A stretch of DNA of 64,000 bases. Source: Mangrovicoccus sp. HB161399. Lineage in GTDB: Bacteria > Pseudomonadota > Alphaproteobacteria > Rhodobacterales > Rhodobacteraceae. The notes beneath the pieces were generated by a model. The model was not told where the DNA came from. It searched no databases and was given only the letters and a program-made list of their open reading frames with translations. The stretch's first letter is position 1; each line of letters starts with the position of its first letter. This document shows positions 1 to 64,000 of this stretch, one piece after another. The translations under genes and the position numbers were made by a program. Location of the stretch: contig NZ_JAATVU010000003.1 in the NCBI RefSeq assembly GCF_013184745.1, positions 1 to 64,000 on the forward strand. Reading direction: 5' to 3'.

Positions 1-506
1 GGCAGTGAAGTGGCGGCGGGGCTGTCTGCTCATGTGGGGTCCCTCTATCTGGAAGTAATTTAACTCCCAGTCCGGCATCCGGGGGCAAGCTCAGTTCCGT
101 CCTGGTTCACGCAGCGGTCGGGAGCCTCTGGCATGGCATCGGCAGGGCGCGCTCCGGAAAATTCCCCGGCGCGTCTGTGCATTCCGCCCAGCCCGGCATT
201 TCGGGTGCCGCGGTGATCCGGTTTTCCCGGTGGCGGGCAACCCGGATGGCCGAGCGATGCCGGCCGGATTTTTCTACGGCCAGTGCCTGTGCGGTCCGGC
301 GCGGCCACGGCGGATGGCGAAGACCGGCCGATCTTCGCCGCGCTTGCTGCCTGCCGGGCCGCGGGCGATCGCCGCGATCGCGAAGCCAGATGCCAGGCGG
401 TGCACTTGACGGCAATGGCAGCCGCTGGGTGCCTATCCGGGCATCCGGGCATCCGGGCATCCGGGCATCCGGGCATCCGGGCATTCCGCCGTTCGGCTGT
501 CCGCGC
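1..506. other. Gene-free left edge of the window
   Basis: No reading frame here has family-like sequence. The open frames are low-complexity Arg/Ala/Pro/Gly translations typical of GC-rich non-coding DNA, and the one identifiable structure is the 8-bp tandem repeat at 441-480. The interval is the downstream flank of the minus-strand oxidoreductase that ends at 507. Confidence 0.6.
441..480. repeat. 8-bp tandem repeat, five perfect copies
   Basis: The unit GCATCCGG is repeated five times head to tail. Imperfect copies flank it: CTATCCGG just before and GCATTCCG just after. It lies about 26 bp beyond the stop codon of the oxidoreductase gene at 507-1535. Eight is not a multiple of three, so the array reads through all frames. 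No protein role is apparent. Confidence 0.9.
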
Positions 507-1535
507 TCAGAGGGTGACGCGGCGCCCTTCCGTCGCGCTGATCCGTGCGGCGTCCAGCACTGCCAGCACCGCTGTCGCCTCTGCGGCGGTCACGGGCGGC
601 GGCGTGCCGGCCGCGGCGGCCCGGGCGAAGGCCTCGTAATAGCGGACATAGGAGCCCTGCACCGAGGGGACGCGGCGCTCGCCGTCGGCGTTGCGCAGCG
701 TGCCCCAGTGGCATTCCGGCTCGAAGCCCCAGCCCGCCGGGTCCGCCACCGGGCGCTTGCCCGCGAAGATGTCCTGCGCCTGGACGTCGGTGCTTTCGGC
801 GACATAGCTGCCGAGCGCGCCGTAGAGGCGGTAGCCCTTCAGTCGCAGTTTGTTGAGCTTGGAGGCCTCCAGCACTGTCATTGCGCCGCCGGCATGGTGA
901 AGCTGCAGCACGAAGCCTGCATCGGTCGGTCCCTCGGGCAGGGCGGCGATGTCGAAATGGCAGTCGACCGCCTCCACCGGGCCCATCAGATCCAGCGCCT
1001 GGTCGCACAGATGGCTGCCGAGATCGCGCAGCAGCCCGCCGGTCGGGCCGGGCTCCAGCGTCTCGGGCTCGTCGAAATCCATCCGCGAATGGAACCGCCA
1101 GAGCTGGCCCACGCCGCCGCTGCGGGCGACGGCTTTCAGCGTCAGGTAGTCGCTGTCGAAGCGGCGGTTGTGGAAGGCGGCGAGCGTCACGCCGGCCTCC
1201 TGCGCCGCCTGTCCGAGATCGGCAGCCCCGACCGCGTCCGGCGCAAAGGGCTTGTCGGCCACGACATGCAGTCCGGCGGCGACGGCTTCCAGCACCAGCT
1301 CGCGGCGGGTCTCCGGCGGAGTGGTGATGCTGACCGCATCCACCTTGCCCGAGGCGGCCATCTCGGCCAGGCTGGAATAGACAGGAAGGTCCGGGAAATC
1401 GGCGCGGACCCGCGCGATGGTGGCGGGCGCGCGGGCGACGATGCCCGCGAGAGTGCAGCCCTCGGCCGCCTCGATGAAGGGGGCATGGAAATGCCTGCCG
1501 CCGGTTCCGTAGCCGACCACCCCGATCCTGAGCAT
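507..1535 (-). CDS. Gfo/Idh/MocA-family NAD(P)-dependent oxidoreductase
   Basis: A 342-residue cytoplasmic dehydrogenase. The N-terminal Rossmann fold shows GxGxxG-type residues (GYGTGG, 8-13). The family DKP motif (K95-P96) positions the nicotinamide, and the C-terminal dehydrogenase domain carries GGLLRDLGSH with D170, H174 and D177 in the usual substrate/catalytic positions. Members oxidise or reduce sugars, inositols and related polyols; the substrate here cannot be told from sequence. The start at 1535 was chosen because GGAGGAGAC lies just upstream and the Rossmann strand begins at residue 3; an upstream in-frame Met gives a non-family extension. It stands alone, with gene-free DNA on both sides. 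Confidence 0.88.
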   Translation of the reverse strand: MLRIGVVGYGTGGRHFHAPFIEAAEGCTLAGIVARAPATIARVRADFPDLPVYSSLAEMAASGKVDAVSITTPPETRRELVLEAVAAGLHVVADKPFAPDAVGAADLGQAAQEAGVTLAAFHNRRFDSDYLTLKAVARSGGVGQLWRFHSRMDFDEPETLEPGPTGGLLRDLGSHLCDQALDLMGPVEAVDCHFDIAALPEGPTDAGFVLQLHHAGGAMTVLEASKLNKLRLKGYRLYGALGSYVAESTDVQAQDIFAGKRPVADPAGWGFEPECHWGTLRNADGERRVPSVQGSYVRYYEAFARAAAAGTPPPVTAAEATAVLAVLDAARISATEGRRVTL

Positions 1536-1977
1536 GTTCTGTCTCCTCCGTTCCGGTACACCGGAATCACTCGATCTGCCCCGCGCATCGCACCCCCGGG
1601 CGGCGGGGTCATGCACTTTCGTGAGGGAATTCCATCAGTTGCGGCATTCTGCCGGAAGGACCGCCCGCTCGGCCGGATCGTAGCACGATTCACCGGCGGG
1701 AGTGCACCTGTCCTGTCGGCGGCGCGGCTTGGGCGGCTCTCGCGGTTCGGGCCGGACATCCGGCCGATGACCGCTGCCGCGGAGGATTTCGGAGCTTGCC
1801 GCCGGAAGGCCCATGGCCGGCAGGTTGCCGCCATGGGGCGCTGCGTCTGCCCAAGTCCCCGCAACGGAACCCGGCGGGCTGCGTTCCCTGTGCGCCCCGC
1901 CGCCGGGCGGCCTGCAACAGGAATGCCGCGGGGACCCGGGCTGCGATCGCGGCGGTCCGCCCGCTGGCGCGGGTCGG
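1536..1977. other. Gene-free interval, 442 bp
   Basis: This interval lies upstream of the oxidoreductase and downstream of the LysR gene. It is GC-rich, no frame resembles a protein family, and no repeat or strong terminator was found. It should contain the promoter of the oxidoreductase gene, but no clear -35/-10 pair is visible. Confidence 0.5.
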
Positions 1978-2856
1978 TCAGGGCAGGGCCGGGGCGGCAA
2001 GGTGGTCGATCAGCGCGCGGAGCCGCCGCGGCATGGCGCGGGCGGCGGGCCAGACGAGGTGGAACTCGCCGGTCTCGAACGCCTCGTCTTCGAGCACGGG
2101 CACGAGCCGTCCCTCGGCCAGGTCCGCGGCGAGGATGAAATCCGGCAGCCAGGCCACGCCCATCCCCGCGGCGGCCGCGCTGCGCGCACCCTCGATCGAG
2201 GTCACGGACAGGCGCGGCGGGGAGAGGGCGAGGGGCTTGCCGTCCTTTGCCAGCCATCTCTGCAGCCGTCCGGTCGCGGCGAAGCGGAAGCCGATCCGCT
2301 CATGCGCGTCGAGCGTCTCCAGATCCGGCATGCCGCGGCGGGCGAGATAGCCGGGGGCGGCGAAAAGGCCGTGGCGGTAGCTGCCGAAGCGGCGCGTCTT
2401 CAGGCTGCTGTCGCGCAGCGGGCCGTTGCGCAGGCCCAGATCCGCGCCGTCGGCGATCAGGTCCGACATCGCATCGGCGAAGCGGAGGTCCATCGTCACG
2501 CCGGGATGGCGGTCGAGGAAGGCCGCGATCCGCGCATCGACCAGATGATAGCCGACCAGCGGCACGGTCAGCACGATCGGTCCCTCCACCCGTTCGGTCC
2601 TGTCCCGGGCCTCGGCCAGCACTTCGTCCAGCGCCTCCAGTGCAGGGGCGAGGCCGGCCAGCAGCCGCCGCCCTTCCTCGGTCAGTTCCAGCCGCCGGGT
2701 CGTGCGGCGGAACAGCGTCACGCCCAGCTCGTCCTCGAGCCGCTGGATCGCCTTGCCGATGGCAGAGGGTGAGACGCCCAGCCGTCGCGCGGCCGCCGCG
2801 AAGGAGCCCAGCCGGGCGGTCGCGGCAAAGCTTTCGAGAAGGGTCAGGCTCGGCAT
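1978..2856 (-). CDS. LysR-family transcriptional regulator
   Basis: A 292-residue regulator with an N-terminal winged HTH (about 18-37) and the usual LysR continuation through the TLFRRTTRRLELTEEG segment, followed by a periplasmic-binding-protein-like effector domain. It resembles the AaeR/DsdC-like group that regulates adjacent enzymes or exporters. The start at 2856 has GGAG six bases upstream, inside the palindrome ACTCCGGAGT; a start at 2874 would add six residues with a poorer site. It is divergent from the MFS transporter across about 100 bp that contains a perfect palindrome, so the transporter is its likely target. Confidence 0.9.
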   Translation of the reverse strand: MPSLTLLESFAATARLGSFAAAARRLGVSPSAIGKAIQRLEDELGVTLFRRTTRRLELTEEGRRLLAGLAPALEALDEVLAEARDRTERVEGPIVLTVPLVGYHLVDARIAAFLDRHPGVTMDLRFADAMSDLIADGADLGLRNGPLRDSSLKTRRFGSYRHGLFAAPGYLARRGMPDLETLDAHERIGFRFAATGRLQRWLAKDGKPLALSPPRLSVTSIEGARSAAAAGMGVAWLPDFILAADLAEGRLVPVLEDEAFETGEFHLVWPAARAMPRRLRALIDHLAAPALP

Positions 2857-2904
2857 GCCAACTCCGGAGTTCATGTCCGCAATCTTCGGAAAAAATGGAT
2901 TATT

Positions 2905-2916
2905 CAAAACGTTTTG
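2905..2916. promoter_or_regulatory. Perfect 12-bp palindrome, putative LysR operator
   Basis: CAAAACGTTTTG is a perfect inverted repeat in the AT-richest part of the LysR/MFS divergent spacer, about 40 bp before the MFS start and 49 bp before the regulator start. Position and symmetry suggest an operator. Assignment to the adjacent LysR protein is inference. Confidence 0.5.
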
Positions 2917-2955
2917 GAAATGGCCGATCTCCTTCGGGACAGACAGGAGGCCGAC

Positions 2956-4395
2956 ATGAGCCAGACGATCCCGCTTCGTGCCGCCGGGGACAGCCCCGCG
3001 CGGATGATCCTTTCCATATGCCTTGCCGCCGCGGTCCTGCCGATGACCTTTTCCGGCGGCGCGATCGCGACCCCGGCGCTGGGACGCGCCTTCGATGCCT
3101 CGGGGCCGCAGCTGGTCTGGGTGGTCAATGCCTTCATGATGGTGTTCGGCGCGCTGCCGCTGATCGCCGGGGCGCTTGCCGACCGGATTGGCCGCAGGCG
3201 GGTGTTCCGTGCCGGGCTGGCCGGCTTTGCCGCCAGCGGCCTGCTGCTGGCGCTGGCGCCGGGGCTGCTGGCGATCGATTTGCTGCGCGGGCTGCAGGGG
3301 TTGGCCGCTGCGGCGACGCTGGCCGGGGGCACGGCGGTGCTGGCGCAGCTCCCCGGGGAAGAGCGGCGCCGCCGCGCCTTCTCGCTGATCGGGGCGACCT
3401 TCGGGCTGGGGCTGGCGCTCGGCCCGGTGATCGGCAGCTGGGCGCTGGAGGTCGGCGGATGGCGCGGCGTCTTCGCGGTCCCGTCGCTTCTGGCTGCGGC
3501 GTCGCTGGCCATCGGGGCAGGCGCAGTGCCCGAGAGCCGCAGCCCCGCGGCCGCGCCTTTCGACCTGGCGGGGGCGCTGCTTTTCGCGGGAACGCTGTGC
3601 GGCGTGACGGTCTGGGCGGTTTCCGTGCCGGCCTGGGGCGTGCTGTCCGGGGCAAGCCTGCTGCTGGCCTGCGCGACCGCCGCGCTGGCAGCCGCCTTCC
3701 TGCGGCAGGAGCGCCGCTGTCCCGCGCCGCTTTTCGATCTGTCGCTGCTTGCCGATCCGGCATTTCTGGGCGTCCAGGCGCTGCCGGTTGCGACCTGCCT
3801 GGGCTTCGTCTCGCTCCTGGTGATCGTGCCGGTCCAGCTGGTCGGCGCGGGGCATTCCGAGGTGGCGGCCGCGTCGGTGTCGATGGCCCTGTCGGCGCCG
3901 GTCTTCGCTGTCTCGGTGCTGCTGGCCCGGTTCGGCACTGCGAACCGGACCCGGCTGGCGGTCTCCGGGCTGGTGCTGGCGGCGGCGGGGCTGTTCGGGC
4001 TGGGCTTCGCGCCGTTCGACGGCCCGCTCTGGCGGCTGGTGCCGATGCTGGTGCTGATCGGGCTCGGAACCGGCTGTCCCTGGGGGCTGATGGACGGGCT
4101 GGCCGTGGAGATCGCCCCGCGCGAGAAGGCCGGGGCTGCCACCGGGCTGTTCTCGACCGTCCGGGTCGCCTCTGAGGGCATCGTGCTGGCGCTGGTCACC
4201 GCGGCCTATGCCGGGCTGATCGCGTGTCTCGGCAGCGTGCCGCAGGACACGGCGATGGCGGTCGTTTCGGGCGGCGCTGCGCCGGAGGAGCTGCGCGCGG
4301 GCGTCAACGCCGCCTGCCGCTGGCTGTTCTGGGGGCTTGGCGGGCTGACGCTGCTGTCGGCGGCGGTCATCGGCCGGCGCCTTCCCGCAAGCTAG
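2956..4395 (+). CDS. MFS drug/metabolite efflux transporter (DHA2-like)
   Basis: A 479-residue inner-membrane protein of the major facilitator superfamily. Hydrophobic segments run through its whole length in a number and spacing compatible with the 14-helix DHA2 class. The loop 2-3 signature is clear in GALADRIGRRRVF. Proteins of this class export drugs or small metabolites by proton antiport. The start follows a strong ACAGGAGG site. It is divergent from a LysR gene (probable regulator) and convergent with a TetR gene, the two stops being 6 bp apart, so either regulator could act on it. The exported compound is unknown. Confidence 0.88.
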   Translation: MSQTIPLRAAGDSPARMILSICLAAAVLPMTFSGGAIATPALGRAFDASGPQLVWVVNAFMMVFGALPLIAGALADRIGRRRVFRAGLAGFAASGLLLALAPGLLAIDLLRGLQGLAAAATLAGGTAVLAQLPGEERRRRAFSLIGATFGLGLALGPVIGSWALEVGGWRGVFAVPSLLAAASLAIGAGAVPESRSPAAAPFDLAGALLFAGTLCGVTVWAVSVPAWGVLSGASLLLACATAALAAAFLRQERRCPAPLFDLSLLADPAFLGVQALPVATCLGFVSLLVIVPVQLVGAGHSEVAAASVSMALSAPVFAVSVLLARFGTANRTRLAVSGLVLAAAGLFGLGFAPFDGPLWRLVPMLVLIGLGTGCPWGLMDGLAVEIAPREKAGAATGLFSTVRVASEGIVLALVTAAYAGLIACLGSVPQDTAMAVVSGGAAPEELRAGVNAACRWLFWGLGGLTLLSAAVIGRRLPAS

Positions 4396-4401
4396 GCAGG
4401 C

Positions 4402-4956
4402 TCAGGTCGGAGCGTCCGCGGCGGCGTTGGCCGACAGGATGCGCGCGGCCAGCTCCGGATCCGAGACCGCCCGGGCCAGGGTCAGCGCGCCGACCAGCCG
4501 GGCGAGGAAGCGCAGCGCCGCTTCCTCGCCATCCCCTGCCGCCGCCTCGATCTGGCCGACCGTCCGGCGAAGCCCCTCGTCGAAGGCCCGGCGCACCGGA
4601 TCGTCGTGGCGCGGCGCCTCCGCCGCCAGCGCCGCATAGGTGCAGCCCGGACCGCGATGCCCGGCATGCGGATCGGACAAGTACCATTGCGCCACGGCCT
4701 GCAGCGGGTCGTCCCCGGCCCTTGCCAGAACCTCGTCCCAGGCCGCGGCATTGGCGGCCAGCGCCTGCTCGGTGGCCTCGGCCATCAGCGCCTCCTTGCT
4801 GGCGAACTGCTTGTAGAAGGCGCCGTTGGTCAGCCCGGCCGCCTGCATCAGCGCGGCGATGCCGACCCCGTCATAGCCATGCTCGCGGAACTGTTCGCTG
4901 GCGGTCCTGACCACGCGCTCCCGGTTCCGCGCCGCATCCGTCCGGCTCATCCGCAT
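4402..4956 (-). CDS. TetR-family transcriptional regulator
   Basis: A 184-residue repressor. The N-terminal HTH is typical of TetR proteins (about 32-51, including GLTNGAFYKQFASKEAL), followed by an all-helical ligand domain with the conserved GCTYAALAAE-type segment found in AcrR/YcdC-like members. The start at 4956 has AGGAGGG eight bases upstream; a Met two codons in (4950) is possible. It is divergent from the thiolase gene across a 102-bp AT-rich spacer containing a consensus-like promoter, so thiolase control is the first expectation. It is convergent with the MFS exporter, which is a second possible target. Confidence 0.9.
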   Translation of the reverse strand: MRMSRTDAARNRERVVRTASEQFREHGYDGVGIAALMQAAGLTNGAFYKQFASKEALMAEATEQALAANAAAWDEVLARAGDDPLQAVAQWYLSDPHAGHRGPGCTYAALAAEAPRHDDPVRRAFDEGLRRTVGQIEAAAGDGEEAALRFLARLVGALTLARAVSDPELAARILSANAAADAPT

Positions 4957-5006
4957 CTTCCGTCCCTCCTGGCGATGTCATTTGGATTGTAACCGTAATC
5001 TTAATG

Positions 5007-5034
5007 TTGACAACTGGGATGACGATCATAATCT
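5007..5034 (+). promoter_or_regulatory. Sigma70-type promoter before the thiolase gene
   Basis: A consensus TTGACA (5007-5012) is followed after 16 bp by TAATCT (5029-5034), placing transcription start near 5040, about 20 bp before the thiolase ATG. Within the spacer, ATGA-CGA-TCAT (5019-5029) is a short inverted repeat that could be the TetR operator. The AT-rich stretch stands out from its GC-rich surroundings. Confidence 0.55.
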
Positions 5035-5058
5035 AAATTTGGTTTCAGGAGAGCGAAG

Positions 5059-6255
5059 ATGCCAGACAGACGCAACGATCCCGTCGCCGTGCTTGCCGCG
5101 CGGCGCACGCCGTTGGGCGCATTCATGGGGGCGCTGTCCGGCGTCCCGGCCACGGAGCTGGGCGCCGCGGCGATCCGGGCGGCGCTTGCCGATGCCGGGC
5201 TCGGCGGAGCGGAGGTGTCCGAAGTCCTGATGGGCTGCGTCCTGCCCGCCGGGCTCGGCCAGGCACCGGCCCGCCAGGCTGCCCGGGCGGCGGGACTGCC
5301 CGATGCGGCCGGCGCCACGACGGTGAACAAGGTCTGCGGCTCGGGCATGAAGGCCGCGATGCTGGGCCATGACCTGATCCGCGCGGGCAGCGCCGGGATC
5401 GTCGTGGCGGGCGGCATGGAGTCGATGTCCGGCGCGCCTTTCCTTGTTCCCGAGATGCGCGGCGGGCGCAAGGCGGGCAGCGCGGCTCTGCTCGACCACA
5501 TGATGCTGGACGGGCTGGAGGACGCCTATCAGCGCGGCCGCCCGATGGGCGCCTTCGGCGAGGCCACGGCGGCGCGCTACGGCTTCGGCCGCGCCGAGCA
5601 GGACGCCTTCGCCGCGGAGACGCTGGAGCGCGCCCGCGCCGCCGCCGCCTCGGGCGCCTTCGATGCGGAATGCGTTCCGGTCACTGTTGCCGCGCGCAAG
5701 GGACTGGTCACCGTCTCCCGGGACGAGCGTCCGCCGCAAATCGATCCCGGCCGGATTCCGTCCCTGCGCGCGGCTTTCGGCGAGGATGGCACGATCACCG
5801 CCGCCAGTTCCTCGGCCAATGCCGACGGCGCGGCGGCGCTGGTGCTGGCGGACGCGGCCACGGCAGAGGCGCGGGGCCTGCCCGTCATGGCCCGCATCCT
5901 CGGCCACGCCACCCATTCGCAGGAGCCCGAATGGTTCACCACCGCGCCGATCCCGGCGATCCGCAAGCTGCTGGAGCAGGTCGGCTGGCGGGCGGAGGAT
6001 GTGGATCTGTTCGAGATCAACGAGGCGTTCGCCGTCGTCGCGATGGCCGCGGCACGGGAGATCGGCATTCCGCGGGAGAAGCTCAACGCCAATGGCGGCG
6101 CCTGCGCGCTCGGCCATCCGATCGGCGCGACCGGCGCACGGATCATCGTGACGCTGATCCATGCGCTGCGGGCGCGTGGCCTGCGGCGCGGCGTGGCCTG
6201 CCTCTGCATCGGCGGCGGCGAAGCCACCGCCATCGCGCTGGAGCTGGAGGCCTGA
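5059..6255 (+). CDS. Thiolase (acetyl-CoA acetyltransferase)
   Basis: A 398-residue thiolase of standard length for the family. All three catalytic elements are present: nucleophile C93 in NKVCGSGMKA, H353 in GHPIGATGAR, and the second cysteine C383 in CLCIGGGEA. The NEAFA motif is also intact. Such enzymes condense two acetyl-CoA to acetoacetyl-CoA or run in reverse in beta-oxidation and PHB metabolism. No acetoacetyl-CoA reductase or CoA-transferase is nearby, so the pathway is open. The start has AGGAGA upstream and a good promoter. It is a monocistronic target candidate of the divergent TetR regulator. Confidence 0.93.
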   Translation: MPDRRNDPVAVLAARRTPLGAFMGALSGVPATELGAAAIRAALADAGLGGAEVSEVLMGCVLPAGLGQAPARQAARAAGLPDAAGATTVNKVCGSGMKAAMLGHDLIRAGSAGIVVAGGMESMSGAPFLVPEMRGGRKAGSAALLDHMMLDGLEDAYQRGRPMGAFGEATAARYGFGRAEQDAFAAETLERARAAAASGAFDAECVPVTVAARKGLVTVSRDERPPQIDPGRIPSLRAAFGEDGTITAASSSANADGAAALVLADAATAEARGLPVMARILGHATHSQEPEWFTTAPIPAIRKLLEQVGWRAEDVDLFEINEAFAVVAMAAAREIGIPREKLNANGGACALGHPIGATGARIIVTLIHALRARGLRRGVACLCIGGGEATAIALELEA

Positions 6256-6415
6256 GCCGCCGGGACGGCGGTCCGGGTCCGATGCCCCCTGCCGAGACTG
6301 CCATTGCTTCGGCGTGAAGGCCTGGAGCAGCCGCCGTCCGCGGCTGGCGGACCCGTTCCGTCCACCGGACAGGTCCCTGGCAGGGGGAACCGGCTGCCTG
6401 ATGCCGCGCTGCACC

Positions 6416-7606
6416 TCAGCTGCGCGGCACCTCCGCCGCCACCGCGCTGCACAGCACGTCGATTTCCCGTTCCGTCGTGAGATAGGACACGCTGGCGCGC
6501 GCGATCTGGCCGATTCCGCGGGCCGCCATGTCGAGCGGCGTATAGGCCGTGCCGTTGACGCCGATGGCGATGCCGCGCGCGGCCAGCCGCTCGCGGAGCA
6601 GCGCGGGCGCGAGTCCCCCGACTTCGAAGGCCACCAGCCCCGAAAGGTCGCTGTCGCGGTCGTGCAGGGTCACGCCGGGAATGGCGCGCAGCCGCTGCCG
6701 CAGCAGCGCCGCCATCGCGGCCACCCGTGCGTGGATGCGGTCGGGGCCGAGCTCCGCGGCCAGTTCAAGCGCGGCGGCAAGCCCCGCCGTCAGCACGCCC
6801 GACATCTCGCCGCTTTCGAGCAGCCTGGCATCGCGGCGCGGCTGTGCCACGCCGCCGGAAAGCGGTGCGGACTGGATGTCCACCCATGGCGGGGACATCT
6901 CCGCCAGAAGGCCCTGCCGGACATGGAGCAGCGCCGTGCCCCGCGGGCCCCTCAGATGCTTGCGCGCGGTGCCGGCAAGGATGTCGCAGCCGATCCGCGC
7001 CACGTCCACCGGCAGCTGGCCGAGCGCCTGGGCGGCATCGACGGCATAGGGCACGCCGGCCGCGCGGGCAATCCGGCCGATGCCTTCGGCATCGTCGATC
7101 AGCCCGCCATTGCAGGGCAGCCAGGTCAGGCAGATCAGCCGCACCCGGCCGTCGATCCGGTCCTGCAGCGCACAGAGATCCGCCATCCCGCAGGGCCGGA
7201 CCGGGATCTGCTCGATCACGGCGCCGCTGCGCGCGGCCATCAGCTGCAGCGTGGCGAGGTTGCCGCCCCATTCCTGGCGCGAGACGAGGATGCAGTCGCC
7301 GCTGCGGAACGGCGGCAGGGCGGCAACGGCCATTCCCCAGGCCGCCGCGCCGCTGGGTGCGAAGGCGACCTCTTCAGGCGTGCAGCCCAGCAGCCCCGCC
7401 GCCAGTCCGCGGGCGCGCGCCTTCGTCTCTTCGCCCGAGGCTGCGGCCTCCATCGGGCCGCGTTCCGCCTCGAGCGCCATCCGGCCGGACATCGCGTCCA
7501 GCACGCGCTGCGGCGGCAGGCCCGCGCCCGCCTGGTTGAAATGGATGCCGCGCGCGCAGCCCGGCGTCCCGGCGCGCAGCCGGTCGATGTCGAGCGGCCC
7601 GGTCAT
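6416..7606 (-). CDS. Class V aminotransferase-like PLP enzyme
   Basis: A 396-residue fold-type I PLP enzyme related to cysteine desulfurases and isopenicillin-N-epimerase-like proteins. D190 in VDAAQALGQ should contact the pyridine nitrogen, and K216 in AGTARKHLRGPRG is the expected Schiff-base lysine. N-terminal IHFNQAGAGLPP matches the usual substrate-entry segment. The desulfurase active-site loop with its catalytic Cys is not evident, so a lyase, transaminase or epimerase role is more likely. The start at 7606 is the first Met before family-like sequence, but its ribosome site is weak. It is divergent from a GcvA-like LysR gene, which probably regulates it. Confidence 0.82.
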   Translation of the reverse strand: MTGPLDIDRLRAGTPGCARGIHFNQAGAGLPPQRVLDAMSGRMALEAERGPMEAAASGEETKARARGLAAGLLGCTPEEVAFAPSGAAAWGMAVAALPPFRSGDCILVSRQEWGGNLATLQLMAARSGAVIEQIPVRPCGMADLCALQDRIDGRVRLICLTWLPCNGGLIDDAEGIGRIARAAGVPYAVDAAQALGQLPVDVARIGCDILAGTARKHLRGPRGTALLHVRQGLLAEMSPPWVDIQSAPLSGGVAQPRRDARLLESGEMSGVLTAGLAAALELAAELGPDRIHARVAAMAALLRQRLRAIPGVTLHDRDSDLSGLVAFEVGGLAPALLRERLAARGIAIGVNGTAYTPLDMAARGIGQIARASVSYLTTEREIDVLCSAVAAEVPRS

Positions 7607-7803
7607 GGCCGCACGGGCTCCGGAGCGGCGGGCAGGCAGCCGCCCGGCCCGGCAGGTTTCGCGGCAATCGGCATCGGGACCCTCCTGTCTCAGCGCGCCC
7701 AGGATAGCCGCGCCGTCCGGAGGCCTCCAATTCAAACCGCCGGAGTTGCAATCTATCTCGCTAATGCCATGCTGCCCGGGCACCTCTTTGCCGGAGACAT
7801 TCC

Positions 7804-8697
7804 TTGCGCCGTTCGGCCACGCTTCCGCCCCTCGAGTCCCTGCGCGCCTTCCGCGAGACGGCGCGGCTGGGCGGCTTCCGCAAGGCGGGGGACGCGCTCC
7901 TGATCTCGCAGAGCGCGGTCAGCCACCATATCCGGAAGCTGGAGGAGATGCTGGGCAGGCCGCTGTTCCTGCGCCATGCCAAATCGGTGTCTCTGACCGC
8001 GGAGGGCCAGCTGCTGCTGGAGGCCACTGAGCAGGCCTTCGCCGGGCTGGAGGGTGCCGCGGCGCAGATCCGCGGCGCCGATCCCGCCCGGCCTCTCAGG
8101 GTCAGCCTGCTGCCCTCCTTTGCAGCGGCCTGGCTGATCGGACGCCTGGGAGGCTTCCGCGCCGCGCAGCCGGGGGTCGAGGTGCAGCTCGACCCGACCC
8201 TCGATCTTGCCGAGCTGGGACGCGGCGGGGCGGATCTGGCGATCCGCTACGGCGCCCGGCCCGGAGGCGCCGAGGTTCGGCTGCTCTTCGCCGAGCGGCT
8301 CTGCCCGGCGGCAGCGCCGGACTATGCGGCGGACCCGCCGATCCGCAGCCCGCGCGACGTGCTGGCGCATCCGCTGCTCGACAGCCGGGGCAGCCGGGAC
8401 TGGCGGCTCTGGCTGGAGGCGCACGGGCTTGACCCTTCCGGGGCGCAATTCCTGCAGCTCAAGGACTACAATGTCGTGCTGGAGGCCATGGCCGCGGGGC
8501 AGGGCATCGGCATGGCCCGGACCTGCCTGATCGCCAGCCAGATCGCGGCGGGCCGGGTGCGGCCCTGCCTTGCCGGTACGGTGGCGACGGAAGAGGCGGG
8601 GCATTGGGTTCTCCTGCCGGACGGCCCGGCCCGGCATCCGGCCGCAGGGCCCTTCGCCGATTGGCTGATGTCCGAGACCGCTGGCTTGCGCGGCTGA
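7804..8697 (+). CDS. LysR-family regulator, GcvA-like
   Basis: A 297-residue regulator beginning with TTG; GGAGA lies nine bases upstream and no in-frame ATG is available nearby. The opening LPPLESLRAFRETARLGGF and the HTH at about 25-44 (SQSAVSHHIRKLE) are typical of the GcvA/AmpR subgroup, whose members often control amino-acid or beta-lactam genes. The effector domain carries the LRVSLLPSFAAAWL strand and the DLAIRYG motif. It is divergent from the PLP enzyme across a 197-bp spacer. Effector unknown. Confidence 0.9.
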   Translation: MRRSATLPPLESLRAFRETARLGGFRKAGDALLISQSAVSHHIRKLEEMLGRPLFLRHAKSVSLTAEGQLLLEATEQAFAGLEGAAAQIRGADPARPLRVSLLPSFAAAWLIGRLGGFRAAQPGVEVQLDPTLDLAELGRGGADLAIRYGARPGGAEVRLLFAERLCPAAAPDYAADPPIRSPRDVLAHPLLDSRGSRDWRLWLEAHGLDPSGAQFLQLKDYNVVLEAMAAGQGIGMARTCLIASQIAAGRVRPCLAGTVATEEAGHWVLLPDGPARHPAAGPFADWLMSETAGLRG

Positions 8698-9444
8698 GCG
8701 CGCGGCGGGCAGCACTCCGGTCTGCGGGAGGCAGGGCGATCGGCTAGGCTCCCGTGTCGCATCTGCATGCCGATGCTGGCCAACGGGATGGCGCTGCAGC
8801 CGGTCTCCGGGAGCCGCTGATGTCCGCCGCGGCCCTGCAATTGGGGCCTGGCTTATGGACCGCGGCATCCTTCGGGGGCCGCTGGGGCGGGAGGGCAGGC
8901 CGAGCGGATCGTGGGTGTTCCACATGGTCTGCGCAGGACTTTTCCGTTCCACGGGGCTCCCGGACGGACCGTCATGAAGCTGGTTTCCGGTGCGGCAGGG
9001 CGGTGCGGGCCGTGCCATCTGGCGGAGGTCGGAAGCATGCCTTCGGGAGGGCTGATGTCCGGTCGCCGCCTCTTGTCCCGGCATGATGATCTCGGCGGCC
9101 CCGAGGGACCGGCGCTCGCCGCGGCGAAGGCCGCGCTGGCGCGCTGCATTTCCATGGCCGCTCGTTGCCGACCCCTGCGCCCGGCTGGGCCGCCGCCGGC
9201 GCGGCGCCATCCGCAGGCTGGACGCTTGGCTCGGGCGCGCGCCGGGCCGCGCATGCGGCAGATGCCGGTTTTCCTTCCGCCGGGTGGCCCGCCGTGATTT
9301 CTGCCGTCCGGGCGTGGCGGAAAACGGCCGGGCGGCGGCAGGCCGGGTCCCCTCCGGCCGCGGCGCGCCTTTTCCCGGCGGGGCGGCGCCCCTAGATGTC
9401 TGGCAGGCGGCAGAAGCCGCGCGGCGCAGAGCGGAGGCGGAGAC
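8698..9444. other. Gene-free interval, about 750 bp
   Basis: This is a long GC-rich gap between the LysR gene and the metallophosphatase. All open frames are short and of biased Arg/Ala/Gly composition without recognisable motifs. No tRNA fold, IS end or array was seen. It may be a degraded gene, but nothing recognisable remains. Confidence 0.5.
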
Positions 9445-9501
9445 ATGGCAGGCAAGAGCGGGCAAGCGGCGCAATGGCGCCGGATGGCGGCCGCGCGATG
9501 A
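9445..9501 (+). CDS. Putative 18-residue leader peptide coupled to the metallophosphatase
   Basis: The reading frame MAGKSGQAAQWRRMAAAR begins four bases after GCGGAGGCGGA, a far better ribosome site than that of the following gene. It ends in an ATGA overlap with the metallophosphatase start at 9498. The arrangement fits translational coupling. No homologue is recognised, and at this size chance cannot be excluded. Confidence 0.35.
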   Translation: MAGKSGQAAQWRRMAAAR

Positions 9502-10931
9502 CGTCCGGCACCGGGGTTTCCGGCCCGATCCTGTTCCTCGACGCCGCGGAGGGCGAGACGCTGCACCTGGCGGCCCTGTTCATCGCGCCGTCCGGGACCG
9601 TCCCCGGAGACATCCGCGCAGGCGACGCCGCGGCCGCGCCGGTCCTGCTGGCCCGCTACCGGCATGCCGACATCTGGCGGGCGCGGTTCGCGCTGCCCCT
9701 CGGCGGCGGCAGCTACGGCTGGCAGGGACAGGTCTTCGAGGTGGCGGGCTTCGGCGATGGCGGTCTCCGGCTGGCCTATGTCTCGTGCAACGGCGAGGAA
9801 ACCGGCGACATGGAACGCGAGGGCTCCGAGCGCAACGCGATGTGGGCGCGGCTGCGCGCGGCCCATGGCGAGGCGCCCTTCGCCGCGCTGCTGCATGGCG
9901 GCGACCAGGTCTATGCCGACGAGGTGACCGAGGGCCATCCGGCCAGCAACGACTGGCCGGAACACTATCCCGGGCACCCCGATGCGTCCGAGCTGGAATC
10001 GCTCCGCGGGCATCTGCGCGAACGCTTCCTCGAACGCTATGCCGCGATCTATGCCGCGCCGGATGTCGCCTGGCTGGCGGCGCGCGTTCCGTCGCTGATG
10101 CAGTGGGACGACCATGACATCTGCGACGGCTGGGGCTCGCTGCCGCGTGCCGCGACCGCCTCGGCGGTGGGCAGGGCGCTCTTCGCCGCGGCGCGCGAGG
10201 CCTTCCTGCTGTTCCAGGCGGCCGCTGCCGAGGGCGACCTGCCGCCGCGCTTTGCCGATCCCTCCGGCGCGCATCTGGGCTGGTCGGTCGAGGCTGCGGG
10301 CGTCCGGCTCTATGCGCCCGACCTGCGTTCGCAGCGCGGGCGGCGGCAGGTGATGGGACCGGAAGGCTGGGCCATGGCAGAGCAGGTGGCCCATGCCGCC
10401 CGGCAGGGCGACGGTCATACCTTCCTGCTGTCCAGCGTGCCGCTCCTGGGGCCGCGCCTGTCGCTGCTGGAATTCGCGATGATGGCCGTGCCGCACATGC
10501 AGAAATACGAGGACGACCTGCGCGACCAGTGGCAGAGCCGCGCCCATCGCGGGGAATGGCGGCGGATGCTGCGGCTGGTGCGCGACATGGCGGAGGCCGA
10601 CGGCCATGACATCACCGCCGTCTCCGGCGAGATCCACCTGGCCACGCGGGCGGTGATGGAACTGGGCGGCGGCCGGGTGCTGAACCAGCTGGTGGCCTCC
10701 GGCATCGCACACCGCCCGCCGCCCGTGGCCTGGGCGCGGACCCTTGGCACGCTGGCCTGCCTCGGCGAGTCGCCGCTGCAGGGCCACCCGATCCGCATCC
10801 GCCCGCTGCCCGGACAGCGCCACCGCTATGCCGCCGAGCGCAACTGGCTGCTGCTGCAGCGCATCGGCGGCAGCTGGAGCGCGCGCTGGGATCTCGAGGA
10901 CAGCGGGATGACCGATCCGCTGCCGCTCTGA
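9498..10931 (+). CDS. PhoD-like metallophosphatase/phosphodiesterase
   Basis: A 477-residue protein with the metallophosphatase core of the PhoD family: HGGDQVYADEV (134-141 region), QWDDHDICDGWG (D204-D205-H206) and a late SGEIHLATR (about 375) supply the metal-binding Asp/His set. No signal peptide is visible, unlike classical secreted PhoD, so it resembles the cytoplasmic alkaline-phosphatase-D-like proteins of unknown substrate common in proteobacteria. The start is uncertain: 9498 is preferred because the domain begins at once and it overlaps the stop of a short upstream frame; 9474 and 9396 are in-frame alternatives. Monocistronic. Confidence 0.8.
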   Translation: MTSGTGVSGPILFLDAAEGETLHLAALFIAPSGTVPGDIRAGDAAAAPVLLARYRHADIWRARFALPLGGGSYGWQGQVFEVAGFGDGGLRLAYVSCNGEETGDMEREGSERNAMWARLRAAHGEAPFAALLHGGDQVYADEVTEGHPASNDWPEHYPGHPDASELESLRGHLRERFLERYAAIYAAPDVAWLAARVPSLMQWDDHDICDGWGSLPRAATASAVGRALFAAAREAFLLFQAAAAEGDLPPRFADPSGAHLGWSVEAAGVRLYAPDLRSQRGRRQVMGPEGWAMAEQVAHAARQGDGHTFLLSSVPLLGPRLSLLEFAMMAVPHMQKYEDDLRDQWQSRAHRGEWRRMLRLVRDMAEADGHDITAVSGEIHLATRAVMELGGGRVLNQLVASGIAHRPPPVAWARTLGTLACLGESPLQGHPIRIRPLPGQRHRYAAERNWLLLQRIGGSWSARWDLEDSGMTDPLPL

Positions 10932-10967
10932 GCGCGGCCCTGCCGGACAATCCGGTGGTCAAATGAT

Positions 10968-10982
10968 TTTCTTTCTGGGAAA
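10968..10982. promoter_or_regulatory. TTTCTT-N3-GGGAAA element before the HTH-cupin gene
   Basis: This 15-bp sequence (TTTCTTTCTGGGAAA) matches in layout the perfect repeat at 11725-11739. It lies 33 bp before the regulator start in a short AT-rich patch. A shared element before the regulator gene and before the glx operon suggests autoregulation plus operon control by the HTH-cupin protein. Inference from position and sequence only. Confidence 0.5.
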
Positions 10983-11015
10983 CTCGGGGCGGCCGCCGCC
11001 CCGAGGAGAACCGGA

Positions 11016-11651
11016 TTGAAGTCCACGCGCACGCCCCTGTCGCAGAACCCCCACGCGGTCCGCGAGGGCCGGGAGAAGAACCTGGAAGTCGCCATCGGCC
11101 GCGAAGTGAGGGAGCTGCGCCGCCGCCAGCGCCTGACCGGGGCCGAGCTGGCCGCAGCGGCCGGGCTGTCTGTGGGCATGCTGTCGAAGATCGAGAACGG
11201 CGTGATCTCGCCCTCGCTGGCGACCATCCAGACGCTGGCCCATGCGCTGCGCGTGCCGCTGGTGCAGCTGTTCTCGGGCTACGAGGAGGACCGCGGCTGC
11301 ATGCATGTCAAGGCGGGCGAGGGCGTCGAGACCGAGCGCGCCGGCACGCGGGCGGGCCACCAGTACAGCCTGCTGGGCCATATCGGCTCGAACAGCTCCG
11401 GCGTGGTGGTGGAGCCGTACCTGATCGCGCTGACCGACAGGAGCGACACTTTCCCGACCTTCCAGCACGAGGGGATCGAGTATCTCTACATGATCGAGGG
11501 CGTGCTCGACTACCGCCACGGCGAGCGGCTCTACCGGCTGGAGCCGGGCGACTCGCTGCTCTTCGACTCGGATGCGCCGCACGGTCCCGAGGGCCTGGTC
11601 GAGCTGCCCGCGCGCTACCTGTCGATCATCACCTATCCGCAGAAGGCCTGA
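11016..11651 (+). CDS. HTH (XRE)-cupin transcriptional regulator
   Basis: A 211-residue regulator with an XRE-type HTH (about 28-85, including LSVGMLSKIENGVISPSLATI) and a C-terminal cupin ligand domain (about 130-205, with HEGIEYLYMIEG and LEPGDSLLFDSDAPHGP). PuuR-type proteins of this architecture sense amines and amino-acid derivatives. The start is TTG with GAGGAG upstream. It lies 147 bp before glxB on the same strand, with similar TTTCTT/AAGAAA elements before both genes, so it is probably the regulator of the glxBCD-glnT operon, perhaps responding to a glutamate or methylamine derivative. Confidence 0.88.
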   Translation: MKSTRTPLSQNPHAVREGREKNLEVAIGREVRELRRRQRLTGAELAAAAGLSVGMLSKIENGVISPSLATIQTLAHALRVPLVQLFSGYEEDRGCMHVKAGEGVETERAGTRAGHQYSLLGHIGSNSSGVVVEPYLIALTDRSDTFPTFQHEGIEYLYMIEGVLDYRHGERLYRLEPGDSLLFDSDAPHGPEGLVELPARYLSIITYPQKA

Positions 11652-11724
11652 TCCGGCAGGCGGTCTGCCCGTTTTCCGGGCAGCTGCCGGAGGCGGCGCA
11701 AAAATGGATGGATAGGAAATAAAC

Positions 11725-11739
11725 TTTCTTGCAAAGAAA
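11725..11739. promoter_or_regulatory. Perfect inverted repeat TTTCTT-GCA-AAGAAA before glxB
   Basis: The two six-base arms are exact complements separated by GCA, 60 bp before the glxB start. A variant with the same spacing precedes the HTH-cupin gene at 10968-10982. This is the best operator candidate for the glx operon. Confidence 0.6.
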
Positions 11740-11798
11740 ACAGCGGAGGACTAGTCAGGCTCCGACGCCGGCAGGACCGGCCTGGAATGGAGAAGGAC

Positions 11799-12686
11799 AT
11801 GTGCGGCATCGTTGGCCTGTTCCTGAAGAATGACGCGCTGCGGCCCCGCCTGGGCGGCATGCTGACCGACATGCTGGTCGCCATGACCGACCGCGGCCCG
11901 GATTCGGCGGGGATCGCGATCTACGGCGAGGAAGGCGAGGGGGTGAAGATCACCGTCCAGTCCGACACGCCCGAAACCGATTTCGCCGGCCTGGCTGAGG
12001 CGCTGGCCGCCGGAACCGGTGCGGAGGTGGCGATGAAGGCCGCCGACACCCATGCGGTGCTGACCCTGCCCGAAGCGGCGGCCCCGGCCGCTCTGGCGGC
12101 GCTGGAGGCACGCGGGCTGCGGATCATGGGGGCCGGGAAGGCGATGGAGATCTACAAGGAGGTCGGCCTTCCAAGGGACGTGGCGGAGCGCTTCGGCATC
12201 CGCGCGATGGGCGGCAGCCACGGCATCGGCCATACCCGCATGGCGACCGAGTCCGCGGTGACGACGCTGGGCGCGCATCCGTTCTCGACCGCCGACGACC
12301 AGTGCCTGGTGCACAATGGCAGCCTGTCGAACCACAACCAGATGCGCCGCAAGCTGGCGAAGAAGGGCGTGATGACCCGCACCGAGAACGATACCGAGGT
12401 CGGTGCCGCCTACATCTCCTCGCGGATCGCCGAGGGCGCGACGCTGGGCGAAGCGCTGGAAGGCACGCTGGAGGATCTGGACGGGTTCTTCACCTTCGTC
12501 ACCGGCACGAAGACCGGCTTCGGCGTGGTGCGCGACCCGATCGCCTGCAAGCCCGCGGTGATGGCCGAGACGCCGGATTACGTTGCCTTCGCCAGCGAAT
12601 ACCGCGCCTTCGCCGACCTGCCGGGGATCGAGGCCGCCCGGGTCTGGGAACCCGAACCTGCCACCGTCTATTTCTGGGAGCGCTGA
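11799..12686 (+). CDS. glxB: GlxB, class II glutamine amidotransferase subunit (MgsA-like)
   Basis: A 295-residue Ntn-type glutaminase. The start at 11799 places the catalytic Cys at position 2 (MCGIVGLF), as the family requires after Met removal; an upstream Met at 11787 would bury it. TRMATES and VHNGSLSNHN are the usual glutamine-binding segments. It supplies ammonia to a three-protein glutamate-synthase-like enzyme with GlxC and GlxD. The same architecture is used by N-methylglutamate synthase (MgsABC), where methylamine replaces ammonia. First gene of the operon, two bp before glxC. Confidence 0.88.
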   Translation: MCGIVGLFLKNDALRPRLGGMLTDMLVAMTDRGPDSAGIAIYGEEGEGVKITVQSDTPETDFAGLAEALAAGTGAEVAMKAADTHAVLTLPEAAAPAALAALEARGLRIMGAGKAMEIYKEVGLPRDVAERFGIRAMGGSHGIGHTRMATESAVTTLGAHPFSTADDQCLVHNGSLSNHNQMRRKLAKKGVMTRTENDTEVGAAYISSRIAEGATLGEALEGTLEDLDGFFTFVTGTKTGFGVVRDPIACKPAVMAETPDYVAFASEYRAFADLPGIEAARVWEPEPATVYFWER

Positions 12687-12688
12687 GA

Positions 12689-13372
12689 ATGACCGTTCTG
12701 GACATGGCGCAGGTCAGCCTGCGCGAGGTCAACGAGACCCTGCAGGGTGCCGCCAGGGCCCAGGCCAACGCGGCCTACGAAATCGTCAATCCGCGCGGCT
12801 CGCATGCCGTGGCGGTCGGGCTCGACGGGCCGCTCTCGGTCACCGTGAAGGGCTCGACCGGCTATTACTGCGCGGGCATGAACAAGGATGCGGCGGTCAC
12901 CGTCGAGGGCTCGGCCGGGCCGGGCGTGGCCGAGAACATGATGTCGGGCACCGTCACCATCGAGGGCGATGCCAGCCAGTATGCCGGCGCCACCGGGCGC
13001 GGCGGGCTGTTGAACATCAAGGGCAACGCGTCGTCGCGCTGCGGCATCTCGATGAAGGGCATCGACATCGTGGTCCACGGCAATATCGGCCACATGTCCG
13101 CCTTCATGGCGCAGAAGGGCAATCTTGTCGTGCTGGGCGATGCGGGCGACGCGCTCGGCGACAGCCTCTACGAGGCGCAGATCTTCGTGCGCGGCACGGT
13201 GAAATCCCTCGGCGCGGACTGCGTCGAGAAGAAGATGAAGCCCAAGCATCTCGAACTGCTGGCCGGACTGCTGGAGCGCGCGGGCGCCGATGCCAAGCCG
13301 GAGGAATTCAAGCGCTACGGCTCGGCCCGCAAGCTCTACAACTTCAACATCGACCACTCGGACGCATACTGA
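12689..13372 (+). CDS. glxC: GlxC, GXGXG-domain glutamate synthase-like subunit (MgsB-like)
   Basis: A 227-residue protein made of the right-handed beta-helix (GXGXG) domain found at the C-terminus of GltB, here as a separate polypeptide. Repeats such as GSTGYYCAGMNKDAAVTVEG and GNASSRCGISMKG show the periodic Gly pattern. It has a scaffold role between glutaminase and synthase sites. It begins two bp after glxB, and its stop shares a base with the glxD start (TGATG), indicating co-translation. Confidence 0.88.
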   Translation: MTVLDMAQVSLREVNETLQGAARAQANAAYEIVNPRGSHAVAVGLDGPLSVTVKGSTGYYCAGMNKDAAVTVEGSAGPGVAENMMSGTVTIEGDASQYAGATGRGGLLNIKGNASSRCGISMKGIDIVVHGNIGHMSAFMAQKGNLVVLGDAGDALGDSLYEAQIFVRGTVKSLGADCVEKKMKPKHLELLAGLLERAGADAKPEEFKRYGSARKLYNFNIDHSDAY

Positions 13373-14697
13373 TGGACAGGACACCCCCGACCGAACCGCG
13401 CCAGAGCTGGACCTTCTCGCGCGAGGTGAACTCGGAAATCCGCCGCGCGGCGGAGACCGGCATCTACGACATCCGCGGCGGCGGCGCGAAGCGCCGGGTG
13501 CCGCATTTCGACGACCTGCTGTTCCTCGGCGCCTCGATGTCGCGCTACCCGCTCGAAGGCTACCGCGAGAAGTGCGAGACTTCGGTGACGCTGGGCACGC
13601 GCTTCGCCAAGAAGCCGATCGAGCTGAAGATCCCGATCACCATTGCCGGCATGTCCTTCGGCGCGCTTTCCGGCAATGCCAAGGAGGCGCTCGGCCGCGG
13701 CGCGACGCTGGCGGGCACCTCGACCACCACCGGCGACGGCGGCATGACCGAGGAGGAGCGCGGCCATTCCGAAAAGCTGGTCTACCAGTACCTGCCCAGC
13801 CGCTACGGCATGAACCCAGACGACCTGCGCCGCGCCGATGCGATCGAGATCGTGGTGGGGCAGGGTGCGAAGCCCGGCGGCGGCGGCATGCTGCTGGGCC
13901 AGAAGATCACCGAGCGCGTCGCGGGGATGCGCGACCTGCCGCAGGGGATCGACCAGCGCTCCGCCTGCCGCCACCCGGACTGGACCGGGCCGGACGACCT
14001 GGAGATCAAGATCCTGGAAATCCGCGAGATCACCGGCTGGGAGAAGCCGATCTACGTCAAGGTCGGCGGGGCGCGGCCCTATTACGACACGGCGCTGGCG
14101 GTGAAGGCCGGGGCGGACGTGGTCGTACTCGACGGCATGCAGGGCGGCACGGCAGCAACGCAGGACGTGTTCATCGAGCATGTCGGCCAGCCGACGCTCG
14201 CCTGCATCCGCCCCGCCGTGCAGGCGCTGCAGGATCTGGGCATGCACCGCGAGGTGCAGCTGGTTGTCTCGGGCGGCATCCGCAACGGCGCGGACGTGGC
14301 CAAGGCGCTGGCGCTCGGCGCGGATGCGGTGTCGATCGGCACCGCCGCGCTGATCGCGCTCGGCGACAACGACCCGAAATGGGAAGACGAATACCGCAAG
14401 CTGGGCACCACCGCCGGCGCCTATGACGACTGGCACGAGGGCCGCGACCCTGCGGGCATCACCACCCAGGACCCGGAGCTGGCCGCGCGGCTCGATCCGG
14501 TCGAGGGCGGGCGGCGGCTGAGGAACTACCTCAACGTGATGACGCTGGAATGCCAGACGCTGGCGCGGGCCTGCGGCAAGAGCCATGTCCACAACCTCGA
14601 GCCCGAGGACCTCTGCGCCCTGACCATGGAGGCCGCCGCCATGGCGCGGGTGCCGCTGGCGGGCACCGACTGGTGGCCGGGCAAGCCGGGCTTCTGA
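13372..14697 (+). CDS. glxD: GlxD, FMN-binding glutamate synthase-like subunit (MgsC-like)
   Basis: A 441-residue protein corresponding to the central FMN domain of GltB. Recognisable segments are ITIAGMSFGALSGNAKEALG, GQGAKPGGGGMLLGQKI, VLDGMQGGTAATQDVF and SGGIRNGADVAKALALGADAV. With GlxB and GlxC it should form glutamate from 2-oxoglutarate and an amine nitrogen, or N-methylglutamate if the complex is Mgs. The start codon overlaps the glxC stop. No NADPH-binding GltD-like subunit is present, so the electron donor is unresolved. Confidence 0.88.
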   Translation: MDRTPPTEPRQSWTFSREVNSEIRRAAETGIYDIRGGGAKRRVPHFDDLLFLGASMSRYPLEGYREKCETSVTLGTRFAKKPIELKIPITIAGMSFGALSGNAKEALGRGATLAGTSTTTGDGGMTEEERGHSEKLVYQYLPSRYGMNPDDLRRADAIEIVVGQGAKPGGGGMLLGQKITERVAGMRDLPQGIDQRSACRHPDWTGPDDLEIKILEIREITGWEKPIYVKVGGARPYYDTALAVKAGADVVVLDGMQGGTAATQDVFIEHVGQPTLACIRPAVQALQDLGMHREVQLVVSGGIRNGADVAKALALGADAVSIGTAALIALGDNDPKWEDEYRKLGTTAGAYDDWHEGRDPAGITTQDPELAARLDPVEGGRRLRNYLNVMTLECQTLARACGKSHVHNLEPEDLCALTMEAAAMARVPLAGTDWWPGKPGF

Positions 14698-14712
14698 AGC
14701 GAGTGAACGACG

Positions 14713-14732
14713 GGGCGGGCATGGACCCGCCC
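14713..14732 (+). other. Intercistronic hairpin between glxD and glnT
   Basis: GGGCGGG and CCCGCCC form a perfect 7-bp stem around the loop CATGGA. No T-run follows, so it is not a classical terminator. It may be an RNA-processing or stability element that separates expression of glxBCD from glnT. Confidence 0.5.
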
Positions 14733-14767
14733 TGCGCATGTGACAGGGAAAGAAAAGGGACGCGACG

Positions 14768-16084
14768 ATGACCGACCTCGCCGCCTTCGCCCGGGACAAG
14801 GGCGTCAAGTACTTCATGATCTCCTACACGGATCTCTTCGGCGGGCAGCGCGCCAAGTTGGTCCCGGCCCAGGCAATCTCGGCCATGGCCGAGGAGGGGG
14901 CGGGCTTTGCCGGATTCGCCACCTGGCTCGACATGACGCCCGCCCATCCGGACATGCTGGCCGTGCCCGACGCCGCCACGGTGATCCAGCTGCCCTGGAA
15001 GCCCGAGGTCGCTTGGGTCGCCGCGAATTGCGTGATGGAGGGCCAGGAGGTCGAGCAGGCGCCGCGCAACGTGCTGCGCAAGCTCGTCGCCGAGGCCGCC
15101 GCCGCGGGGCTGCGGGTCAAGACCGGCATCGAGGCGGAGTTCTTCCTGCTGACGCCCGAAGGCACCGCGATCTCGGACCCGGCCGACACGGCCGAGAAGC
15201 CCTGCTACGACCAGCAGGCGGTGATGCGCCGCTATGACGTGATCTCGGAAATCTGCGACTACATGCTGGAGCTGGGCTGGGGCCCGTACCAGAACGACCA
15301 CGAGGACGCCAACGGCCAGTTCGAGATGAACTGGGAATTCGACGATGCCCTGGTCACCGCGGACCGCCACAGCTTCTTCAAGTTCATGGTCAAGTCCGTC
15401 GCCGAGAAGCACGGGCTGCGCGCCACCTTCATGCCCAAGCCGATCGAGGGGCTGACCGGCAACGGCTGCCATGCCCATGTCTCGGTCTGGGATCTCGACG
15501 GCAGGGTCAACGCCTTTGCCGGGGACGCCGGCGGGCAGATCGGCGAGGTCGGCCTGTCGGCGGAGGGCGGCCATTTCCTCGGCGGAATCATGTCCCATGC
15601 CGAAGGGCTGGCGGCGCTGACCAACCCGACGGTGAACAGCTACAAGCGGATCAACGCGCCGCGGACGATGTCGGGCGCGACCTGGGCGCCGAACACGGTG
15701 ACCTGGACCGGCAACAACCGCACCCACATGGTCCGCGTGCCCGGCCCGGGCCGGTTCGAGCTGCGCCTGCCCGACGGCGCGGCGAACCCCTACCTGCTGC
15801 AGGCGGCGATCATCGCCGCGGGCCTGTCCGGCCTGCGCGCCAAGGCCGATCCGGGACCGCGCCACGACATCGACATGTATGCCGAGGGCCACAAGGTGAA
15901 GGACGCGCCGCAGCTGCCGCTGAACCTGCTCGACGCGCTGCGCGCCTTCGATGCCGATGCCGGGCTGAAGGCGATGCTGGGCGAGGCGTTCTCCGCCTCC
16001 TACATCAAGATGAAGATGCAGGAGTGGAATTCCTTCGTGTCGCATTTCTCCCGCTGGGAGCGCGACCATACGCTCGACATCTGA
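14768..16084 (+). CDS. glnT: Type III glutamine synthetase GlnT or gamma-glutamylmethylamide synthetase
   Basis: A 438-residue member of the short GS-like group found next to glx/mgs genes. The N-terminal beta-grasp is followed by the catalytic domain with the ATP-site signature FMPKPIEGLTGNGCHAH (about 220-236) and the ENDHEDANGQFE-like metal-binding stretch. The same protein family contains both GlnT and GmaS, which joins methylamine to glutamate; sequence alone does not decide. It lies 70 bp after glxD, separated by a hairpin, and is convergent with the GntR gene (7-bp gap). Confidence 0.85.
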   Translation: MTDLAAFARDKGVKYFMISYTDLFGGQRAKLVPAQAISAMAEEGAGFAGFATWLDMTPAHPDMLAVPDAATVIQLPWKPEVAWVAANCVMEGQEVEQAPRNVLRKLVAEAAAAGLRVKTGIEAEFFLLTPEGTAISDPADTAEKPCYDQQAVMRRYDVISEICDYMLELGWGPYQNDHEDANGQFEMNWEFDDALVTADRHSFFKFMVKSVAEKHGLRATFMPKPIEGLTGNGCHAHVSVWDLDGRVNAFAGDAGGQIGEVGLSAEGGHFLGGIMSHAEGLAALTNPTVNSYKRINAPRTMSGATWAPNTVTWTGNNRTHMVRVPGPGRFELRLPDGAANPYLLQAAIIAAGLSGLRAKADPGPRHDIDMYAEGHKVKDAPQLPLNLLDALRAFDADAGLKAMLGEAFSASYIKMKMQEWNSFVSHFSRWERDHTLDI

Positions 16085-16091
16085 GCCGGGA

Positions 16092-16736
16092 TCAGCGCGG
16101 AAGCTTCGCCAGGATATGCGCCGGGGCTTCCAGATGCACCTTCAGGATGTCCCGGGCGCGGGCGGCATCGCCCGCGTCCATCGCATCGATCAGCGCGCGG
16201 TGCTCGCGGTCGATCACCGCCTTGCGGTCCTGGTCGATCGAGAAGGCGGAAAAGCCGATCCGGGTGACGCTGGCCGACATGGTCTCGGACATGCGGACCA
16301 GGATCTGGTTCCGGCAATGCGCCATCATCACCGCATGGAATTCGCCGTTCAGCTCGACATGCCCCAGCGCATCCGAGACCGGCATCGCCTCCATCGCCAC
16401 GGCCAGGCGCCGCATCTCGGCCGGCGCGCCCTGTCCGGCCTCGCAGATCACCGTCGCGGCATGGCCCTCGATCAGCTTGCGCGCCTCGTAGAGATCCACC
16501 AGCTCCTGCGCCGTCACGTGCCGCACCATCGCGCCGCGCCGCGGCAGCATGTCGAGGAAGCCTTCTGCCGCCAGCCGGTTCAGCGCCTCGCGCACCGGGG
16601 TCCGGGACACTTCGGCCATCGCGCAGGCCTGCGCTTCCTCGATGAAGGAGCCCGCCGGGAATTCGCCGTTGAGGATCCCCGCCCGGATCCGGTCGTAGGC
16701 CCGCGTCCGGGCGCTGTCTTTCATCAATGCCGTCAT
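16092..16736 (-). CDS. GntR-family regulator with FCD domain
   Basis: A 214-residue regulator with an N-terminal winged HTH (about 12-70, ending SRTPVREALNRLAAEGFLDM) and a C-terminal all-helical FCD domain; E/H-rich helices such as VELNGEFHAVMM supply metal/ligand residues. FCD regulators respond to organic acids and amino-acid derivatives. The start at 16736 follows GGAAGGGTGG; 16724 is an alternative. It is divergent from hyuA across 229 bp, so the hydantoinase/ABC operon is its likely target. Confidence 0.9.
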   Translation of the reverse strand: MTALMKDSARTRAYDRIRAGILNGEFPAGSFIEEAQACAMAEVSRTPVREALNRLAAEGFLDMLPRRGAMVRHVTAQELVDLYEARKLIEGHAATVICEAGQGAPAEMRRLAVAMEAMPVSDALGHVELNGEFHAVMMAHCRNQILVRMSETMSASVTRIGFSAFSIDQDRKAVIDREHRALIDAMDAGDAARARDILKVHLEAPAHILAKLPR

Positions 16737-16917
16737 GCGCCCACCCTTCCATCCGGGCCGTGCAATGCACGCGGGTTTCCGAATCGTGCATCCGGATTTG
16801 AGATTTCTGCCGCCATTGGCGCCAATTGTAGCGCTAAAAAGCCTTGAAAATGTGCATTTGACATAGTTACCGGTCCCAAGGGCGGTTTTTCCTGTCCTCC
16901 GCCGCAATGCGTATTCT

Positions 16918-16929
16918 TCATGTATACGA
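16918..16929. promoter_or_regulatory. Candidate GntR operator (GTATAC core)
   Basis: TCATGTATACGA, with the perfect GTATAC core at 16922-16927, lies 37 bp before hyuA in the GntR/hyuA spacer. GTATAC-centred sites are typical of FCD GntR regulators. The flanks are only weakly symmetric, so this is tentative. Confidence 0.35.
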
Positions 16930-16965
16930 GACGAGACGCAAGAAATTCCGCAACCGGAGACGAGA

Positions 16966-19032
16966 ATGGGCAAGTGGCGCGTGGGCGTGGACAGCGGCGG
17001 GACCTTCACCGATGTCTGCATGTTCGACGAGACCGAGGGACGGGTGAAGATCTGGAAGGTCTCCTCCACCCCGGACGATCCTTCGCGCGGGATCGCGCAG
17101 GGCGTCGAGGAAGGCATGCGGGTCCATGGCGGCGCCACCGACGCGCCGCTGAAGGAAATCGGCTATTTCGGCCATGGCACGACGGTCGCGACCAATGCGC
17201 TGATCCAGCACCGCGGTGCCAAGGTCGGGCTGATCACCACCGACGGCTTCCGCGACCTCCTGGAAATCGGCCGCCAGAAGCGTCCGAGCCTCTATGACAT
17301 CTTCGCCGACAAGCCGCTGACCCTGGTGCCGCGCCACCTGCGCTTCGGCGTGCCGGAGCGGCTGCTGCACACCGGCGAGGTCGAGCTGCCGCTCGACGAG
17401 ACCGCCGTGCGCGAGGCGGCAGAGGCGATGAAGGCCGAAGGCGTCGAAGCCGTCGCCATCTGCTTCCTCTATGCCTTCATCAATCCGGGCCACGAGAAGC
17501 GCGCCAAGGAGATCGTCGCCGAGATCCTGCCCGAGGCCTTCCTCTGCACCAGCCACGAGATCGCCCCAGAGTTCCGCGAATTCGAACGGCTGTCCACCGC
17601 GACGGTGAACGCCTATCTCGGACCGCTGATGCACCGCTACATCCACCGCCTGTCGCTGCGCCTCGACGAACTCGGGCTGAAATCCGCGCCGCACCTGACC
17701 CAGTCGAATGGCGGCGTGGCGAGCTTCGAGGCCGCCGCAGACGCGCCGGTGCGCACCGTCCTCAGCGGTCCCTCGACCGGCGTGGTCGCGGCCGAGGCGC
17801 TGGGAACCCAGGCGGGCTTTCCCGACATCATCACCTTCGACATGGGCGGCACTTCTTCCGACGTGGCGCTGATGACCGGCGGGGCGACCAGCCAGGCCAA
17901 CGAGGCCGTGGTCCACGGCTACCCGATCAAGGCGCCGATGCTCGACATCCACACCGTGGGGGCGGGCGGCGGCTCGATCGCGCGGATCGACACCGGCGGC
18001 TTCCTCAAGGTCGGCCCGCAGAGCGCCGGCGCCGATCCGGGGCCGGTCTGCTACGGCAAGGGCAATGCCGAGCCGACCGTGACCGACGCGAACATCGCGC
18101 TGCAGGTTCTGAACCCGACCCATATCCTCGGCGGCCGCATGGAGGTCCATCGCGACCTCGCCATGGACGCGATCGGCAAGATGGCCGACGGCCTCGGCAT
18201 GGGCGTGATGGAGACCGCGCAGGGAATCATCTCTGTCGTCACCGCCAACATGGCGCGCGCGATCCGGGTGATCTCGGTCCAGCGCGGCTACGACCCGCGC
18301 GACTACGTGCTGATGGCCTTCGGCGGCGCCGGTCCGCTGCATGCCGTGCGGCTGGCGCAGGAACTCGACATGACCCGCGTGCTGGTGCCGCGGACGCCCG
18401 GGACGCTCTGCGCCATGGGCCTCTTGCTGACCGACCTGCGCGCCAGCTTCCCGGTCACCCGCCTGACGCCGCTGGTCGCGGACTCGATCCCGGCGATCCA
18501 GACCGCTCTGGACGAGGTGGTCGCCAAGGCGGCCGGGTGGTTCGAGGCCGAGGGCATTTCCGAGACCGCGCGCCGGGTGCTCCTGACCATCGACGTGCGC
18601 TACGAGGGCCAGAACTACGAGCTCTCCGTGCCGGTCGGGCCGGGCGCCTTCGACGCCGAAAGCCTTGCCCAGCTGATCGCGGGCTTCGAGGCCGAGCATG
18701 AACGCCTCTACGGCTTCACTGCCGAGGGCGAGAAGATCAACGCCGTGACCTTCCGCGCCGAAGCACTGGGTCTCGTCGAGAAGGCGCAGCTTCCGGAGCG
18801 CCAGCTGGGCGATGCGGATGCCGCCGCGGCCGTGATCGGCGCGCGCGAGATCTGGTTCCCGGAAACCGGCGCCTTCACGGAAAGCCCGATCTACGACCGC
18901 GAGAAGCTTCTGCCCGGCATGGAATTCGCCGGCCCGGCCGTGGTCGAGCAGATGGACACCACCACCCTCGTGCCGCCGGGCGTCGCCGCCCGCGTCGATG
19001 CCTTCGAAAACCTGATCCTGGACCTCGCATGA
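16966..19032 (+). CDS. hyuA: Hydantoinase/oxoprolinase subunit A
   Basis: A 688-residue protein with Hydant_A_N and Hydantoinase_A domains. The N-terminal phosphate-binding motif GVDSGGTFTDV (7-17) and the ASKHA-type TFDMGGTSSDVAL show an ATP-dependent fold; GHGTTVATNALIQ is also conserved. Family members hydrolyse hydantoins, N-methylhydantoin, 5-oxoproline or carboxylate acetone in complex with a B subunit. The start follows GGAGACGAGA. Its stop overlaps the hyuB start (ATGA). It is the first gene of a long operon with a dipeptide-type ABC importer, so the substrate is probably imported. Confidence 0.88.
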   Translation: MGKWRVGVDSGGTFTDVCMFDETEGRVKIWKVSSTPDDPSRGIAQGVEEGMRVHGGATDAPLKEIGYFGHGTTVATNALIQHRGAKVGLITTDGFRDLLEIGRQKRPSLYDIFADKPLTLVPRHLRFGVPERLLHTGEVELPLDETAVREAAEAMKAEGVEAVAICFLYAFINPGHEKRAKEIVAEILPEAFLCTSHEIAPEFREFERLSTATVNAYLGPLMHRYIHRLSLRLDELGLKSAPHLTQSNGGVASFEAAADAPVRTVLSGPSTGVVAAEALGTQAGFPDIITFDMGGTSSDVALMTGGATSQANEAVVHGYPIKAPMLDIHTVGAGGGSIARIDTGGFLKVGPQSAGADPGPVCYGKGNAEPTVTDANIALQVLNPTHILGGRMEVHRDLAMDAIGKMADGLGMGVMETAQGIISVVTANMARAIRVISVQRGYDPRDYVLMAFGGAGPLHAVRLAQELDMTRVLVPRTPGTLCAMGLLLTDLRASFPVTRLTPLVADSIPAIQTALDEVVAKAAGWFEAEGISETARRVLLTIDVRYEGQNYELSVPVGPGAFDAESLAQLIAGFEAEHERLYGFTAEGEKINAVTFRAEALGLVEKAQLPERQLGDADAAAAVIGAREIWFPETGAFTESPIYDREKLLPGMEFAGPAVVEQMDTTTLVPPGVAARVDAFENLILDLA

Positions 19033-20660
19033 CCCGCCTCGAAAAACCGGCCGGCGACCGCCCGGCCACGCTCGATCCCATCACCGTCGAGGTGATCGGC
19101 TCCGCGCTTTCCTCCATCGTCGACGAGACCGGCGAGGCGCTGGTGCGCGCCTCCTACTCGACCAACATCAAGGAGCGGCGCGACTGCTCCACTGCGCTCT
19201 TCGACCGCGAGGGCCGCACGCTCTGCCAGGCGGAACATATCCCGATCCACCTCGGCTCCTTCATCGAATTCGTGCCGAAGGTGCTGGAACTGCATGACAT
19301 CGAGGACATGCAGCCGGGCGACGTCTTCATCGGCAACGATGCCTACATGGGCGGCGGTACCCACCTGCCGGACATCGTGCTGGCCGAGCCGATCTTCGTC
19401 GACGGCGCGCTGGCGGCCTGGACGGTGAACCTCGCCCACCATTCGGATTTCGCCGACCGCGGCCACGAGCACATCTACCAGGAGGGCCTGCGCATCCCGC
19501 CGATCCGGCTCTACCGGGCGGGCAAGCTGCAGAAGGACGTGCAGGATCTGGTGCTGCTGAACTGCCAGGTGCCGCGCGAGCGCTTGTCGGATCTGCGCGC
19601 GCAGATGGCGGCGAACCGCGTCGGCGTCCAGCGCTTCCAGGGGCTCTGCGCCAAGCACGGCGTCGGCACGGTGCTGGCGGCGGGCGACGAGCTGCTGGAT
19701 TACGCCGAGCGCAAGATGCGCGCCGGGATCGCCCAGCTGCCCGACGGCACCTATTCCTTCGAGGATGTCTTCGACGGGATCGACATCGACGAGCCGATGC
19801 CGCTGAAGGTAACGGTGAAGATCGAGGGCGAGACCATGGATCTCGACTTCGACGCGCCGCCGCAGGTGCGCGCCGGCATCAACATGACGATGACCGCGCT
19901 CCTGGCAACGGTCTACTACATCGTGAAATCCGTGGTCGATCCGACCATCCTGCCGAATTCCGGCCTGTCGCGCCCGCTGACGGTCTCGGCGCCGAAGGGC
20001 TCGATCCTGAACTGCGCCCATCCCGCGCCGGTCAACGGCCGGGTCCAGACCTGCCAGCGGGTCGCCGATCTCGTGCTCGGCGCGCTCGCGAAGGCGGTGC
20101 CGGACCGCGCGATGGCCTGCACCAACTCGGCCTGCACCGTGGCGGTCTTCGCCGGCACCCGCGAGAGCGGCCCCGAGAAGGGCAATCTCTGGGTCTACCT
20201 GGAAACCATCGGCGGCGGCGGCGGCGCGCGCCGCGGCGCGGACGGGCTCGACGGCATCCATGTCCACACCACCAACACCTCGAACCTCCCCGTCGAGGCG
20301 CTGGAGCTGGAATATCCGCTGGTGCTGACCCGCTACGAGCTGGTCGACGGATCGGCGGGCGAGGGCACCTGGCGGGGCGGCATGGGCCTGCGGCGGGTCT
20401 ACCGCGCGACCGAGGACTGCCGCGTCTCCGTCGACATCGCCCGCACGGATTCCCGCAGCTGGGGCCTTCTGGGCGGCGGCGAGGGCGGCGGCAGCCACTT
20501 CACCGCGACCAATGACAGCTTCGAGCGCGGTGACGGCCTGATGAAGGCCGGGGACGTGCTGGAAGTCGTCTCTCCCGGCGGCGGGGGCTACGGACCGGTG
20601 GCAGACCGGTCCGCAGAGGACACGGCGCGCGATGCCCGCGACGGCATCGCGGCCGCCTGA
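19029..20660 (+). CDS. hyuB: Hydantoinase/oxoprolinase subunit B
   Basis: A 543-residue Hydantoinase_B protein, the catalytic partner of HyuA. Conserved stretches include DPITVEVIGSALSSIVDE near the start, FIGNDAYMGGGTHLPDI with putative metal ligands, and the terminal SPGGGGYG. Slightly shorter than HyuB of N-methylhydantoin amidohydrolases (about 570-590) but complete. Substrate undetermined. It overlaps hyuA by 4 nt; a hairpin and 60 bp separate it from the binding-protein gene. Confidence 0.88.
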   Translation: MTRLEKPAGDRPATLDPITVEVIGSALSSIVDETGEALVRASYSTNIKERRDCSTALFDREGRTLCQAEHIPIHLGSFIEFVPKVLELHDIEDMQPGDVFIGNDAYMGGGTHLPDIVLAEPIFVDGALAAWTVNLAHHSDFADRGHEHIYQEGLRIPPIRLYRAGKLQKDVQDLVLLNCQVPRERLSDLRAQMAANRVGVQRFQGLCAKHGVGTVLAAGDELLDYAERKMRAGIAQLPDGTYSFEDVFDGIDIDEPMPLKVTVKIEGETMDLDFDAPPQVRAGINMTMTALLATVYYIVKSVVDPTILPNSGLSRPLTVSAPKGSILNCAHPAPVNGRVQTCQRVADLVLGALAKAVPDRAMACTNSACTVAVFAGTRESGPEKGNLWVYLETIGGGGGARRGADGLDGIHVHTTNTSNLPVEALELEYPLVLTRYELVDGSAGEGTWRGGMGLRRVYRATEDCRVSVDIARTDSRSWGLLGGGEGGGSHFTATNDSFERGDGLMKAGDVLEVVSPGGGGYGPVADRSAEDTARDARDGIAAA

Positions 20661-20675
20661 CGGAAACAAACGGGA

Positions 20676-20695
20676 CGGGGCCGTGCAAGGCCCCG
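20676..20695 (+). other. Hairpin between hyuB and the binding-protein gene
   Basis: CGGGGCC and GGCCCCG pair perfectly around the loop GTGCAA, with no T-run. Paired with the stronger hairpin after the binding-protein gene, it brackets that cistron and could stabilise its mRNA segment. Confidence 0.5.
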
Positions 20696-20720
20696 CCACA
20701 CATCAACAGGAGCGACAGAG

Positions 20721-22250
20721 ATGACCTTGAAGATGAACCGGCGCGGATTCCTCAACACCGCCATGGCCACCGGCACGCTGACCTTCCTCGGCGCGGCCGG
20801 GCTGCGCGCGCAGGAAGGCGGCACGCTGCGCTTCGGCCTTTCGGCCTATCCGCCCTCCTTCGACATGTGGGCCTCGACCGGCACCGCGGCTGGCACCGTC
20901 AAGCTGATGATCCATCGCGGCCTGACCTCCTACGACCCGCAGGGCGTGCTGCGCGGCGAACTGGCCGAGAGCTGGGAAGTCGACGACGCGGGCGTCTGGA
21001 CCTTCAAGCTGCGCGACGCCACCTTCCATGACGGCAAGCCGGTCACCTCGGCAGACGTGAAATACACCATCGAGAAGGTCGGCGCCGAGGACAGCACCGC
21101 CTTCCGCCGCGCCCAGATGGCCTCGATCACCAATATCGAGACCCCGGACGAGAAGACCATCAAGCTGACCACGGCCGAGCCGATCGCCGTCGTTCCCGAC
21201 TGGTTCGCGCATTACCACATGCCGATCCTGCAGGAAGGCTCGGAAGCCACCTCCACCGTCGGCGCGGGCCCGTTCAAGTTCGACAGCCTGGAGCGCGGCG
21301 TCTCCGTCAAGGTCACCGCCTATGACGGCTACTACAAGGAAGGCGAGCCCAAGGTCGACGGCATCGAGGCCATCGTCTATTCCGACGAGAACCTGCGCGT
21401 CGCGGCTCTGGAGGCAGGCGATGTCGACATCATCGAATACGTCCCCTGGGCAGCGATGGAGCGCATCGAGGAGAACGACGCGCTGACGCTGAACACCGTG
21501 CCGGGTCCGTTCATGTACCTGACCTTCAACGGCACCAAGGCGCCCTTCGACAACCCGCTGGTCCGCAAGGCGATCGGCCATGCGATCAAGCGCGAGGACG
21601 TGGTGGCCGCGGCCTTCTACAACCACGGCGCGCCGCTGTCTCACCTGCCGCTGGACGAATCCTCGTCCTTCTACAACGAGGACCTGGCCGATGGCTGGGA
21701 CTACGATCCGGAGAAGGCCAAGGCTCTGCTGGCCGAGGCGGGCTATCCCGACGGGTTCAGCTGCACGATGCTGTCCACCGCGCAATACGGCATGCACCAG
21801 TCGACCGCGGAAGTCGCGCAGGCCTATCTGATGATGATCGGCATCAACGTCACGCTCGACCTGCCCGACTGGTCGACCCGCGTGCAGAAGGGCAACGAGG
21901 GCCAGTACGACATCGCCGTCATGGGCACCTCGGCCGACATGAACGATCCCGACGGCCTGACCACCATCATGGACGGTTCGGCGAAGCCCAGCTTCGTGCG
22001 CAGCTTCGGCATCGAGGTCCCGGCGGTCACCGAGGCGCTGAACAAGGGCCGCGTGACCTTCGAGCAGGCCGAGCGCAAGAAGATCTACCACGACATGGAG
22101 GCCGCCGCGATCGAGCAGTCGCCCTGCGTGTTCCTGTGCTCGCGCGCCCAGGGCTATGCCATGGCCTCGACCGTCACCGGCTTCTCGAACCTGCCGGGCC
22201 AGCTCACCTTCTATTCCGGCGTCACGCTGGAAGAGACCGCAAAGGGCTGA
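20721..22250 (+). CDS. ABC transporter substrate-binding protein, dipeptide/oligopeptide type
   Basis: A 509-residue periplasmic protein of the SBP_bac_5 family (DppA/OppA/NikA). An N-terminal Tat-like signal is visible: the pair in MNRRGFLNTAMATG, a hydrophobic stretch, and a likely cut after LRA near residue 30. The mature protein starts with EGGTLRFGLSAYPPSFD, and LAESWEVDDAGVWTFKLRD is family-typical. It should capture the substrate for the downstream permeases, perhaps a hydantoin, N-carbamoyl amino acid or small peptide given its neighbours. Hairpins lie on both sides. Confidence 0.9.
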   Translation: MTLKMNRRGFLNTAMATGTLTFLGAAGLRAQEGGTLRFGLSAYPPSFDMWASTGTAAGTVKLMIHRGLTSYDPQGVLRGELAESWEVDDAGVWTFKLRDATFHDGKPVTSADVKYTIEKVGAEDSTAFRRAQMASITNIETPDEKTIKLTTAEPIAVVPDWFAHYHMPILQEGSEATSTVGAGPFKFDSLERGVSVKVTAYDGYYKEGEPKVDGIEAIVYSDENLRVAALEAGDVDIIEYVPWAAMERIEENDALTLNTVPGPFMYLTFNGTKAPFDNPLVRKAIGHAIKREDVVAAAFYNHGAPLSHLPLDESSSFYNEDLADGWDYDPEKAKALLAEAGYPDGFSCTMLSTAQYGMHQSTAEVAQAYLMMIGINVTLDLPDWSTRVQKGNEGQYDIAVMGTSADMNDPDGLTTIMDGSAKPSFVRSFGIEVPAVTEALNKGRVTFEQAERKKIYHDMEAAAIEQSPCVFLCSRAQGYAMASTVTGFSNLPGQLTFYSGVTLEETAKG

Positions 22251-22258
22251 GCCCCTCC

Positions 22259-22289
22259 GCCCCCGCCCGCTGACCTCCCGGGCGGGGGC
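22259..22289 (+). other. Strong 11-bp GC hairpin after the binding-protein gene
   Basis: GCCCCCGCCCG and CGGGCGGGGGC pair perfectly around a nine-base loop, nine bases after the stop codon. No T-tract follows. It is likely a 3'-stabilising or partial-termination structure that raises binding protein over permease, a common feature of ABC operons. Confidence 0.6.
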
Positions 22290-22321
22290 CCCTGAATTCT
22301 AGGAACGGACACGCCGCACCG

Positions 22322-23278
22322 ATGCTCCGCTACGTCGCCCTCCGCGTGCTCATCGCGCTCGTGCTGGTCTGGCTGGTTTCCACGCTGGTCTTTCTGGTGC
22401 TCCATCTCGTGCCCGGCGATCCGGCCGAGCTGCTGCTTTCCGCGGGCAATACCGCGCCCGACCCCGAGGCCGTCGCCCAGCTGCGATCGCAGATGGGGCT
22501 CGACCGCCCGGTCCTCGCGCAATACGCCTCGTACATCGCCGACCTGACGCATCTGGATTTCGGCGTTTCGCTGCGCGACCAGAACCCGATCGCGCCCGAA
22601 CTGGCGCTGCGCCTGCCGCGCACGCTGGAGCTGATCCTCGCCGCCGCGCTGATCGCCAGCCTGATCGGCGTGCCGCTCGGCACGATCGCCGCGATGCGCG
22701 ACGGCGGCTGGTCGGAGAAGCTGGTCTCGCTGCTGGCCTCCGCCGCGCTCTCGACCCCGGTCTTCGTCGTCGGCACGACGCTGGTGCTGGTCTTCGCGCA
22801 ATGGCTGGGCTGGATCTCGGCGGGCGGCTACGTGCCGCTGGCTGAAGACCCGGCACGCCACTTTGCGCTGCTCGCCATGCCCGCCGCGACCATCGCGCTG
22901 CCCTTGACCGCCGTGATGATCCGCATGACCCGCGCCTCGGTGCTGGAAGTGCTGGAGAAGGACCATGTCCGCACCGCCCGCGCCAAGGGCCTGGCCCGCG
23001 GCCCGATCATCCGCCGCCATGTCGTCCGCAACGCGCTGGTGCCGGTCATCACCGTGCTCGGGCTGGAAATGGGCACGCTGATCGGCGGCACCGTCCTGGT
23101 GGAATACGTGTTCAACTGGCCCGGCCTGTCGGGCTATCTCGTCCGTGCCGTGGAGGCCCGCGACTACCCCGAAGTGGTCGGCATCGTGCTGGTGATCTCC
23201 TTCCTCTTCGTGCTCCTCAATCTTCTCATCGACATCACCTACGCGGTGCTCGACCCAAGGGTGAAACTGGCGAAATGA
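22322..23278 (+). CDS. ABC transporter permease (DppB-type)
   Basis: A 318-residue inner-membrane protein with about six hydrophobic segments. The EAA-loop region around VRTARAKGLARGPIIRRHVVRNAL contacts the ATPase. Typical N-terminal MLRYVALRVLIALVLVWLVS and length for DppB/GsiC. Forms a heterodimeric channel with the permease half of the next gene, whose start overlaps its stop by 4 nt. Confidence 0.92.
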   Translation: MLRYVALRVLIALVLVWLVSTLVFLVLHLVPGDPAELLLSAGNTAPDPEAVAQLRSQMGLDRPVLAQYASYIADLTHLDFGVSLRDQNPIAPELALRLPRTLELILAAALIASLIGVPLGTIAAMRDGGWSEKLVSLLASAALSTPVFVVGTTLVLVFAQWLGWISAGGYVPLAEDPARHFALLAMPAATIALPLTAVMIRMTRASVLEVLEKDHVRTARAKGLARGPIIRRHVVRNALVPVITVLGLEMGTLIGGTVLVEYVFNWPGLSGYLVRAVEARDYPEVVGIVLVISFLFVLLNLLIDITYAVLDPRVKLAK

Positions 23279-25130
23279 CCCGAGCTCAACGTTCCCTCTA
23301 CATCTGGCTGGGACTGGCAGCGGTCCTGATCGCCTTCCCGCTCCTGGCCCCCGTCCTGCCGCTCCAGCCGACCATCGGCATGGACATCCCCCACCGCTTC
23401 GCCGGTCCCTCGGCCGCGAACTGGCTGGGCAACGACGAATACGGCCGCGATGTGCTGTCCCGCATCATCTGGGGCGCGCGCGCCTCGCTGGCCGTGGCCT
23501 TCGGCTCGGCCTTCTGCGCCGCTGTCATCGGCACGGTCCTCGGGCTCCTCGGCGGCTATTTCCGCGGCATTACCGAGGTGCTGGCGGTCCGCTCCACCGA
23601 GATCGTGATCTGCCTGCCGCCGCTGCTGCTGGCGATGCTGGTGATCACCATCCTCGGCGCGGGCGTTCTGACGCTGACCGTGGCGCTGACCATCCTCTTC
23701 GTGCCGAACTACACACGCGTGGTCTATGCCGCGACGCTGCAGACCGGCGGGCTCGATTTCGTGAAGGCGCAGGAGGCGATGGGCACCCATCCGCTGAAGA
23801 TTCTCGCCCGCACCGTGCTGCCGAACATCGTGCCGCCGCTGCTGGTGCAGTTCTCGCTGACCGTTGCCTCGGGCATCCTGCTGGAATCCGGCCTCTCCTT
23901 CCTCGGCCTCGGCGTCGTTCCGCCCGCGCCCTCCTGGGGCCTGATGATCCGCGCCGCGCGCGCCGCGATGGACCAGCAGCCGCTGCTCCTGCTCTGGCCG
24001 TCGCTGTCGCTGGCGGGCACCGTCCTGCTGCTGAACGTGATCTGCGACCGCCTGCAGGACGTGCTCAGCCCCAAGACCGCCGCCCGTGGCGGGGCCGCCT
24101 GGCTGCGCCGCCAGATCAAGCGCACGCCCGGCGTCCCGGCGCCCGAGGTGCCGCTCCTGAAGATCGAGGACCTTTCGGTCGGCGTCGCGCTGGAGCATGG
24201 CTCGATGGGCCTGACCAAGGGCATTTCCTTCGAGATCAAGCCCGGCGAGACCATGGCGCTGGTCGGCGAGAGCGGCTCGGGCAAGACCCTGACCGGGCTC
24301 GCCATGACCGGGCTCCTGCCCAACGCGCTGAACGTCACCGACGGCCATGCCTGGTTCCGGACGGACAACGGCGTCGTCGACCTGTCCGCGCTGACCGAGG
24401 ACGAGTTCGGGCCGCTGCGCGGCAACGAGATCTCGATGGTCTTCCAGGATGCCTCCGCCGCGCTGAACCCGGTGCACCGCATCGGCGACCAGCTGGCCGA
24501 GATCATCCAGCGCCACCGCCCGATGCCCAAGGCGCAGGCTGAGGAGGAGGTGGTGGACCTGCTTCGCAAGGTCGGCATTCCCGATCCCGAACGCCGCCAG
24601 CGTGCCTATCCGTTCGAGCTTTCGGGCGGCCAGCGGCAGCGCGCGATGATCGCCATGGCCGTCGCCAACGCGCCGAAGCTCTTGATCGCCGACGAGCCGA
24701 CCACCGCGCTGGACCCGACGATCCAGGCGCAGATCCTGCGGCTCTTCGGCAAGCTGAAGGACGACAATCCCGGCATGGGCGTGATCTTCGTCACCCACAA
24801 CCTCGCCGTGGTGAAGGAAATCGCCACCCATGTCTCGGTGATGTATGCAGGCCAGGTGGTGGAGCAGGGGACCGTCGCGGAAGTCTTCGCCGACCCGCGC
24901 CACCCCTATACCAAGGCGCTGCTGGCCTCCGTGCCGGAAAGCGATGCCGAGCGGCTGGAGTCCATCCCCGGCACCGTGCCGCAGCCCGGCGCCATGCCCG
25001 AGGGCTGCCGCTTCGCCCCGCGCTGCGCCCATGCCGCCGCCGCCTGCGCCGCGCCGCAGCCGCTGCTGGACACCGGCGCCGGCCGCACCACCCGCTGCCT
25101 CCGCTGGGCCGATCTCTGGAAGGATGTCGC

Positions 25131-25134
<4 letters not shown>
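23275..25134 (+). CDS. Fused ABC permease (DppC-type) and ATPase (DppD-type)
   Basis: A 619-residue fusion. Residues 1 to about 270 form a DppC-type permease with GNDEYGRDVLSRIIWGAR and the EAA loop near VKAQEAMGTHPLKI. After a short basic linker (about 270-295), a complete ATPase follows: Walker A GESGSGKT near 330, signature LSGGQRQR near 449, Walker B LLIADEPTTALD, and a C-terminal oligopeptide-type tail with PEGCRFAPRC. No frameshift or stop lies at the junction, so the fusion is genuine. Together with the neighbouring permease and ATPase it makes a full importer. It overlaps genes on both sides by 4 nt. Confidence 0.92.
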
Positions 25135-26116
<982 letters not shown>

Positions 26117-26120
<4 letters not shown>

Positions 26121-26827
26121 AGCTGGCGATGATCTCCGGGGCGAACCGCGGCATCGGCCTCGCCATCGCGCGCGAACTGGCCGCGGCGGGCTACCGGCTG
26201 TCCCTGGGCGTCCGCGATCCGCGCCGCCTGCCCAAGGACCTGGAGCATTTCGCCGATCTCAGCTTCGCCTATGACGCCGCCGATCCCGGCGCGGGCCGCG
26301 CCTGGGTCGAGGCGACCATGGCCATCTCTGGCCGGATCGACGTGCTGGTCAACAATGCGGGCATCGCCGAGCATCTGGGCCTGATGGAGGAGCCGCCGCT
26401 GCCCGATGCGGAGGCCGAGGCGACGCTCGACCGGCTGCTCGCGATCAACGTCAAGGCTCCCTTCCTGCTGACTCGGGCGGCGCTGCCGCATCTCTGCGCC
26501 TCCGGAGCGGGCCGCATCGTCACCGTGTCGTCGATGTCCGGCAAGCGGGTGCTGGGGCTGAACGCCGGCTACCAGGTGGCGAAGCACGCCGCGGTCGCCC
26601 TGTCGAATGCGGCACGCCGGACCGGGTGGGAGCACGGGGTGCGCGGCACTGCGGTCTGTCCGGCCTATGTCGCCACCGACATGACCGTGAAGCATGGCGA
26701 ACTGGACCGCGAGGAGATCACCCAGCCGGAGGATCTTGCAAAACTCGTGGCGCATGTCATCCAGCTGCCGAACTCCGCCGCGGTGGCGGAGCTCTTGGTC
26801 AACTGGCGTTACGAACCGGGGTACTGA
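26117..26827 (+). CDS. Short-chain dehydrogenase/reductase
   Basis: A 236-residue classical SDR starting with GTG, chosen because it overlaps the ATPase stop and the Rossmann motif GANRGIG falls at 8-14. The catalytic set is complete: N111, S138/S139, Y152 and K156 (GYQVAKHA), with NNAG at 79-82. Oxidises or reduces an alcohol/ketone with NAD(P). Being in the same operon as the importer and hydantoinase, it probably acts on a breakdown product. The stop shares a base with the next start. Confidence 0.9.
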
Positions 26828-28164
26828 TGCATCCTCAGCTTGATATCGTCGCGCCTTCGCCGGATGTCCCGGCGGAGGCCGATACGGTGGTGATCGGCGG
26901 CGGCATTGCCGGCGTCACGGCGGCGCTGGAGCTGGCCGAGCGCGGCCAGCGCGTGGCGCTGGTGGAAAAGGGCGAGATCGCCGCCGAGCAGTCCTGCCGC
27001 AACTGGGGCTGGGTGCGCTGTTCGGGCCGCGACCGGGCGGAATTTCCGCTGGGCGTGCTGTCGCTGTCGCTTTGGGACCAGATGGCGCAGCGCACCGGGC
27101 GCGAAACCGGCTTCCGCCGCACCGGCGTGGTCTACACCGCCTACAATAAGCGGGAACTGCGCGTTCTGGAGGAGAGCCTCGCCAATTGCCGCGACCACGG
27201 CATCAACGTGCGCTGGATGTCGCCGTCCGAATTTGCGGAATTCATGCCGCAGCATGCGCCGTCGGTGCTGGGCGCGCTGCATACGCCGGATGACGGGCGC
27301 GCCGAGCCTTCGATCGCCGTGCCCGCCATGGCCCGCGCCGCGCAGGACCGGGGGGTCGCGCTCCTGACCCGCTGCGCGGCGCGCGGTCTGGAAACCTCTG
27401 CCGGCGCCGTCTCGGGCGTCATCACCGAAAGGGGCGTGATCCGCTGCAAGGCGGCGATCCTCGCGGGCGGGGCCTGGTCGCGGCTGTTTGCGGGCAATCT
27501 CGGGATCGGGCTGCCGATCCTCAAGATCAAGGGCTCGGTGATGCGCACCGGGCCGATGCCGCTTGCCCCCACCACCGCGCTCGGCGACAGCGAGATCGGC
27601 GTGCGCGTGCGGCTCGACGGCGGGCTGAACCTGGCCTATCGCGGCGGCTCGCCCGCGCAGATCACGCCGGACAGCTTCCGCATGTTCTTCCGCTTCCTTC
27701 CGAGCCTGATCGAGACCCGCCACGAGCTGAGCCTTGAACTGGGCCGCAGCTTCCTCGACGAGGCGAAGATGCCCCGGACCTGGGACCCCTCCGGCCCGTC
27801 GCCGATGGAAACCGACGAATGGCGCATCTGGAACCCGGCGCCCACGGAACGGCTTCTGGCCCGCGCCCGCCGCGAATGGTCCAAGCGCTTTCCCGAATGC
27901 GGCGCGATCGAGGTGGCGGACAGCTGGGCCGGGATGATGGATGTCACGCCGGACGCCGTGCCGGTGATCTCCGAGACCTCCATCCCGGGGCTCATCCTGT
28001 CCACGGGCTATTCCGGCCACGGCTTCGGCATCGGGCCGGGGGCCGGGCGGCTGGCTGCCGATCTTGCGAGCGGCAGCACGCCCTGCGTCGATCCCGCGCC
28101 GTTCCGGCTCGGCCGGTTCGGCAAGGTCGCCGCGCCGAAGCACAGGGGGCTCGTCGCGGCGTGA
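26827..28164 (+). CDS. FAD-dependent amino-acid/amine oxidoreductase (DAO family)
   Basis: A 445-residue flavoprotein of the DadA/glycine-oxidase/sarcosine-oxidase family. The dinucleotide-binding GGGIAGVTAALELAERG begins near residue 24. CRNWGWVRCSGRDRAEFP follows where FAD and substrate contacts are expected, and the C-terminal GYSGHGFGIGPGAG segment is typical. It should oxidatively deaminate or demethylate an amino acid such as a D-amino acid, glycine or sarcosine. Translationally coupled to the SDR (TGATG). Last gene of the operon, convergent with the GhrA-like gene 5 bp away. Confidence 0.88.
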   Translation: MHPQLDIVAPSPDVPAEADTVVIGGGIAGVTAALELAERGQRVALVEKGEIAAEQSCRNWGWVRCSGRDRAEFPLGVLSLSLWDQMAQRTGRETGFRRTGVVYTAYNKRELRVLEESLANCRDHGINVRWMSPSEFAEFMPQHAPSVLGALHTPDDGRAEPSIAVPAMARAAQDRGVALLTRCAARGLETSAGAVSGVITERGVIRCKAAILAGGAWSRLFAGNLGIGLPILKIKGSVMRTGPMPLAPTTALGDSEIGVRVRLDGGLNLAYRGGSPAQITPDSFRMFFRFLPSLIETRHELSLELGRSFLDEAKMPRTWDPSGPSPMETDEWRIWNPAPTERLLARARREWSKRFPECGAIEVADSWAGMMDVTPDAVPVISETSIPGLILSTGYSGHGFGIGPGAGRLAADLASGSTPCVDPAPFRLGRFGKVAAPKHRGLVAA

Positions 28165-28169
28165 GGCGC

Positions 28170-29102
28170 TCAGTATCCCCGGCGCGCATCGGCGAGGTCG
28201 GGGACGGTGCCCTCGGCCTCGAACTGCTTCAGGTTGGCCGCGATGATCTGCCCGCCGGTGGGCGCGTCGATCATCGAGGCGATATGCGGCGTCACGGTGA
28301 TCTGCGGATGGGCCCAGAACGGATGGTCGGAGGGCAGGGGCTCCACGTGGAAGACATCCAGCGTCGCCTGCGCGATCTGCCCCGATGCCAGCGCATCGAC
28401 CAGATCCTGGTCCACCAGGTGCGGGCCGCGCGCGGCATTGATCACGCAGGCGCCGCGGGCGAGCTTGTTGAACAGCGAGGCATTGAGGATGCCGCGGGTC
28501 TCGGAGGTCAGCGGCAGCAGGTTGACGAGGATCTCGGTGCCCTTCAGGAACGCGTCGAAGCCCTCGGCGCCAGCATGGCAAGTGACGCCCTCGACCTCGC
28601 GCGGGGTGCGTGCCCAGCCATGGGTGTCGAAGCCGATGGCGGCCAGCGTCTGCGCCGCGACCTTGCCGAGATTGCCCAGACCCATGACGCCGACCTTGCG
28701 GCGGGTTGCCGGGGGAACGACGATCTGGCTCCACTTGCTTTCCGCCTGCGCGGCCAGGATGTCGGGCATGTTGCGATGATGGCGCAGGACATGCAGCGCC
28801 ACGTATTCGCGCATCCGCTGGGTCAGGTCGGTGCCGACGGTGCGGATGATCGGCACGTCCTGCGGCAGGGCGGCGTCGGCCAGCACGTGGTCGATGCCCG
28901 CGCCGATCGAGACGATGGCCTTCAGTTTGGGGAACTGCGCCAGGTCGCCGGTTTTCGGGCGCCAGACGACGCCGTATTCCACGGCCGCCGGATCGGAGAT
29001 GGCATGCATCGGCTCCACCTTCCAGCCGGGCAGCAGCTCTCCGAGCATGTTGCACCAGTCCTGGCTCTTTTCCTCGGAGGGCAGATAGACGGCGACGGTC
29101 AC
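28170..29102 (-). CDS. ghrA: D-2-hydroxyacid dehydrogenase, glyoxylate/hydroxypyruvate reductase A-like
   Basis: A 310-residue NAD(P)-dependent dehydrogenase, matching GhrA in length. The nucleotide motif is GLGNLGKVAA; catalytic Arg, Glu and His are in NAARGPHLVD, DVFHVEPLP and VTPHIASM. It reduces glyoxylate or hydroxypyruvate, a reasonable partner for an oxidase that yields glyoxylate from glycine. The GTG start at 29102 was chosen for length match and the AAAGGA upstream; an ATG 20 codons earlier would add non-family sequence. Divergent from a LysR gene over 113 bp. Confidence 0.87.
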   Translation of the reverse strand: MTVAVYLPSEEKSQDWCNMLGELLPGWKVEPMHAISDPAAVEYGVVWRPKTGDLAQFPKLKAIVSIGAGIDHVLADAALPQDVPIIRTVGTDLTQRMREYVALHVLRHHRNMPDILAAQAESKWSQIVVPPATRRKVGVMGLGNLGKVAAQTLAAIGFDTHGWARTPREVEGVTCHAGAEGFDAFLKGTEILVNLLPLTSETRGILNASLFNKLARGACVINAARGPHLVDQDLVDALASGQIAQATLDVFHVEPLPSDHPFWAHPQITVTPHIASMIDAPTGGQIIAANLKQFEAEGTVPDLADARRGY

Positions 29103-29215
29103 GGGCGATCCTTTCACTTCGAAACTCGGGGGAACTCTCCCCGCGGGGCCGCTGCCGGTCAAAGCAGAAATTTTGGCGCGGCAGATAGAAAAGCTTTATG
29201 GCAGGGGGCCATGCG

Positions 29216-30133
29216 ATGAACTTCAAGCAGCTCGAGGCCTTCTACTGGCTGACGCGGCTCCAGTCCTTCCAGGCGGTGGCCGACCGGATCGGGCTGACCC
29301 AGCCGGCGGTCTCGGCGCGGATCGGCGGGCTGGAGGACGAGTTCGGCGTGCGCCTGATCGACCGCGACGCGCCGCGCTTCGCGCTCACCGGGCCGGGCCA
29401 CGAGGTCGCCGAATTCGCCGAGCGCTTCATGAACATGCGCGAGGCGATGGTGGCGCGGCTGGCGCAGAAGCACCGCACGCGGTTCGCCATCGGCCTCGTC
29501 GGTCCGGCGGCGCTGACCTGGGGGGCGGTGCTGCGCCGCGATATCGCCGCCGCGGAGCCGGATCTGGCGGCGGATTTCCATGTCGGCTCGAACGTGGAGC
29601 TGCTGGCGCAGGTCTCGGCCGGGGCGCTCGACATGGCCTTCGTCACAGGCGAGGCGGGGATCGAGCAGGTGCCGGGCAGCTTCGCGGTGCGCTACGAGGT
29701 CGGCTGGGTGGCAAGGCCGGATGTGGTTTCCGCCGCCCGCGCGCTGACGCCCGAAGAGCTGCGCTCGCTGCCGCTGGTTCTCTACCCGCCGACCTCGCCG
29801 CTGCATTCGCCCGTGGCGGATTACATCGAGGAGACCCGCGACCGCACCGCGCCGCGCCATTTCGGCTATTCGATGTCGACCATCGCCGAGATGCTGCGCC
29901 AGGGCTTCGGCGCGACCGCGCTGCCGCTCGCCGTGCTGGAGAAGGAAATCGCGCAGGGCTTCCTCACCGAGCTGCCGGTGACGGTGCCGCTGGCTCCCTT
30001 CGAGATCCGCTGCATCCACCTGACCGGGGCAAGGCGCAAGTTGGCCGGGCAGGTCTTCAAGCTGGCCGAGACCGCCGCGCGCAACTGGTGCGCCGCCCAT
30101 CCGCGCTATGCAAGGTTCATCGGGCCGGAGTGA
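29216..30133 (+). CDS. LysR-family transcriptional regulator
   Basis: A 305-residue regulator with the HTH in MNFKQLEAFYWLTRLQSF... (about 15-36) and a substrate-binding domain. A Met six codons upstream (29198) is possible, but 29216 matches the usual LysR N-terminus and has a G-rich site ahead. It is divergent from the ghrA-like gene and probably controls it and perhaps the adjoining catabolic operon. A long gene-free interval follows. Confidence 0.88.
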   Translation: MNFKQLEAFYWLTRLQSFQAVADRIGLTQPAVSARIGGLEDEFGVRLIDRDAPRFALTGPGHEVAEFAERFMNMREAMVARLAQKHRTRFAIGLVGPAALTWGAVLRRDIAAAEPDLAADFHVGSNVELLAQVSAGALDMAFVTGEAGIEQVPGSFAVRYEVGWVARPDVVSAARALTPEELRSLPLVLYPPTSPLHSPVADYIEETRDRTAPRHFGYSMSTIAEMLRQGFGATALPLAVLEKEIAQGFLTELPVTVPLAPFEIRCIHLTGARRKLAGQVFKLAETAARNWCAAHPRYARFIGPE

Positions 30134-31149
30134 TCTACGCTTCTGGCCCGCCGCAATGCCGGTACGGAGCCCGGAAGCGCTCCGCGTCGGGCATTCCGCG
30201 CCGAGAGCGACGCCGGCCATCCGCCTTTCGGGGCCCTCGCGGAAGACGGCCGCCATGCAAGTGCCCGCCGCCAAGGAGGACATTCTTCGGGAAAGGCCGG
30301 GCCATGCAGGACATCCGGGCTCCGGCCGATGTCTTGCCGTCTGATTGCCGCGGGTCCCGGCGCCGGGAATGACGGCCTGCGGGGGCGCCGCCGCCCCTCG
30401 TTCCGCCGGCGGGAAACGCTCCCGCGGGGCGATGCATGGGTGCTTGGCACGGCGGACCGCAGATGGCGCGGCCTTCGGGGCCTGCTTCTCTGGCAGAGGC
30501 GTGCCAATGCAGCCCGGGATGCGGGGCAATGCCTGCCGGGCTGTCGGAGTTGGGCCGGCGCGCCCGGAGGCTGAGACAGGATCGCGGGTCCCATGCCGGG
30601 CACGCTGGACAGAGGAAAGGGCGATTTGGATTGCGCCGCCAAGGAGGCATGCCTTGTCCGGGCCGGGCAAGTTGCCTCGGCTGGGGAGGTCGGTGTGCCA
30701 GCGCCTGCCGGGGCCGTGCATCACGGCAATTGCATGGATAGGCAATGTCCCGAGCGGGCGAGCATGGTCTGGGCCTGCCCGGGAAGGACCCATTCAGTAG
30801 GCGGCGGCCGGTGGCACCAGGCGGCGCCGCAACCGCACTTGGAACCGCTGTGTTTCCCCGGTGCCCGACCGCCGGGACCGAGCAGCGATGGCGCGTGCCC
30901 GCACGATGGCTGACCGGAACGGCCGCACATCCGTCTGCTGCTGCTGCAGGCGGCGCGGACCCGCGCAGGGTTGCGCTGCCTGCAAGGGCGCCCTGCATCG
31001 GCGTCTTTCCTGTCGATTGCGGCAGAGGGGCTGTGTAGGACGGACCAACTTTCCCCGAAGCGCCGCCTGGCCAGGCCTTCGGACCTGTCGAGACGCGTAA
31101 CGAGGACCGCCATGCCCCACGATCTCCGCCGCTGCGAGGAGGCCCGCCG
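30134..31149. other. Gene-free interval, about 1 kb
   Basis: The longest gap in the window. G+C stays high, and open frames are Arg/Pro/Gly/Ala-rich with no motif on either strand. No terminator with a T-run is visible after the LysR gene. A 16-codon frame at 31111-31162 with GAGGA before it overlaps the next gene start but is probably chance. Confidence 0.5.
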
Positions 31150-31962
31150 ATGGACCTGCTGATCCTCTTCCTCGCCATTGCCGCCTCGGGCGCGGTCGCG
31201 GGCGTCATCTCGGGGCTGCTGGGCGTCGGCGGCGGGATCATCCTGGTCCCCGCCTTCTTCCATGCCTTCCACGCGCTCGGCTACGAGCCGGCGCAGCTGA
31301 TGCAGATCTGCGTCGCCACCTCGACCGGCACGATCATCTTCACCTCGCTGCGCTCCGTCACCGCCCATGCCAAGCGCGGCGCGGTCGACAAGGGGCTGAT
31401 CCTGAGCTGGGGCCCCTTCATCGCGGTGGGCGCCATCCTCGGGGTCTTCGCCGCCGCGGCGCTGCGGTCGCAGCAGCTGCAGGTGGTGTTCGGCGCGATC
31501 GGCGTCACGCTGGGGCTCTACATGCTGCTGGGCAAGCGCAGCTGGCGGATCGCTGACACGCTGCCCGGCCGCGCGCTCGGCGGGCTCTACGGCTGGCTGA
31601 TCGGCTTCTTCTCGGCGCTGATGGGAATCGGCGGCGGCTCCTTCACCGTGCCGCTCCTGACCGCCTATTCGGTGCCGCCCCACCGCGCGGTGGGCACGAG
31701 CCCCGGATTCGGCATGCTGATCTCCATCCCGGCCTTCCTGACCTTCCTGGCGACCGGCTGGGGCATCGCGGGCAAGCCTCCGATGACGGTCGGCTATGTC
31801 AACCTGCCCTCGGTGGTGCTGATCACCGGCATGACGATGCTGACAGTGCCCCTGGGGGTCAAGCTCGCCCACCGGCTGAGCCCGGCGCATCTGCGGCTGG
31901 TTTTCGCACTGACGATCCTGCTTCTCGCGGGCAACATGCTGCGGAAGGGCATCTGGGGCTGA
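31150..31962 (+). CDS. TSUP (TauE/SafE) family membrane exporter
   Basis: A 270-residue integral membrane protein with about eight hydrophobic segments and the two TSUP half-motifs: SGLLGVGGGIILVP in the first half and GIGGGSFTVPLL in the second. The family moves sulfite, sulfoacetate and other anions. The start has CGAGGAGG upstream. It lies 13 bp before the FAD oxidase gene on the same strand, so the two are cotranscribed and may handle a related (possibly sulfonated) compound. Confidence 0.9.
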   Translation: MDLLILFLAIAASGAVAGVISGLLGVGGGIILVPAFFHAFHALGYEPAQLMQICVATSTGTIIFTSLRSVTAHAKRGAVDKGLILSWGPFIAVGAILGVFAAAALRSQQLQVVFGAIGVTLGLYMLLGKRSWRIADTLPGRALGGLYGWLIGFFSALMGIGGGSFTVPLLTAYSVPPHRAVGTSPGFGMLISIPAFLTFLATGWGIAGKPPMTVGYVNLPSVVLITGMTMLTVPLGVKLAHRLSPAHLRLVFALTILLLAGNMLRKGIWG

Positions 31963-31975
31963 AGGAGAACGGGCC

Positions 31976-33205
31976 ATGGCGGAGATTGCGGTCATCGGCG
32001 CAGGCATGGCCGGCATCGGCGCGGCGCTGGCGCTGCAGGCGCGGGGGCACGAGGTTCTGGTCCTCGACCGGCTCTGGCCGGGCGAGGGGACGAGCCATGG
32101 CAATGCCGGCCTGATCCAGGCCGAGGCGGCCGAGCCCTATGCCATGCCGCGCGCGCCGGCGCAGCTTTTCGCCATCGCCACGGGGCGGACCAATGACGTC
32201 GTCTGGCATCCGCGCTCGCTGCCCGGCGAGCTGCCGGTGCTGTGGTCCTATTTCCGCCGGTCCGCGCCGAAGCGGCATGCGGCGATTTCGGAGGTCTACC
32301 GCCAGCTGACAGGGCGGGCGGTGGCGGACCACGCCCCGGTGATCGCCGAGGCGGGGGCGGAGGCGCTGATCCGGCGCACCGGCTTCGGCGAGGTGGCCGA
32401 GACCGGGGCGGCGCTGGAGGCCACGGCGCGCGAGGCGGAGCGGATGCGCGACCGCCACGGCATCGCGTCGCGTGTGGCCGGCGGGACCGAGCTGCGCGCG
32501 GAGGATCCGGCCTTCCGCGAGGGGCTGGCCGGGGCGGTGATCTGGCGCGACAGCTGGTCGACAACCGATCCCGGCGCGCTGACCGCCGCCTATGCGCGGC
32601 TGTTCAAGGCCCGCGGCGGCCGGGTCGCGCGGGTCGGCGTCACCGGGATCGTGCCGGACCGCGCGGGCTGGTCGGTGGCGACCGAGACCGGGCTGGTCGA
32701 GGCGGCGCAGGTCGTGCTGGCGGCCGGGCCGTGGTCGGCGCAGCTGCTGAAGCCGCTGGGCTACCGCATCCCGATGCTGCTGAAGCGCGGCTATCACGGG
32801 CATTTCCGGATGGAGGGCGAACTCAGCCGCCCGTATTTCCTGACCGGGCACGGGGTGGTCGTCGCCTCGATGGCGCGCGGGCTGCGGATCACCACCGGGG
32901 CCGAGCTGACCGGGCAGGAGGCACGGCGCGACCTGCGCCAGCTGGTCCGCGGCGAGGCGGCAGCGCGTGCCGTCCTGCCCTTGGGCGAGGCCGTGCCGGA
33001 CAGCATCTGGCACGGCCACCGGCCCTGCCTGCCGGACATGATCCCGCTGGTCGGCCCTGCGCCGCGGCATGACGGGCTGTGGTTCGATTTCGGCCATGGC
33101 CATCACGGGCTGACGCTGGGCCCGACCACGGGCATCCTGCTGGCGGAGATGATGGAGGGCCGCGACGACGCGCTGGCCCGCGCGCTGTCGCCGCGCTGCC
33201 GCTAG
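31976..33205 (+). CDS. FAD-dependent D-amino-acid dehydrogenase-like protein
   Basis: A 409-residue DAO-family flavoprotein. N-terminal AVIGAGMAGIGAALALQARG is the FAD-binding motif. SHGNAGLIQAE follows as in DadA, and the C-terminal FDFGHGHHGLTLGPTTG closes the flavin site. Length and sequence match DadA-type D-amino-acid dehydrogenases. The substrate may be any D- or non-standard amino acid. Cotranscribed with the TSUP exporter upstream; GGAG precedes the start. Confidence 0.88.
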   Translation: MAEIAVIGAGMAGIGAALALQARGHEVLVLDRLWPGEGTSHGNAGLIQAEAAEPYAMPRAPAQLFAIATGRTNDVVWHPRSLPGELPVLWSYFRRSAPKRHAAISEVYRQLTGRAVADHAPVIAEAGAEALIRRTGFGEVAETGAALEATAREAERMRDRHGIASRVAGGTELRAEDPAFREGLAGAVIWRDSWSTTDPGALTAAYARLFKARGGRVARVGVTGIVPDRAGWSVATETGLVEAAQVVLAAGPWSAQLLKPLGYRIPMLLKRGYHGHFRMEGELSRPYFLTGHGVVVASMARGLRITTGAELTGQEARRDLRQLVRGEAAARAVLPLGEAVPDSIWHGHRPCLPDMIPLVGPAPRHDGLWFDFGHGHHGLTLGPTTGILLAEMMEGRDDALARALSPRCR

Positions 33206-33587
33206 CGCAGTCTCCGGGCCGGGAGGGCTCGCCATGCGACGGCGCTGGCGTCCCCGGCATCCGGCCGGAAAGGGCGGCGGAGCAGCTTGTGCCGCCACGC
33301 GGGACACGATGCCTTCGGGCCGGGGACGCCTTCGCTGTCGGCCAGGCAGGGTCATCCTACCGGATGGACCGGAAGAACGGCGCCGGACGTCGCGGCGCGG
33401 CAGGTCCGCGTCCGGTGTCTCCGGCCGTGACCCTCTGCCGACGCCCGCCGCACCGGCGCAGTCCGGCGCCAAGGGCAAACCTCCGGGGGCGGCATGGGGC
33501 CAGTCCCCGCCCGGGACCGACGGGGTCAGGCCGAACCGGCCAGCCGGAGCAGCCCCTACGGGCAGTTCCGGGGAAGCGCGGCCGGTC
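33206..33587. other. Gene-free interval, 382 bp
   Basis: This interval lies between convergent genes (FAD dehydrogenase and the small Cys protein). It is GC-rich with no family-like frame on either strand. No T-tailed terminator hairpin was found. Confidence 0.5.
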
Positions 33588-33791
33588 TCAGGCTTCGGCC
33601 CGGCCGGGTTCGTGCGCGCGGCAGCGCCAGCTGCGCAGGATCCAGGCCGGATGGCGGCCGATCCACTCCGCCAGATGGGCCTGGCCCTGCATCATGCAGG
33701 CCATCAGGCCGACATCGGCATAGAGCAGGCTGCGATCCTCGCAATGGCTCTCATTCGCCGCGAGGCAGATCACGAAGGCCAGTTCGATCAT
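33588..33791 (-). CDS. Small conserved-looking Cys/Trp-rich protein of unknown function
   Basis: A 67-residue protein beginning MIELAFVICLAANESHCEDR, with four cysteines (9, 17, 32, 57) and a WIGRHPAWILRSWRC segment. It resembles small uncharacterised proteins I associate with Rhodobacterales genomes, but no function is known to me. The short hydrophobic start is not a full signal peptide. The start at 33791 overlaps the stop of a 24-codon frame (ATGA), suggesting coupled translation. The spacing of cysteines would suit disulfides or metal binding. Confidence 0.65.
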   Translation of the reverse strand: MIELAFVICLAANESHCEDRSLLYADVGLMACMMQGQAHLAEWIGRHPAWILRSWRCRAHEPGRAEA

Positions 33792-33862
33792 CGCCCCGCA
33801 CCCCGCGGCACGGACGGCGTCCCCCCGGTGCGGACGGCCGGGTCTTGCAGGCAGTCGTTCAT
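33788..33862 (-). CDS. 24-residue peptide coupled to the small Cys protein
   Basis: A short frame starting MNDCLQDPAV with an excellent ribosome site (GGAGGAAATTGCC then ATG), whereas the downstream gene has only a G-rich stretch. Its stop codon overlaps the downstream start as ATGA. The strong site suggests real translation, as a leader that opens the next cistron or as a very small protein. No homologue recognised. Confidence 0.5.
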   Translation of the reverse strand: MNDCLQDPAVRTGGTPSVPRGAGR

Positions 33863-34044
33863 GGCAATTTCCTCCGTTCCATGGCCGCAGCCTAGTCCCC
33901 GCCCGGGGAGCGCAGCGTGAATCCGCGGCGCGATGCTTGCAGGCGGTGCATGGCGGGTTTGCGCGCGGCTCGCTGGCAGTCCGGCGGAGGGACCGATAGC
34001 CAGAGGGCGAATGCCCTCGATCCGGGCGGAAAAGGGCAATACCC

Positions 34045-34977
34045 ATGGAAGCACTTGTCGGCGCGGTCCTGACCGCCGGGGAAAACGCGCTCTACACGGC
34101 GCTCTACATCTTCATGCCGCTGATGGTCGTGCTGATGGTGCTGCTGCGCTTCCTCGAGGGCTGGGGCTTCCTCGCCTGGCTGGAGCGCGTTCTGGCGCGG
34201 CCGATGCGGGCCTTCGGGCTCGGCGGGCTGGGCACGCTGGCGATCCTCCAGGCTCAGTTCGTCTCCGCCGTGGCGCCGGTGCCGGTGCTCGCCATGATGC
34301 AGGCACGCGGCCATTCCGACCGGCGGCTCGCCGCCACCTATGCCGCCTGCATGGCCTCGATGCCCGCCAATGCCAGCTTCCCGCTGGTGCGGCTGGGGCT
34401 TGAGATCGGCCCGGCGCTGGCGGTCTCCACGCTCGGTGCGCTGGCCGCGGGGGCGAGCGTGCATTTCCTGTTCGGCCGCGGCCTTTCGGACGAACGCGGC
34501 GAGGACACGTTCGGCGGCGAGGACGTGAAGGTGGACCGCTCGGTGATCGGGACGATCAACCGCGGCGGCTCGGAGGCGCTGCGGATCATCGCGGGCATGG
34601 TGCCGATGCTGATCATCACGCTCTTCGCGGTGGAAATCCTGGTGCTGACCGGCGGCGTGGACCTGCTGCAGCGGCTGCTGGCCGCGCCGCTGACCGCGCT
34701 CGGGCTCGACCAGGCGCTGCTCCTGCCGCTGATCACCAAGATGATCGCGGGGAACACGGCCGTGGTGGGGATGCTGATGGCGCCGGGCACCGCCACGGCG
34801 ATTCCGGCAGACGAGCTGAACGCCACGGTGGGGCTGCTGTTCCAGTCGCTGGACCTTGCCGGGCTGGCGATCTTCCTCGCCGCGCTGCCGTTCCTTGCCA
34901 AGGTCTGGAAGCAGGCCGTTTTCGGTGCGGCCTTCGGGATCGCGGTCCGGATGGCCCTGACCGCGATCGTCGTCTGA
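34045..34977 (+). CDS. Nucleoside-recognition (Gate) domain membrane protein
   Basis: A 310-residue inner-membrane protein with two copies of the Gate/nucleoside-recognition module. Hydrophobic helices surround AQFVSAVAPVPVLAMM in the first half and MIAGNTAVVGMLMAPG in the second. Family members (YjiH, SpmA/B-like) are poorly defined and may move nucleosides or small solutes. The start has GAAAAGGG ahead. It is convergent with ribE (3-bp gap), so it is not in that operon. Confidence 0.82.
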   Translation: MEALVGAVLTAGENALYTALYIFMPLMVVLMVLLRFLEGWGFLAWLERVLARPMRAFGLGGLGTLAILQAQFVSAVAPVPVLAMMQARGHSDRRLAATYAACMASMPANASFPLVRLGLEIGPALAVSTLGALAAGASVHFLFGRGLSDERGEDTFGGEDVKVDRSVIGTINRGGSEALRIIAGMVPMLIITLFAVEILVLTGGVDLLQRLLAAPLTALGLDQALLLPLITKMIAGNTAVVGMLMAPGTATAIPADELNATVGLLFQSLDLAGLAIFLAALPFLAKVWKQAVFGAAFGIAVRMALTAIVV

Positions 34978-34980
34978 GCC

Positions 34981-35622
34981 TCAGGCGGCTGCTCCGGCCT
35001 TGGCCAGGTATTGCGGCAGCAACCGCTCCAGCGTCCGCTCCATCACGTCGACGGTGATCTTGGTCTGGTGGTCGACCTCGATGTTGATCCGGTCGCCGGC
35101 CTTGTAGTCCGGGAAGGTGGTCTGGCGCAGCGTCTCGGGGATCAGGTAGATGGTGAAGACGTTGCCGTCGACCTCGGCCACGGTCAGGCTGCAGCCGTTC
35201 ACCGCCAGGAATCCGCGGTCGAAGACGTATTTCGCCCACTCCTCCGGCACGCGGAAGGAGATGAAGGCGCCGGCACCTTCCGTCTTCAGCGCCACGAGTT
35301 CCGCGGTGCAGGAAATGTGGCCGGAAACCGGGTGGCCGCCGTTTTCCTCGGTCATCTTCATCGAGCGCTCGATATTGGCGCGGCCGCCCCGTTCGAGCCG
35401 GCCCAGATTGGTCCGGTCGAGCGTGGCGGTCATCGCATCGAAGCTGACCTTGGTGCCGTCGATGGCCGTGGCCGAGAGACACACGCCCTCGACGGCGACG
35501 CTGCCGCCGATCTGCAGATCCGCCACGCGCTCGGGCGGCAGGTCGAAGGTGAAGCTGGTGTGGCCCTCGTGGCGCTCCAGCGCGGTCACGGGGGCGACGG
35601 TCTGGACGATGCCGGTATACAT
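34981..35622 (-). CDS. ribE: Riboflavin synthase, alpha subunit
   Basis: A 213-residue protein, the same length as the E. coli enzyme, with two lumazine-binding repeats (about 1-97 and 98-200). MYTGIVQ at the start is the family signature, and GGHPVSGHISCTAEL plus FLAVNGCSLTVAEV mark the second repeat. It dismutates two 6,7-dimethyl-8-ribityllumazine to riboflavin. The start at 35622 has GGAGAG upstream and places the signature at residue 1. No FMN riboswitch is visible in the 80 bp before it, and no other rib gene lies nearby. Flavin supply for the many FAD enzymes here is a coincidence of location at most. Confidence 0.92.
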   Translation of the reverse strand: MYTGIVQTVAPVTALERHEGHTSFTFDLPPERVADLQIGGSVAVEGVCLSATAIDGTKVSFDAMTATLDRTNLGRLERGGRANIERSMKMTEENGGHPVSGHISCTAELVALKTEGAGAFISFRVPEEWAKYVFDRGFLAVNGCSLTVAEVDGNVFTIYLIPETLRQTTFPDYKAGDRINIEVDHQTKITVDVMERTLERLLPQYLAKAGAAA

Positions 35623-35706
35623 GGCGGGTCTCTCCGGAACTGGACGCGGGCGCATCCTACGCGCCCCGGCGGCGATGGCAAGGCACGCGCCGTGCCAGCC
35701 GCGGGA

Positions 35707-36453
35707 TCAGGCCTGGCCCGCCAGCATCAGCCCGCCGCGCGCCAGCAGCACCGCCGACAGCACGCCCAGCATCGCCTGGATCGTCTTCATGTAGACCTGT
35801 TCCGGCAGCTGGTGGGTCAGCCAGCGTCCGGCATAGGTGCCCGCGACCCCGGCCACGGCAAGCGCGGCGATCAGGCCCCAGTGCAGCCCGTCGAGCTGGC
35901 CGATGGCGGCATAGGCCGGAAGCTTGACCAGATTGCCGATGGCGAAGGCGATCGCGATCGTGCCCGCGAAGGTCAGCTTCGGCAGGCGCTGCGGCAGCAG
36001 GTAAGCCTGGGAGGGCGGGGCGCCGGAATGGGTGATGAAGCTGGCGATGCCGGTCAGCGTGCCCCAGAAGACGCCGGGAAGGACCCGCGGCGGAACGGCG
36101 TCCTCCTCGGCGCGCTTCAGCCAGCTGCGCGCGATGTGCCAGATGCCGATGCAGCCGGTGAAGATCAGGAGCGCGGATTCCGGCGTGTAGGGCGTGATCA
36201 CGGTGGCGATGGCCACGCCCAGCAGGATCGCGGGGGTCAGGATCAGCACGTTCGGCTTCGAGAAGTCCTTGCGATAGAGCCAGACGCCGATCCAGTCGGT
36301 GACGATGTAGACCGGCAGCAGCGTCGCCGCCGCTTTCACCGGGTTCATGAACAGCGCCAGCATCGGCACCGCGATGGCTGCGGCCGAAGCCAGGCCGCCC
36401 TTCGAGGCGCCGACGATCAGCGCGGCCAGGATCAGCAGGAAGGTGTCACTCAT
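35707..36453 (-). CDS. TSUP (TauE/SafE) family membrane protein
   Basis: A 248-residue membrane protein with TSUP features: GASKGGLASAAAIAVPML near the N-terminus and the loop SFITHSGAPPSQAYLLPQ in the second half. Shorter and of a different subgroup from the TSUP protein at 31150. It probably exports or imports a small organic or sulfur anion. It lies between ribE and the LysR gene, all on the minus strand, but its 84-bp and 103-bp gaps do not force an operon. Confidence 0.88.
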   Translation of the reverse strand: MSDTFLLILAALIVGASKGGLASAAAIAVPMLALFMNPVKAAATLLPVYIVTDWIGVWLYRKDFSKPNVLILTPAILLGVAIATVITPYTPESALLIFTGCIGIWHIARSWLKRAEEDAVPPRVLPGVFWGTLTGIASFITHSGAPPSQAYLLPQRLPKLTFAGTIAIAFAIGNLVKLPAYAAIGQLDGLHWGLIAALAVAGVAGTYAGRWLTHQLPEQVYMKTIQAMLGVLSAVLLARGGLMLAGQA

Positions 36454-36556
36454 GGGAACTCGCTACATGTGGTCTGGAACTTGCGCGCCTCCGGACGCCC
36501 GGCAGAGCTAGGCCGGGGCGGGCAGGCGGTCCAGTCACGGAAAAGTGCGGCCCGGC

Positions 36557-37447
36557 TCAGGCGGGCGCGGCAAGCTCCGCGGCCAGGTAGTCGATCAGCG
36601 TCCGGACCCTGCGCGCCTCGTGCCCGCGCGGGGCGAAGACGGCATAGAGATTGGTCGACTCCGCGGTATAGGCGTCGAGCACGGTTTCCAGCCGCCCGGC
36701 CGACAGATCGGCGGCGATGTCGAAGCCGGACTTGAGCACGACGCCGGCGCCCGCCACCGCCCAGTCGCGCAGCACCTGGCCGTCATTCACCAGCCGGTCG
36801 CCGGAGACGCGGATGCGGAACCGCGCGCCGTCCTCGCGGAAGGACCAGAAGGCCTGGGTCTCGCCCGGCGGCGCCAGCACCAGGCAGTTGTGGCCGGCCA
36901 GCTCGCGCGGATGCGCCGGCCGGCCGTGCCGGTCCCAGTAGCCCGGGCTGGCGCAGATGTTCTTCCGGCCGCGCAGCAGCAGCCGCGCCTTCAGCCCGGA
37001 ATCGCGCAAGGGCCCGGTCCTGAGCCCGAAATCGAAGCCGCCTTCGACCAGGTCGACCAGCGTGTCCGACAGGAAGAGATGCACGTGCAGACCCGGATGC
37101 AGCCGCATGAAGCCGTCGATCAGAGGCGCGATCCGCTCGCGGCCGAGATCGTTGGTCGCGGTGATGCGGATGTCGCCCGAAAGCGGCCCGTCCTCGGCGA
37201 AGCCAGACATGATCTCGTCGAGATCGCCCAGGATGCGGCGGCTCTCGCCGAGGAACCGCTCGCCCTCGGGGGTCAGGGACAGCCGCCGGGTCGAGCGCAG
37301 GACCAGCTGCGCGCCCAGCCGCTCCTCCAACTGCTTAAGCCCGTGGGTGATGGTGGAGGGCGCGACGCCCCAGGACCGCGCGACAGCCGACAGCGTGCCC
37401 AGATCCGCAACCGCCACGAAGAGCCGCATGAGCTTGGGATCGTCCAT
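36557..37447 (-). CDS. LysR-family transcriptional regulator
   Basis: A 296-residue regulator. The start at 37447 (MDDPKLMRLFVAVADLG) matches the family N-terminus; 13 upstream codons to 37486 look non-family. HTH at about 16-36 with APSTITHGLKQLEERLG, then an effector domain resembling CrgA/AaeR-type regulators of reductases. It is divergent from the four-gene reductase operon, and the spacer has a perfect T-N11-A palindrome. Confidence 0.9.
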   Translation of the reverse strand: MDDPKLMRLFVAVADLGTLSAVARSWGVAPSTITHGLKQLEERLGAQLVLRSTRRLSLTPEGERFLGESRRILGDLDEIMSGFAEDGPLSGDIRITATNDLGRERIAPLIDGFMRLHPGLHVHLFLSDTLVDLVEGGFDFGLRTGPLRDSGLKARLLLRGRKNICASPGYWDRHGRPAHPRELAGHNCLVLAPPGETQAFWSFREDGARFRIRVSGDRLVNDGQVLRDWAVAGAGVVLKSGFDIAADLSAGRLETVLDAYTAESTNLYAVFAPRGHEARRVRTLIDYLAAELAAPA

Positions 37448-37474
37448 TCTTCGATTTCTCCGAACACTGTTTGC

Positions 37475-37487
37475 TGTGCGCCGCACA
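37475..37487. promoter_or_regulatory. LysR box TGTGC-GCC-GCACA
   Basis: A 13-bp perfect inverted repeat that begins with T and ends with A eleven bases later, the classic LysR T-N11-A layout. It lies 27 bp upstream of the LysR start and 75 bp upstream of the divergent operon's first ATG. Confidence 0.65.
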
Positions 37488-37522
37488 TTCTTCTTTCGTC
37501 CAGAAAATTACGTGATGCAACA

Positions 37523-37538
37523 GCGGCCCGAGGGCCGC
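37523..37538 (+). other. 5'-leader hairpin of the reductase operon
   Basis: GCGGCCC and GGGCCGC are perfect complements separated by two bases, 12 bases before the AGGAGG ribosome site of the first gene. It could modulate ribosome access or be the 5' stability element of the mRNA. Confidence 0.4.
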
Positions 37539-37562
37539 CTGAGTGACTTTAGGAGGTACCCC

Positions 37563-38615
37563 ATGTCCCAACCCCATGCGCTTGTCGCGGGCGGGCTCGG
37601 CGTGATCGGGCGCAATCTGGCGACGCATCTGGCCGATGAACTTGGCTGGACCGTCACCGCGATCTCGCGCCGCTCCCCGGATTTCGAAACATCGGCGCGC
37701 TACCTGTCCGCCGATCTGGAAGATGCTGCCGCGACAGGAACCGCGCTGGCCGAGGCCGGCCCCTTCACCCATGTCTTCTATGCCGCCTATCAGGACTGCG
37801 GCGGCGATGCCGCCAGGCAGGTCGCGGTCAACACCGCGATGCTGAAGAACTGCGTGACGGCGGCGGAGAAGGCCTCGCCCGGTCTGCAGCGGGTGCTGCT
37901 CTACGAGGGCGCCAAGTACTACGGCGCGCATATCGGCGCTTTCCCGACCCCGGCCCATGAAGACGACCCGCGCGTCATGCCGCCGCTCTTCTACTACGAC
38001 CAGGAGGACTGGCTGACGTCATTCGCCGAAGGCAAGGCCTGGGACCGCGTGGTGATGCGCCCCGACGTGGTCTGCGGCTTCGCGATCGGCAACCCTATGA
38101 ACCTGGCGATGGTGATCGCGGTCTATGCGGCGATCTGCAGGGAACTGGGCTTGCCGCTGCGCTTTCCCGGCTCCGCCGAGTGCTACGGCAAGCTGGCGCA
38201 GGTGACGGATGCGGCGCAGCTGGCGGCCGGCTCTGCCTGGGCAGCCACGGAAGCGCCCGGCGCCACGGAATACAACCTGACCAACGGCGACATCTTCCGC
38301 TGGAACCACCTGTGGAAGAAGATCGCCGCGCATCTGGACATGGATCCGGGCGAGCCCATGACGATTTCCCTGGCGGAGATGATGGCCGACAAGGGCCCGG
38401 TCTGGGAGCGGATCAAGGCGAAGCACGGGCTTGTCGACGTGCCTTTCGACAAGGTCGCGGCCTGGGGCTTCGGCGACTTCATCTTCAACTGCGACTGGGA
38501 CGTGATTTCCTCCACCACACGGATTCGTCAGGCCGGATTCGGAACAGTTGCCGACAGCGAAGCGATGTTTCTCCGTCTGATCAACGAGTTCAAGGAAAGG
38601 AAGGTCATCCCATGA
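37563..38615 (+). CDS. PRISE-like NAD(P)H-dependent enone reductase (extended SDR)
   Basis: A 350-residue extended SDR. The Rossmann motif GGLGVIG is at 10-16. YEGAKYYG (K118) and LFYYDQEDWL (Y144-Y145) correspond to the Lys/Tyr pair of progesterone 5-beta-reductase/iridoid synthase (PRISE) enzymes, which reduce activated C=C bonds with NADPH. The substrate in bacteria is generally unknown. A very strong AGGAGGTA site precedes the ATG. It is the first gene of a four-gene operon; its stop overlaps the next start. Confidence 0.8.
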   Translation: MSQPHALVAGGLGVIGRNLATHLADELGWTVTAISRRSPDFETSARYLSADLEDAAATGTALAEAGPFTHVFYAAYQDCGGDAARQVAVNTAMLKNCVTAAEKASPGLQRVLLYEGAKYYGAHIGAFPTPAHEDDPRVMPPLFYYDQEDWLTSFAEGKAWDRVVMRPDVVCGFAIGNPMNLAMVIAVYAAICRELGLPLRFPGSAECYGKLAQVTDAAQLAAGSAWAATEAPGATEYNLTNGDIFRWNHLWKKIAAHLDMDPGEPMTISLAEMMADKGPVWERIKAKHGLVDVPFDKVAAWGFGDFIFNCDWDVISSTTRIRQAGFGTVADSEAMFLRLINEFKERKVIP

Positions 38616-39142
38616 GCACCATCCGCGGCATCGAGCATCTCGGCATCACCGTTCCCGACCACGACGCGGCGGTCGCCTTCTTCAAGGCTGCCTTCGGCGC
38701 GGAGGTCATGTTCTCCCAGACCGCCGCCCATGGCGGTCCCTTCCCGGCGGAGGAAATCGGCGCGCTCAACGGCCTGCGCGCGGGCACGGCGATGAAGAAG
38801 GTCACCGTGCTGCGGCTCGGCAACGGGCCGAATGTGGAAATCTTCGAGATCGACCGGCCCGGCGGCAAGTCCGAGACCAACATCGCCGATCTGGGCATCA
38901 GCCATTTCAGCGTAAATTCCGACGATCTCGGCGCGCTGGCTGAGAAATTCTCGGAGGCGGGCGGCGAGCTTCTGTCCAAGATATACGATCTCGGCGACCC
39001 GGAGGACGGCCAGGGCAACCGCGGCGTCTTCGGCCGCACGCCCTGGGGGCTGCTGGTCGAGATGCAGCAGATCGAGTCCCCCATGACCTACCTTCCCGGC
39101 GCGACCGCGCGGCGCTGGCTGCCCGAATCCGAGGAGGCCTGA
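38612..39142 (+). CDS. VOC-family (glyoxalase/dioxygenase-fold) protein
   Basis: A 176-residue protein with the vicinal-oxygen-chelate fold: IEHLGITVPDHDAAVAFF at the start, a second ISHFSVNSDDLGALAEKF module and a C-terminal TPWGLLVEMQ. His (HLG), His (SHF) and Glu (VEM) are candidate metal ligands. Such proteins are lyases, isomerases, epimerases or dioxygenases. Cotranscribed with the PRISE-like gene (4-nt overlap) and the SDR gene (1-bp gap). Confidence 0.85.
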   Translation: MSTIRGIEHLGITVPDHDAAVAFFKAAFGAEVMFSQTAAHGGPFPAEEIGALNGLRAGTAMKKVTVLRLGNGPNVEIFEIDRPGGKSETNIADLGISHFSVNSDDLGALAEKFSEAGGELLSKIYDLGDPEDGQGNRGVFGRTPWGLLVEMQQIESPMTYLPGATARRWLPESEEA

Positions 39143-39143
39143 C

Positions 39144-39851
39144 ATGCTCGCGAATACCCGCATCCTCGTGCTCGGCGGCACGTCCGGCATCGGCTTCGGC
39201 GTGGCGCAGGCCGCCCGCGCCGCCGGGGCGCATGTGACCGTCGCCTCCCGCTCGCAGGAGAAGGTCGATGCTGCCATCGAGCGGCTCGGCACCACCGCCC
39301 ATGGCGCGGTGCTGGATACCGGCGACGCGGCGGCGCTGGAGGCGTTCTTCGGCTCCGCGGACGCGTTCGACCATGTCTTCTGCTCGGCCTCCTCGACCAA
39401 GGTCGCCGCCGTGAAGGAGCTGCCTCTGGAGGACGCCTATGCGTCCTTCAACTCGAAATTCTGGGGCGCCTACCGGCTGGCCCGGGCGGCGAAGATCAGG
39501 GAGGGCGGCTCGCTGACCTTCACCTCGGGCTTCCTGTCGGTCCGGCCGAAGCCCGGCGCGGCGATCCAGGGCGCGATCAATGCCGCGCTCGAGGGGCTGA
39601 CCCGCGGGCTGGCGCTGGAACTGGCGCCGGTGCGCGTGAACTGCGTCTCGCCCGGCCTGGTGAAGACCGAGATGTACGGCACGCTCGACGGCGACGGCCG
39701 CAAGGCGATGTTCGAGGGCGCGGCAGAGAAGCTCCCCGTCGGCCGGGTCGGCACGCCCGAAATGATCGCCGTGCAGGCGCTGGCCTTCATGGAAAACCCC
39801 TACATGACCGGCTCCACCGTCTTCGTCGAAGGCGGCGGGGCCCTGATCTGA
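39144..39851 (+). CDS. SDR-family protein lacking the catalytic Tyr and Lys
   Basis: A 235-residue SDR-fold protein. The cofactor motif GGTSGIG (11-17) is intact, and RVNCVSPGLVKTEMY is typical, with S128 in the usual catalytic Ser area. Where YxxxK should stand the sequence reads Q142-G-A-I-N146, so Tyr is replaced by Gln and Lys by Asn. The protein may bind NAD(P) but use another mechanism or serve as a non-catalytic partner. Third gene of the operon, 17 bp before the aldo/keto reductase. Confidence 0.88.
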   Translation: MLANTRILVLGGTSGIGFGVAQAARAAGAHVTVASRSQEKVDAAIERLGTTAHGAVLDTGDAAALEAFFGSADAFDHVFCSASSTKVAAVKELPLEDAYASFNSKFWGAYRLARAAKIREGGSLTFTSGFLSVRPKPGAAIQGAINAALEGLTRGLALELAPVRVNCVSPGLVKTEMYGTLDGDGRKAMFEGAAEKLPVGRVGTPEMIAVQALAFMENPYMTGSTVFVEGGGALI

Positions 39852-39868
39852 CAAGAAAGGACACCCTC

Positions 39869-40837
39869 ATGCAGATGAAGAAACTGGGCAGCACCGGCTT
39901 CGAGATCGCCCCGATCGTCTTCGGCGGCAACGTTCTGGGCTGGACCACCGACGAGGCAAAAAGCTTCCGCGTGCTCGATGCCTTCGTCGATCACGGCTTC
40001 GACGCCATCGACACGGCGGATGTGTATTCGGCCTGGGTCGACGGCCACAAGGGCGGAGAGTCCGAGACCGTGCTGGGCAAGTGGTTCGCCGCGCGTCCGG
40101 GCATGCGGGCCAAGGTCAAGCTCTTCACCAAGGTCGGTTCCGACATGGGCGGGCCGGGGGAGAAGGGCCTGTCCGAGGCCTGGATCATGAAAGCTGTCGA
40201 CCGCTCTCTGGAGCGGCTGCAGACCGAGAGCATCGACCTCTATTTCTCGCACTGGCCCGACCCGGACACCGGCCATGCCGAGACGCTGGGCGCCTATGGC
40301 AAGCTGCTCGCGGCGGGCAAGATCAAGGCGATCGGCGCGTCGAACTACGATGCCGAACTGCTCGGCTCGGCGCTGAAGATGGCAAAGGCCGAAGGGCTGC
40401 CCGCCTACCAGGTGATCCAGCCGGAATACAATCTCTATGACCGCGGCAGCTTCGAGGGGCCTCTGCGCGACCTCTGCCTTGCAGAGAATATCGGCGTCGT
40501 CACCTATTTCAGCCTCGCGGCCGGCTTCCTTTCGGGCAAGTACCGCTCCGAGGCCGACATGAAGGGCAAGGCACGCGCCGGGATGGTGGAGAAATACCTG
40601 ACCGAGCGCGGCATGCGGATTCTCGACGTGCTCGACGACGTGGCGGGCGCGCATGACGCGAAGTCGGCCGAGGTCGCTCTGGCCTGGCTGATCGGCCGCG
40701 AGGGCGTGACCGCGCCAATCGCCTCGGCCACGTCCGTGGCGCAGGTGGAAAGCTTCGCGAAAGCTGCGTCGCTGAAGCTGACCGCCGAAGACATGGCCCG
40801 GCTGACCGAGGCCGGCGCGGTCACCGAGGCCGCCTGA
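39869..40837 (+). CDS. Aldo/keto reductase
   Basis: A 322-residue TIM-barrel oxidoreductase with the full catalytic tetrad D48, Y53, K88 and H128 (DTADVYSAW, LFTKVGSD, YFSHWPD). NADPH-binding segments follow (GASNYDAELL; IASATSVAQVE). It resembles the YajO/Tas group acting on sugar or aromatic aldehydes and ketones. Last gene of the operon, followed seven bases after its stop by a strong intrinsic terminator. Confidence 0.92.
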   Translation: MQMKKLGSTGFEIAPIVFGGNVLGWTTDEAKSFRVLDAFVDHGFDAIDTADVYSAWVDGHKGGESETVLGKWFAARPGMRAKVKLFTKVGSDMGGPGEKGLSEAWIMKAVDRSLERLQTESIDLYFSHWPDPDTGHAETLGAYGKLLAAGKIKAIGASNYDAELLGSALKMAKAEGLPAYQVIQPEYNLYDRGSFEGPLRDLCLAENIGVVTYFSLAAGFLSGKYRSEADMKGKARAGMVEKYLTERGMRILDVLDDVAGAHDAKSAEVALAWLIGREGVTAPIASATSVAQVESFAKAASLKLTAEDMARLTEAGAVTEAA

Positions 40838-40843
40838 TCCGCA

Positions 40844-40883
40844 GCCCTGTTCCGCGCGGCGCGCGGGGCAGGGCGCTTTCTTC
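40844..40883 (+). terminator. Rho-independent terminator of the reductase operon
   Basis: A 14-bp stem (40844-40857 with 40861-40874, two G-U pairs) closes on a GGC loop and is followed by GCTTTCTTC. It directly follows the aldo/keto reductase and is the best intrinsic terminator seen in the window. Confidence 0.75.
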
Positions 40884-40967
40884 GCCACCGGGACAATTCC
40901 GTCCATGGCCGCGGGACGGTTTCCTTGGCAGGGTGTCGGCACCTGTCCCGTTCCGGAAGCCGTCCCC

Positions 40968-42908
40968 ATGATCCGCCTGGCCTGCCTGCTCCTGCTGCTC
41001 TTCTGCACCTCCGCCGCCGCGCAGGATGCGGGCTTCGCCGGTTCGGAGATCTGCACCGGCTGCCACGACGCCGAGGCGGAGGCCTGGTCGGGCTCGCATC
41101 ACGCCGCCGCCTGGACCGCGGCCACCCCCGGGAACATCCGCGCCGATTTCGACGGCACCTCCTTCTCGCTCGGCGGCATGGAGGTCCGGTTCCGCATCGC
41201 CGCCGACGGTTCGCGCCATGCCGAGGTGACCGAGCTCGACGGCAGCGTGACCGGCTACGAGGTGCAGTCGGTCGTCGGCATCGAGCCGCTTCAGCAATAC
41301 CTGTTCGAGACGGAAGCGGGCCGCCTGCAGAGCTTCGACGTGGTCTGGGACACCGAACAGGGCCGCTGGTTCCACCTCTATCCCGGGCTGAACCCGCCGC
41401 CGTCCGACGCAATGCACTGGACCGGCCCCTACAAGACCTGGAACGGCCGCTGCGCGGTCTGCCATGCCACCGGGTTCGAGGCGGATTACGATCCCGAAAC
41501 CCGCAGCTACGCCTCGGTGCAGGCAGAGATCGGCGTCGGCTGCGAGTCCTGCCACGGCGCGGGCGCCGCGCATGTCGCCTGGGCCAGCCGCCTGCAGGAC
41601 ACGCAGGAAGAGCCGCCCGCGGATTACGGCCTTGCCGACCTGTCGGATCCGGCCAGCTTCCTCGATGCCTGCGGCGGCTGCCATTCCCGGCGCGAGGCCT
41701 ATTCCGATGCCTCGCCGCCCGCCGGAACGCCCTATCACGACGCCTACAACCTGTCGCTGCTGCGGCCCGGACTCTACTGGCCCGACGGGCAGATCCGCGA
41801 CGAGGTCTATGTGCTGGGAAGCTTCCTGCAGTCGAAGATGCAGGCCAAGGGCGTGACCTGCACCAACTGCCACGACCCGCATTCGGGCGGCCGCATTGCG
41901 GAGGGCAATGCCGTCTGCACCCAGTGCCACAGCCCGGCCGGCAATCCCGATTTCCCCAGCCTGCCGCTCAAGGTGTTCGACGGGCCGGAGCACACCCATC
42001 ATCCGGCAGGCAGCGCAGGCGCCGAATGCAAGTCCTGCCACATGCCCGAAGCGGTCTACATGGGCAATGACTGGCGCGCCGACCATTCCTTCCGCATCCC
42101 GCGCCCGGACCTTTCCGCGGAGACCGGCGCGCCGGATGCCTGCACCAGCTGCCATGAGGGCCGCGACCCAGCCTGGGCCGCCGCGGTGCTGGAGGACTGG
42201 TTCCCGGAGAGCACGCATCGCGGCCCGCATTACGGCCAGATCCTCGCACGCGGCACCGCCGATCCGGTGGCCGCGGCCGGGGACCTCTCGGTCCTGGCGC
42301 GGTCCGAGGAGCCGGGCATCGTGCGCGCCACGGCGCTCTGGCTGCTGGGCCAGGGCGGCGGACCGGCCGAGGCGGATGCGGTCGAGAGCTTGCTGGCCGA
42401 TCCCGATCCGCTGGTGCGCGCGGCAGCCATCGACGCGCAGCGCGGCGCCGATGCGCAGCTCCGGGTGCAGCGCATCGTCGGGCTCCTGGGCGATCCCTCG
42501 CGCTCGGTCCGCATCGCGGCCGCGCGGGCGCTGCTCGGCGCGCCGGTGGCGCATCTGCCCGGGCCGATGGCGGAGAACCTCCGCAGGGCGCAGGGAGAAT
42601 GGCGCGGCGCGATGGCGGCGCGGCTCGACTTTCCCGAAACGCATGTGCAGCTGGCCGGCATGGCGCTGACCCTGCGCAACTTCCCGGCGGCAGCGCAGGC
42701 CTTTGCCGAAGTCACCGCGCTCGACCCGCAATATGTCGACGCCTGGGTGATGCGTGCCAGGCTGGCGGCGGCGCTCGACGGGCCGGATGCCGCGCGTTCT
42801 GTGCTGGAGGAGGCCGTGGCCGCCAATCCCGGCGATCTGGGGCTGTCCTCGCTGCTGGCCGATCTCGGCGGGCCGCCGCCGGACCTGACGCCGCCCCGCC
42901 GGGACTGA
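40968..42908 (+). CDS. Octaheme cytochrome c with HEAT/TPR C-terminal region
   Basis: A 646-residue exported protein. A signal peptide (1-19, cut before QDAGF) is followed by eight CxxCH haem-binding motifs starting at residues 29, 162, 192, 235, 298, 317, 354 and 392. The fold resembles the cytochrome c554 group of multihaem proteins. After about 440 the sequence turns to HEAT-like (VRATALWLLGQ, RSVRIAAARALLG) and TPR-like repeats (FPAAAQAFAEVTALDPQ). It probably carries electrons in the periplasm; partner unknown. The start at 40968 begins the signal peptide; the ribosome site is weak. Isolated, convergent with the chemoreceptor. Confidence 0.88.
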   Translation: MIRLACLLLLLFCTSAAAQDAGFAGSEICTGCHDAEAEAWSGSHHAAAWTAATPGNIRADFDGTSFSLGGMEVRFRIAADGSRHAEVTELDGSVTGYEVQSVVGIEPLQQYLFETEAGRLQSFDVVWDTEQGRWFHLYPGLNPPPSDAMHWTGPYKTWNGRCAVCHATGFEADYDPETRSYASVQAEIGVGCESCHGAGAAHVAWASRLQDTQEEPPADYGLADLSDPASFLDACGGCHSRREAYSDASPPAGTPYHDAYNLSLLRPGLYWPDGQIRDEVYVLGSFLQSKMQAKGVTCTNCHDPHSGGRIAEGNAVCTQCHSPAGNPDFPSLPLKVFDGPEHTHHPAGSAGAECKSCHMPEAVYMGNDWRADHSFRIPRPDLSAETGAPDACTSCHEGRDPAWAAAVLEDWFPESTHRGPHYGQILARGTADPVAAAGDLSVLARSEEPGIVRATALWLLGQGGGPAEADAVESLLADPDPLVRAAAIDAQRGADAQLRVQRIVGLLGDPSRSVRIAAARALLGAPVAHLPGPMAENLRRAQGEWRGAMAARLDFPETHVQLAGMALTLRNFPAAAQAFAEVTALDPQYVDAWVMRARLAAALDGPDAARSVLEEAVAANPGDLGLSSLLADLGGPPPDLTPPRRD

Positions 42909-42918
42909 CCGCGGACAG

Positions 42919-42971
42919 GGCCCGACCCGGCTGCCGTTCCGCCGGATGCCGCAGGACATCCGGATCGGGCC
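42919..42971. other. Nested inverted repeats between convergent genes
   Basis: GGCCCGACCCGG (42919-42930) and CCGGATCGGGCC (42960-42971) pair with one mismatch. Inside, CCGGATG (42942-42948) and CATCCGG (42957-42963) pair perfectly, so the two hairpins compete. No T-run is present. It may act as a bidirectional mRNA end for the cytochrome and chemoreceptor genes. Confidence 0.45.
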
Positions 42972-43016
42972 AGCCCGCCGTCCTCGGGGTGGCATTTGCG
43001 TTCAACCGATCATGAT

Positions 43017-45791
43017 CTAGGCCACCTTCCGGCCACCATTGTCACTTGGCTCCGTTTCCGTCCGGTCTTCTGCCGGAACAGAAAAGCCGCTGACGACCCT
43101 CGACAGCAGCCCGGCCTCGTGTTCGAGCGTGCTGCAAGCTGCGGCAGTTTCCTCGAACATTGCAACATTCTGTTGCGTTGCGGAGTCAAGCTGGCCAACG
43201 GCAGCGTTGATCTCTCCTATGCCGGTGGACTGCTCGTTTGAGGTCGACGCGATGGCGGCTACGTTGCCCGAAATTTCTCCCACGGAGGAAATGATTGTCT
43301 CCAAGGCAGCCTCCACCTGGGCAACAGAGGAAACACCGTTCTTGACGTGCCCGGTCGACACGTCGATCAGCCGGTTGATTTCGCTGGCGGCATCGGCCGC
43401 GCGGAGCGCGAGGCCGCGCACTTCCGAGGCAACGACGGCAAAGCCGCGCCCGGCTTCGCCCGCGCGGGCTGCCTCCACCCCGGCATTCAGTGCCAGCAGG
43501 TTTGTCTGGAAGGCGATGTCATCCAGAACCGACGTGATCTTGCTGATCTGTTTCGAGGAATCGTCGATGCTGCCCATCGCCGACACGGCATCTGCCATGA
43601 TCGAGCGGCTCATTTCGGCGCTCTGGCGGGCCGATGAGACCTGCCCATCGGCGCGGCGCGCGCCCTCTGCGGAGGAGGAAACCGAGGCCGTCAGCTGCTC
43701 CAGCGCTGCGGCCGTCTGTTCCAGGGTTGCAGCGCCGCGTTCGGTCCTGTGGGACAAATCGTTCGAGGCCTGGGCAATTTCGGTCGAAGACGAACCGATG
43801 ACCATGACCGAGTCCGCAAGCTGGCGGATGACGCCGCCGAGAGTCCCGATCGCCATGTTGAAATCCCGACGGAGCGCTTCGTAGGCCTCCGGAAAGGCCA
43901 TCTCGATGCGATGTGTCAGATCTCCCTTGGACAGGTGGTGCAATCCCCGCGCCAGGGCGGCAACGACCTGCTGCTGCTCGGCAGCATGGGCGCTGCGCTG
44001 CGCTTCGGCCTCGCGGCGCAGCTCTTCCTCCCGTGCCGCTTCGGCCTGTTCCCTAGCCTTTGCTTCCTCTGCACGGGCCTGTTCCAGCGCTTGCGCCTCG
44101 GCCTCGCGGCGCCTGGTTTCTGCTTCCTCATCGCGCGCGCGCGCGCGCTCCGCTTCCTCCCGGAGGCGTTCTTCCTCCTGCAGGCGCAGCCGTTCCTGCG
44201 CATTTTCCCGGAAAATGCGCAGGGCATCGGCGAGCCGTCCCAACTCGCCGGAAGCCCCCAGTCCGGAGACCGGAGAAAGGTCGCCCTGCGAGAGGCGCTC
44301 GGTCGCGCCCGTGATGCGGTTCAGCGGCCGGACGATGATCATCCAGGCTAGGACCGGCGACGCCACGAGTATCGTGAGTGCGACCGCTCCAACGACGCCC
44401 ATGCGCGTCTTGGCGGCAGAAACTTCACCCGCAATGAGAGTCGAAGTTCCGGCAATGGCGGCACGTTCCTGGGCGCTCGCGCTGACGATCTGTTCGGCGA
44501 TATCGGATACGGCGCGGCTTGCATCCAGGCCGGCAGCGGAGGCTCGCGCGCTGGCCTCGAGCCCGGCCCTGCGGCTGGCTGCGATTCCGCCCTCTGCATC
44601 GGCCAGCGCCAGCATGCTCCCGATCTGCTCCGCTAGGTCGGGATCCTCACCGGCAGCCAGCCCGGAGAGCTGCGCCGACAAGGCCTGCAGGGCGCGGTCG
44701 CGCTGTGCCAGTTCAAGCTCGTCGCGCGACAGCGCGACTTGGAGGGCCTGGGCGAAGAACTGCTTCGACGCGGATTCGAGGGCGCCGATATCCCGGATCC
44801 GCACAACCTGTTCATCGAGCAGCGTCCTGAGCGCTGCCTGGTTCGCGTCGCGGGTGTCCTCTCCGTTGATCACCAGCTCGAAGTTGATGTCATCGAGAGC
44901 GGCCGCCAGGGCGACTTCGGCCTCCCGCCGGAGGTCGAGAATGCGGCTCGCGCTGGGACGGGCCGCCTGGCCCGGCGCCGCGAAGGCCTGCATCAGCTCG
45001 CCGCGCGCCGCGGCTATGGCCTGCGCCGCAGGTTCGGCCCGGGACGAGGCCGAGAGGACATCTTGGAGCCCGGCCAGCGTTCCGTTCGAGGTCCGCGCCA
45101 CATCCGACAAGATCAAGGTGAGCGCCGGATCGCGGGTTTGCACCGCGCTCAGCGCCAGGCCGCTGATCAGGTTCATTTCCGCCCGCGCCTGGAGCGTCGA
45201 GGTCAGCAGTGCGACGTCGCTGTCGAGAAGTTCGGTCAGGCCGGAATCGACCTGTGCCATCGTATCCTCGCCCTCAATGACGACATCGAAATAGGCCGAG
45301 TCCACGGCATTCGCCAGCGCAATGCCCACGTTGTTCTCCAGCGCCGCGGCCCTTTCGACCGAAGCGCTGATGTCGTCCAGTGCGGAGAACTGCGCGCGCC
45401 GCGCGGTCCGCAGCTCTTCCAGTGCCGCCCCGGCGGACTCGAGTTGCGGGCCGAGCGCCGCCGCCCTGTCAGCCGAGAGCCCGCCGATCAGCGCGGCAGC
45501 CCGCGACAACGTTGCCTCCGTCTCTGCGTCCGCCTTTTCAAGGCTTTCCGCAGTCGGTGCGCCCATCATGTCGGCCAGACGGCCGCGGAGCTCGCTAGCG
45601 GCAGCGTTGATCTCCGCGCTCTGCTGCAGCTGCGGGATGCGCTGCTCGGTGAATTCCGAGAGCCCGCCGGCGATGGTCTGGAAAACGGTCCAGCCGATGA
45701 CCACCGCCGCGATGGTCATCGCACCCAGGGCGGCAAGGATGGCGATCACCCGCGCGAGGATGCTTCCGGAGAGATTGCGAACCTGTTTCAT
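43017..45791 (-). CDS. Methyl-accepting chemotaxis protein with large helical sensor domain
   Basis: A 924-residue receptor. TM1 is at about 12-38 and TM2 at about 465-487, enclosing a helical periplasmic region of some 425 residues in which [10 protein letters not shown] (168-177) recurs as [10 protein letters not shown] (303-312), an internal duplication. After a HAMP domain (about 488-540) comes a highly charged Glu/Arg/Ala coiled-coil (about 535-605), a second HAMP-like part (to about 660) and the signalling hairpin with [20 protein letters not shown] at the tip. No CheR-tethering pentapeptide is seen at the C-terminus. It lies 108 bp after a periplasmic binding-protein gene on the same strand. 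Confidence 0.93.
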
Positions 45792-45899
45792 TTCCGACTA
45801 TCCGTACCCGAACTGAAGGCTGGGACCGTGCGGTCCGCAGCTGCGAATGCGTCCCGCGCGCTGTGGCGCGGGACATTTGCCTGCCGGCGCGGGGCCAGC

Positions 45900-47057
45900 C
45901 TAGCTGCCGCCGAGCGTGACGGGCCTGAAGCCGCCATCCGGTCCGATTTCGGTAAGGAAGACGGCGTCGGAGCCCTGGTTGTCGCCGGGGCCGTAGGCCA
46001 GGGTGAACCCGCCCAGATCCAGCGTCCCGAGATTGCCGAGCGCCGCGAGATAGCTTTCGCGGGTGAGATCGCTGCCTGCCGCCTGCAGTGCGGCGATGGC
46101 GACGCGGCCGGTGACGTAGCCTTCCAGCGTCACGAAGCCGGGATGGGTTTCGGGCGCGACGGCCTTGAGGGCAGCCTGGTACTGCGCGACGAGCGGGATG
46201 GACGCGTCCCAGGGGAAGGGCACCACCTGGCTGATGATCACGCCCGCGCCCTCCGGCCCCAGTTCCCCTGCCAGGGCTTCGGAGCCGACGAAGGAGATAT
46301 TCACGAAGACCGGATCCATCTTCATCTTCCGCGCGAGCTTGACGAATTCGGCGATCGGCTTGTAGGCGCCGACCATCACCACCGCCTCCGGTGCGGCCTT
46401 GCGGATGTCGAGCAGCGCGGTCTTCACCGCCACGGTGTTGCGCGTGTAGGTCCCTTGCGCCACCAGTTCCATGTCCCGGTCCGCCAGCGCCTTGGTGACG
46501 CCGTCGAGGCCGACCCGGCCGAAACCGTCATCCTGGTAGAGGATCGCGATCTTGGCCAGGCCCAGGTCGCCCACCAGGTAGTCGATCCAGACCTTGGTTT
46601 CCGCGCCATAGGTGGCACGGATGTTGACCACGTTCGCCAAGTCCTGAGCGCGCAGGAAGCCCGCGCCGGTGAACGGCCCGATATACGGCATCCGTGCCTC
46701 CGTCGCCAGCGGCTGCGTCGCCAGCGCGGTGGGGGTGCCCACCGGCCCGATCAGCCCGATATGGGCATTCCCGTCGATGACCTTGCGGACCTGAGCGACC
46801 GAAAGGTCGGGCTCGTAGCCGTCATCGAAGGCCTCGACGGCCAGCTTCCGGCCATGCACGCCCCCTGCGGCATTGGCCTCTTCGAAGGCGGCGCGGATGC
46901 CGAGGTTCATGCCGGTTCCCAGGGCCGCGGCCGGCCCCTCCATCGCGGCGACCTGCGCAAAGCTCACGCTGTCCGCCGTCACTCCCTCTTCCGCAATCAG
47001 CGGAGATGCCGCAAGCGCGACAGCCGCGGCAAGCGCCCCGCATATCGATCTGATCAT
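45900..47057 (-). CDS. Branched-chain-amino-acid-type periplasmic binding protein (LivK-like)
   Basis: A 385-residue exported binding protein of the Peripla_BP_6 family. Signal peptide 1-22 (cut near LIA/EE), then SVSFAQVAAMEGPAAALGTG, which opens the ligand cleft, and GLIGPVGTPTALA. The start at 47057 has GGAAGG ahead; an upstream Met at 47105 is out of signal-peptide context. No livHMGF genes are adjacent. The next gene on the same strand is a chemoreceptor, so it may present a ligand to that receptor rather than to an importer. Confidence 0.9.
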   Translation of the reverse strand: MIRSICGALAAAVALAASPLIAEEGVTADSVSFAQVAAMEGPAAALGTGMNLGIRAAFEEANAAGGVHGRKLAVEAFDDGYEPDLSVAQVRKVIDGNAHIGLIGPVGTPTALATQPLATEARMPYIGPFTGAGFLRAQDLANVVNIRATYGAETKVWIDYLVGDLGLAKIAILYQDDGFGRVGLDGVTKALADRDMELVAQGTYTRNTVAVKTALLDIRKAAPEAVVMVGAYKPIAEFVKLARKMKMDPVFVNISFVGSEALAGELGPEGAGVIISQVVPFPWDASIPLVAQYQAALKAVAPETHPGFVTLEGYVTGRVAIAALQAAGSDLTRESYLAALGNLGTLDLGGFTLAYGPGDNQGSDAVFLTEIGPDGGFRPVTLGGS

Positions 47058-47720
47058 GTCCAGCCCTTCCCGGCAGTTGCTTTCGCGAGGCAGAGTGCTG
47101 ACCAAAGATGTTCAAAGCCTTAGAAACGGACCGGATTTCGATGCATTTTATCGACGATTTGACGGAAACGGTTTCCGGACCGCCCAGGTCCGGGGGGGCA
47201 TGCAGGCCTGTCCGAGCGGGCAGCGCGCTTGCTATGCGCAAGTTTGCCCAAGCTCTGCAGTGGAGCCGCCGGATCGCTGCGGACACGGCGGTTCGACCCG
47301 TCTCGCAGGAGCCCAGCTCAAGGTTTCGCAGCCAAGCGCAACTGCGCGCTCCGCCGCGTGATGCAAGGGCTGCGTCACCGCGGCGAGCAACGAGGTCGCC
47401 CGGCAGGGCGCCGTGAGGACTGCAAATGGCGTGACCCGGGCGCCGGCTGTGCCGCACGCGGCTATGGACGGCGGCTGGGGCGGTCTGGATCAGCCCGAGG
47501 AGATGCCGCGAGCCTGTGGGGCCGCCGACGCGCTCCCCGGGCCATCAGCCGGTGGCGGCCCCATGGCCGGGCCGAACAGTCGAGGGGCCTCATGAAAGGT
47601 ACCGGCTTGCTCTGCCGTCTCGAGGATTGTCGCCGAGCCGCGATCCGCCGGGAAGGACGGCCGCCGGTCTCCGTGCCGGCCATGGCCCCGATGCCATGCC
47701 CACGGCAGTGAACCCGGACT
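47058..47720. other. Gene-free interval, 663 bp, with palindromes near the binding-protein gene
   Basis: No protein-like frame occurs on either strand. The part next to the binding-protein gene (47095-47195) is less GC-rich and carries two inverted repeats, listed separately. The rest is uniform GC-rich DNA. Confidence 0.5.
47164..47193. promoter_or_regulatory. Overlapping palindromes upstream of the binding-protein gene
   Basis: GGAAAC-G-GTTTCC (47164-47176) is a perfect odd-centred palindrome. It overlaps CCGGAC (47175-47180), which pairs with GTCCGG (47188-47193). The site is about 110 bp upstream of the binding-protein start and could be the operator of the binding-protein/chemoreceptor pair. 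The regulator is not identified. Confidence 0.4.
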
Positions 47721-48899
47721 CTAGTCGGTGAGAAGCTTGCCGCTTCGCTCGGGCAGGGGATCCTTGCCGGCCACCTTGCCGATCACCTTGCCGGGCCAGG
47801 CGTAGGGCTGGTCGTGGCGGGCAAAGAGCACCCCGTCGGTCGACGCCTCGACATCCGTCGTGCCGCCGAGCGGGTCCGTGACCGTGGCGATGACCTCGCC
47901 TGCGCGAACCGTGTCGCCGAGGCGCACGTGATAGACCACGATGCCCTCGACCGGCGAGATCACCTGCTGCATGGCCTCGAGCGGCATTGCCTCGCACAGC
48001 AGCCGCGGCAGCGCGCCGGCCTCGCCCGCAACCGCGCCGCGATGCTTCAGGAAGCGCATCAGCGCCGCGGCATCGTCCCCGGCCAGCCGCTCGTCGACGT
48101 CGTTGTTGGACCGCAGCTCGACCGTCGCGGCCATGCAGGCGGGCGGCACCGGAACCTCGGGAAAGGCGGCGGCAAGCGCCCACCACGGACCCGAGCAGGC
48201 CTCGTCGAACGGATGCCCGCCCGAGAGATCGCACAGCAGCACCGCGCGGGCGTCGATCTCGGCGGCAAGATCCGCGGCAGCGGGCCAGAGCGCGTTGCCG
48301 GTATAGAGATGCACCAGCGCCTCGTTGTCGGCATGCAGGTCGAGCACGATGTCGGCGTCATGCGCCAGCTCCATCAGCCGGATGCGCAGCCCGTCGAGTT
48401 CGGTGCGGACCGGCAGCCCGGCGATCGCCTCTCCCATGGCGGCGCGGATCGCGGCGACATTGGCCGCTGGGTCGGCGCCGAGGCTGCCGCCGATCGTGCC
48501 GGAGATCATCTCGGCGAGGTCCGGATAGCCGCGGTTGTAGTTCTCGCCGGTCGCGTCGTCATGGCGCCCGCGCAGGTAGCCGCCATGGACCTGCGCGAGT
48601 CCGATCGGATTGGCGACGGGGACCAGCACGATCTCGCCCGCGATGGCGCCCTTCTCCGCGGCCTCCTCCAGCGCGGCGGCCAGCTTGCGCAGCACCAGCA
48701 TGCCGGGAAGCTCGTCGGCATGGAGCCCGGCCTGGATGTAGGCCTTGGGCCGCGCCCCGGGCGTGCCGAAGCGCAGCACCGTCAGCGAGCGCAGATTCTC
48801 CGGGCCAAAGCCCAGGAGCTCGCGTCCCGCGGGGGAAGGTCCGGATGCGGCGCCAGGGGAAGCGGGGGAAAGCGTGCGTTCGTCAGTCGAATCCGTCAT
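47721..48899 (-). CDS. M14-type succinylglutamate desuccinylase/aspartoacylase-family hydrolase
   Basis: A 392-residue zinc hydrolase of the AstE/AspA family. Zinc ligands H60 and E63 (GLHADELPG) and H189 (LDLHAD) are in place. ENYNRGYP (120-126) holds the substrate-carboxylate Asn/Arg, and E261 in ATVELRSNND is the likely catalytic Glu. A C-terminal beta-barrel with lipoyl-like look (SPVEGIVVYHVRLGDTVRAG) is normal for this subgroup. It cleaves N-acyl or peptide-like bonds to acidic amino acids. Divergent from cyanophycin synthetase, so it may act on beta-Asp-Arg from cyanophycin; that role is inference. Start at 48899 with GGAG ahead. Confidence 0.85.
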   Translation of the reverse strand: MTDSTDERTLSPASPGAASGPSPAGRELLGFGPENLRSLTVLRFGTPGARPKAYIQAGLHADELPGMLVLRKLAAALEEAAEKGAIAGEIVLVPVANPIGLAQVHGGYLRGRHDDATGENYNRGYPDLAEMISGTIGGSLGADPAANVAAIRAAMGEAIAGLPVRTELDGLRIRLMELAHDADIVLDLHADNEALVHLYTGNALWPAAADLAAEIDARAVLLCDLSGGHPFDEACSGPWWALAAAFPEVPVPPACMAATVELRSNNDVDERLAGDDAAALMRFLKHRGAVAGEAGALPRLLCEAMPLEAMQQVISPVEGIVVYHVRLGDTVRAGEVIATVTDPLGGTTDVEASTDGVLFARHDQPYAWPGKVIGKVAGKDPLPERSGKLLTD

Positions 48900-49016
48900 G
48901 GCAGTGCTCCGCGATGTCGACAGTGTCAGTTCCTGTGTGGAAAAAAAGCTGCTCCCGGTCAATGCGGCGCGCTGCGGCACGGCCGACGCGGCGGAACGTC
49001 AAATTTTCCTTTCCGG

Positions 49017-49033
49017 CCCCCCGTCACGGGGGG
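49017..49033 (+). other. G/C hairpin in the cyanophycin synthetase leader
   Basis: CCCCCC and GGGGGG close on the loop GTCAC, 47 bp before the cphA start, flanked by AT-rich patches (AAATTTTCC before, GGAATTTTAC after). It could be a leader stem regulating cphA expression or mRNA stability. Confidence 0.5.
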
Positions 49034-49080
49034 TAGGCATGGGGTATCGCGGAATTTTACGGTCGGAGCGGAGATTGAGC

Positions 49081-51822
49081 ATGCAGATTGTCAAGACCTC
49101 GGTCTATGTCGGGCCGAACATCTATTCGAAGAAACCGCTGATCCGCCTCACGGTCGATCTGCACCGCCGCGCCGGCAAGCCCGTCTCGGAATTCGCCGGC
49201 CTGCTGATCGAGCCGCTGCTCGATTACGTGCCCGCGCTGTCGAAGGCGGCCGACGAGACCGGCGCGCCCTTCCTGGAACGCGCGAAGACCGCGGAGGATT
49301 GCGGGCTGGGCGAGCTGATGGCGCAGCTGGCGCTGGCGCTGCAGGCCCAGGCCGGCGCGCCGGGCAGCCTGGCCTTCTCGCGTCCCGCCAGGCATCCCGA
49401 CGAGGTCGAGGTGCTCTTCGGCTATGAATCCGAGGATATCGGCCTGATGGCCGGCGACACGGCGCGCGACCTGATCCTGGACCTGATCGCCCCGCAGGAC
49501 GACACCAGCCCCGAGACGATCCGCGAGGCGGTCGAGGACTTCATCTATTTCGCCGAGCGCAACTCGCTGGGCCCGTCCGCGCTGGCGCTGGTCAAGGCTG
49601 CCGAGGAGCGCGACATTCCCTGGGTGCGCCTGAACGATGCCAGCCTGATCCAGGTGGGGCAGGGCAAGTACCAGAAGCGGATCGAGGCGGCGCTGTCGAG
49701 CCAGACCTCGCATATCGCGGTGGAGATCGCCGCCGACAAGGAGCTGTGCACCAAGCTGCTGTCGGATCTGGGCCTTCCGGTGCCCGACCAGTGCTTCGTG
49801 CGCGATGCCGAGGACGCGGCCGAGGTCGCGGCCGATTTCGGCTTCCCGGTGGTGATCAAGCCGATCGACGGCAACCATGGCCGGGGCGTGACCGTCAACG
49901 TGATGACCGAGAAGGAGGCCGAGGAGGCCTACGAGATCGCGGCCAAGGAAGGCTCGGGGGTCGTGGTCGAGAGCATGATCCAGGGCGACGACCACCGGCT
50001 GCTGGTGGTTGACGGCGTTCTGGTGGCGGCCGCCAAGCGGATGCCGGGCCATGTCGTCGGCGACGGCTCCAGCACGGTTGCGGCGCTGGTCGACAAGGTC
50101 AACGAGGACCCGCGCCGCGGCAAGGGCCACGAGAACATGCTGACCCGGCTGGAGCTCGACGCGGTGGCCGACAAGCTGCTGGCCGAGAAGGGCTATGACC
50201 ACGGCACCGTCCCCGCCGAGGGCGAGGTGGTCTACCTGCGCAAGACCGCGAACCTGTCGACGGGCGGCACCGCGATCGACGTCACCGACGTGATCCACCC
50301 CGACAACAAGCTGATGGCCGAGCGCGCGATCCGCGCCGTCGGCCTCGACATCGGCGGCGTGGACTTCCTGACCACCGACATCACCCAGAGCTACCGCGAT
50401 ACCGGCGGCGCGATCTGCGAGATCAATGCCGGGCCGGGGATGCGGATGCATATCGCCCCCTCCGAGGGCGAGGGCCGAGACGTGGGCGGCGCGGTGATGG
50501 ACATGCTCTTCCCCGAAGGCACTCCCGCGCGCATCCCGGTCGCGGCGCTGACCGGCACCAACGGCAAGACCACCACCGCGCGGATGCTGGCGCATGTGCT
50601 GAAGATGGCGGGCTTCACGGTCGGCCAGACCTCGACCGACGCGGTCTATGTCGACGGCAACGTCACGGTGAAGGGCGACATGACCGGCCCGACCGCGGCC
50701 TCGATGGTGCTGCGCGATCCGACCGTCGACATGGCGGTGCTGGAAACCGCGCGCGGCGGCATCGTCCGGGCCGGCCTCGGCTACCAGTTCTGCGACGTGG
50801 GCGCAGTGCTGAATGTCAGCTCCGACCATCTCGGCCTGGGCGGCGTCGAGACCATCGACGAACTCGCGGAGGTCAAGCGCCTCGTCGTCGAGGTCGCCAA
50901 GGACTGCGCGGTGCTCAATGCCGACGACATCTACACGCTGAAGATGGCCGAATACACCGAGGCCAAGCACATCTGCTACGTCACCAGGAACGCCGACAAC
51001 GCGCTGGTGCGCGAGCACATCAAGCTGGGCAAGCGCGCAGTGGTGCTGGAGCAGGGGCTGAACGGCGACCAGATCGTGATCTACGAGCACGGCCACCAGA
51101 TCCCGCTGATCTGGACCCACCTGATTCCGGCGACGCTGGAGGGCAAGGCGCTCCACAATGTCGAGAACGCGATGTTCACCGCGGCGATGTGCTTCTCGCT
51201 GGGCCTGTCGCTCGACCAGATCCGCACGGGCCTGCGCACCTTCGACAACAGCTTCTTCCAGAGTCCGGGCCGGATGAACGTCTTCGACGAGCACGGCTTC
51301 CGCGTGATCCTCGATTACGGCCACAACGAGGCGGCAGTCGGCGCCATGGTCGACGTGGTGGAGCGGCTGAAGCCGATCGGCAAGAAGATCGTCTGCGTCA
51401 CCTGCCCGGGCGACCGGCGCGACCAGGACATCAAGGCGATCGCCGCCAAGGTGGCGGGCAAGTTCGACCACTACATCTGCCACAGCGACGACAATCCGCG
51501 CGGCCGCACCCCCGAGGAGGTGCCGGGCATCATCCGCGACGAACTGATCGCGCTCGGCGTCTCTCCCGAGGCCATTGACATCGTGCCCAAGGAAGAAGAG
51601 TCCGTGCAGGCTGCGCTGGACATGGCGCGGCCGAACGACCTCGTGCTGATCTTCTGCGACGGCATCACGCGCTGCTGGAAGAAGATCATCTACTTCAAGC
51701 CGAAGGAGGCGCCGCAGCCGGTCCCGCCGGAAACCCTCGTCGCTGCCGCGGGCTTCGACGTGCCGGAAGGGTACCGCCTGATGAGCGACGAGCGCGGGGT
51801 CCGTATCGTCCTGGATACCTGA
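49081..51822 (+). CDS. cphA: Cyanophycin synthetase
   Basis: A 913-residue enzyme of typical CphA length. N-terminal domain 1 to about 160 (GPNIYSKKPLIRLTVDL), an ATP-grasp domain about 210-480 (VVIKPIDGNHGRGVTVNV, CEINAGPGMRMHIAPSEGEG), then a Mur-ligase-like domain with P-loop GTNGKTT (492-498), ETARGGIVRAGLGY and HNVENAMFTAAM. It builds multi-L-arginyl-poly-L-aspartate from Asp and Arg using two ATP sites, making a nitrogen-storage granule in the cytoplasm. The start at 49081 has GGAG upstream. It is followed 19 bp later by cyanophycinase, an operon for synthesis and breakdown. Confidence 0.96.
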   Translation: MQIVKTSVYVGPNIYSKKPLIRLTVDLHRRAGKPVSEFAGLLIEPLLDYVPALSKAADETGAPFLERAKTAEDCGLGELMAQLALALQAQAGAPGSLAFSRPARHPDEVEVLFGYESEDIGLMAGDTARDLILDLIAPQDDTSPETIREAVEDFIYFAERNSLGPSALALVKAAEERDIPWVRLNDASLIQVGQGKYQKRIEAALSSQTSHIAVEIAADKELCTKLLSDLGLPVPDQCFVRDAEDAAEVAADFGFPVVIKPIDGNHGRGVTVNVMTEKEAEEAYEIAAKEGSGVVVESMIQGDDHRLLVVDGVLVAAAKRMPGHVVGDGSSTVAALVDKVNEDPRRGKGHENMLTRLELDAVADKLLAEKGYDHGTVPAEGEVVYLRKTANLSTGGTAIDVTDVIHPDNKLMAERAIRAVGLDIGGVDFLTTDITQSYRDTGGAICEINAGPGMRMHIAPSEGEGRDVGGAVMDMLFPEGTPARIPVAALTGTNGKTTTARMLAHVLKMAGFTVGQTSTDAVYVDGNVTVKGDMTGPTAASMVLRDPTVDMAVLETARGGIVRAGLGYQFCDVGAVLNVSSDHLGLGGVETIDELAEVKRLVVEVAKDCAVLNADDIYTLKMAEYTEAKHICYVTRNADNALVREHIKLGKRAVVLEQGLNGDQIVIYEHGHQIPLIWTHLIPATLEGKALHNVENAMFTAAMCFSLGLSLDQIRTGLRTFDNSFFQSPGRMNVFDEHGFRVILDYGHNEAAVGAMVDVVERLKPIGKKIVCVTCPGDRRDQDIKAIAAKVAGKFDHYICHSDDNPRGRTPEEVPGIIRDELIALGVSPEAIDIVPKEEESVQAALDMARPNDLVLIFCDGITRCWKKIIYFKPKEAPQPVPPETLVAAAGFDVPEGYRLMSDERGVRIVLDT

Positions 51823-51841
51823 ACGGGAGCGGCAACGCGAC

Positions 51842-54028
51842 ATGGCGAAATTTCCATCGAAGGCTGCGCTCTCGGCCTCGGGGGGCCGCAAGCTGGCCGT
51901 GATCGGCGGCCGCCTCGAGGATGACAACGCCGATATCTACGGCGAGATGCACCGGCTGTCGGGCGGGCGGATCCTGGTCTTCCCGACCGCCTCGGCCGAG
52001 CCCGAGGCGGTGGGCGAGGAAAGCCTCGACGCGTTCCGCAGCCACGGTTTCGAGGCCGCGGTCGCGCCGCTCTACGGGCCGCAGGCGGCGCTGCGGGCGG
52101 GCGATCCGGACCTGCTGGCCCTCATCGCGGAATACGGCCATTTCTACTTCACCGGCGGCGACCAGGCGAACATCCTGGCGGCGCTGGCCCCGGGCGGGGT
52201 GCTGACCGCGTCGCACCGGGCGATCACCGCCTGCCTCGCCAAGGGCGGGCTGCTCGCGGGTTCCAGCGCCGGGGCGGCGATGATGTCCCAGCCGATGCTG
52301 CTGGGCGGCACGTCGCTGGAATCCGTCGTCCATGGCGTCACCGAGCGCCCCGAGGCGCCGGGACTGCTGATCGGCGACGGGCTGGGCTTCTTCCCCTTCG
52401 GCATGGTCGACCAGCATTTCATCAAGCGCGGCCGCCTCGGCCGGATGGTGGTGGCGATGCATGCCACCGGGCAGACCACCGGCTTCGGCATCGACGAGAA
52501 CACCGCGCTGATCGTCGAGGGGGGCGCGGGCAAGGTGGTCGGCGAATACGGCGTCATGCTGGTCGACACCACCGGGATGGAGACCGATGCCAACCTGCGC
52601 AGCTACCAGGATTTCCGCCTGAGCTATCTCGACCATGGCGACTGGATCGACCTGCGCACGGGGCGGCCGCATCCGGCCGACGCCAAGCGCAAGGTGCTCA
52701 AGCGCGACATCGCCTATCGCGGCCGGCCGCGCTCGCGCCGCAACGCCTTCGGCGCCTACACGCTCTACGACCTGATGGCGCGGCTGGTGCTGGGCGACCC
52801 CAAGGTCTACCGCCAGGACAGCGTCGAGGCCTATGACGCGAAAAGCGCCTTCAACGTCTCGGTCACGCTGGAGCGGGTCGAGCGCGAGACCAGGTGCATG
52901 ATCTCGACGCCGGAGACCGGCCTGCGCATGACGGCGCTGAATTTCCGCACGACGATCCTGGCCGAGAAGCTCAGCGCGACGCGGCTTGCCGACCGGATGG
53001 GCCGCCGCCAGACCCGGACCTTCGGCATGGACCCGCGTCCCGAGGCGAAGATCGTGCTGCTGGGCTCCTCGCCGCTGCGCTCGGCCGCCGAAATGACCGA
53101 GGCGCCGTTCGCGCTGCTGAAGGGCGGCAAGGTGGGCGTGCTGGCCTCGGCCTCGGCCGAGCCGCGCGCGACCGCGCGGGACCATATCGAGATGCTGGCC
53201 CGCCACGGGATCGAGGGGATCGACCTGGAGGTCACCATCGACACGGTGGAATATGCCGCCCATGACGCGGGCTTCCTGCAGGATGTCGAGGCGATGTCGG
53301 GCTTCCTGTTCTGCGGCGGCAACCAGATCCGGCTGGTGGAGACGCTGCTCCACCGCGGCGAGGAAAGCGCGCTTCTGCGCGCCATCGCCCATGCCCATGC
53401 CAAGGGCGCGCCGCTGATCGCGGCCAGCGGCGCGGCGGCGGCCCTGTCAGGGGTGATGATCGCGGGCGGCTCCACCTACGAGGCGCTGCGCTTCGGCGTG
53501 TCGTCGGATGTCGGCCACCAGGGGCTGGCCATCCAGGAGGGCATCGGCCTCTTCGCGGCGGGGATCGTCGACCAGAACCTGATCAGCCAGGAACGTCTGG
53601 GCCGTCTGGTCGTGGCCTGCGCCGAAGAGAACGAGCGCTTCGGCATCGGGATCTTCGAGGACAGCGCGGTGATCGCCTCCGAGGCCGGGATGAAGCTGGA
53701 GGCCACCGGTCTCGACGGTTTCGTGCTGGTGGAGATCGACCCGGCGCAGCTGGTGCTGCAGAGCGACAATTTCGTCGCCAACGGCGTCCGCCTGACCGTT
53801 TTCGGTCCGGGCGACAGCGTCGATTTGCGCGACGGCACGGTGAGCCGTGCGGGCGATGTCGCGGCATCCGCTGCGCTGCTGGAACGGCTGGTCGTCGGAT
53901 TGTCCGAGGAGGCCGGTGCCGCGGTGGCGGGCGAGAATGCCGGGATCCATGGCGTCATGGCGCGCGAAGGCGGACAGGACGGCGCGACGGCCTGGCTCGA
54001 CCTCGCCTGTCCGCGCGACGATTTCTGA
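51842..54028 (+). CDS. cphB: Double-length cyanophycinase, second half catalytically altered
   Basis: A 728-residue protein, over twice the usual 270-300 of peptidase S51 cyanophycinases, made of two homologous halves. The first (about 15-290) has TGGDQ (104-108), nucleophile S142 in GSSAGA, H192 in VDQHF and E219 in GIDENTAL, a full catalytic set. The second (about 400-665) has CGGNQ (491-495), S529 in AASGAAA, E606 in GIFED, but N579 where the His should be (VDQNL) and a changed nucleophile elbow. Residues about 290-400 form a linker of unknown fold. The active half cleaves cyanophycin to beta-Asp-Arg. Cotranscribed with cphA. Confidence 0.9.
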   Translation: MAKFPSKAALSASGGRKLAVIGGRLEDDNADIYGEMHRLSGGRILVFPTASAEPEAVGEESLDAFRSHGFEAAVAPLYGPQAALRAGDPDLLALIAEYGHFYFTGGDQANILAALAPGGVLTASHRAITACLAKGGLLAGSSAGAAMMSQPMLLGGTSLESVVHGVTERPEAPGLLIGDGLGFFPFGMVDQHFIKRGRLGRMVVAMHATGQTTGFGIDENTALIVEGGAGKVVGEYGVMLVDTTGMETDANLRSYQDFRLSYLDHGDWIDLRTGRPHPADAKRKVLKRDIAYRGRPRSRRNAFGAYTLYDLMARLVLGDPKVYRQDSVEAYDAKSAFNVSVTLERVERETRCMISTPETGLRMTALNFRTTILAEKLSATRLADRMGRRQTRTFGMDPRPEAKIVLLGSSPLRSAAEMTEAPFALLKGGKVGVLASASAEPRATARDHIEMLARHGIEGIDLEVTIDTVEYAAHDAGFLQDVEAMSGFLFCGGNQIRLVETLLHRGEESALLRAIAHAHAKGAPLIAASGAAAALSGVMIAGGSTYEALRFGVSSDVGHQGLAIQEGIGLFAAGIVDQNLISQERLGRLVVACAEENERFGIGIFEDSAVIASEAGMKLEATGLDGFVLVEIDPAQLVLQSDNFVANGVRLTVFGPGDSVDLRDGTVSRAGDVAASAALLERLVVGLSEEAGAAVAGENAGIHGVMAREGGQDGATAWLDLACPRDDF

Positions 54029-54366
54029 GGCGCCGGGCGGCTGGGCCGCAGGCCGATGCAGCAATTCCGGTGCCGCCGGGGCCCGCTCCGGCAGCGAAGG
54101 GAAACGCGGGCGTCGGCAGGAAGAGGATCGCCGCCTTGCGCCGCAATGGCAGGCGGTTGGCCGCGGGGACCGGCTCCGGGAGGCCGGTCAGCGAAGCGGA
54201 GCCGGTGGGACGGCCGCTGCTGCCGGAGCGGCTGCGTTGGCTCCGCCCGAGTGCGGCCGGGCACTGGATCGCCGCCAGCGCATGGGCGGCTGCGGGCGGC
54301 CCGGTCCGGACGATGCCCGTCCGGGCAGCCGCCCGCGGTCGTGGGCCGTGGCCCGCCGCGCCCGGC
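54029..54366. other. Gene-free interval between convergent operons, 338 bp
   Basis: This interval lies between the cyanophycinase stop and the stop of the ABC permease on the other strand. It is GC-rich with no family-like frame and no T-tailed terminator. Confidence 0.5.
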
Positions 54367-55062
54367 TCAGCGCGCGTGGGTGATGTAGCGGTTGTAGCGC
54401 GCTTCGAGCTGGCCGAAGATCCAGCTGATCAGCAGGGTCATCAGGTAGTAGATCACGCCCGCGATGACGAAGACCTGGATCGGCTGGTAGGTGTCCGAGG
54501 CGGCCAGCCGCGCCATGCCGGTCAGTTCCAGCAGCGTGATCGTCGAGGCCAGCGAAGTGCCCTTCATCAGGATGATGACCTCGTTGGAATAGGCCGGCAG
54601 GCAGATCGAGAAGGCGCGCGGCAGGATCACCAGCTTGTAGGCCTTGAAGGTGTTCATGCCGCAGGCCCGCGCGGCCTCGATCTCGCCCTTCGGCACCGCG
54701 AGGATGCCGCCGCGGACGATCTCGCCGGAATAGGCGGCGGTGTTCAGCACGAAGGTGATCAGCGCGCAGACATAGGCCTCGCGCAGCACCGGCCACAGGA
54801 ACGACCCGCGGACGAAATCGAACTGGCCCAGCCCGTAATAGACGAGGAAGATCTGCACCAGCAGCGGCGTGCCGCGGAAGAACAGAGAATAGGCAGAGGC
54901 CGCGCCCGCGACGAGGCGGTTCTCGGACAGCCGCGCCAGCGCCAGCGGGATGGCCAGCGCCACGCCCAGGAGCGCCGAGATGACCACGAGCTGCAGCGTC
55001 AGCCAGGCCCCGGAAAGGAAATCGGCCCAGTATTCCGTCAGGATGTCGGCAAAGACCTGCAT
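54367..55062 (-). CDS. Polar amino-acid ABC permease (HisM/ArtM-type)
   Basis: A 231-residue inner-membrane protein with about five hydrophobic segments. The EAA-type loop AARACGMNTFKAYKLVILP and FFRGTPLLVQIFLVYYG are typical of amino-acid permeases of the HisM/GlnP family. Its start shares a base with the stop of the preceding permease (TGATG). Last gene of the four-gene importer operon. Confidence 0.93.
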   Translation of the reverse strand: MQVFADILTEYWADFLSGAWLTLQLVVISALLGVALAIPLALARLSENRLVAGAASAYSLFFRGTPLLVQIFLVYYGLGQFDFVRGSFLWPVLREAYVCALITFVLNTAAYSGEIVRGGILAVPKGEIEAARACGMNTFKAYKLVILPRAFSICLPAYSNEVIILMKGTSLASTITLLELTGMARLAASDTYQPIQVFVIAGVIYYLMTLLISWIFGQLEARYNRYITHAR

Positions 55063-55742
55063 CAGCGCGCTCCTGCCACGCCGCGGCTGGCGCGCTTCTC
55101 GGCCTTGGCGATCAGCCACATGGAGATCAGGGTGATGATCAGGAACATCAGCGAGGCCACGAGGTAGAAGGTGAAGGGTTCGCGCGTGGTCTGCGCCGCC
55201 TGCTGCGCCTTGCGCATCACGTCGTCGAGCCCGACCACCGAAACCAGCGCCGTGTCCTTGACCGATCCCTGCCAGAGATTGCCGAGCCCGGGGATCGCGA
55301 CGCGCCAGATCTGCGGCATCTGGATGTAGCGGAAGCACTGCCAGGCCGAGAAGCCGTAGGCGCGGCCCGCCTCGATCTGGCCTCTCGGCACCGACTGGAA
55401 GGCGGCGCGGAAGGTCTCGGACGCGTAGGCGCCGAAGATCACCCCGAGCGCGATCAGGCCGGCCAGGAAGGGGCTGACATTCGGGGCCTTGTCGCCGAAG
55501 ACCTGCCCCAGCACCTGCGTGCCGCCGAAATAGATGACGAGCAGCACCAGGAATTCCGGGATGCCGCGCAGGAAGTTCGTCACCCAGAAGGCCGGGCGCG
55601 ACAGCCAGGCGCGGGGCGAGAGCTTTGCCAGCGCCAGCAGCAGCCCGAGGATCAGCCCGACGATCACGGTCGAGACCGCCAGCTTCAGCGTGGTCGCCAG
55701 CCCCTGGAGGAGCAGCGGCAGATAGTCGATCACCGGCTGCAT
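55062..55742 (-). CDS. Polar amino-acid ABC permease (HisQ/ArtQ-type)
   Basis: A 226-residue inner-membrane permease. The N-terminal half carries LAVSTVIVGLILGLLLALAK and TNFLRGIPEFLVLLVIYFG, and the EAA loop is in EAGRAYGFSAWQCFRYIQMP. It pairs with HisM-type permease encoded just downstream. It follows the binding-protein gene by 22 bp. Confidence 0.93.
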   Translation of the reverse strand: MQPVIDYLPLLLQGLATTLKLAVSTVIVGLILGLLLALAKLSPRAWLSRPAFWVTNFLRGIPEFLVLLVIYFGGTQVLGQVFGDKAPNVSPFLAGLIALGVIFGAYASETFRAAFQSVPRGQIEAGRAYGFSAWQCFRYIQMPQIWRVAIPGLGNLWQGSVKDTALVSVVGLDDVMRKAQQAAQTTREPFTFYLVASLMFLIITLISMWLIAKAEKRASRGVAGAR

Positions 55743-55764
55743 GCGCCGCTCCTCCTTTGCGGGG

Positions 55765-56529
55765 TTACTTCGGCGAGATGTCCGAGCTCATGTACTTGGC
55801 GTTGATCTCGGCATACTTGCCCGAGGCGATGATCGCGGCCAGCGCGGCGTCGAACTTCGCCTTCAGCTCCGTCTCGTCCTTGCGCAGGCCGATGCCGGCG
55901 CCTTCGCCCAGCAGCGGATCGCTGACCGGTTCGCCGACCTGGGCGAAGCCCGCGCCGTCGTCGGAGGCAAGGAATTCCTCGATCACGACCGAGTCCGCGA
56001 AGACCAGGTCGACCCGGCCGGAGACCAGATCCAGCGTCGCCGCTTCCAGCGTGTCATAGTACTGGACGCGCGCGCCGGGCAGCTTCTCCTCGACATAGGC
56101 GGCCATGGTGGTGCCGCGCTGCACGCCGATGAACTTGCGCTTCAGGCTTTCCGGGGTGAGCTCGAAATCGGCGTCCTTCGGGCCGATGAACAGGCCCGGC
56201 GTGACATAGTAGGGCCCGGCGAAGTCGATCGCCTTCAGGCGGTCCTCGGTGATGAACATCGAGGCGATGATCGCGTCGATCTTGCCGGCGTTCAGCGCCG
56301 GGATGAGCCCGTCGAAGCTCTGGTTCGAGATGGTGCACTCGACCTTCATCTCCTCGCAGAGCGCGTTGGTGATGTCGATGTCGAAGCCCGACAGCTCGCC
56401 CGAGGGCAGCACGAAGGCGAAGGGCGGATAGGCGGCCTCGGTGCCGATGGTCAGCGTTTCCTGCGCCAGGGCGGGCAGTGCGGCGCCGGCAAGCAGGGTG
56501 GCCGCGAGAAGGGAAGTCAGTCGGGACAT
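55765..56529 (-). CDS. Lysine/arginine/ornithine-type periplasmic binding protein
   Basis: A 254-residue SBP_bac_3 protein with a signal peptide 1-22 (cut at LAQ). [20 protein letters not shown] and [15 protein letters not shown] match ArgT/HisJ-type binding proteins, suggesting basic amino acids. Arginine is a building block of cyanophycin made by the neighbouring cphA, so uptake of Arg for storage is a plausible role. Confidence 0.92.
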
Positions 56530-56593
56530 GGCAGTGTCATCCTTGTCTGGGTCGGTGCCCGGGCAGGCGGTCGTGCCCGGCCCGGCGGAAAGG

Positions 56594-57382
56594 TTACTTC
56601 AGGCTGCCCGACAGGAACTGCCGGAAGCGTTCGGAATTGGGATTGGCCAGGAGCGCGCGGGGTTCGCCCTCGTCCTCGACCACGCCCTTGTGCAGGAACA
56701 TGACCTTGTTGGCCGCCTCGCGGGCGAAGCCGATCTCGTGGGTGACGACCAGCATGGTGCGGCCCTCTTCGGCCAGGCCGCGCATCACGCGCAGCACCTC
56801 GTTGACCAGTTCGGGATCGAGCGCCGAGGTCGGCTCGTCGAAGAGCATCACCTCGGGGTCCATGGCCAGCGCGCGGGCGATCGCGACGCGCTGCTGCTGG
56901 CCGCCCGAGAGCTGGCTGGGATAGTGGCCGCGCTTGTCGGCGACGCCGACCTTGGCCAGCATCGCCTCGGCCTTCTCGGCGGCTTCCGCCTTGCCGCGGC
57001 CCAGAACGTGGATCTGCGCGGCGGTGACGTTCTCCAGGATCGTCATGTGCTGCCACAGGTTGAACTGCTGGAACACCATCGCCAGCTTGGAGCGGATGCG
57101 GTCGACCTGCTTGGGATCGGCCGGGGCGGGCGCGCCGTGGCGCGTGCCCATCTTGATCAGCTCGCCCTTGACGCGTACCTCGCCGGCGGTGGGCGTCTCC
57201 AGCAGGTTGATGCAGCGCAGGAAGGTCGACTTGCCCGAGCCCGAGGAGCCGAGGATCGCCACGACGTCATGCTCGTGCGCCTTCAGCGAGATGCCCTTGA
57301 GGACCTCCTGCTCGCCGAATGTCTTGCGAATTCCGGTGACCTCGAGGGCCAGCTGCCCGCTGGGGCTTCCGCTTGTCGTCAT
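56594..57382 (-). CDS. Polar amino-acid ABC ATPase (HisP/GlnQ-type)
   Basis: A 262-residue ATPase: Walker [10 protein letters not shown], signature [14 protein letters not shown], Walker [15 protein letters not shown] and switch His in VVTHEIGFA. The insertion about residue 80-100 ([17 protein letters not shown]) is as in HisP-type proteins. The start at 57382 has only a weak ribosome site (GTGATT). First gene of the importer operon; the longer upstream frame is GC-rich non-coding in character. Confidence 0.92.
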
Positions 57383-58133
57383 CAAATCACCAAACCCCGC
57401 GCCGCTGCGGCCGATCTGCCTGAAACCGGCGGTGCGCTGTCCCGCCTTGCAATTCCCCGAAGGATCCCGGGCCTGCGCTCGGCGCCCCTCGCGCCGCCCG
57501 CGGCAATCCCGCGTCCCGGCCCCAGAAGTTCCGCGGAAGGCCCGAAAGGTCAAGAGTTTTCCGGCCCATCCAGCGACATGACGTCGCGACCCGCCGCCGG
57601 GAAAAGGGCCGCCGCCGCCCGGTTTTCCGCAAATGACTAAATATTTACCACATGACGCCGGGTCCGCGCGGCCGCCGTGGCGGAGCTCTGCAGGACCTGC
57701 CGGACGGGACGCGCCGCGGCCTCCGCGCGGCAGGACGCCCGGTGCCGCAGGGACCGAGTCCCGCGGCGGCGCTGCAGGGCGGCGGAAGCGCGGCCAGGCG
57801 GGCGGAAATTGGTCAGGTCGTCTGTCCGGGACGCTGCGGCAGGTCCCGTCCGCCGCGCCGCGGCCGGTCTGCAGGGGCACGGAAATGCGGTCATAGCCAT
57901 ACGCTGGATGCATGTTTGATCTGCATCAAACAGGAGTCACTCGCCTGTTTTCGCCGCGCAGCGGAAACGTGTTCCAAAAAAGATAATTGAAAATCAGATT
58001 GTTAAAAATTCACATCGGATTATCACGTTCCCGTGCACACCTCAGGGTTGTGACCATGCCGCAATGCGGCGCTTGCATGTGCGGCCGCGCAAGATAATTT
58101 CGCGGCGGGGAGGCCCTGGACGATAGGGGTGTC
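57383..58133. other. Gene-free interval of 751 bp, divergent control region for ABC operon and mqo
   Basis: The first 500 bp are GC-rich without a family-like frame. From about 57900 the DNA becomes AT-rich and contains an Fnr-type site and an imperfect hairpin GTTTTCGC/GCGGAAAC (57947-57968), consistent with the mqo promoter region. Confidence 0.55.
57916..57929. promoter_or_regulatory. Fnr/FnrL-type box TTGAT-CTGC-ATCAA
   Basis: A perfect match to the FNR-family consensus TTGAT-N4-ATCAA, in the AT-rich spacer 205 bp upstream of the mqo start. It implies control by an oxygen-sensing Fnr-type protein, either of mqo or of the divergent ABC operon far upstream. Confidence 0.7.
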
Positions 58134-59717
58134 ATGATGGAATTCAGGAAACGGCGGGCAGACCGGCAGGTGGACGTGCTTCTGGTGGGCGGAGGCATCA
58201 TGAGCGCGACTCTGGGCGTGCTGCTGCAAGAGCTCGAACCCGGCTGGTCGATCGAACTGACCGAGCGGCTGGACAGCGTAGCCGCGGAAAGCTCCAACGG
58301 CTGGAACAATGCCGGCACGGGCCATTCCGCGCTGTGCGAGCTGAACTACACGCCGCAGACCGCGGACGGCTCGATCGACATTGCCAAGGCGGTCGCGATC
58401 AACGAGCAGTTCCAGGTCTCGCGCCAGTTCTGGGCCCACCAGGTCGAGACCGGCGTCCTGAAGAACCCGAAATCCTTCATCAGCCCGGCGCCGCACATGA
58501 GCTTCGTGCGCGGTGCGGCCAATGTCGCCTTCCTGCGCAAGCGGTACGAGGCGCTGGTGCGGAGCCCGCTCTTCGCGGGCATGCGCTTCTCCGACGACCG
58601 CGCGCAGATCGCCGAATGGGCGCCGCTGATGATGCAGGGCCTCGATCCGGAGGTGCCCGTCGCCGCGACCTGGGCGCCGCAGGGCACCGATGTCGATTTC
58701 GGCGAGATCACCCGCCAATTCGTGGCCGCGCTGTCGGAGCGCCCGAATTTCGCCATGCGCACCGGCCGCACCGTCACCGGCATCCGCCGCAACCCGGCAG
58801 GCGGCTGGCGCGTGACCAGCACCGCCACGAACGGCGGGCAGACTGAATGCGTCGATGCGCGCTTCGTCTTCCTCGGTGCGGGCGGCGGGGCGCTGCCGCT
58901 CCTGCAGATGTCGGGCATCCCCGAGGCGCGCAACTATGCGGGCTTCCCTGTCGGCGGCTCCTTCCTGGTCTGCGAAAACCCCGAGATCGTCGCGCAGCAC
59001 GGCGTCAAGGTCTACGGCAAGGCCGAGGCCGGCAGCCCGCCCATGTCGGTGCCGCATCTCGACCGCCGCACCATCGACGGCCGCGACATGCTGCTCTTCG
59101 GGCCGTTCGCGACCTTCTCCACCAAGTTCCTCAAGCAGGGCTCGCTCTGGGACCTGCCCAGCTCGATCACCGGGCGCAACCTGATGCCGATGCTGCAGGT
59201 CGGCGTGCGCAACTTTGGCCTGGTGGAATACCTCGCGGGCCAGCTGCGCCTGACCGAGAAGGACCGGATGGCCGCGCTGCGCGAATACTATCCGGAGGCG
59301 AAGGACGGCGACTGGCGGCTGTGGCAGGCCGGGCAGCGGGTCCAGGTGATCCGCAAGGAGCCGGGCCATGGCGGCGAGCTGAAGCTCGGCACCGAGATCG
59401 TCTCGGATGCCGACCGCAGCATCGCGGCGCTGCTGGGCGCGTCTCCGGGGGCCTCGACAGCCGCGCCGATCATGCTGGACCTGCTGGAGCGGATCTTCCC
59501 CGACCGTGCGGCCAGCCCGGACTGGCAGGCCAAGCTGCGCCGCATCGTGCCGAGCTACGGCTGCCCGCTGGGCGACGCGCCGGACCTGATCGCCCGCGAA
59601 TGGGCCGAGACCTGCTGCCGGCTGGAGCTGCTGGAGATCGACGCGGAGGAGATCCGCAGCCGCATGGACCAGTTCCGCAGCACCGTGGTCGCGCCGATGG
59701 AGCAGGAGGCCGCCTGA
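58134..59717 (+). CDS. mqo: Malate:quinone oxidoreductase
   Basis: A 527-residue peripheral membrane flavoprotein that oxidises malate to oxaloacetate and passes electrons to quinone. FAD motif [13 protein letters not shown] (16-28), [22 protein letters not shown] and [19 protein letters not shown] are family hallmarks. Length is normal. ATG at 58134 or 58137; AGGGG lies just ahead. It provides a membrane bypass of NAD-malate dehydrogenase. An Fnr-type box upstream suggests oxygen-responsive control. Convergent with the RES gene, 7 bp between stops. Confidence 0.95.
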
Positions 59718-59724
59718 GGCGGTC

Positions 59725-60396
59725 TCACAGCTCGATGTATTCGATCCCCAGCCGGTCCGCGAGATCGACGATGCCGCGGTGGCATCCGGGCGAGGCCACG
59801 CTGCGGCTCTGCCCGGGCGCCAGCGCTCCGGCCGCCCGGTCGCCGAACAGCACGAGGGCGAAGGCCGGACCCAGCTGGTGCGAGTGGTAGAACAGCCCCT
59901 GCGCCCGCGGCAGCGCCGCATGGATCGCCTCGGCCCAGGCCCGCACTGCCGGATAGCTGGCCGTCGGCCCGGCGATCAGGGCATTGTGCTCCACCCCCAG
60001 CGCCCGCTGTCCCGCCACGGTCAGGTCGGCGAGCGTCAGCTCCGCAGCCGTGGCCAGCGTGCTGTGGGCATGGCCCGCGTAATCCGACGGAAAGACGATC
60101 GTCAGCGGCGGCCGCCCGGTGGCGGGATCGGTTGCGGGGACGTCCGGGCTGCGAAGGATGATCTCGGCTGCCGCGCAGTCGAAGCTCTCTGCCGCGTAGA
60201 TCGTCGGGATGATTGCCCCCCGTGCGTTGCGGATCGGCGAGAACCGGGCATTGCCGCGGTCGGTGTCGTTGAAGGCCGCGGCGCCGAACCGCGCGGGATG
60301 GATGCGGTGCAGCTCCGTTCCGGCGGGGATCGTGGCGAAGGCAGCCTTCTCCGCGCGCAGCCGCGACGGGTCGGGCACCGTGATCTCGAAGCGCAT
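59725..60396 (-). CDS. RES-domain toxin (NAD+ phosphorylase/ADP-ribosyl type)
   Basis: A 223-residue RES-domain protein. ELHRIHPARFG (Arg of the RES motif), a NARFSPI segment and PTIYAAESFDCAAAEIILR (Glu) give the Arg-Glu-Ser-type signature. Known RES toxins (MbcT, PP_2433-type) deplete NAD+. It is translated from an ATG that shares a base with the stop of the preceding antitoxin (TGATG). Order antitoxin then toxin is usual for RES-Xre modules. Confidence 0.85.
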   Translation of the reverse strand: MRFEITVPDPSRLRAEKAAFATIPAGTELHRIHPARFGAAAFNDTDRGNARFSPIRNARGAIIPTIYAAESFDCAAAEIILRSPDVPATDPATGRPPLTIVFPSDYAGHAHSTLATAAELTLADLTVAGQRALGVEHNALIAGPTASYPAVRAWAEAIHAALPRAQGLFYHSHQLGPAFALVLFGDRAAGALAPGQSRSVASPGCHRGIVDLADRLGIEYIEL

Positions 60397-61064
60397 CAGC
60401 CGTGGTCCGGACGCTCCGCCGCCAGCCCGAAGGCGGCAAGCACCTCCGCGGGCCGGTGCCCCAGCGTGGCCGCCGGGGTTGCGCCGTCCAGCGCGGCATG
60501 CGGCCGGGTCAGCCAGTGCAGCAGCCGGAAATCGCTCCAGCTGTCCGGACGGCGCGACAGGATCGCGGCCATGGCCGGGTGGATGCGCCGCGCTTCGACG
60601 TCGAACTGGAAGAGCGGATAGCGCGCCCGTCCCTCGACCGAGAAGCGCAGGATCTCGCCCTTCTGCTCCTTGCGCTTCATCGTCGCCGAGGGGTTCGCCA
60701 GCGACAGGCCGAGCAGTTCGCAGGCCTCTGCCTGGTCCGCCATCGGCAGTCCGTCCAGCAGCCGCGTCTGCAGCCGTGCCCGGTTCAGCGCCTCGCGCAG
60801 GGCTGCGTCCTGGCCCTTGACCAGGCTTTCCTCCAGCCGCGCGCGGTAGGCCGAGACCAGCGCGCCGAATTCCGCGCTCAGCTCTGCCGAGAGCCGCGCG
60901 CCGATCGCGTCTGCCGTGCCCGGCGGCAGGTCGAGCCCGGCCGCCTCCAGCGTCACGTCGACATGCACATCCGTCGCCCCTGCGCTCCGGGCGGTGATCC
61001 GCCCGTCCTCGATCAGCCGGGCTGCGGGTTCGTGCGGGGGAAGGGGGCGGGCGGGGGCAGACAT
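60396..61064 (-). CDS. RES-associated antitoxin with Xre/MbcA/ParS-like C-terminal domain
   Basis: A 222-residue protein. A middle HTH-like part (about 128-180: MADQAEACELLGLSLANPSA, then GEILRFSVEGRARYPLFQFD) precedes the toxin-binding domain typical of DUF2384 antitoxins (SDFRLLHWLTRPHAALDGAT, about 180-200). The N-terminal 110 residues are an unusual helical extension. It should bind and block the RES toxin and repress the promoter just upstream, where repeats overlap the -10/-35 region. AGGAAA precedes the start. Confidence 0.8.
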   Translation of the reverse strand: MSAPARPLPPHEPAARLIEDGRITARSAGATDVHVDVTLEAAGLDLPPGTADAIGARLSAELSAEFGALVSAYRARLEESLVKGQDAALREALNRARLQTRLLDGLPMADQAEACELLGLSLANPSATMKRKEQKGEILRFSVEGRARYPLFQFDVEARRIHPAMAAILSRRPDSWSDFRLLHWLTRPHAALDGATPAATLGHRPAEVLAAFGLAAERPDHG

Positions 61065-61078
61065 GGCGTTTCCTAGTG

Positions 61079-61124
61079 GTGCTATTTGATAAAGTCATAT
61101 AGCGTATATAGCACATCCGGTCAA
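61079..61124 (-). promoter_or_regulatory. Promoter and operator of the toxin-antitoxin pair
   Basis: Read on the minus strand, TTGACC (61124-61119) is followed after 17 bp by TATATG (61101-61096). Over this lies an inverted repeat GTGCTAT (61079-61085) / ATAGCAC (61108-61114) with an additional ATATAGC direct repeat at 61097-61103 and 61106-61112. The arrangement fits autoregulation by the antitoxin. The -35 overlaps the stop codon of the AraC gene. Confidence 0.6.
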
Positions 61125-62008
61125 TGCGGCGGCAGGGGCACCGCGCCGCGGCGGCTGGCCGAGGGCGGCTCGCCGTAGGCCCGGCGATAGGCGGTGGCGA
61201 AATTTTCCGGGCTGCCATAGCCTGCGATCCGCGCGGCCTCCGCCACCGGCACCGCGTCGGCGCGCAGCGCCCGCCGCGCGGATTCCAGCCGGATCCTCCG
61301 CAGATGCGCCTGGACGGTGGTGCCGTGCGCCTCGCGGTAGAGCCGCCGCAGCGTCGACAGGCTGACCCCGCCCTCCCGGGCGATCTCGCCGAGGCCGGGC
61401 AGGGGGCCGGTGCCGTCCCGCAGGAAGGCCTCGATCCGCGCCAGCCGCCGCCGGTCATGCGGGGCCAGCGCGCGGCCCGCGGCGGCCGGGGCAAGCCGCG
61501 CGAAGCTGCGCGCCACCAGAGTAAGGGCCAGCGCCTCGCCTTCAAGCCGGTCCAGCGGCGCCGCCGTGCCGGGCAGCCGCACCAGCCGCTCGAATCCGGC
61601 CACATCCTCGCTCCCCAGCGGCAGGGCGATCCGCCGCGTGCCCGCGGGCAGCGCCAGCCCGTGCCGTTCCATCCAGTCCCGCCCGAGGTTGATGTTCACC
61701 TTGCGCACGTATTCGCCCGCCCGCGCGCGGCGCAGGAAGGGCTCGGGCTCTTCCGTTGCGGTGAAGACCAGCCGCGGCGGAGCGTCGCCCGCCTGGCCAA
61801 GCCCCATCGTGCGGCCCGAGAGCCGCGCCTCGGTGCGGCCCTCCAGGAAGCAGTGCAGGATCACCCCGGGCGCGCGGGTGGCGCGCACCTCGAAGCCTTC
61901 GCGTGCCGTGGCATCCAGCGTGTGGATCCCGAAGCCGGGGCCGAACCCCGTTGCCGTCATCGTTCCGTCGAGCTTGGCGCGCACCTGCGCCGCCGGTCCT
62001 GCCGTCAT
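61121..62008 (-). CDS. AraC-family regulator, siderophore-receptor type (PchR-like)
   Basis: A 295-residue regulator with an N-terminal sensor region (PGVILHCFLEGRTEARLSG; YVRKVNINLG, as in PchR-type proteins) and a C-terminal double HTH (about 205-290: LSTLRRLYREAHGTTVQAHL and AARIAGYGSPENFATAYRRAYG). Divergent from a TonB-dependent receptor gene, the usual arrangement for siderophore-sensing activators. The start at 62008 has GGAG eight bases ahead; 62023 adds five residues. Confidence 0.85.
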   Translation of the reverse strand: MTAGPAAQVRAKLDGTMTATGFGPGFGIHTLDATAREGFEVRATRAPGVILHCFLEGRTEARLSGRTMGLGQAGDAPPRLVFTATEEPEPFLRRARAGEYVRKVNINLGRDWMERHGLALPAGTRRIALPLGSEDVAGFERLVRLPGTAAPLDRLEGEALALTLVARSFARLAPAAAGRALAPHDRRRLARIEAFLRDGTGPLPGLGEIAREGGVSLSTLRRLYREAHGTTVQAHLRRIRLESARRALRADAVPVAEAARIAGYGSPENFATAYRRAYGEPPSASRRGAVPLPPH

Positions 62009-62176
62009 TCCATGGCTCCGCATCCGGTCCGGCCCGCGCCAGGTCCGTCGCCGGAATGCGCTCCGGCAAAGACATCTGGCGGTCCGGCAAAGATCCCTGG
62101 CTACCGTCCCGGAGAGAGGTGGCTAATAATCCGACAAGAATACTCGGTTTAACGCGCCACCACAAGGATCCCGCCC

Positions 62177-64000
62177 GTGCCCTGCCTTTCCCCCCGCCGG
62201 CTGCTTCTGGCCACGACCTGTCTCGCCGCCCCGGCCACCGCGCAGGAGGCCACGGTCCTGGGCGAGATCACCGTCAACGCCTCCAGCTACGAAACCGAAG
62301 GCACCGGCAGCTACACGACCGACGAGGTCTCGGTCGGCGAGAAGGAGGTCCGCGACATCCGCGAGATCCCGCAATCCACCACGGTGATCACCAACAGCCA
62401 GATCCGCGACCGCGGCTTCACCTCGCTCGATTCCGCGCTGGCCAAGGCGCCGGGGATGCTGGTGCTGAACAACGATCTCGGCCGGTCCTCGCTGTTCGTG
62501 CGCGGCTTCGAGATGGACTACCTCTATTTCAACGGCCTGCCGGCGCCGCTCTCGTCGATCTACGGCACCCAGCCCGACCTGGCGATCGTCGACCATGTCG
62601 AGATCCTGAAGGGGCCGAACGGTCTGTTCGTCGGCACGGGCGAGCCCGGCGGCGCGGTGAACATGAGCCTCAAGCGCGCGCAGGAAGAGTTCGGCGGCTA
62701 TGTCACCGTGACCGGCCAGAGCTTCGGCCGCGGCCGGATCGAGGGCGACGTGACCGGCAAGATTAACGAAAGCGGCACGCTCAGGGGCCGCGCGGTCTTC
62801 GCCCATGACGAGGGCGACGGCTTCGTAGACATGCAGGAGAACGCGGTCGATGTCGCCTACGGCACCTTGGCCTGGGACATCACCCCCGACACCGCGCTGA
62901 CCTTCACGCTCAGCCACATGGAGCGGGACATCTCGCCCTTCAACGGCCTGCCGACCGACGGGGACGGCAAGCTGCTGGATGTCGACCGCTCCACCACGAC
63001 GATGGCAGACTGGAACGACTTCGAGAACACCGTGGACGACTACATCCTCGAGCTGCGCCACGAGCTCGACGGCGGCGGCTTCCTGAAATTCTCGGGGCGC
63101 TACTCGACCCGCGATGTCGAGTTTCTCTATGCCTATGCGGGCTCGGCCGCGGACGAAAACAACGAGATCAGCCGCCTGAGCTGGCTCGCGCGGCAATACC
63201 AGGAGGACAGCCTGGCGCTCGACGCCTATGCCAGCCTGCCCTTCGATTTCGGCCAGGTGACCGGCAACCTGATCCTCGGCGCCGACTGGCAGCAGGTCGA
63301 CTCGCGCATGTACCAGGCGCGCGGCGCCATCGCGGGCAGCTGGGATCTGGACGACTGGGACGTCTCCGACGTGGCCAAGCCGGATGTCGACTACTCCGCG
63401 CGCACCGAGACCGAGCTGGAACGCTACGGAATCTATTCCCAGCTGCGCGTCCAGCCGCTCGGCGGGCTCAACCTGATCGCGGGCGGCCGCTTCACCTGGT
63501 ACGACCAGAGCTCGACCGACCTGGTGACGGACGAGGTGACCGACGATATCGGCGAGAACGGCCGCTTCACCCCCTATGGCGGGCTGACCTACGACGTGAC
63601 CGGCTGGGCGACGCTCTATGCCAGCTACACCTCGATCTTCCAGCCGCAGACGGAGACCGACGCGGAGGACGAGCTGATCGATCCTGCCGAGGGGCGGCAG
63701 ATCGAGATCGGCGCAAAGATGCGCTTCTTCGATGCGCTGAACGCTTCGGTCGCGCTCTTCGACCTGCAGGAGGACAACCGCGCCGAGGTGGCGCTCGGCA
63801 CCTCCGACTACTACGCGATGGATGTCGAGAGCCGCGGCCTGGAGCTGGAGCTGTCGGGCGAGATCCTGCCCGGCTGGCAGGTCTTCGGCGGCTACACCTA
63901 CACCGAGATGAAATACGTCGACGGGCCGATGGAGGACGCGGTCTTCAAGGGCTACACGCCCGACCACATGCTGCAGCTGGCGACCCAGTACGATTTCGGC
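62177..64000 (+). CDS. TonB-dependent siderophore receptor, 3' end outside the window
   Basis: At least 608 residues, still open at 64000. It starts with GTG (AAGGA eight bases upstream) and a signal peptide cut near ATAQEA. Plug domain about 50-160: IREIPQSTTVITNSQIRDRG, FVRGFEMDYLYFNGLP, HVEILKGPNGLFVGTGEPGG are characteristic of FhuE/FpvA/FoxA-like outer-membrane receptors. Beta-barrel strands follow (SFGRGRIEGDV, GIYSQLRVQPLGGLNLIAGGR). It would import a ferric siderophore across the outer membrane. TAATAAT in the spacer may be part of its promoter. The AraC gene opposite is the expected activator. Confidence 0.92.
   Translation, partial: MPCLSPRRLLLATTCLAAPATAQEATVLGEITVNASSYETEGTGSYTTDEVSVGEKEVRDIREIPQSTTVITNSQIRDRGFTSLDSALAKAPGMLVLNNDLGRSSLFVRGFEMDYLYFNGLPAPLSSIYGTQPDLAIVDHVEILKGPNGLFVGTGEPGGAVNMSLKRAQEEFGGYVTVTGQSFGRGRIEGDVTGKINESGTLRGRAVFAHDEGDGFVDMQENAVDVAYGTLAWDITPDTALTFTLSHMERDISPFNGLPTDGDGKLLDVDRSTTTMADWNDFENTVDDYILELRHELDGGGFLKFSGRYSTRDVEFLYAYAGSAADENNEISRLSWLARQYQEDSLALDAYASLPFDFGQVTGNLILGADWQQVDSRMYQARGAIAGSWDLDDWDVSDVAKPDVDYSARTETELERYGIYSQLRVQPLGGLNLIAGGRFTWYDQSSTDLVTDEVTDDIGENGRFTPYGGLTYDVTGWATLYASYTSIFQPQTETDAEDELIDPAEGRQIEIGAKMRFFDALNASVALFDLQEDNRAEVALGTSDYYAMDVESRGLELELSGEILPGWQVFGGYTYTEMKYVDGPMEDAVFKGYTPDHMLQLATQYDFG

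Follow-up and report, generated by a model that had tools for sequence, protein, structure and literature searches.

A tandem cyanophycinase from Mangrovicoccus sp. HB161399 with a putative, conserved pseudoenzyme as its second unit

Introduction

Cyanophycin is a nitrogen-storage polymer, and the engagement and control of cyanophycin-degrading enzymes on insoluble granules are little understood. CphB of Synechocystis PCC 6803 (PDB 3en0, 7uqw), composed of a single S51 domain, forms homodimers.(PMC12661447) The partner protein ArgD nearly doubles its activity and, in a model, touches His174 and Arg178, two residues reported to be necessary for substrate binding.(PMC12661447) CphE-like long cyanophycinases (L012, L013, L014, L021, and L064) also possess one unit only, followed by a C-terminal helix/strand domain. 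A plasmid-borne cyanophycinase of Cytobacillus spongiae (WP_233812150.1, L048:3884-6412) carries two units head to tail with Ser, His, and Glu in both, the N-terminus of its unit 1 being split off into an upstream ORF. PDB 7uqv from Pseudobacteroides cellulosolvens, named 'pseudo-CphB', adopts the cyanophycinase fold as a single unit and keeps Ser, His, and Glu despite its name. A published tandem or dead cyanophycinase was not found in the literature searched, which covered few subscription papers.

Here we describe a two-unit cyanophycinase encoded in the window, the 64,000-nucleotide stretch of Mangrovicoccus DNA analysed in this work. Its unit 1 has the S51 fold, triad, and pocket residues of CphB, and its unit 2 shares with CphB the fold and some of the pocket; CphB lacks the dead second unit by which the tandem differs. 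The closest relatives of unit 1 are the long CphE-like enzymes, which have the same C-terminal domain and, unlike the tandem, one unit only. The Cytobacillus protein has the head-to-tail layout of the tandem and is not specifically related to it.

Results

Architecture of the tandem

The gene and its parts are as follows.

51842–54028, + strand: two-unit cyanophycinase gene, a 728-aa ORF starting 19 bp after cphA
51890–52687, + strand: unit 1 S51 domain (aa ~17–282), with the triad S142, H192, E219 intact
52688–53041, + strand: former 'linker' (aa ~283–400), the C-terminal helix and β-strand domain of a CphE-like unit
53042–53734, + strand: unit 2 S51-like domain, a putative pseudoenzyme (aa ~401–631), with S529, N579, E606
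53735–54025, + strand: unit 2 C-terminal tail (aa 632–728), corresponding in degenerate form to the C-terminal domain of unit 1

The encoded protein is two CphE-like units in tandem. The NCBIfam cyanophycinase model TIGR02069 (curated cut-off 126.6 bits) matches the gene twice, with unit 1 passing at 145.7 bits and unit 2 failing at 94 bits. The first-pass annotation was right to set the protein apart from standard single-domain cyanophycinases. Unit 1 scores 57.5 bits against Pfam S51, and unit 2 alone scores 16.2 bits against PF03575 (Peptidase S51), under the gathering score of 23.9. The two halves align gap-free across both motifs, pairing S142 with S529, H192 with N579, and E219 with E606. 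Translation confirms the ORF coordinates and these six residues as first annotated, together with the change of the GSSAGA elbow to AASGAAA in unit 2.

The stretch between the halves, initially read as a 110-residue linker, is instead the C-terminal domain of the CphE-like unit. A profile of aa 17–400 aligned by hhalign to the long single CphE-like cyanophycinases with a probability of 100 and an E value of 1.5e-56 over 354 columns, the match spanning aa 17–379 and reaching the C-terminal end of those proteins. By sequence alone, similarity extends to the 'TLYDLMARLV' helix and fades past it; DSSP assigns one helix (305–317) and four strands (325–332, 337–345, 351–354, and 361–376) to the region. 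Unit 2 (aa 401 on) repeats the first part of unit 1 (hhalign, 283 columns, E 2e-35), with an alignment that runs to aa ~690 and covers the first helix of the tail, which is shorter than the unit 1 C-terminal domain. The tandem has no signal-peptide-like start, whereas the long single homologues L012 and L064, inspected by eye, have one; combined with the linkage to cphA, this suggests that the tandem is intracellular. The gene is also overlapped by an antisense open frame of 567 aa (51695–53398), a by-product to be expected at 70% G+C.

Catalytic and pocket residues

Comparison covered 14 tandem proteins, comprising that of the window and those of 13 further loci, one of which (L056) is a fragment without unit 1. 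Positions are given in CphB numbering, and the pocket residues are those that we take to line the pocket in the CphB structure. Unit 1 possesses the complete Ser-His-Glu triad along with pocket residues Gln101, Asp172, Gln173, Arg178, Arg180, and Arg183, and Ser132, His174, and Glu201 are kept throughout the unit 1 copies and 33 active comparators.

In unit 2, the His-to-Asn change singled out in the first-pass annotation proves to be a fixed loss across the two-domain homologues, with Asn at position 174 in ten of the 14 and Lys in the other four; His is lost in none of the 33 comparators. Replacement in every homologue also dismisses Asn579 as a sequencing error. Three further changes occur in all 14 proteins: Ala133-Gly134 (the AG of SAGA) becomes Gly-Ala, Arg178 becomes Q/S/G/A/H, and Asp200 becomes F/L/C. 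Ser132 is replaced by Gly in two members (L058 and L059), both of which combine this Gly with Lys at 174; loss of the nucleophile as well is an argument against selection for catalysis in unit 2. Gln101, Asp172, Gln173, Arg180, and Glu201 are invariant (14/14), and a long conserved motif, GAA.ALSG.MI.GG...EALR.G...D.G..GL.IQEG.G.F, runs from the elbow to the DQ motif. Arg183 is kept in 13 of 14, the exception being the damaged MAG sequence L051, which lacks Arg183 in unit 1 too.

The alignment of tandem homologues was also searched for another His in the catalytic position, and none is conserved in unit 2 of both clades. The His of a DVGH motif (aa 559), considered as a substitute base, is Arg in the second clade. 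A phmmer comparison with PDB chains had placed Ser529 on Thr131, which would shift the nucleophile to Gly530; this was rejected, as Ser529 falls on Ser132 both in the multiple alignment and when unit 2 is aligned, without gaps, to unit 1, and lies between strand and helix in the model described below.

These patterns make an asymmetry of one live and one dead unit highly probable, as the first-pass annotation proposed in calling the protein an enzyme plus a pseudoenzyme: His is lost from 14 of 14 unit 2 copies versus 0 of 33 comparators, and Arg178 and Asp200 are gone from all. That unit 2 is a conserved pseudoenzyme, its catalytic residues lost and its domain kept by selection, is well supported at the level of sequence.

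The contig of L051 is titled as an Exiguobacterium profundum MAG and carries a gene ~75% identical to the alphaproteobacterial tandem; the title looks wrong, and damage to the sequence is suggested by its ambiguous bases and by changes of Arg to Leu. Among the single cyanophycinase homologues, L023 has Thr at both Glu201 and Arg178 and is possibly another dead member.

Predicted structures

The full-length model is of moderate quality (pLDDT 74.7, pTM 0.57) and leaves the relative placing of the units unfixed. The unit 1 model matches 3en0 with a Z score of 27.8. Unit 2 modelled alone by AlphaFold reaches a pLDDT of 87.6 and a pTM of 0.89 and is closest to the same entry (Z 29.2, 2.1 Å over 254 residues), predicting a cyanophycinase (Peptidase S51) fold. 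Ser529 lies between strand 525–528 and helix 530–534, the nucleophile-elbow position.

Distribution, history, and selection

Exact peptide patterns from the linker and unit 2, a search that may miss diverged tandems, were scanned against 84,980 species genomes and recovered 12 tandem loci; a family search added one further (L004). Hosts include Mangrovicoccus, Tropicimonas, Amaricoccus, Sinirhodobacter, Granulosicoccus, Mycobacterium, and others. Within the family of the window, two of 394 sampled genomes, nearly all of different genera, carry the tandem, and 27 others hold single-unit matches. The family of Mycobacterium M26 yields one tandem in 121 sampled genomes, that of M26 only. The tandem is the sole cyanophycinase of its own genome and of nine other tandem genomes. 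It is real, conserved, and rare, apparently undescribed in the searched literature, and a variant within a known enzyme family. Towards its 3' end (L049:9305-9470), the copy of Mangrovicoccus ximenensis seems to carry a frameshift.

Each unit forms one clade in the tree (100/100) with broadly matching branching, which indicates a single fusion event and joint inheritance of the pair since then, with transfer of the tandem between Pseudomonadota and Mycobacterium. A recent internal duplication is unsupported, as each unit sits in a clade of its own on a long stem; support for which clade is sister to which is 58/22. A search of phage records for a phage origin gave no match. In the rhodobacterial group, identity averages 0.72 for each unit; between the two clades, it averages 0.62 for unit 1 and 0.54 for unit 2.

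Purifying selection acts on unit 2 as strongly as on unit 1. Across seven pairs, dN/dS of the S51 domains (unit 1/unit 2) is 0.12/0.13, 0.30/0.22, 0.26/0.26, 0.25/0.26, 0.07/0.06, 0.19/0.19, and 0.16/0.20, ranging from 0.07 to 0.30 for unit 1 and from 0.06 to 0.26 for unit 2. Relaxed selection on unit 2 is rejected by values close to those of unit 1 in every pair. That unit 2 is a decaying, functionless duplicate, as its lost catalytic residues might imply, is extremely improbable given these values and a single-origin fusion kept across two phyla.

Genomic neighbourhood

Three neighbours accompany the tandem in the window.

47721–48980, − strand: AstE/AspA-family hydrolase, divergent from cphA (PDB 8ein/8eip, E 2e-123; PF24827)
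49027–51822, + strand: cphA, cyanophycin synthetase (TIGR02068, 1012 bits, cut-off 850)
54367–57388, − strand: arginine/histidine-type ABC transporter (two permeases, binding protein, ATPase)

In 13 of the 14 loci, cphA lies upstream of the tandem; the fourteenth, L056, comes from a contig that begins within the tandem gene. A CphZ-like gene of the AstE/AspA family is usually present too and is near the tandem in both clades. Entries 8ein/8eip are deposited in the PDB as succinylglutamate desuccinylase, and we take them to be the dipeptidase CphZ. The product of 47721–48980 is accordingly a probable CphZ-type β-Asp-Arg dipeptidase, a lead drawn from homology. Alphaproteobacteria with cphA are often without IaaA and IadA,(PMC10206079) a frequent absence that the presence of CphZ would explain. 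Arginine/histidine-type transporter genes also adjoin the tandem in L050 and L053. Taken together, the gene set of the locus makes, cuts, and probably finishes degrading cyanophycin.

In Mycobacterium sp. M26 (L060:5124-14382), cphA, the tandem, a CphZ-like gene, an arginine/ornithine antiporter, and arginine deiminase follow one another on one strand, an order that would fit a flow of stored arginine into the deiminase pathway and that was not seen in the other tandem loci. The Mangrovicoccus genome was found to lack such an arginine deiminase partner.

Discussion

The tandem is best read as a doubled CphE-like enzyme in which unit 1 would be the active cyanophycinase, cleaving cyanophycin to β-Asp-Arg dipeptides, and unit 2, its fold preserved along with some of the chain-end pocket, would be incapable of Ser-His-Glu catalysis. 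Unit 2 would most likely stand in for the partner protomer of the homodimer that cyanophycinases usually form, in a pseudo-dimer packing that is speculative, and either its residual pocket would hold or position cyanophycin, itself a speculative role, or unit 2 would tune unit 1. We put the probability of this whole explanation at roughly 0.5. Homodimerisation of CphB and its stimulation by ArgD make a fused dead protomer that completes the dimer and holds polymer or tunes unit 1 a reasonable proposal. The dead half probably has a job, as its relatives keep the arrangement, and the kept pocket residues and purifying selection make the roles first suggested for it, in polymer binding, granule anchoring, or regulation, plausible. 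Against polymer binding, unit 2 has lost Arg178 and His174, reported to be necessary for substrate binding in CphB, and its pocket may no longer bind cyanophycin. A narrower form, in which unit 2 stands in for the second protomer as a built-in cyanophycin-binding pseudo-protomer that holds an uncut chain end and thereby anchors the enzyme on the storage granule or gives unit 1 processivity, is tentative.

Losses at His174, Arg178, and Asp200, in weakening the pocket, also favour a purely structural role, in which unit 2, as a dead protomer, provides the missing half of a dimer-like interface and makes unit 1 more stable, without a ligand of its own. The homodimeric state of CphB fits such a role.(PMC12661447) The invariance of five residues (Gln101, Asp172, Gln173, Arg180, and Glu201) and the long motif from the elbow to the DQ motif seem to exceed what an interface needs, and we regard a purely structural unit 2 as possible yet doubtful. 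Partial retention of the pocket would equally suit an allosteric sensor of arginine or β-Asp-Arg that controls unit 1, and the near doubling of CphB activity by ArgD implies that a cyanophycinase can be tuned by a partner protein.(PMC12661447) The identity of a ligand is not readable from sequence, however, and this role is unlikely.

Ser and Glu are kept in most unit 2 copies, and the model retains the strand-Ser529-helix geometry of the elbow, as might be expected if unit 2 were still an enzyme, with Asn or Lys at 174 serving as the base or with another substrate. The base nevertheless varies between Asn and Lys, L058 and L059 combine Lys with loss of Ser, and no conserved His stands in elsewhere, the DVGH His of one clade being Arg in the other; continued catalysis by unit 2 is very improbable.

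The tandem may serve as a part for enzymatic β-Asp-Arg dipeptide production. A conserved live/dead pair in one chain also constitutes a natural experiment on whether polymer binding, dimerisation, and regulation are separable from catalysis. If the binding role is true, unit 2 would represent a polymer-binding module whose source is the enzyme itself.
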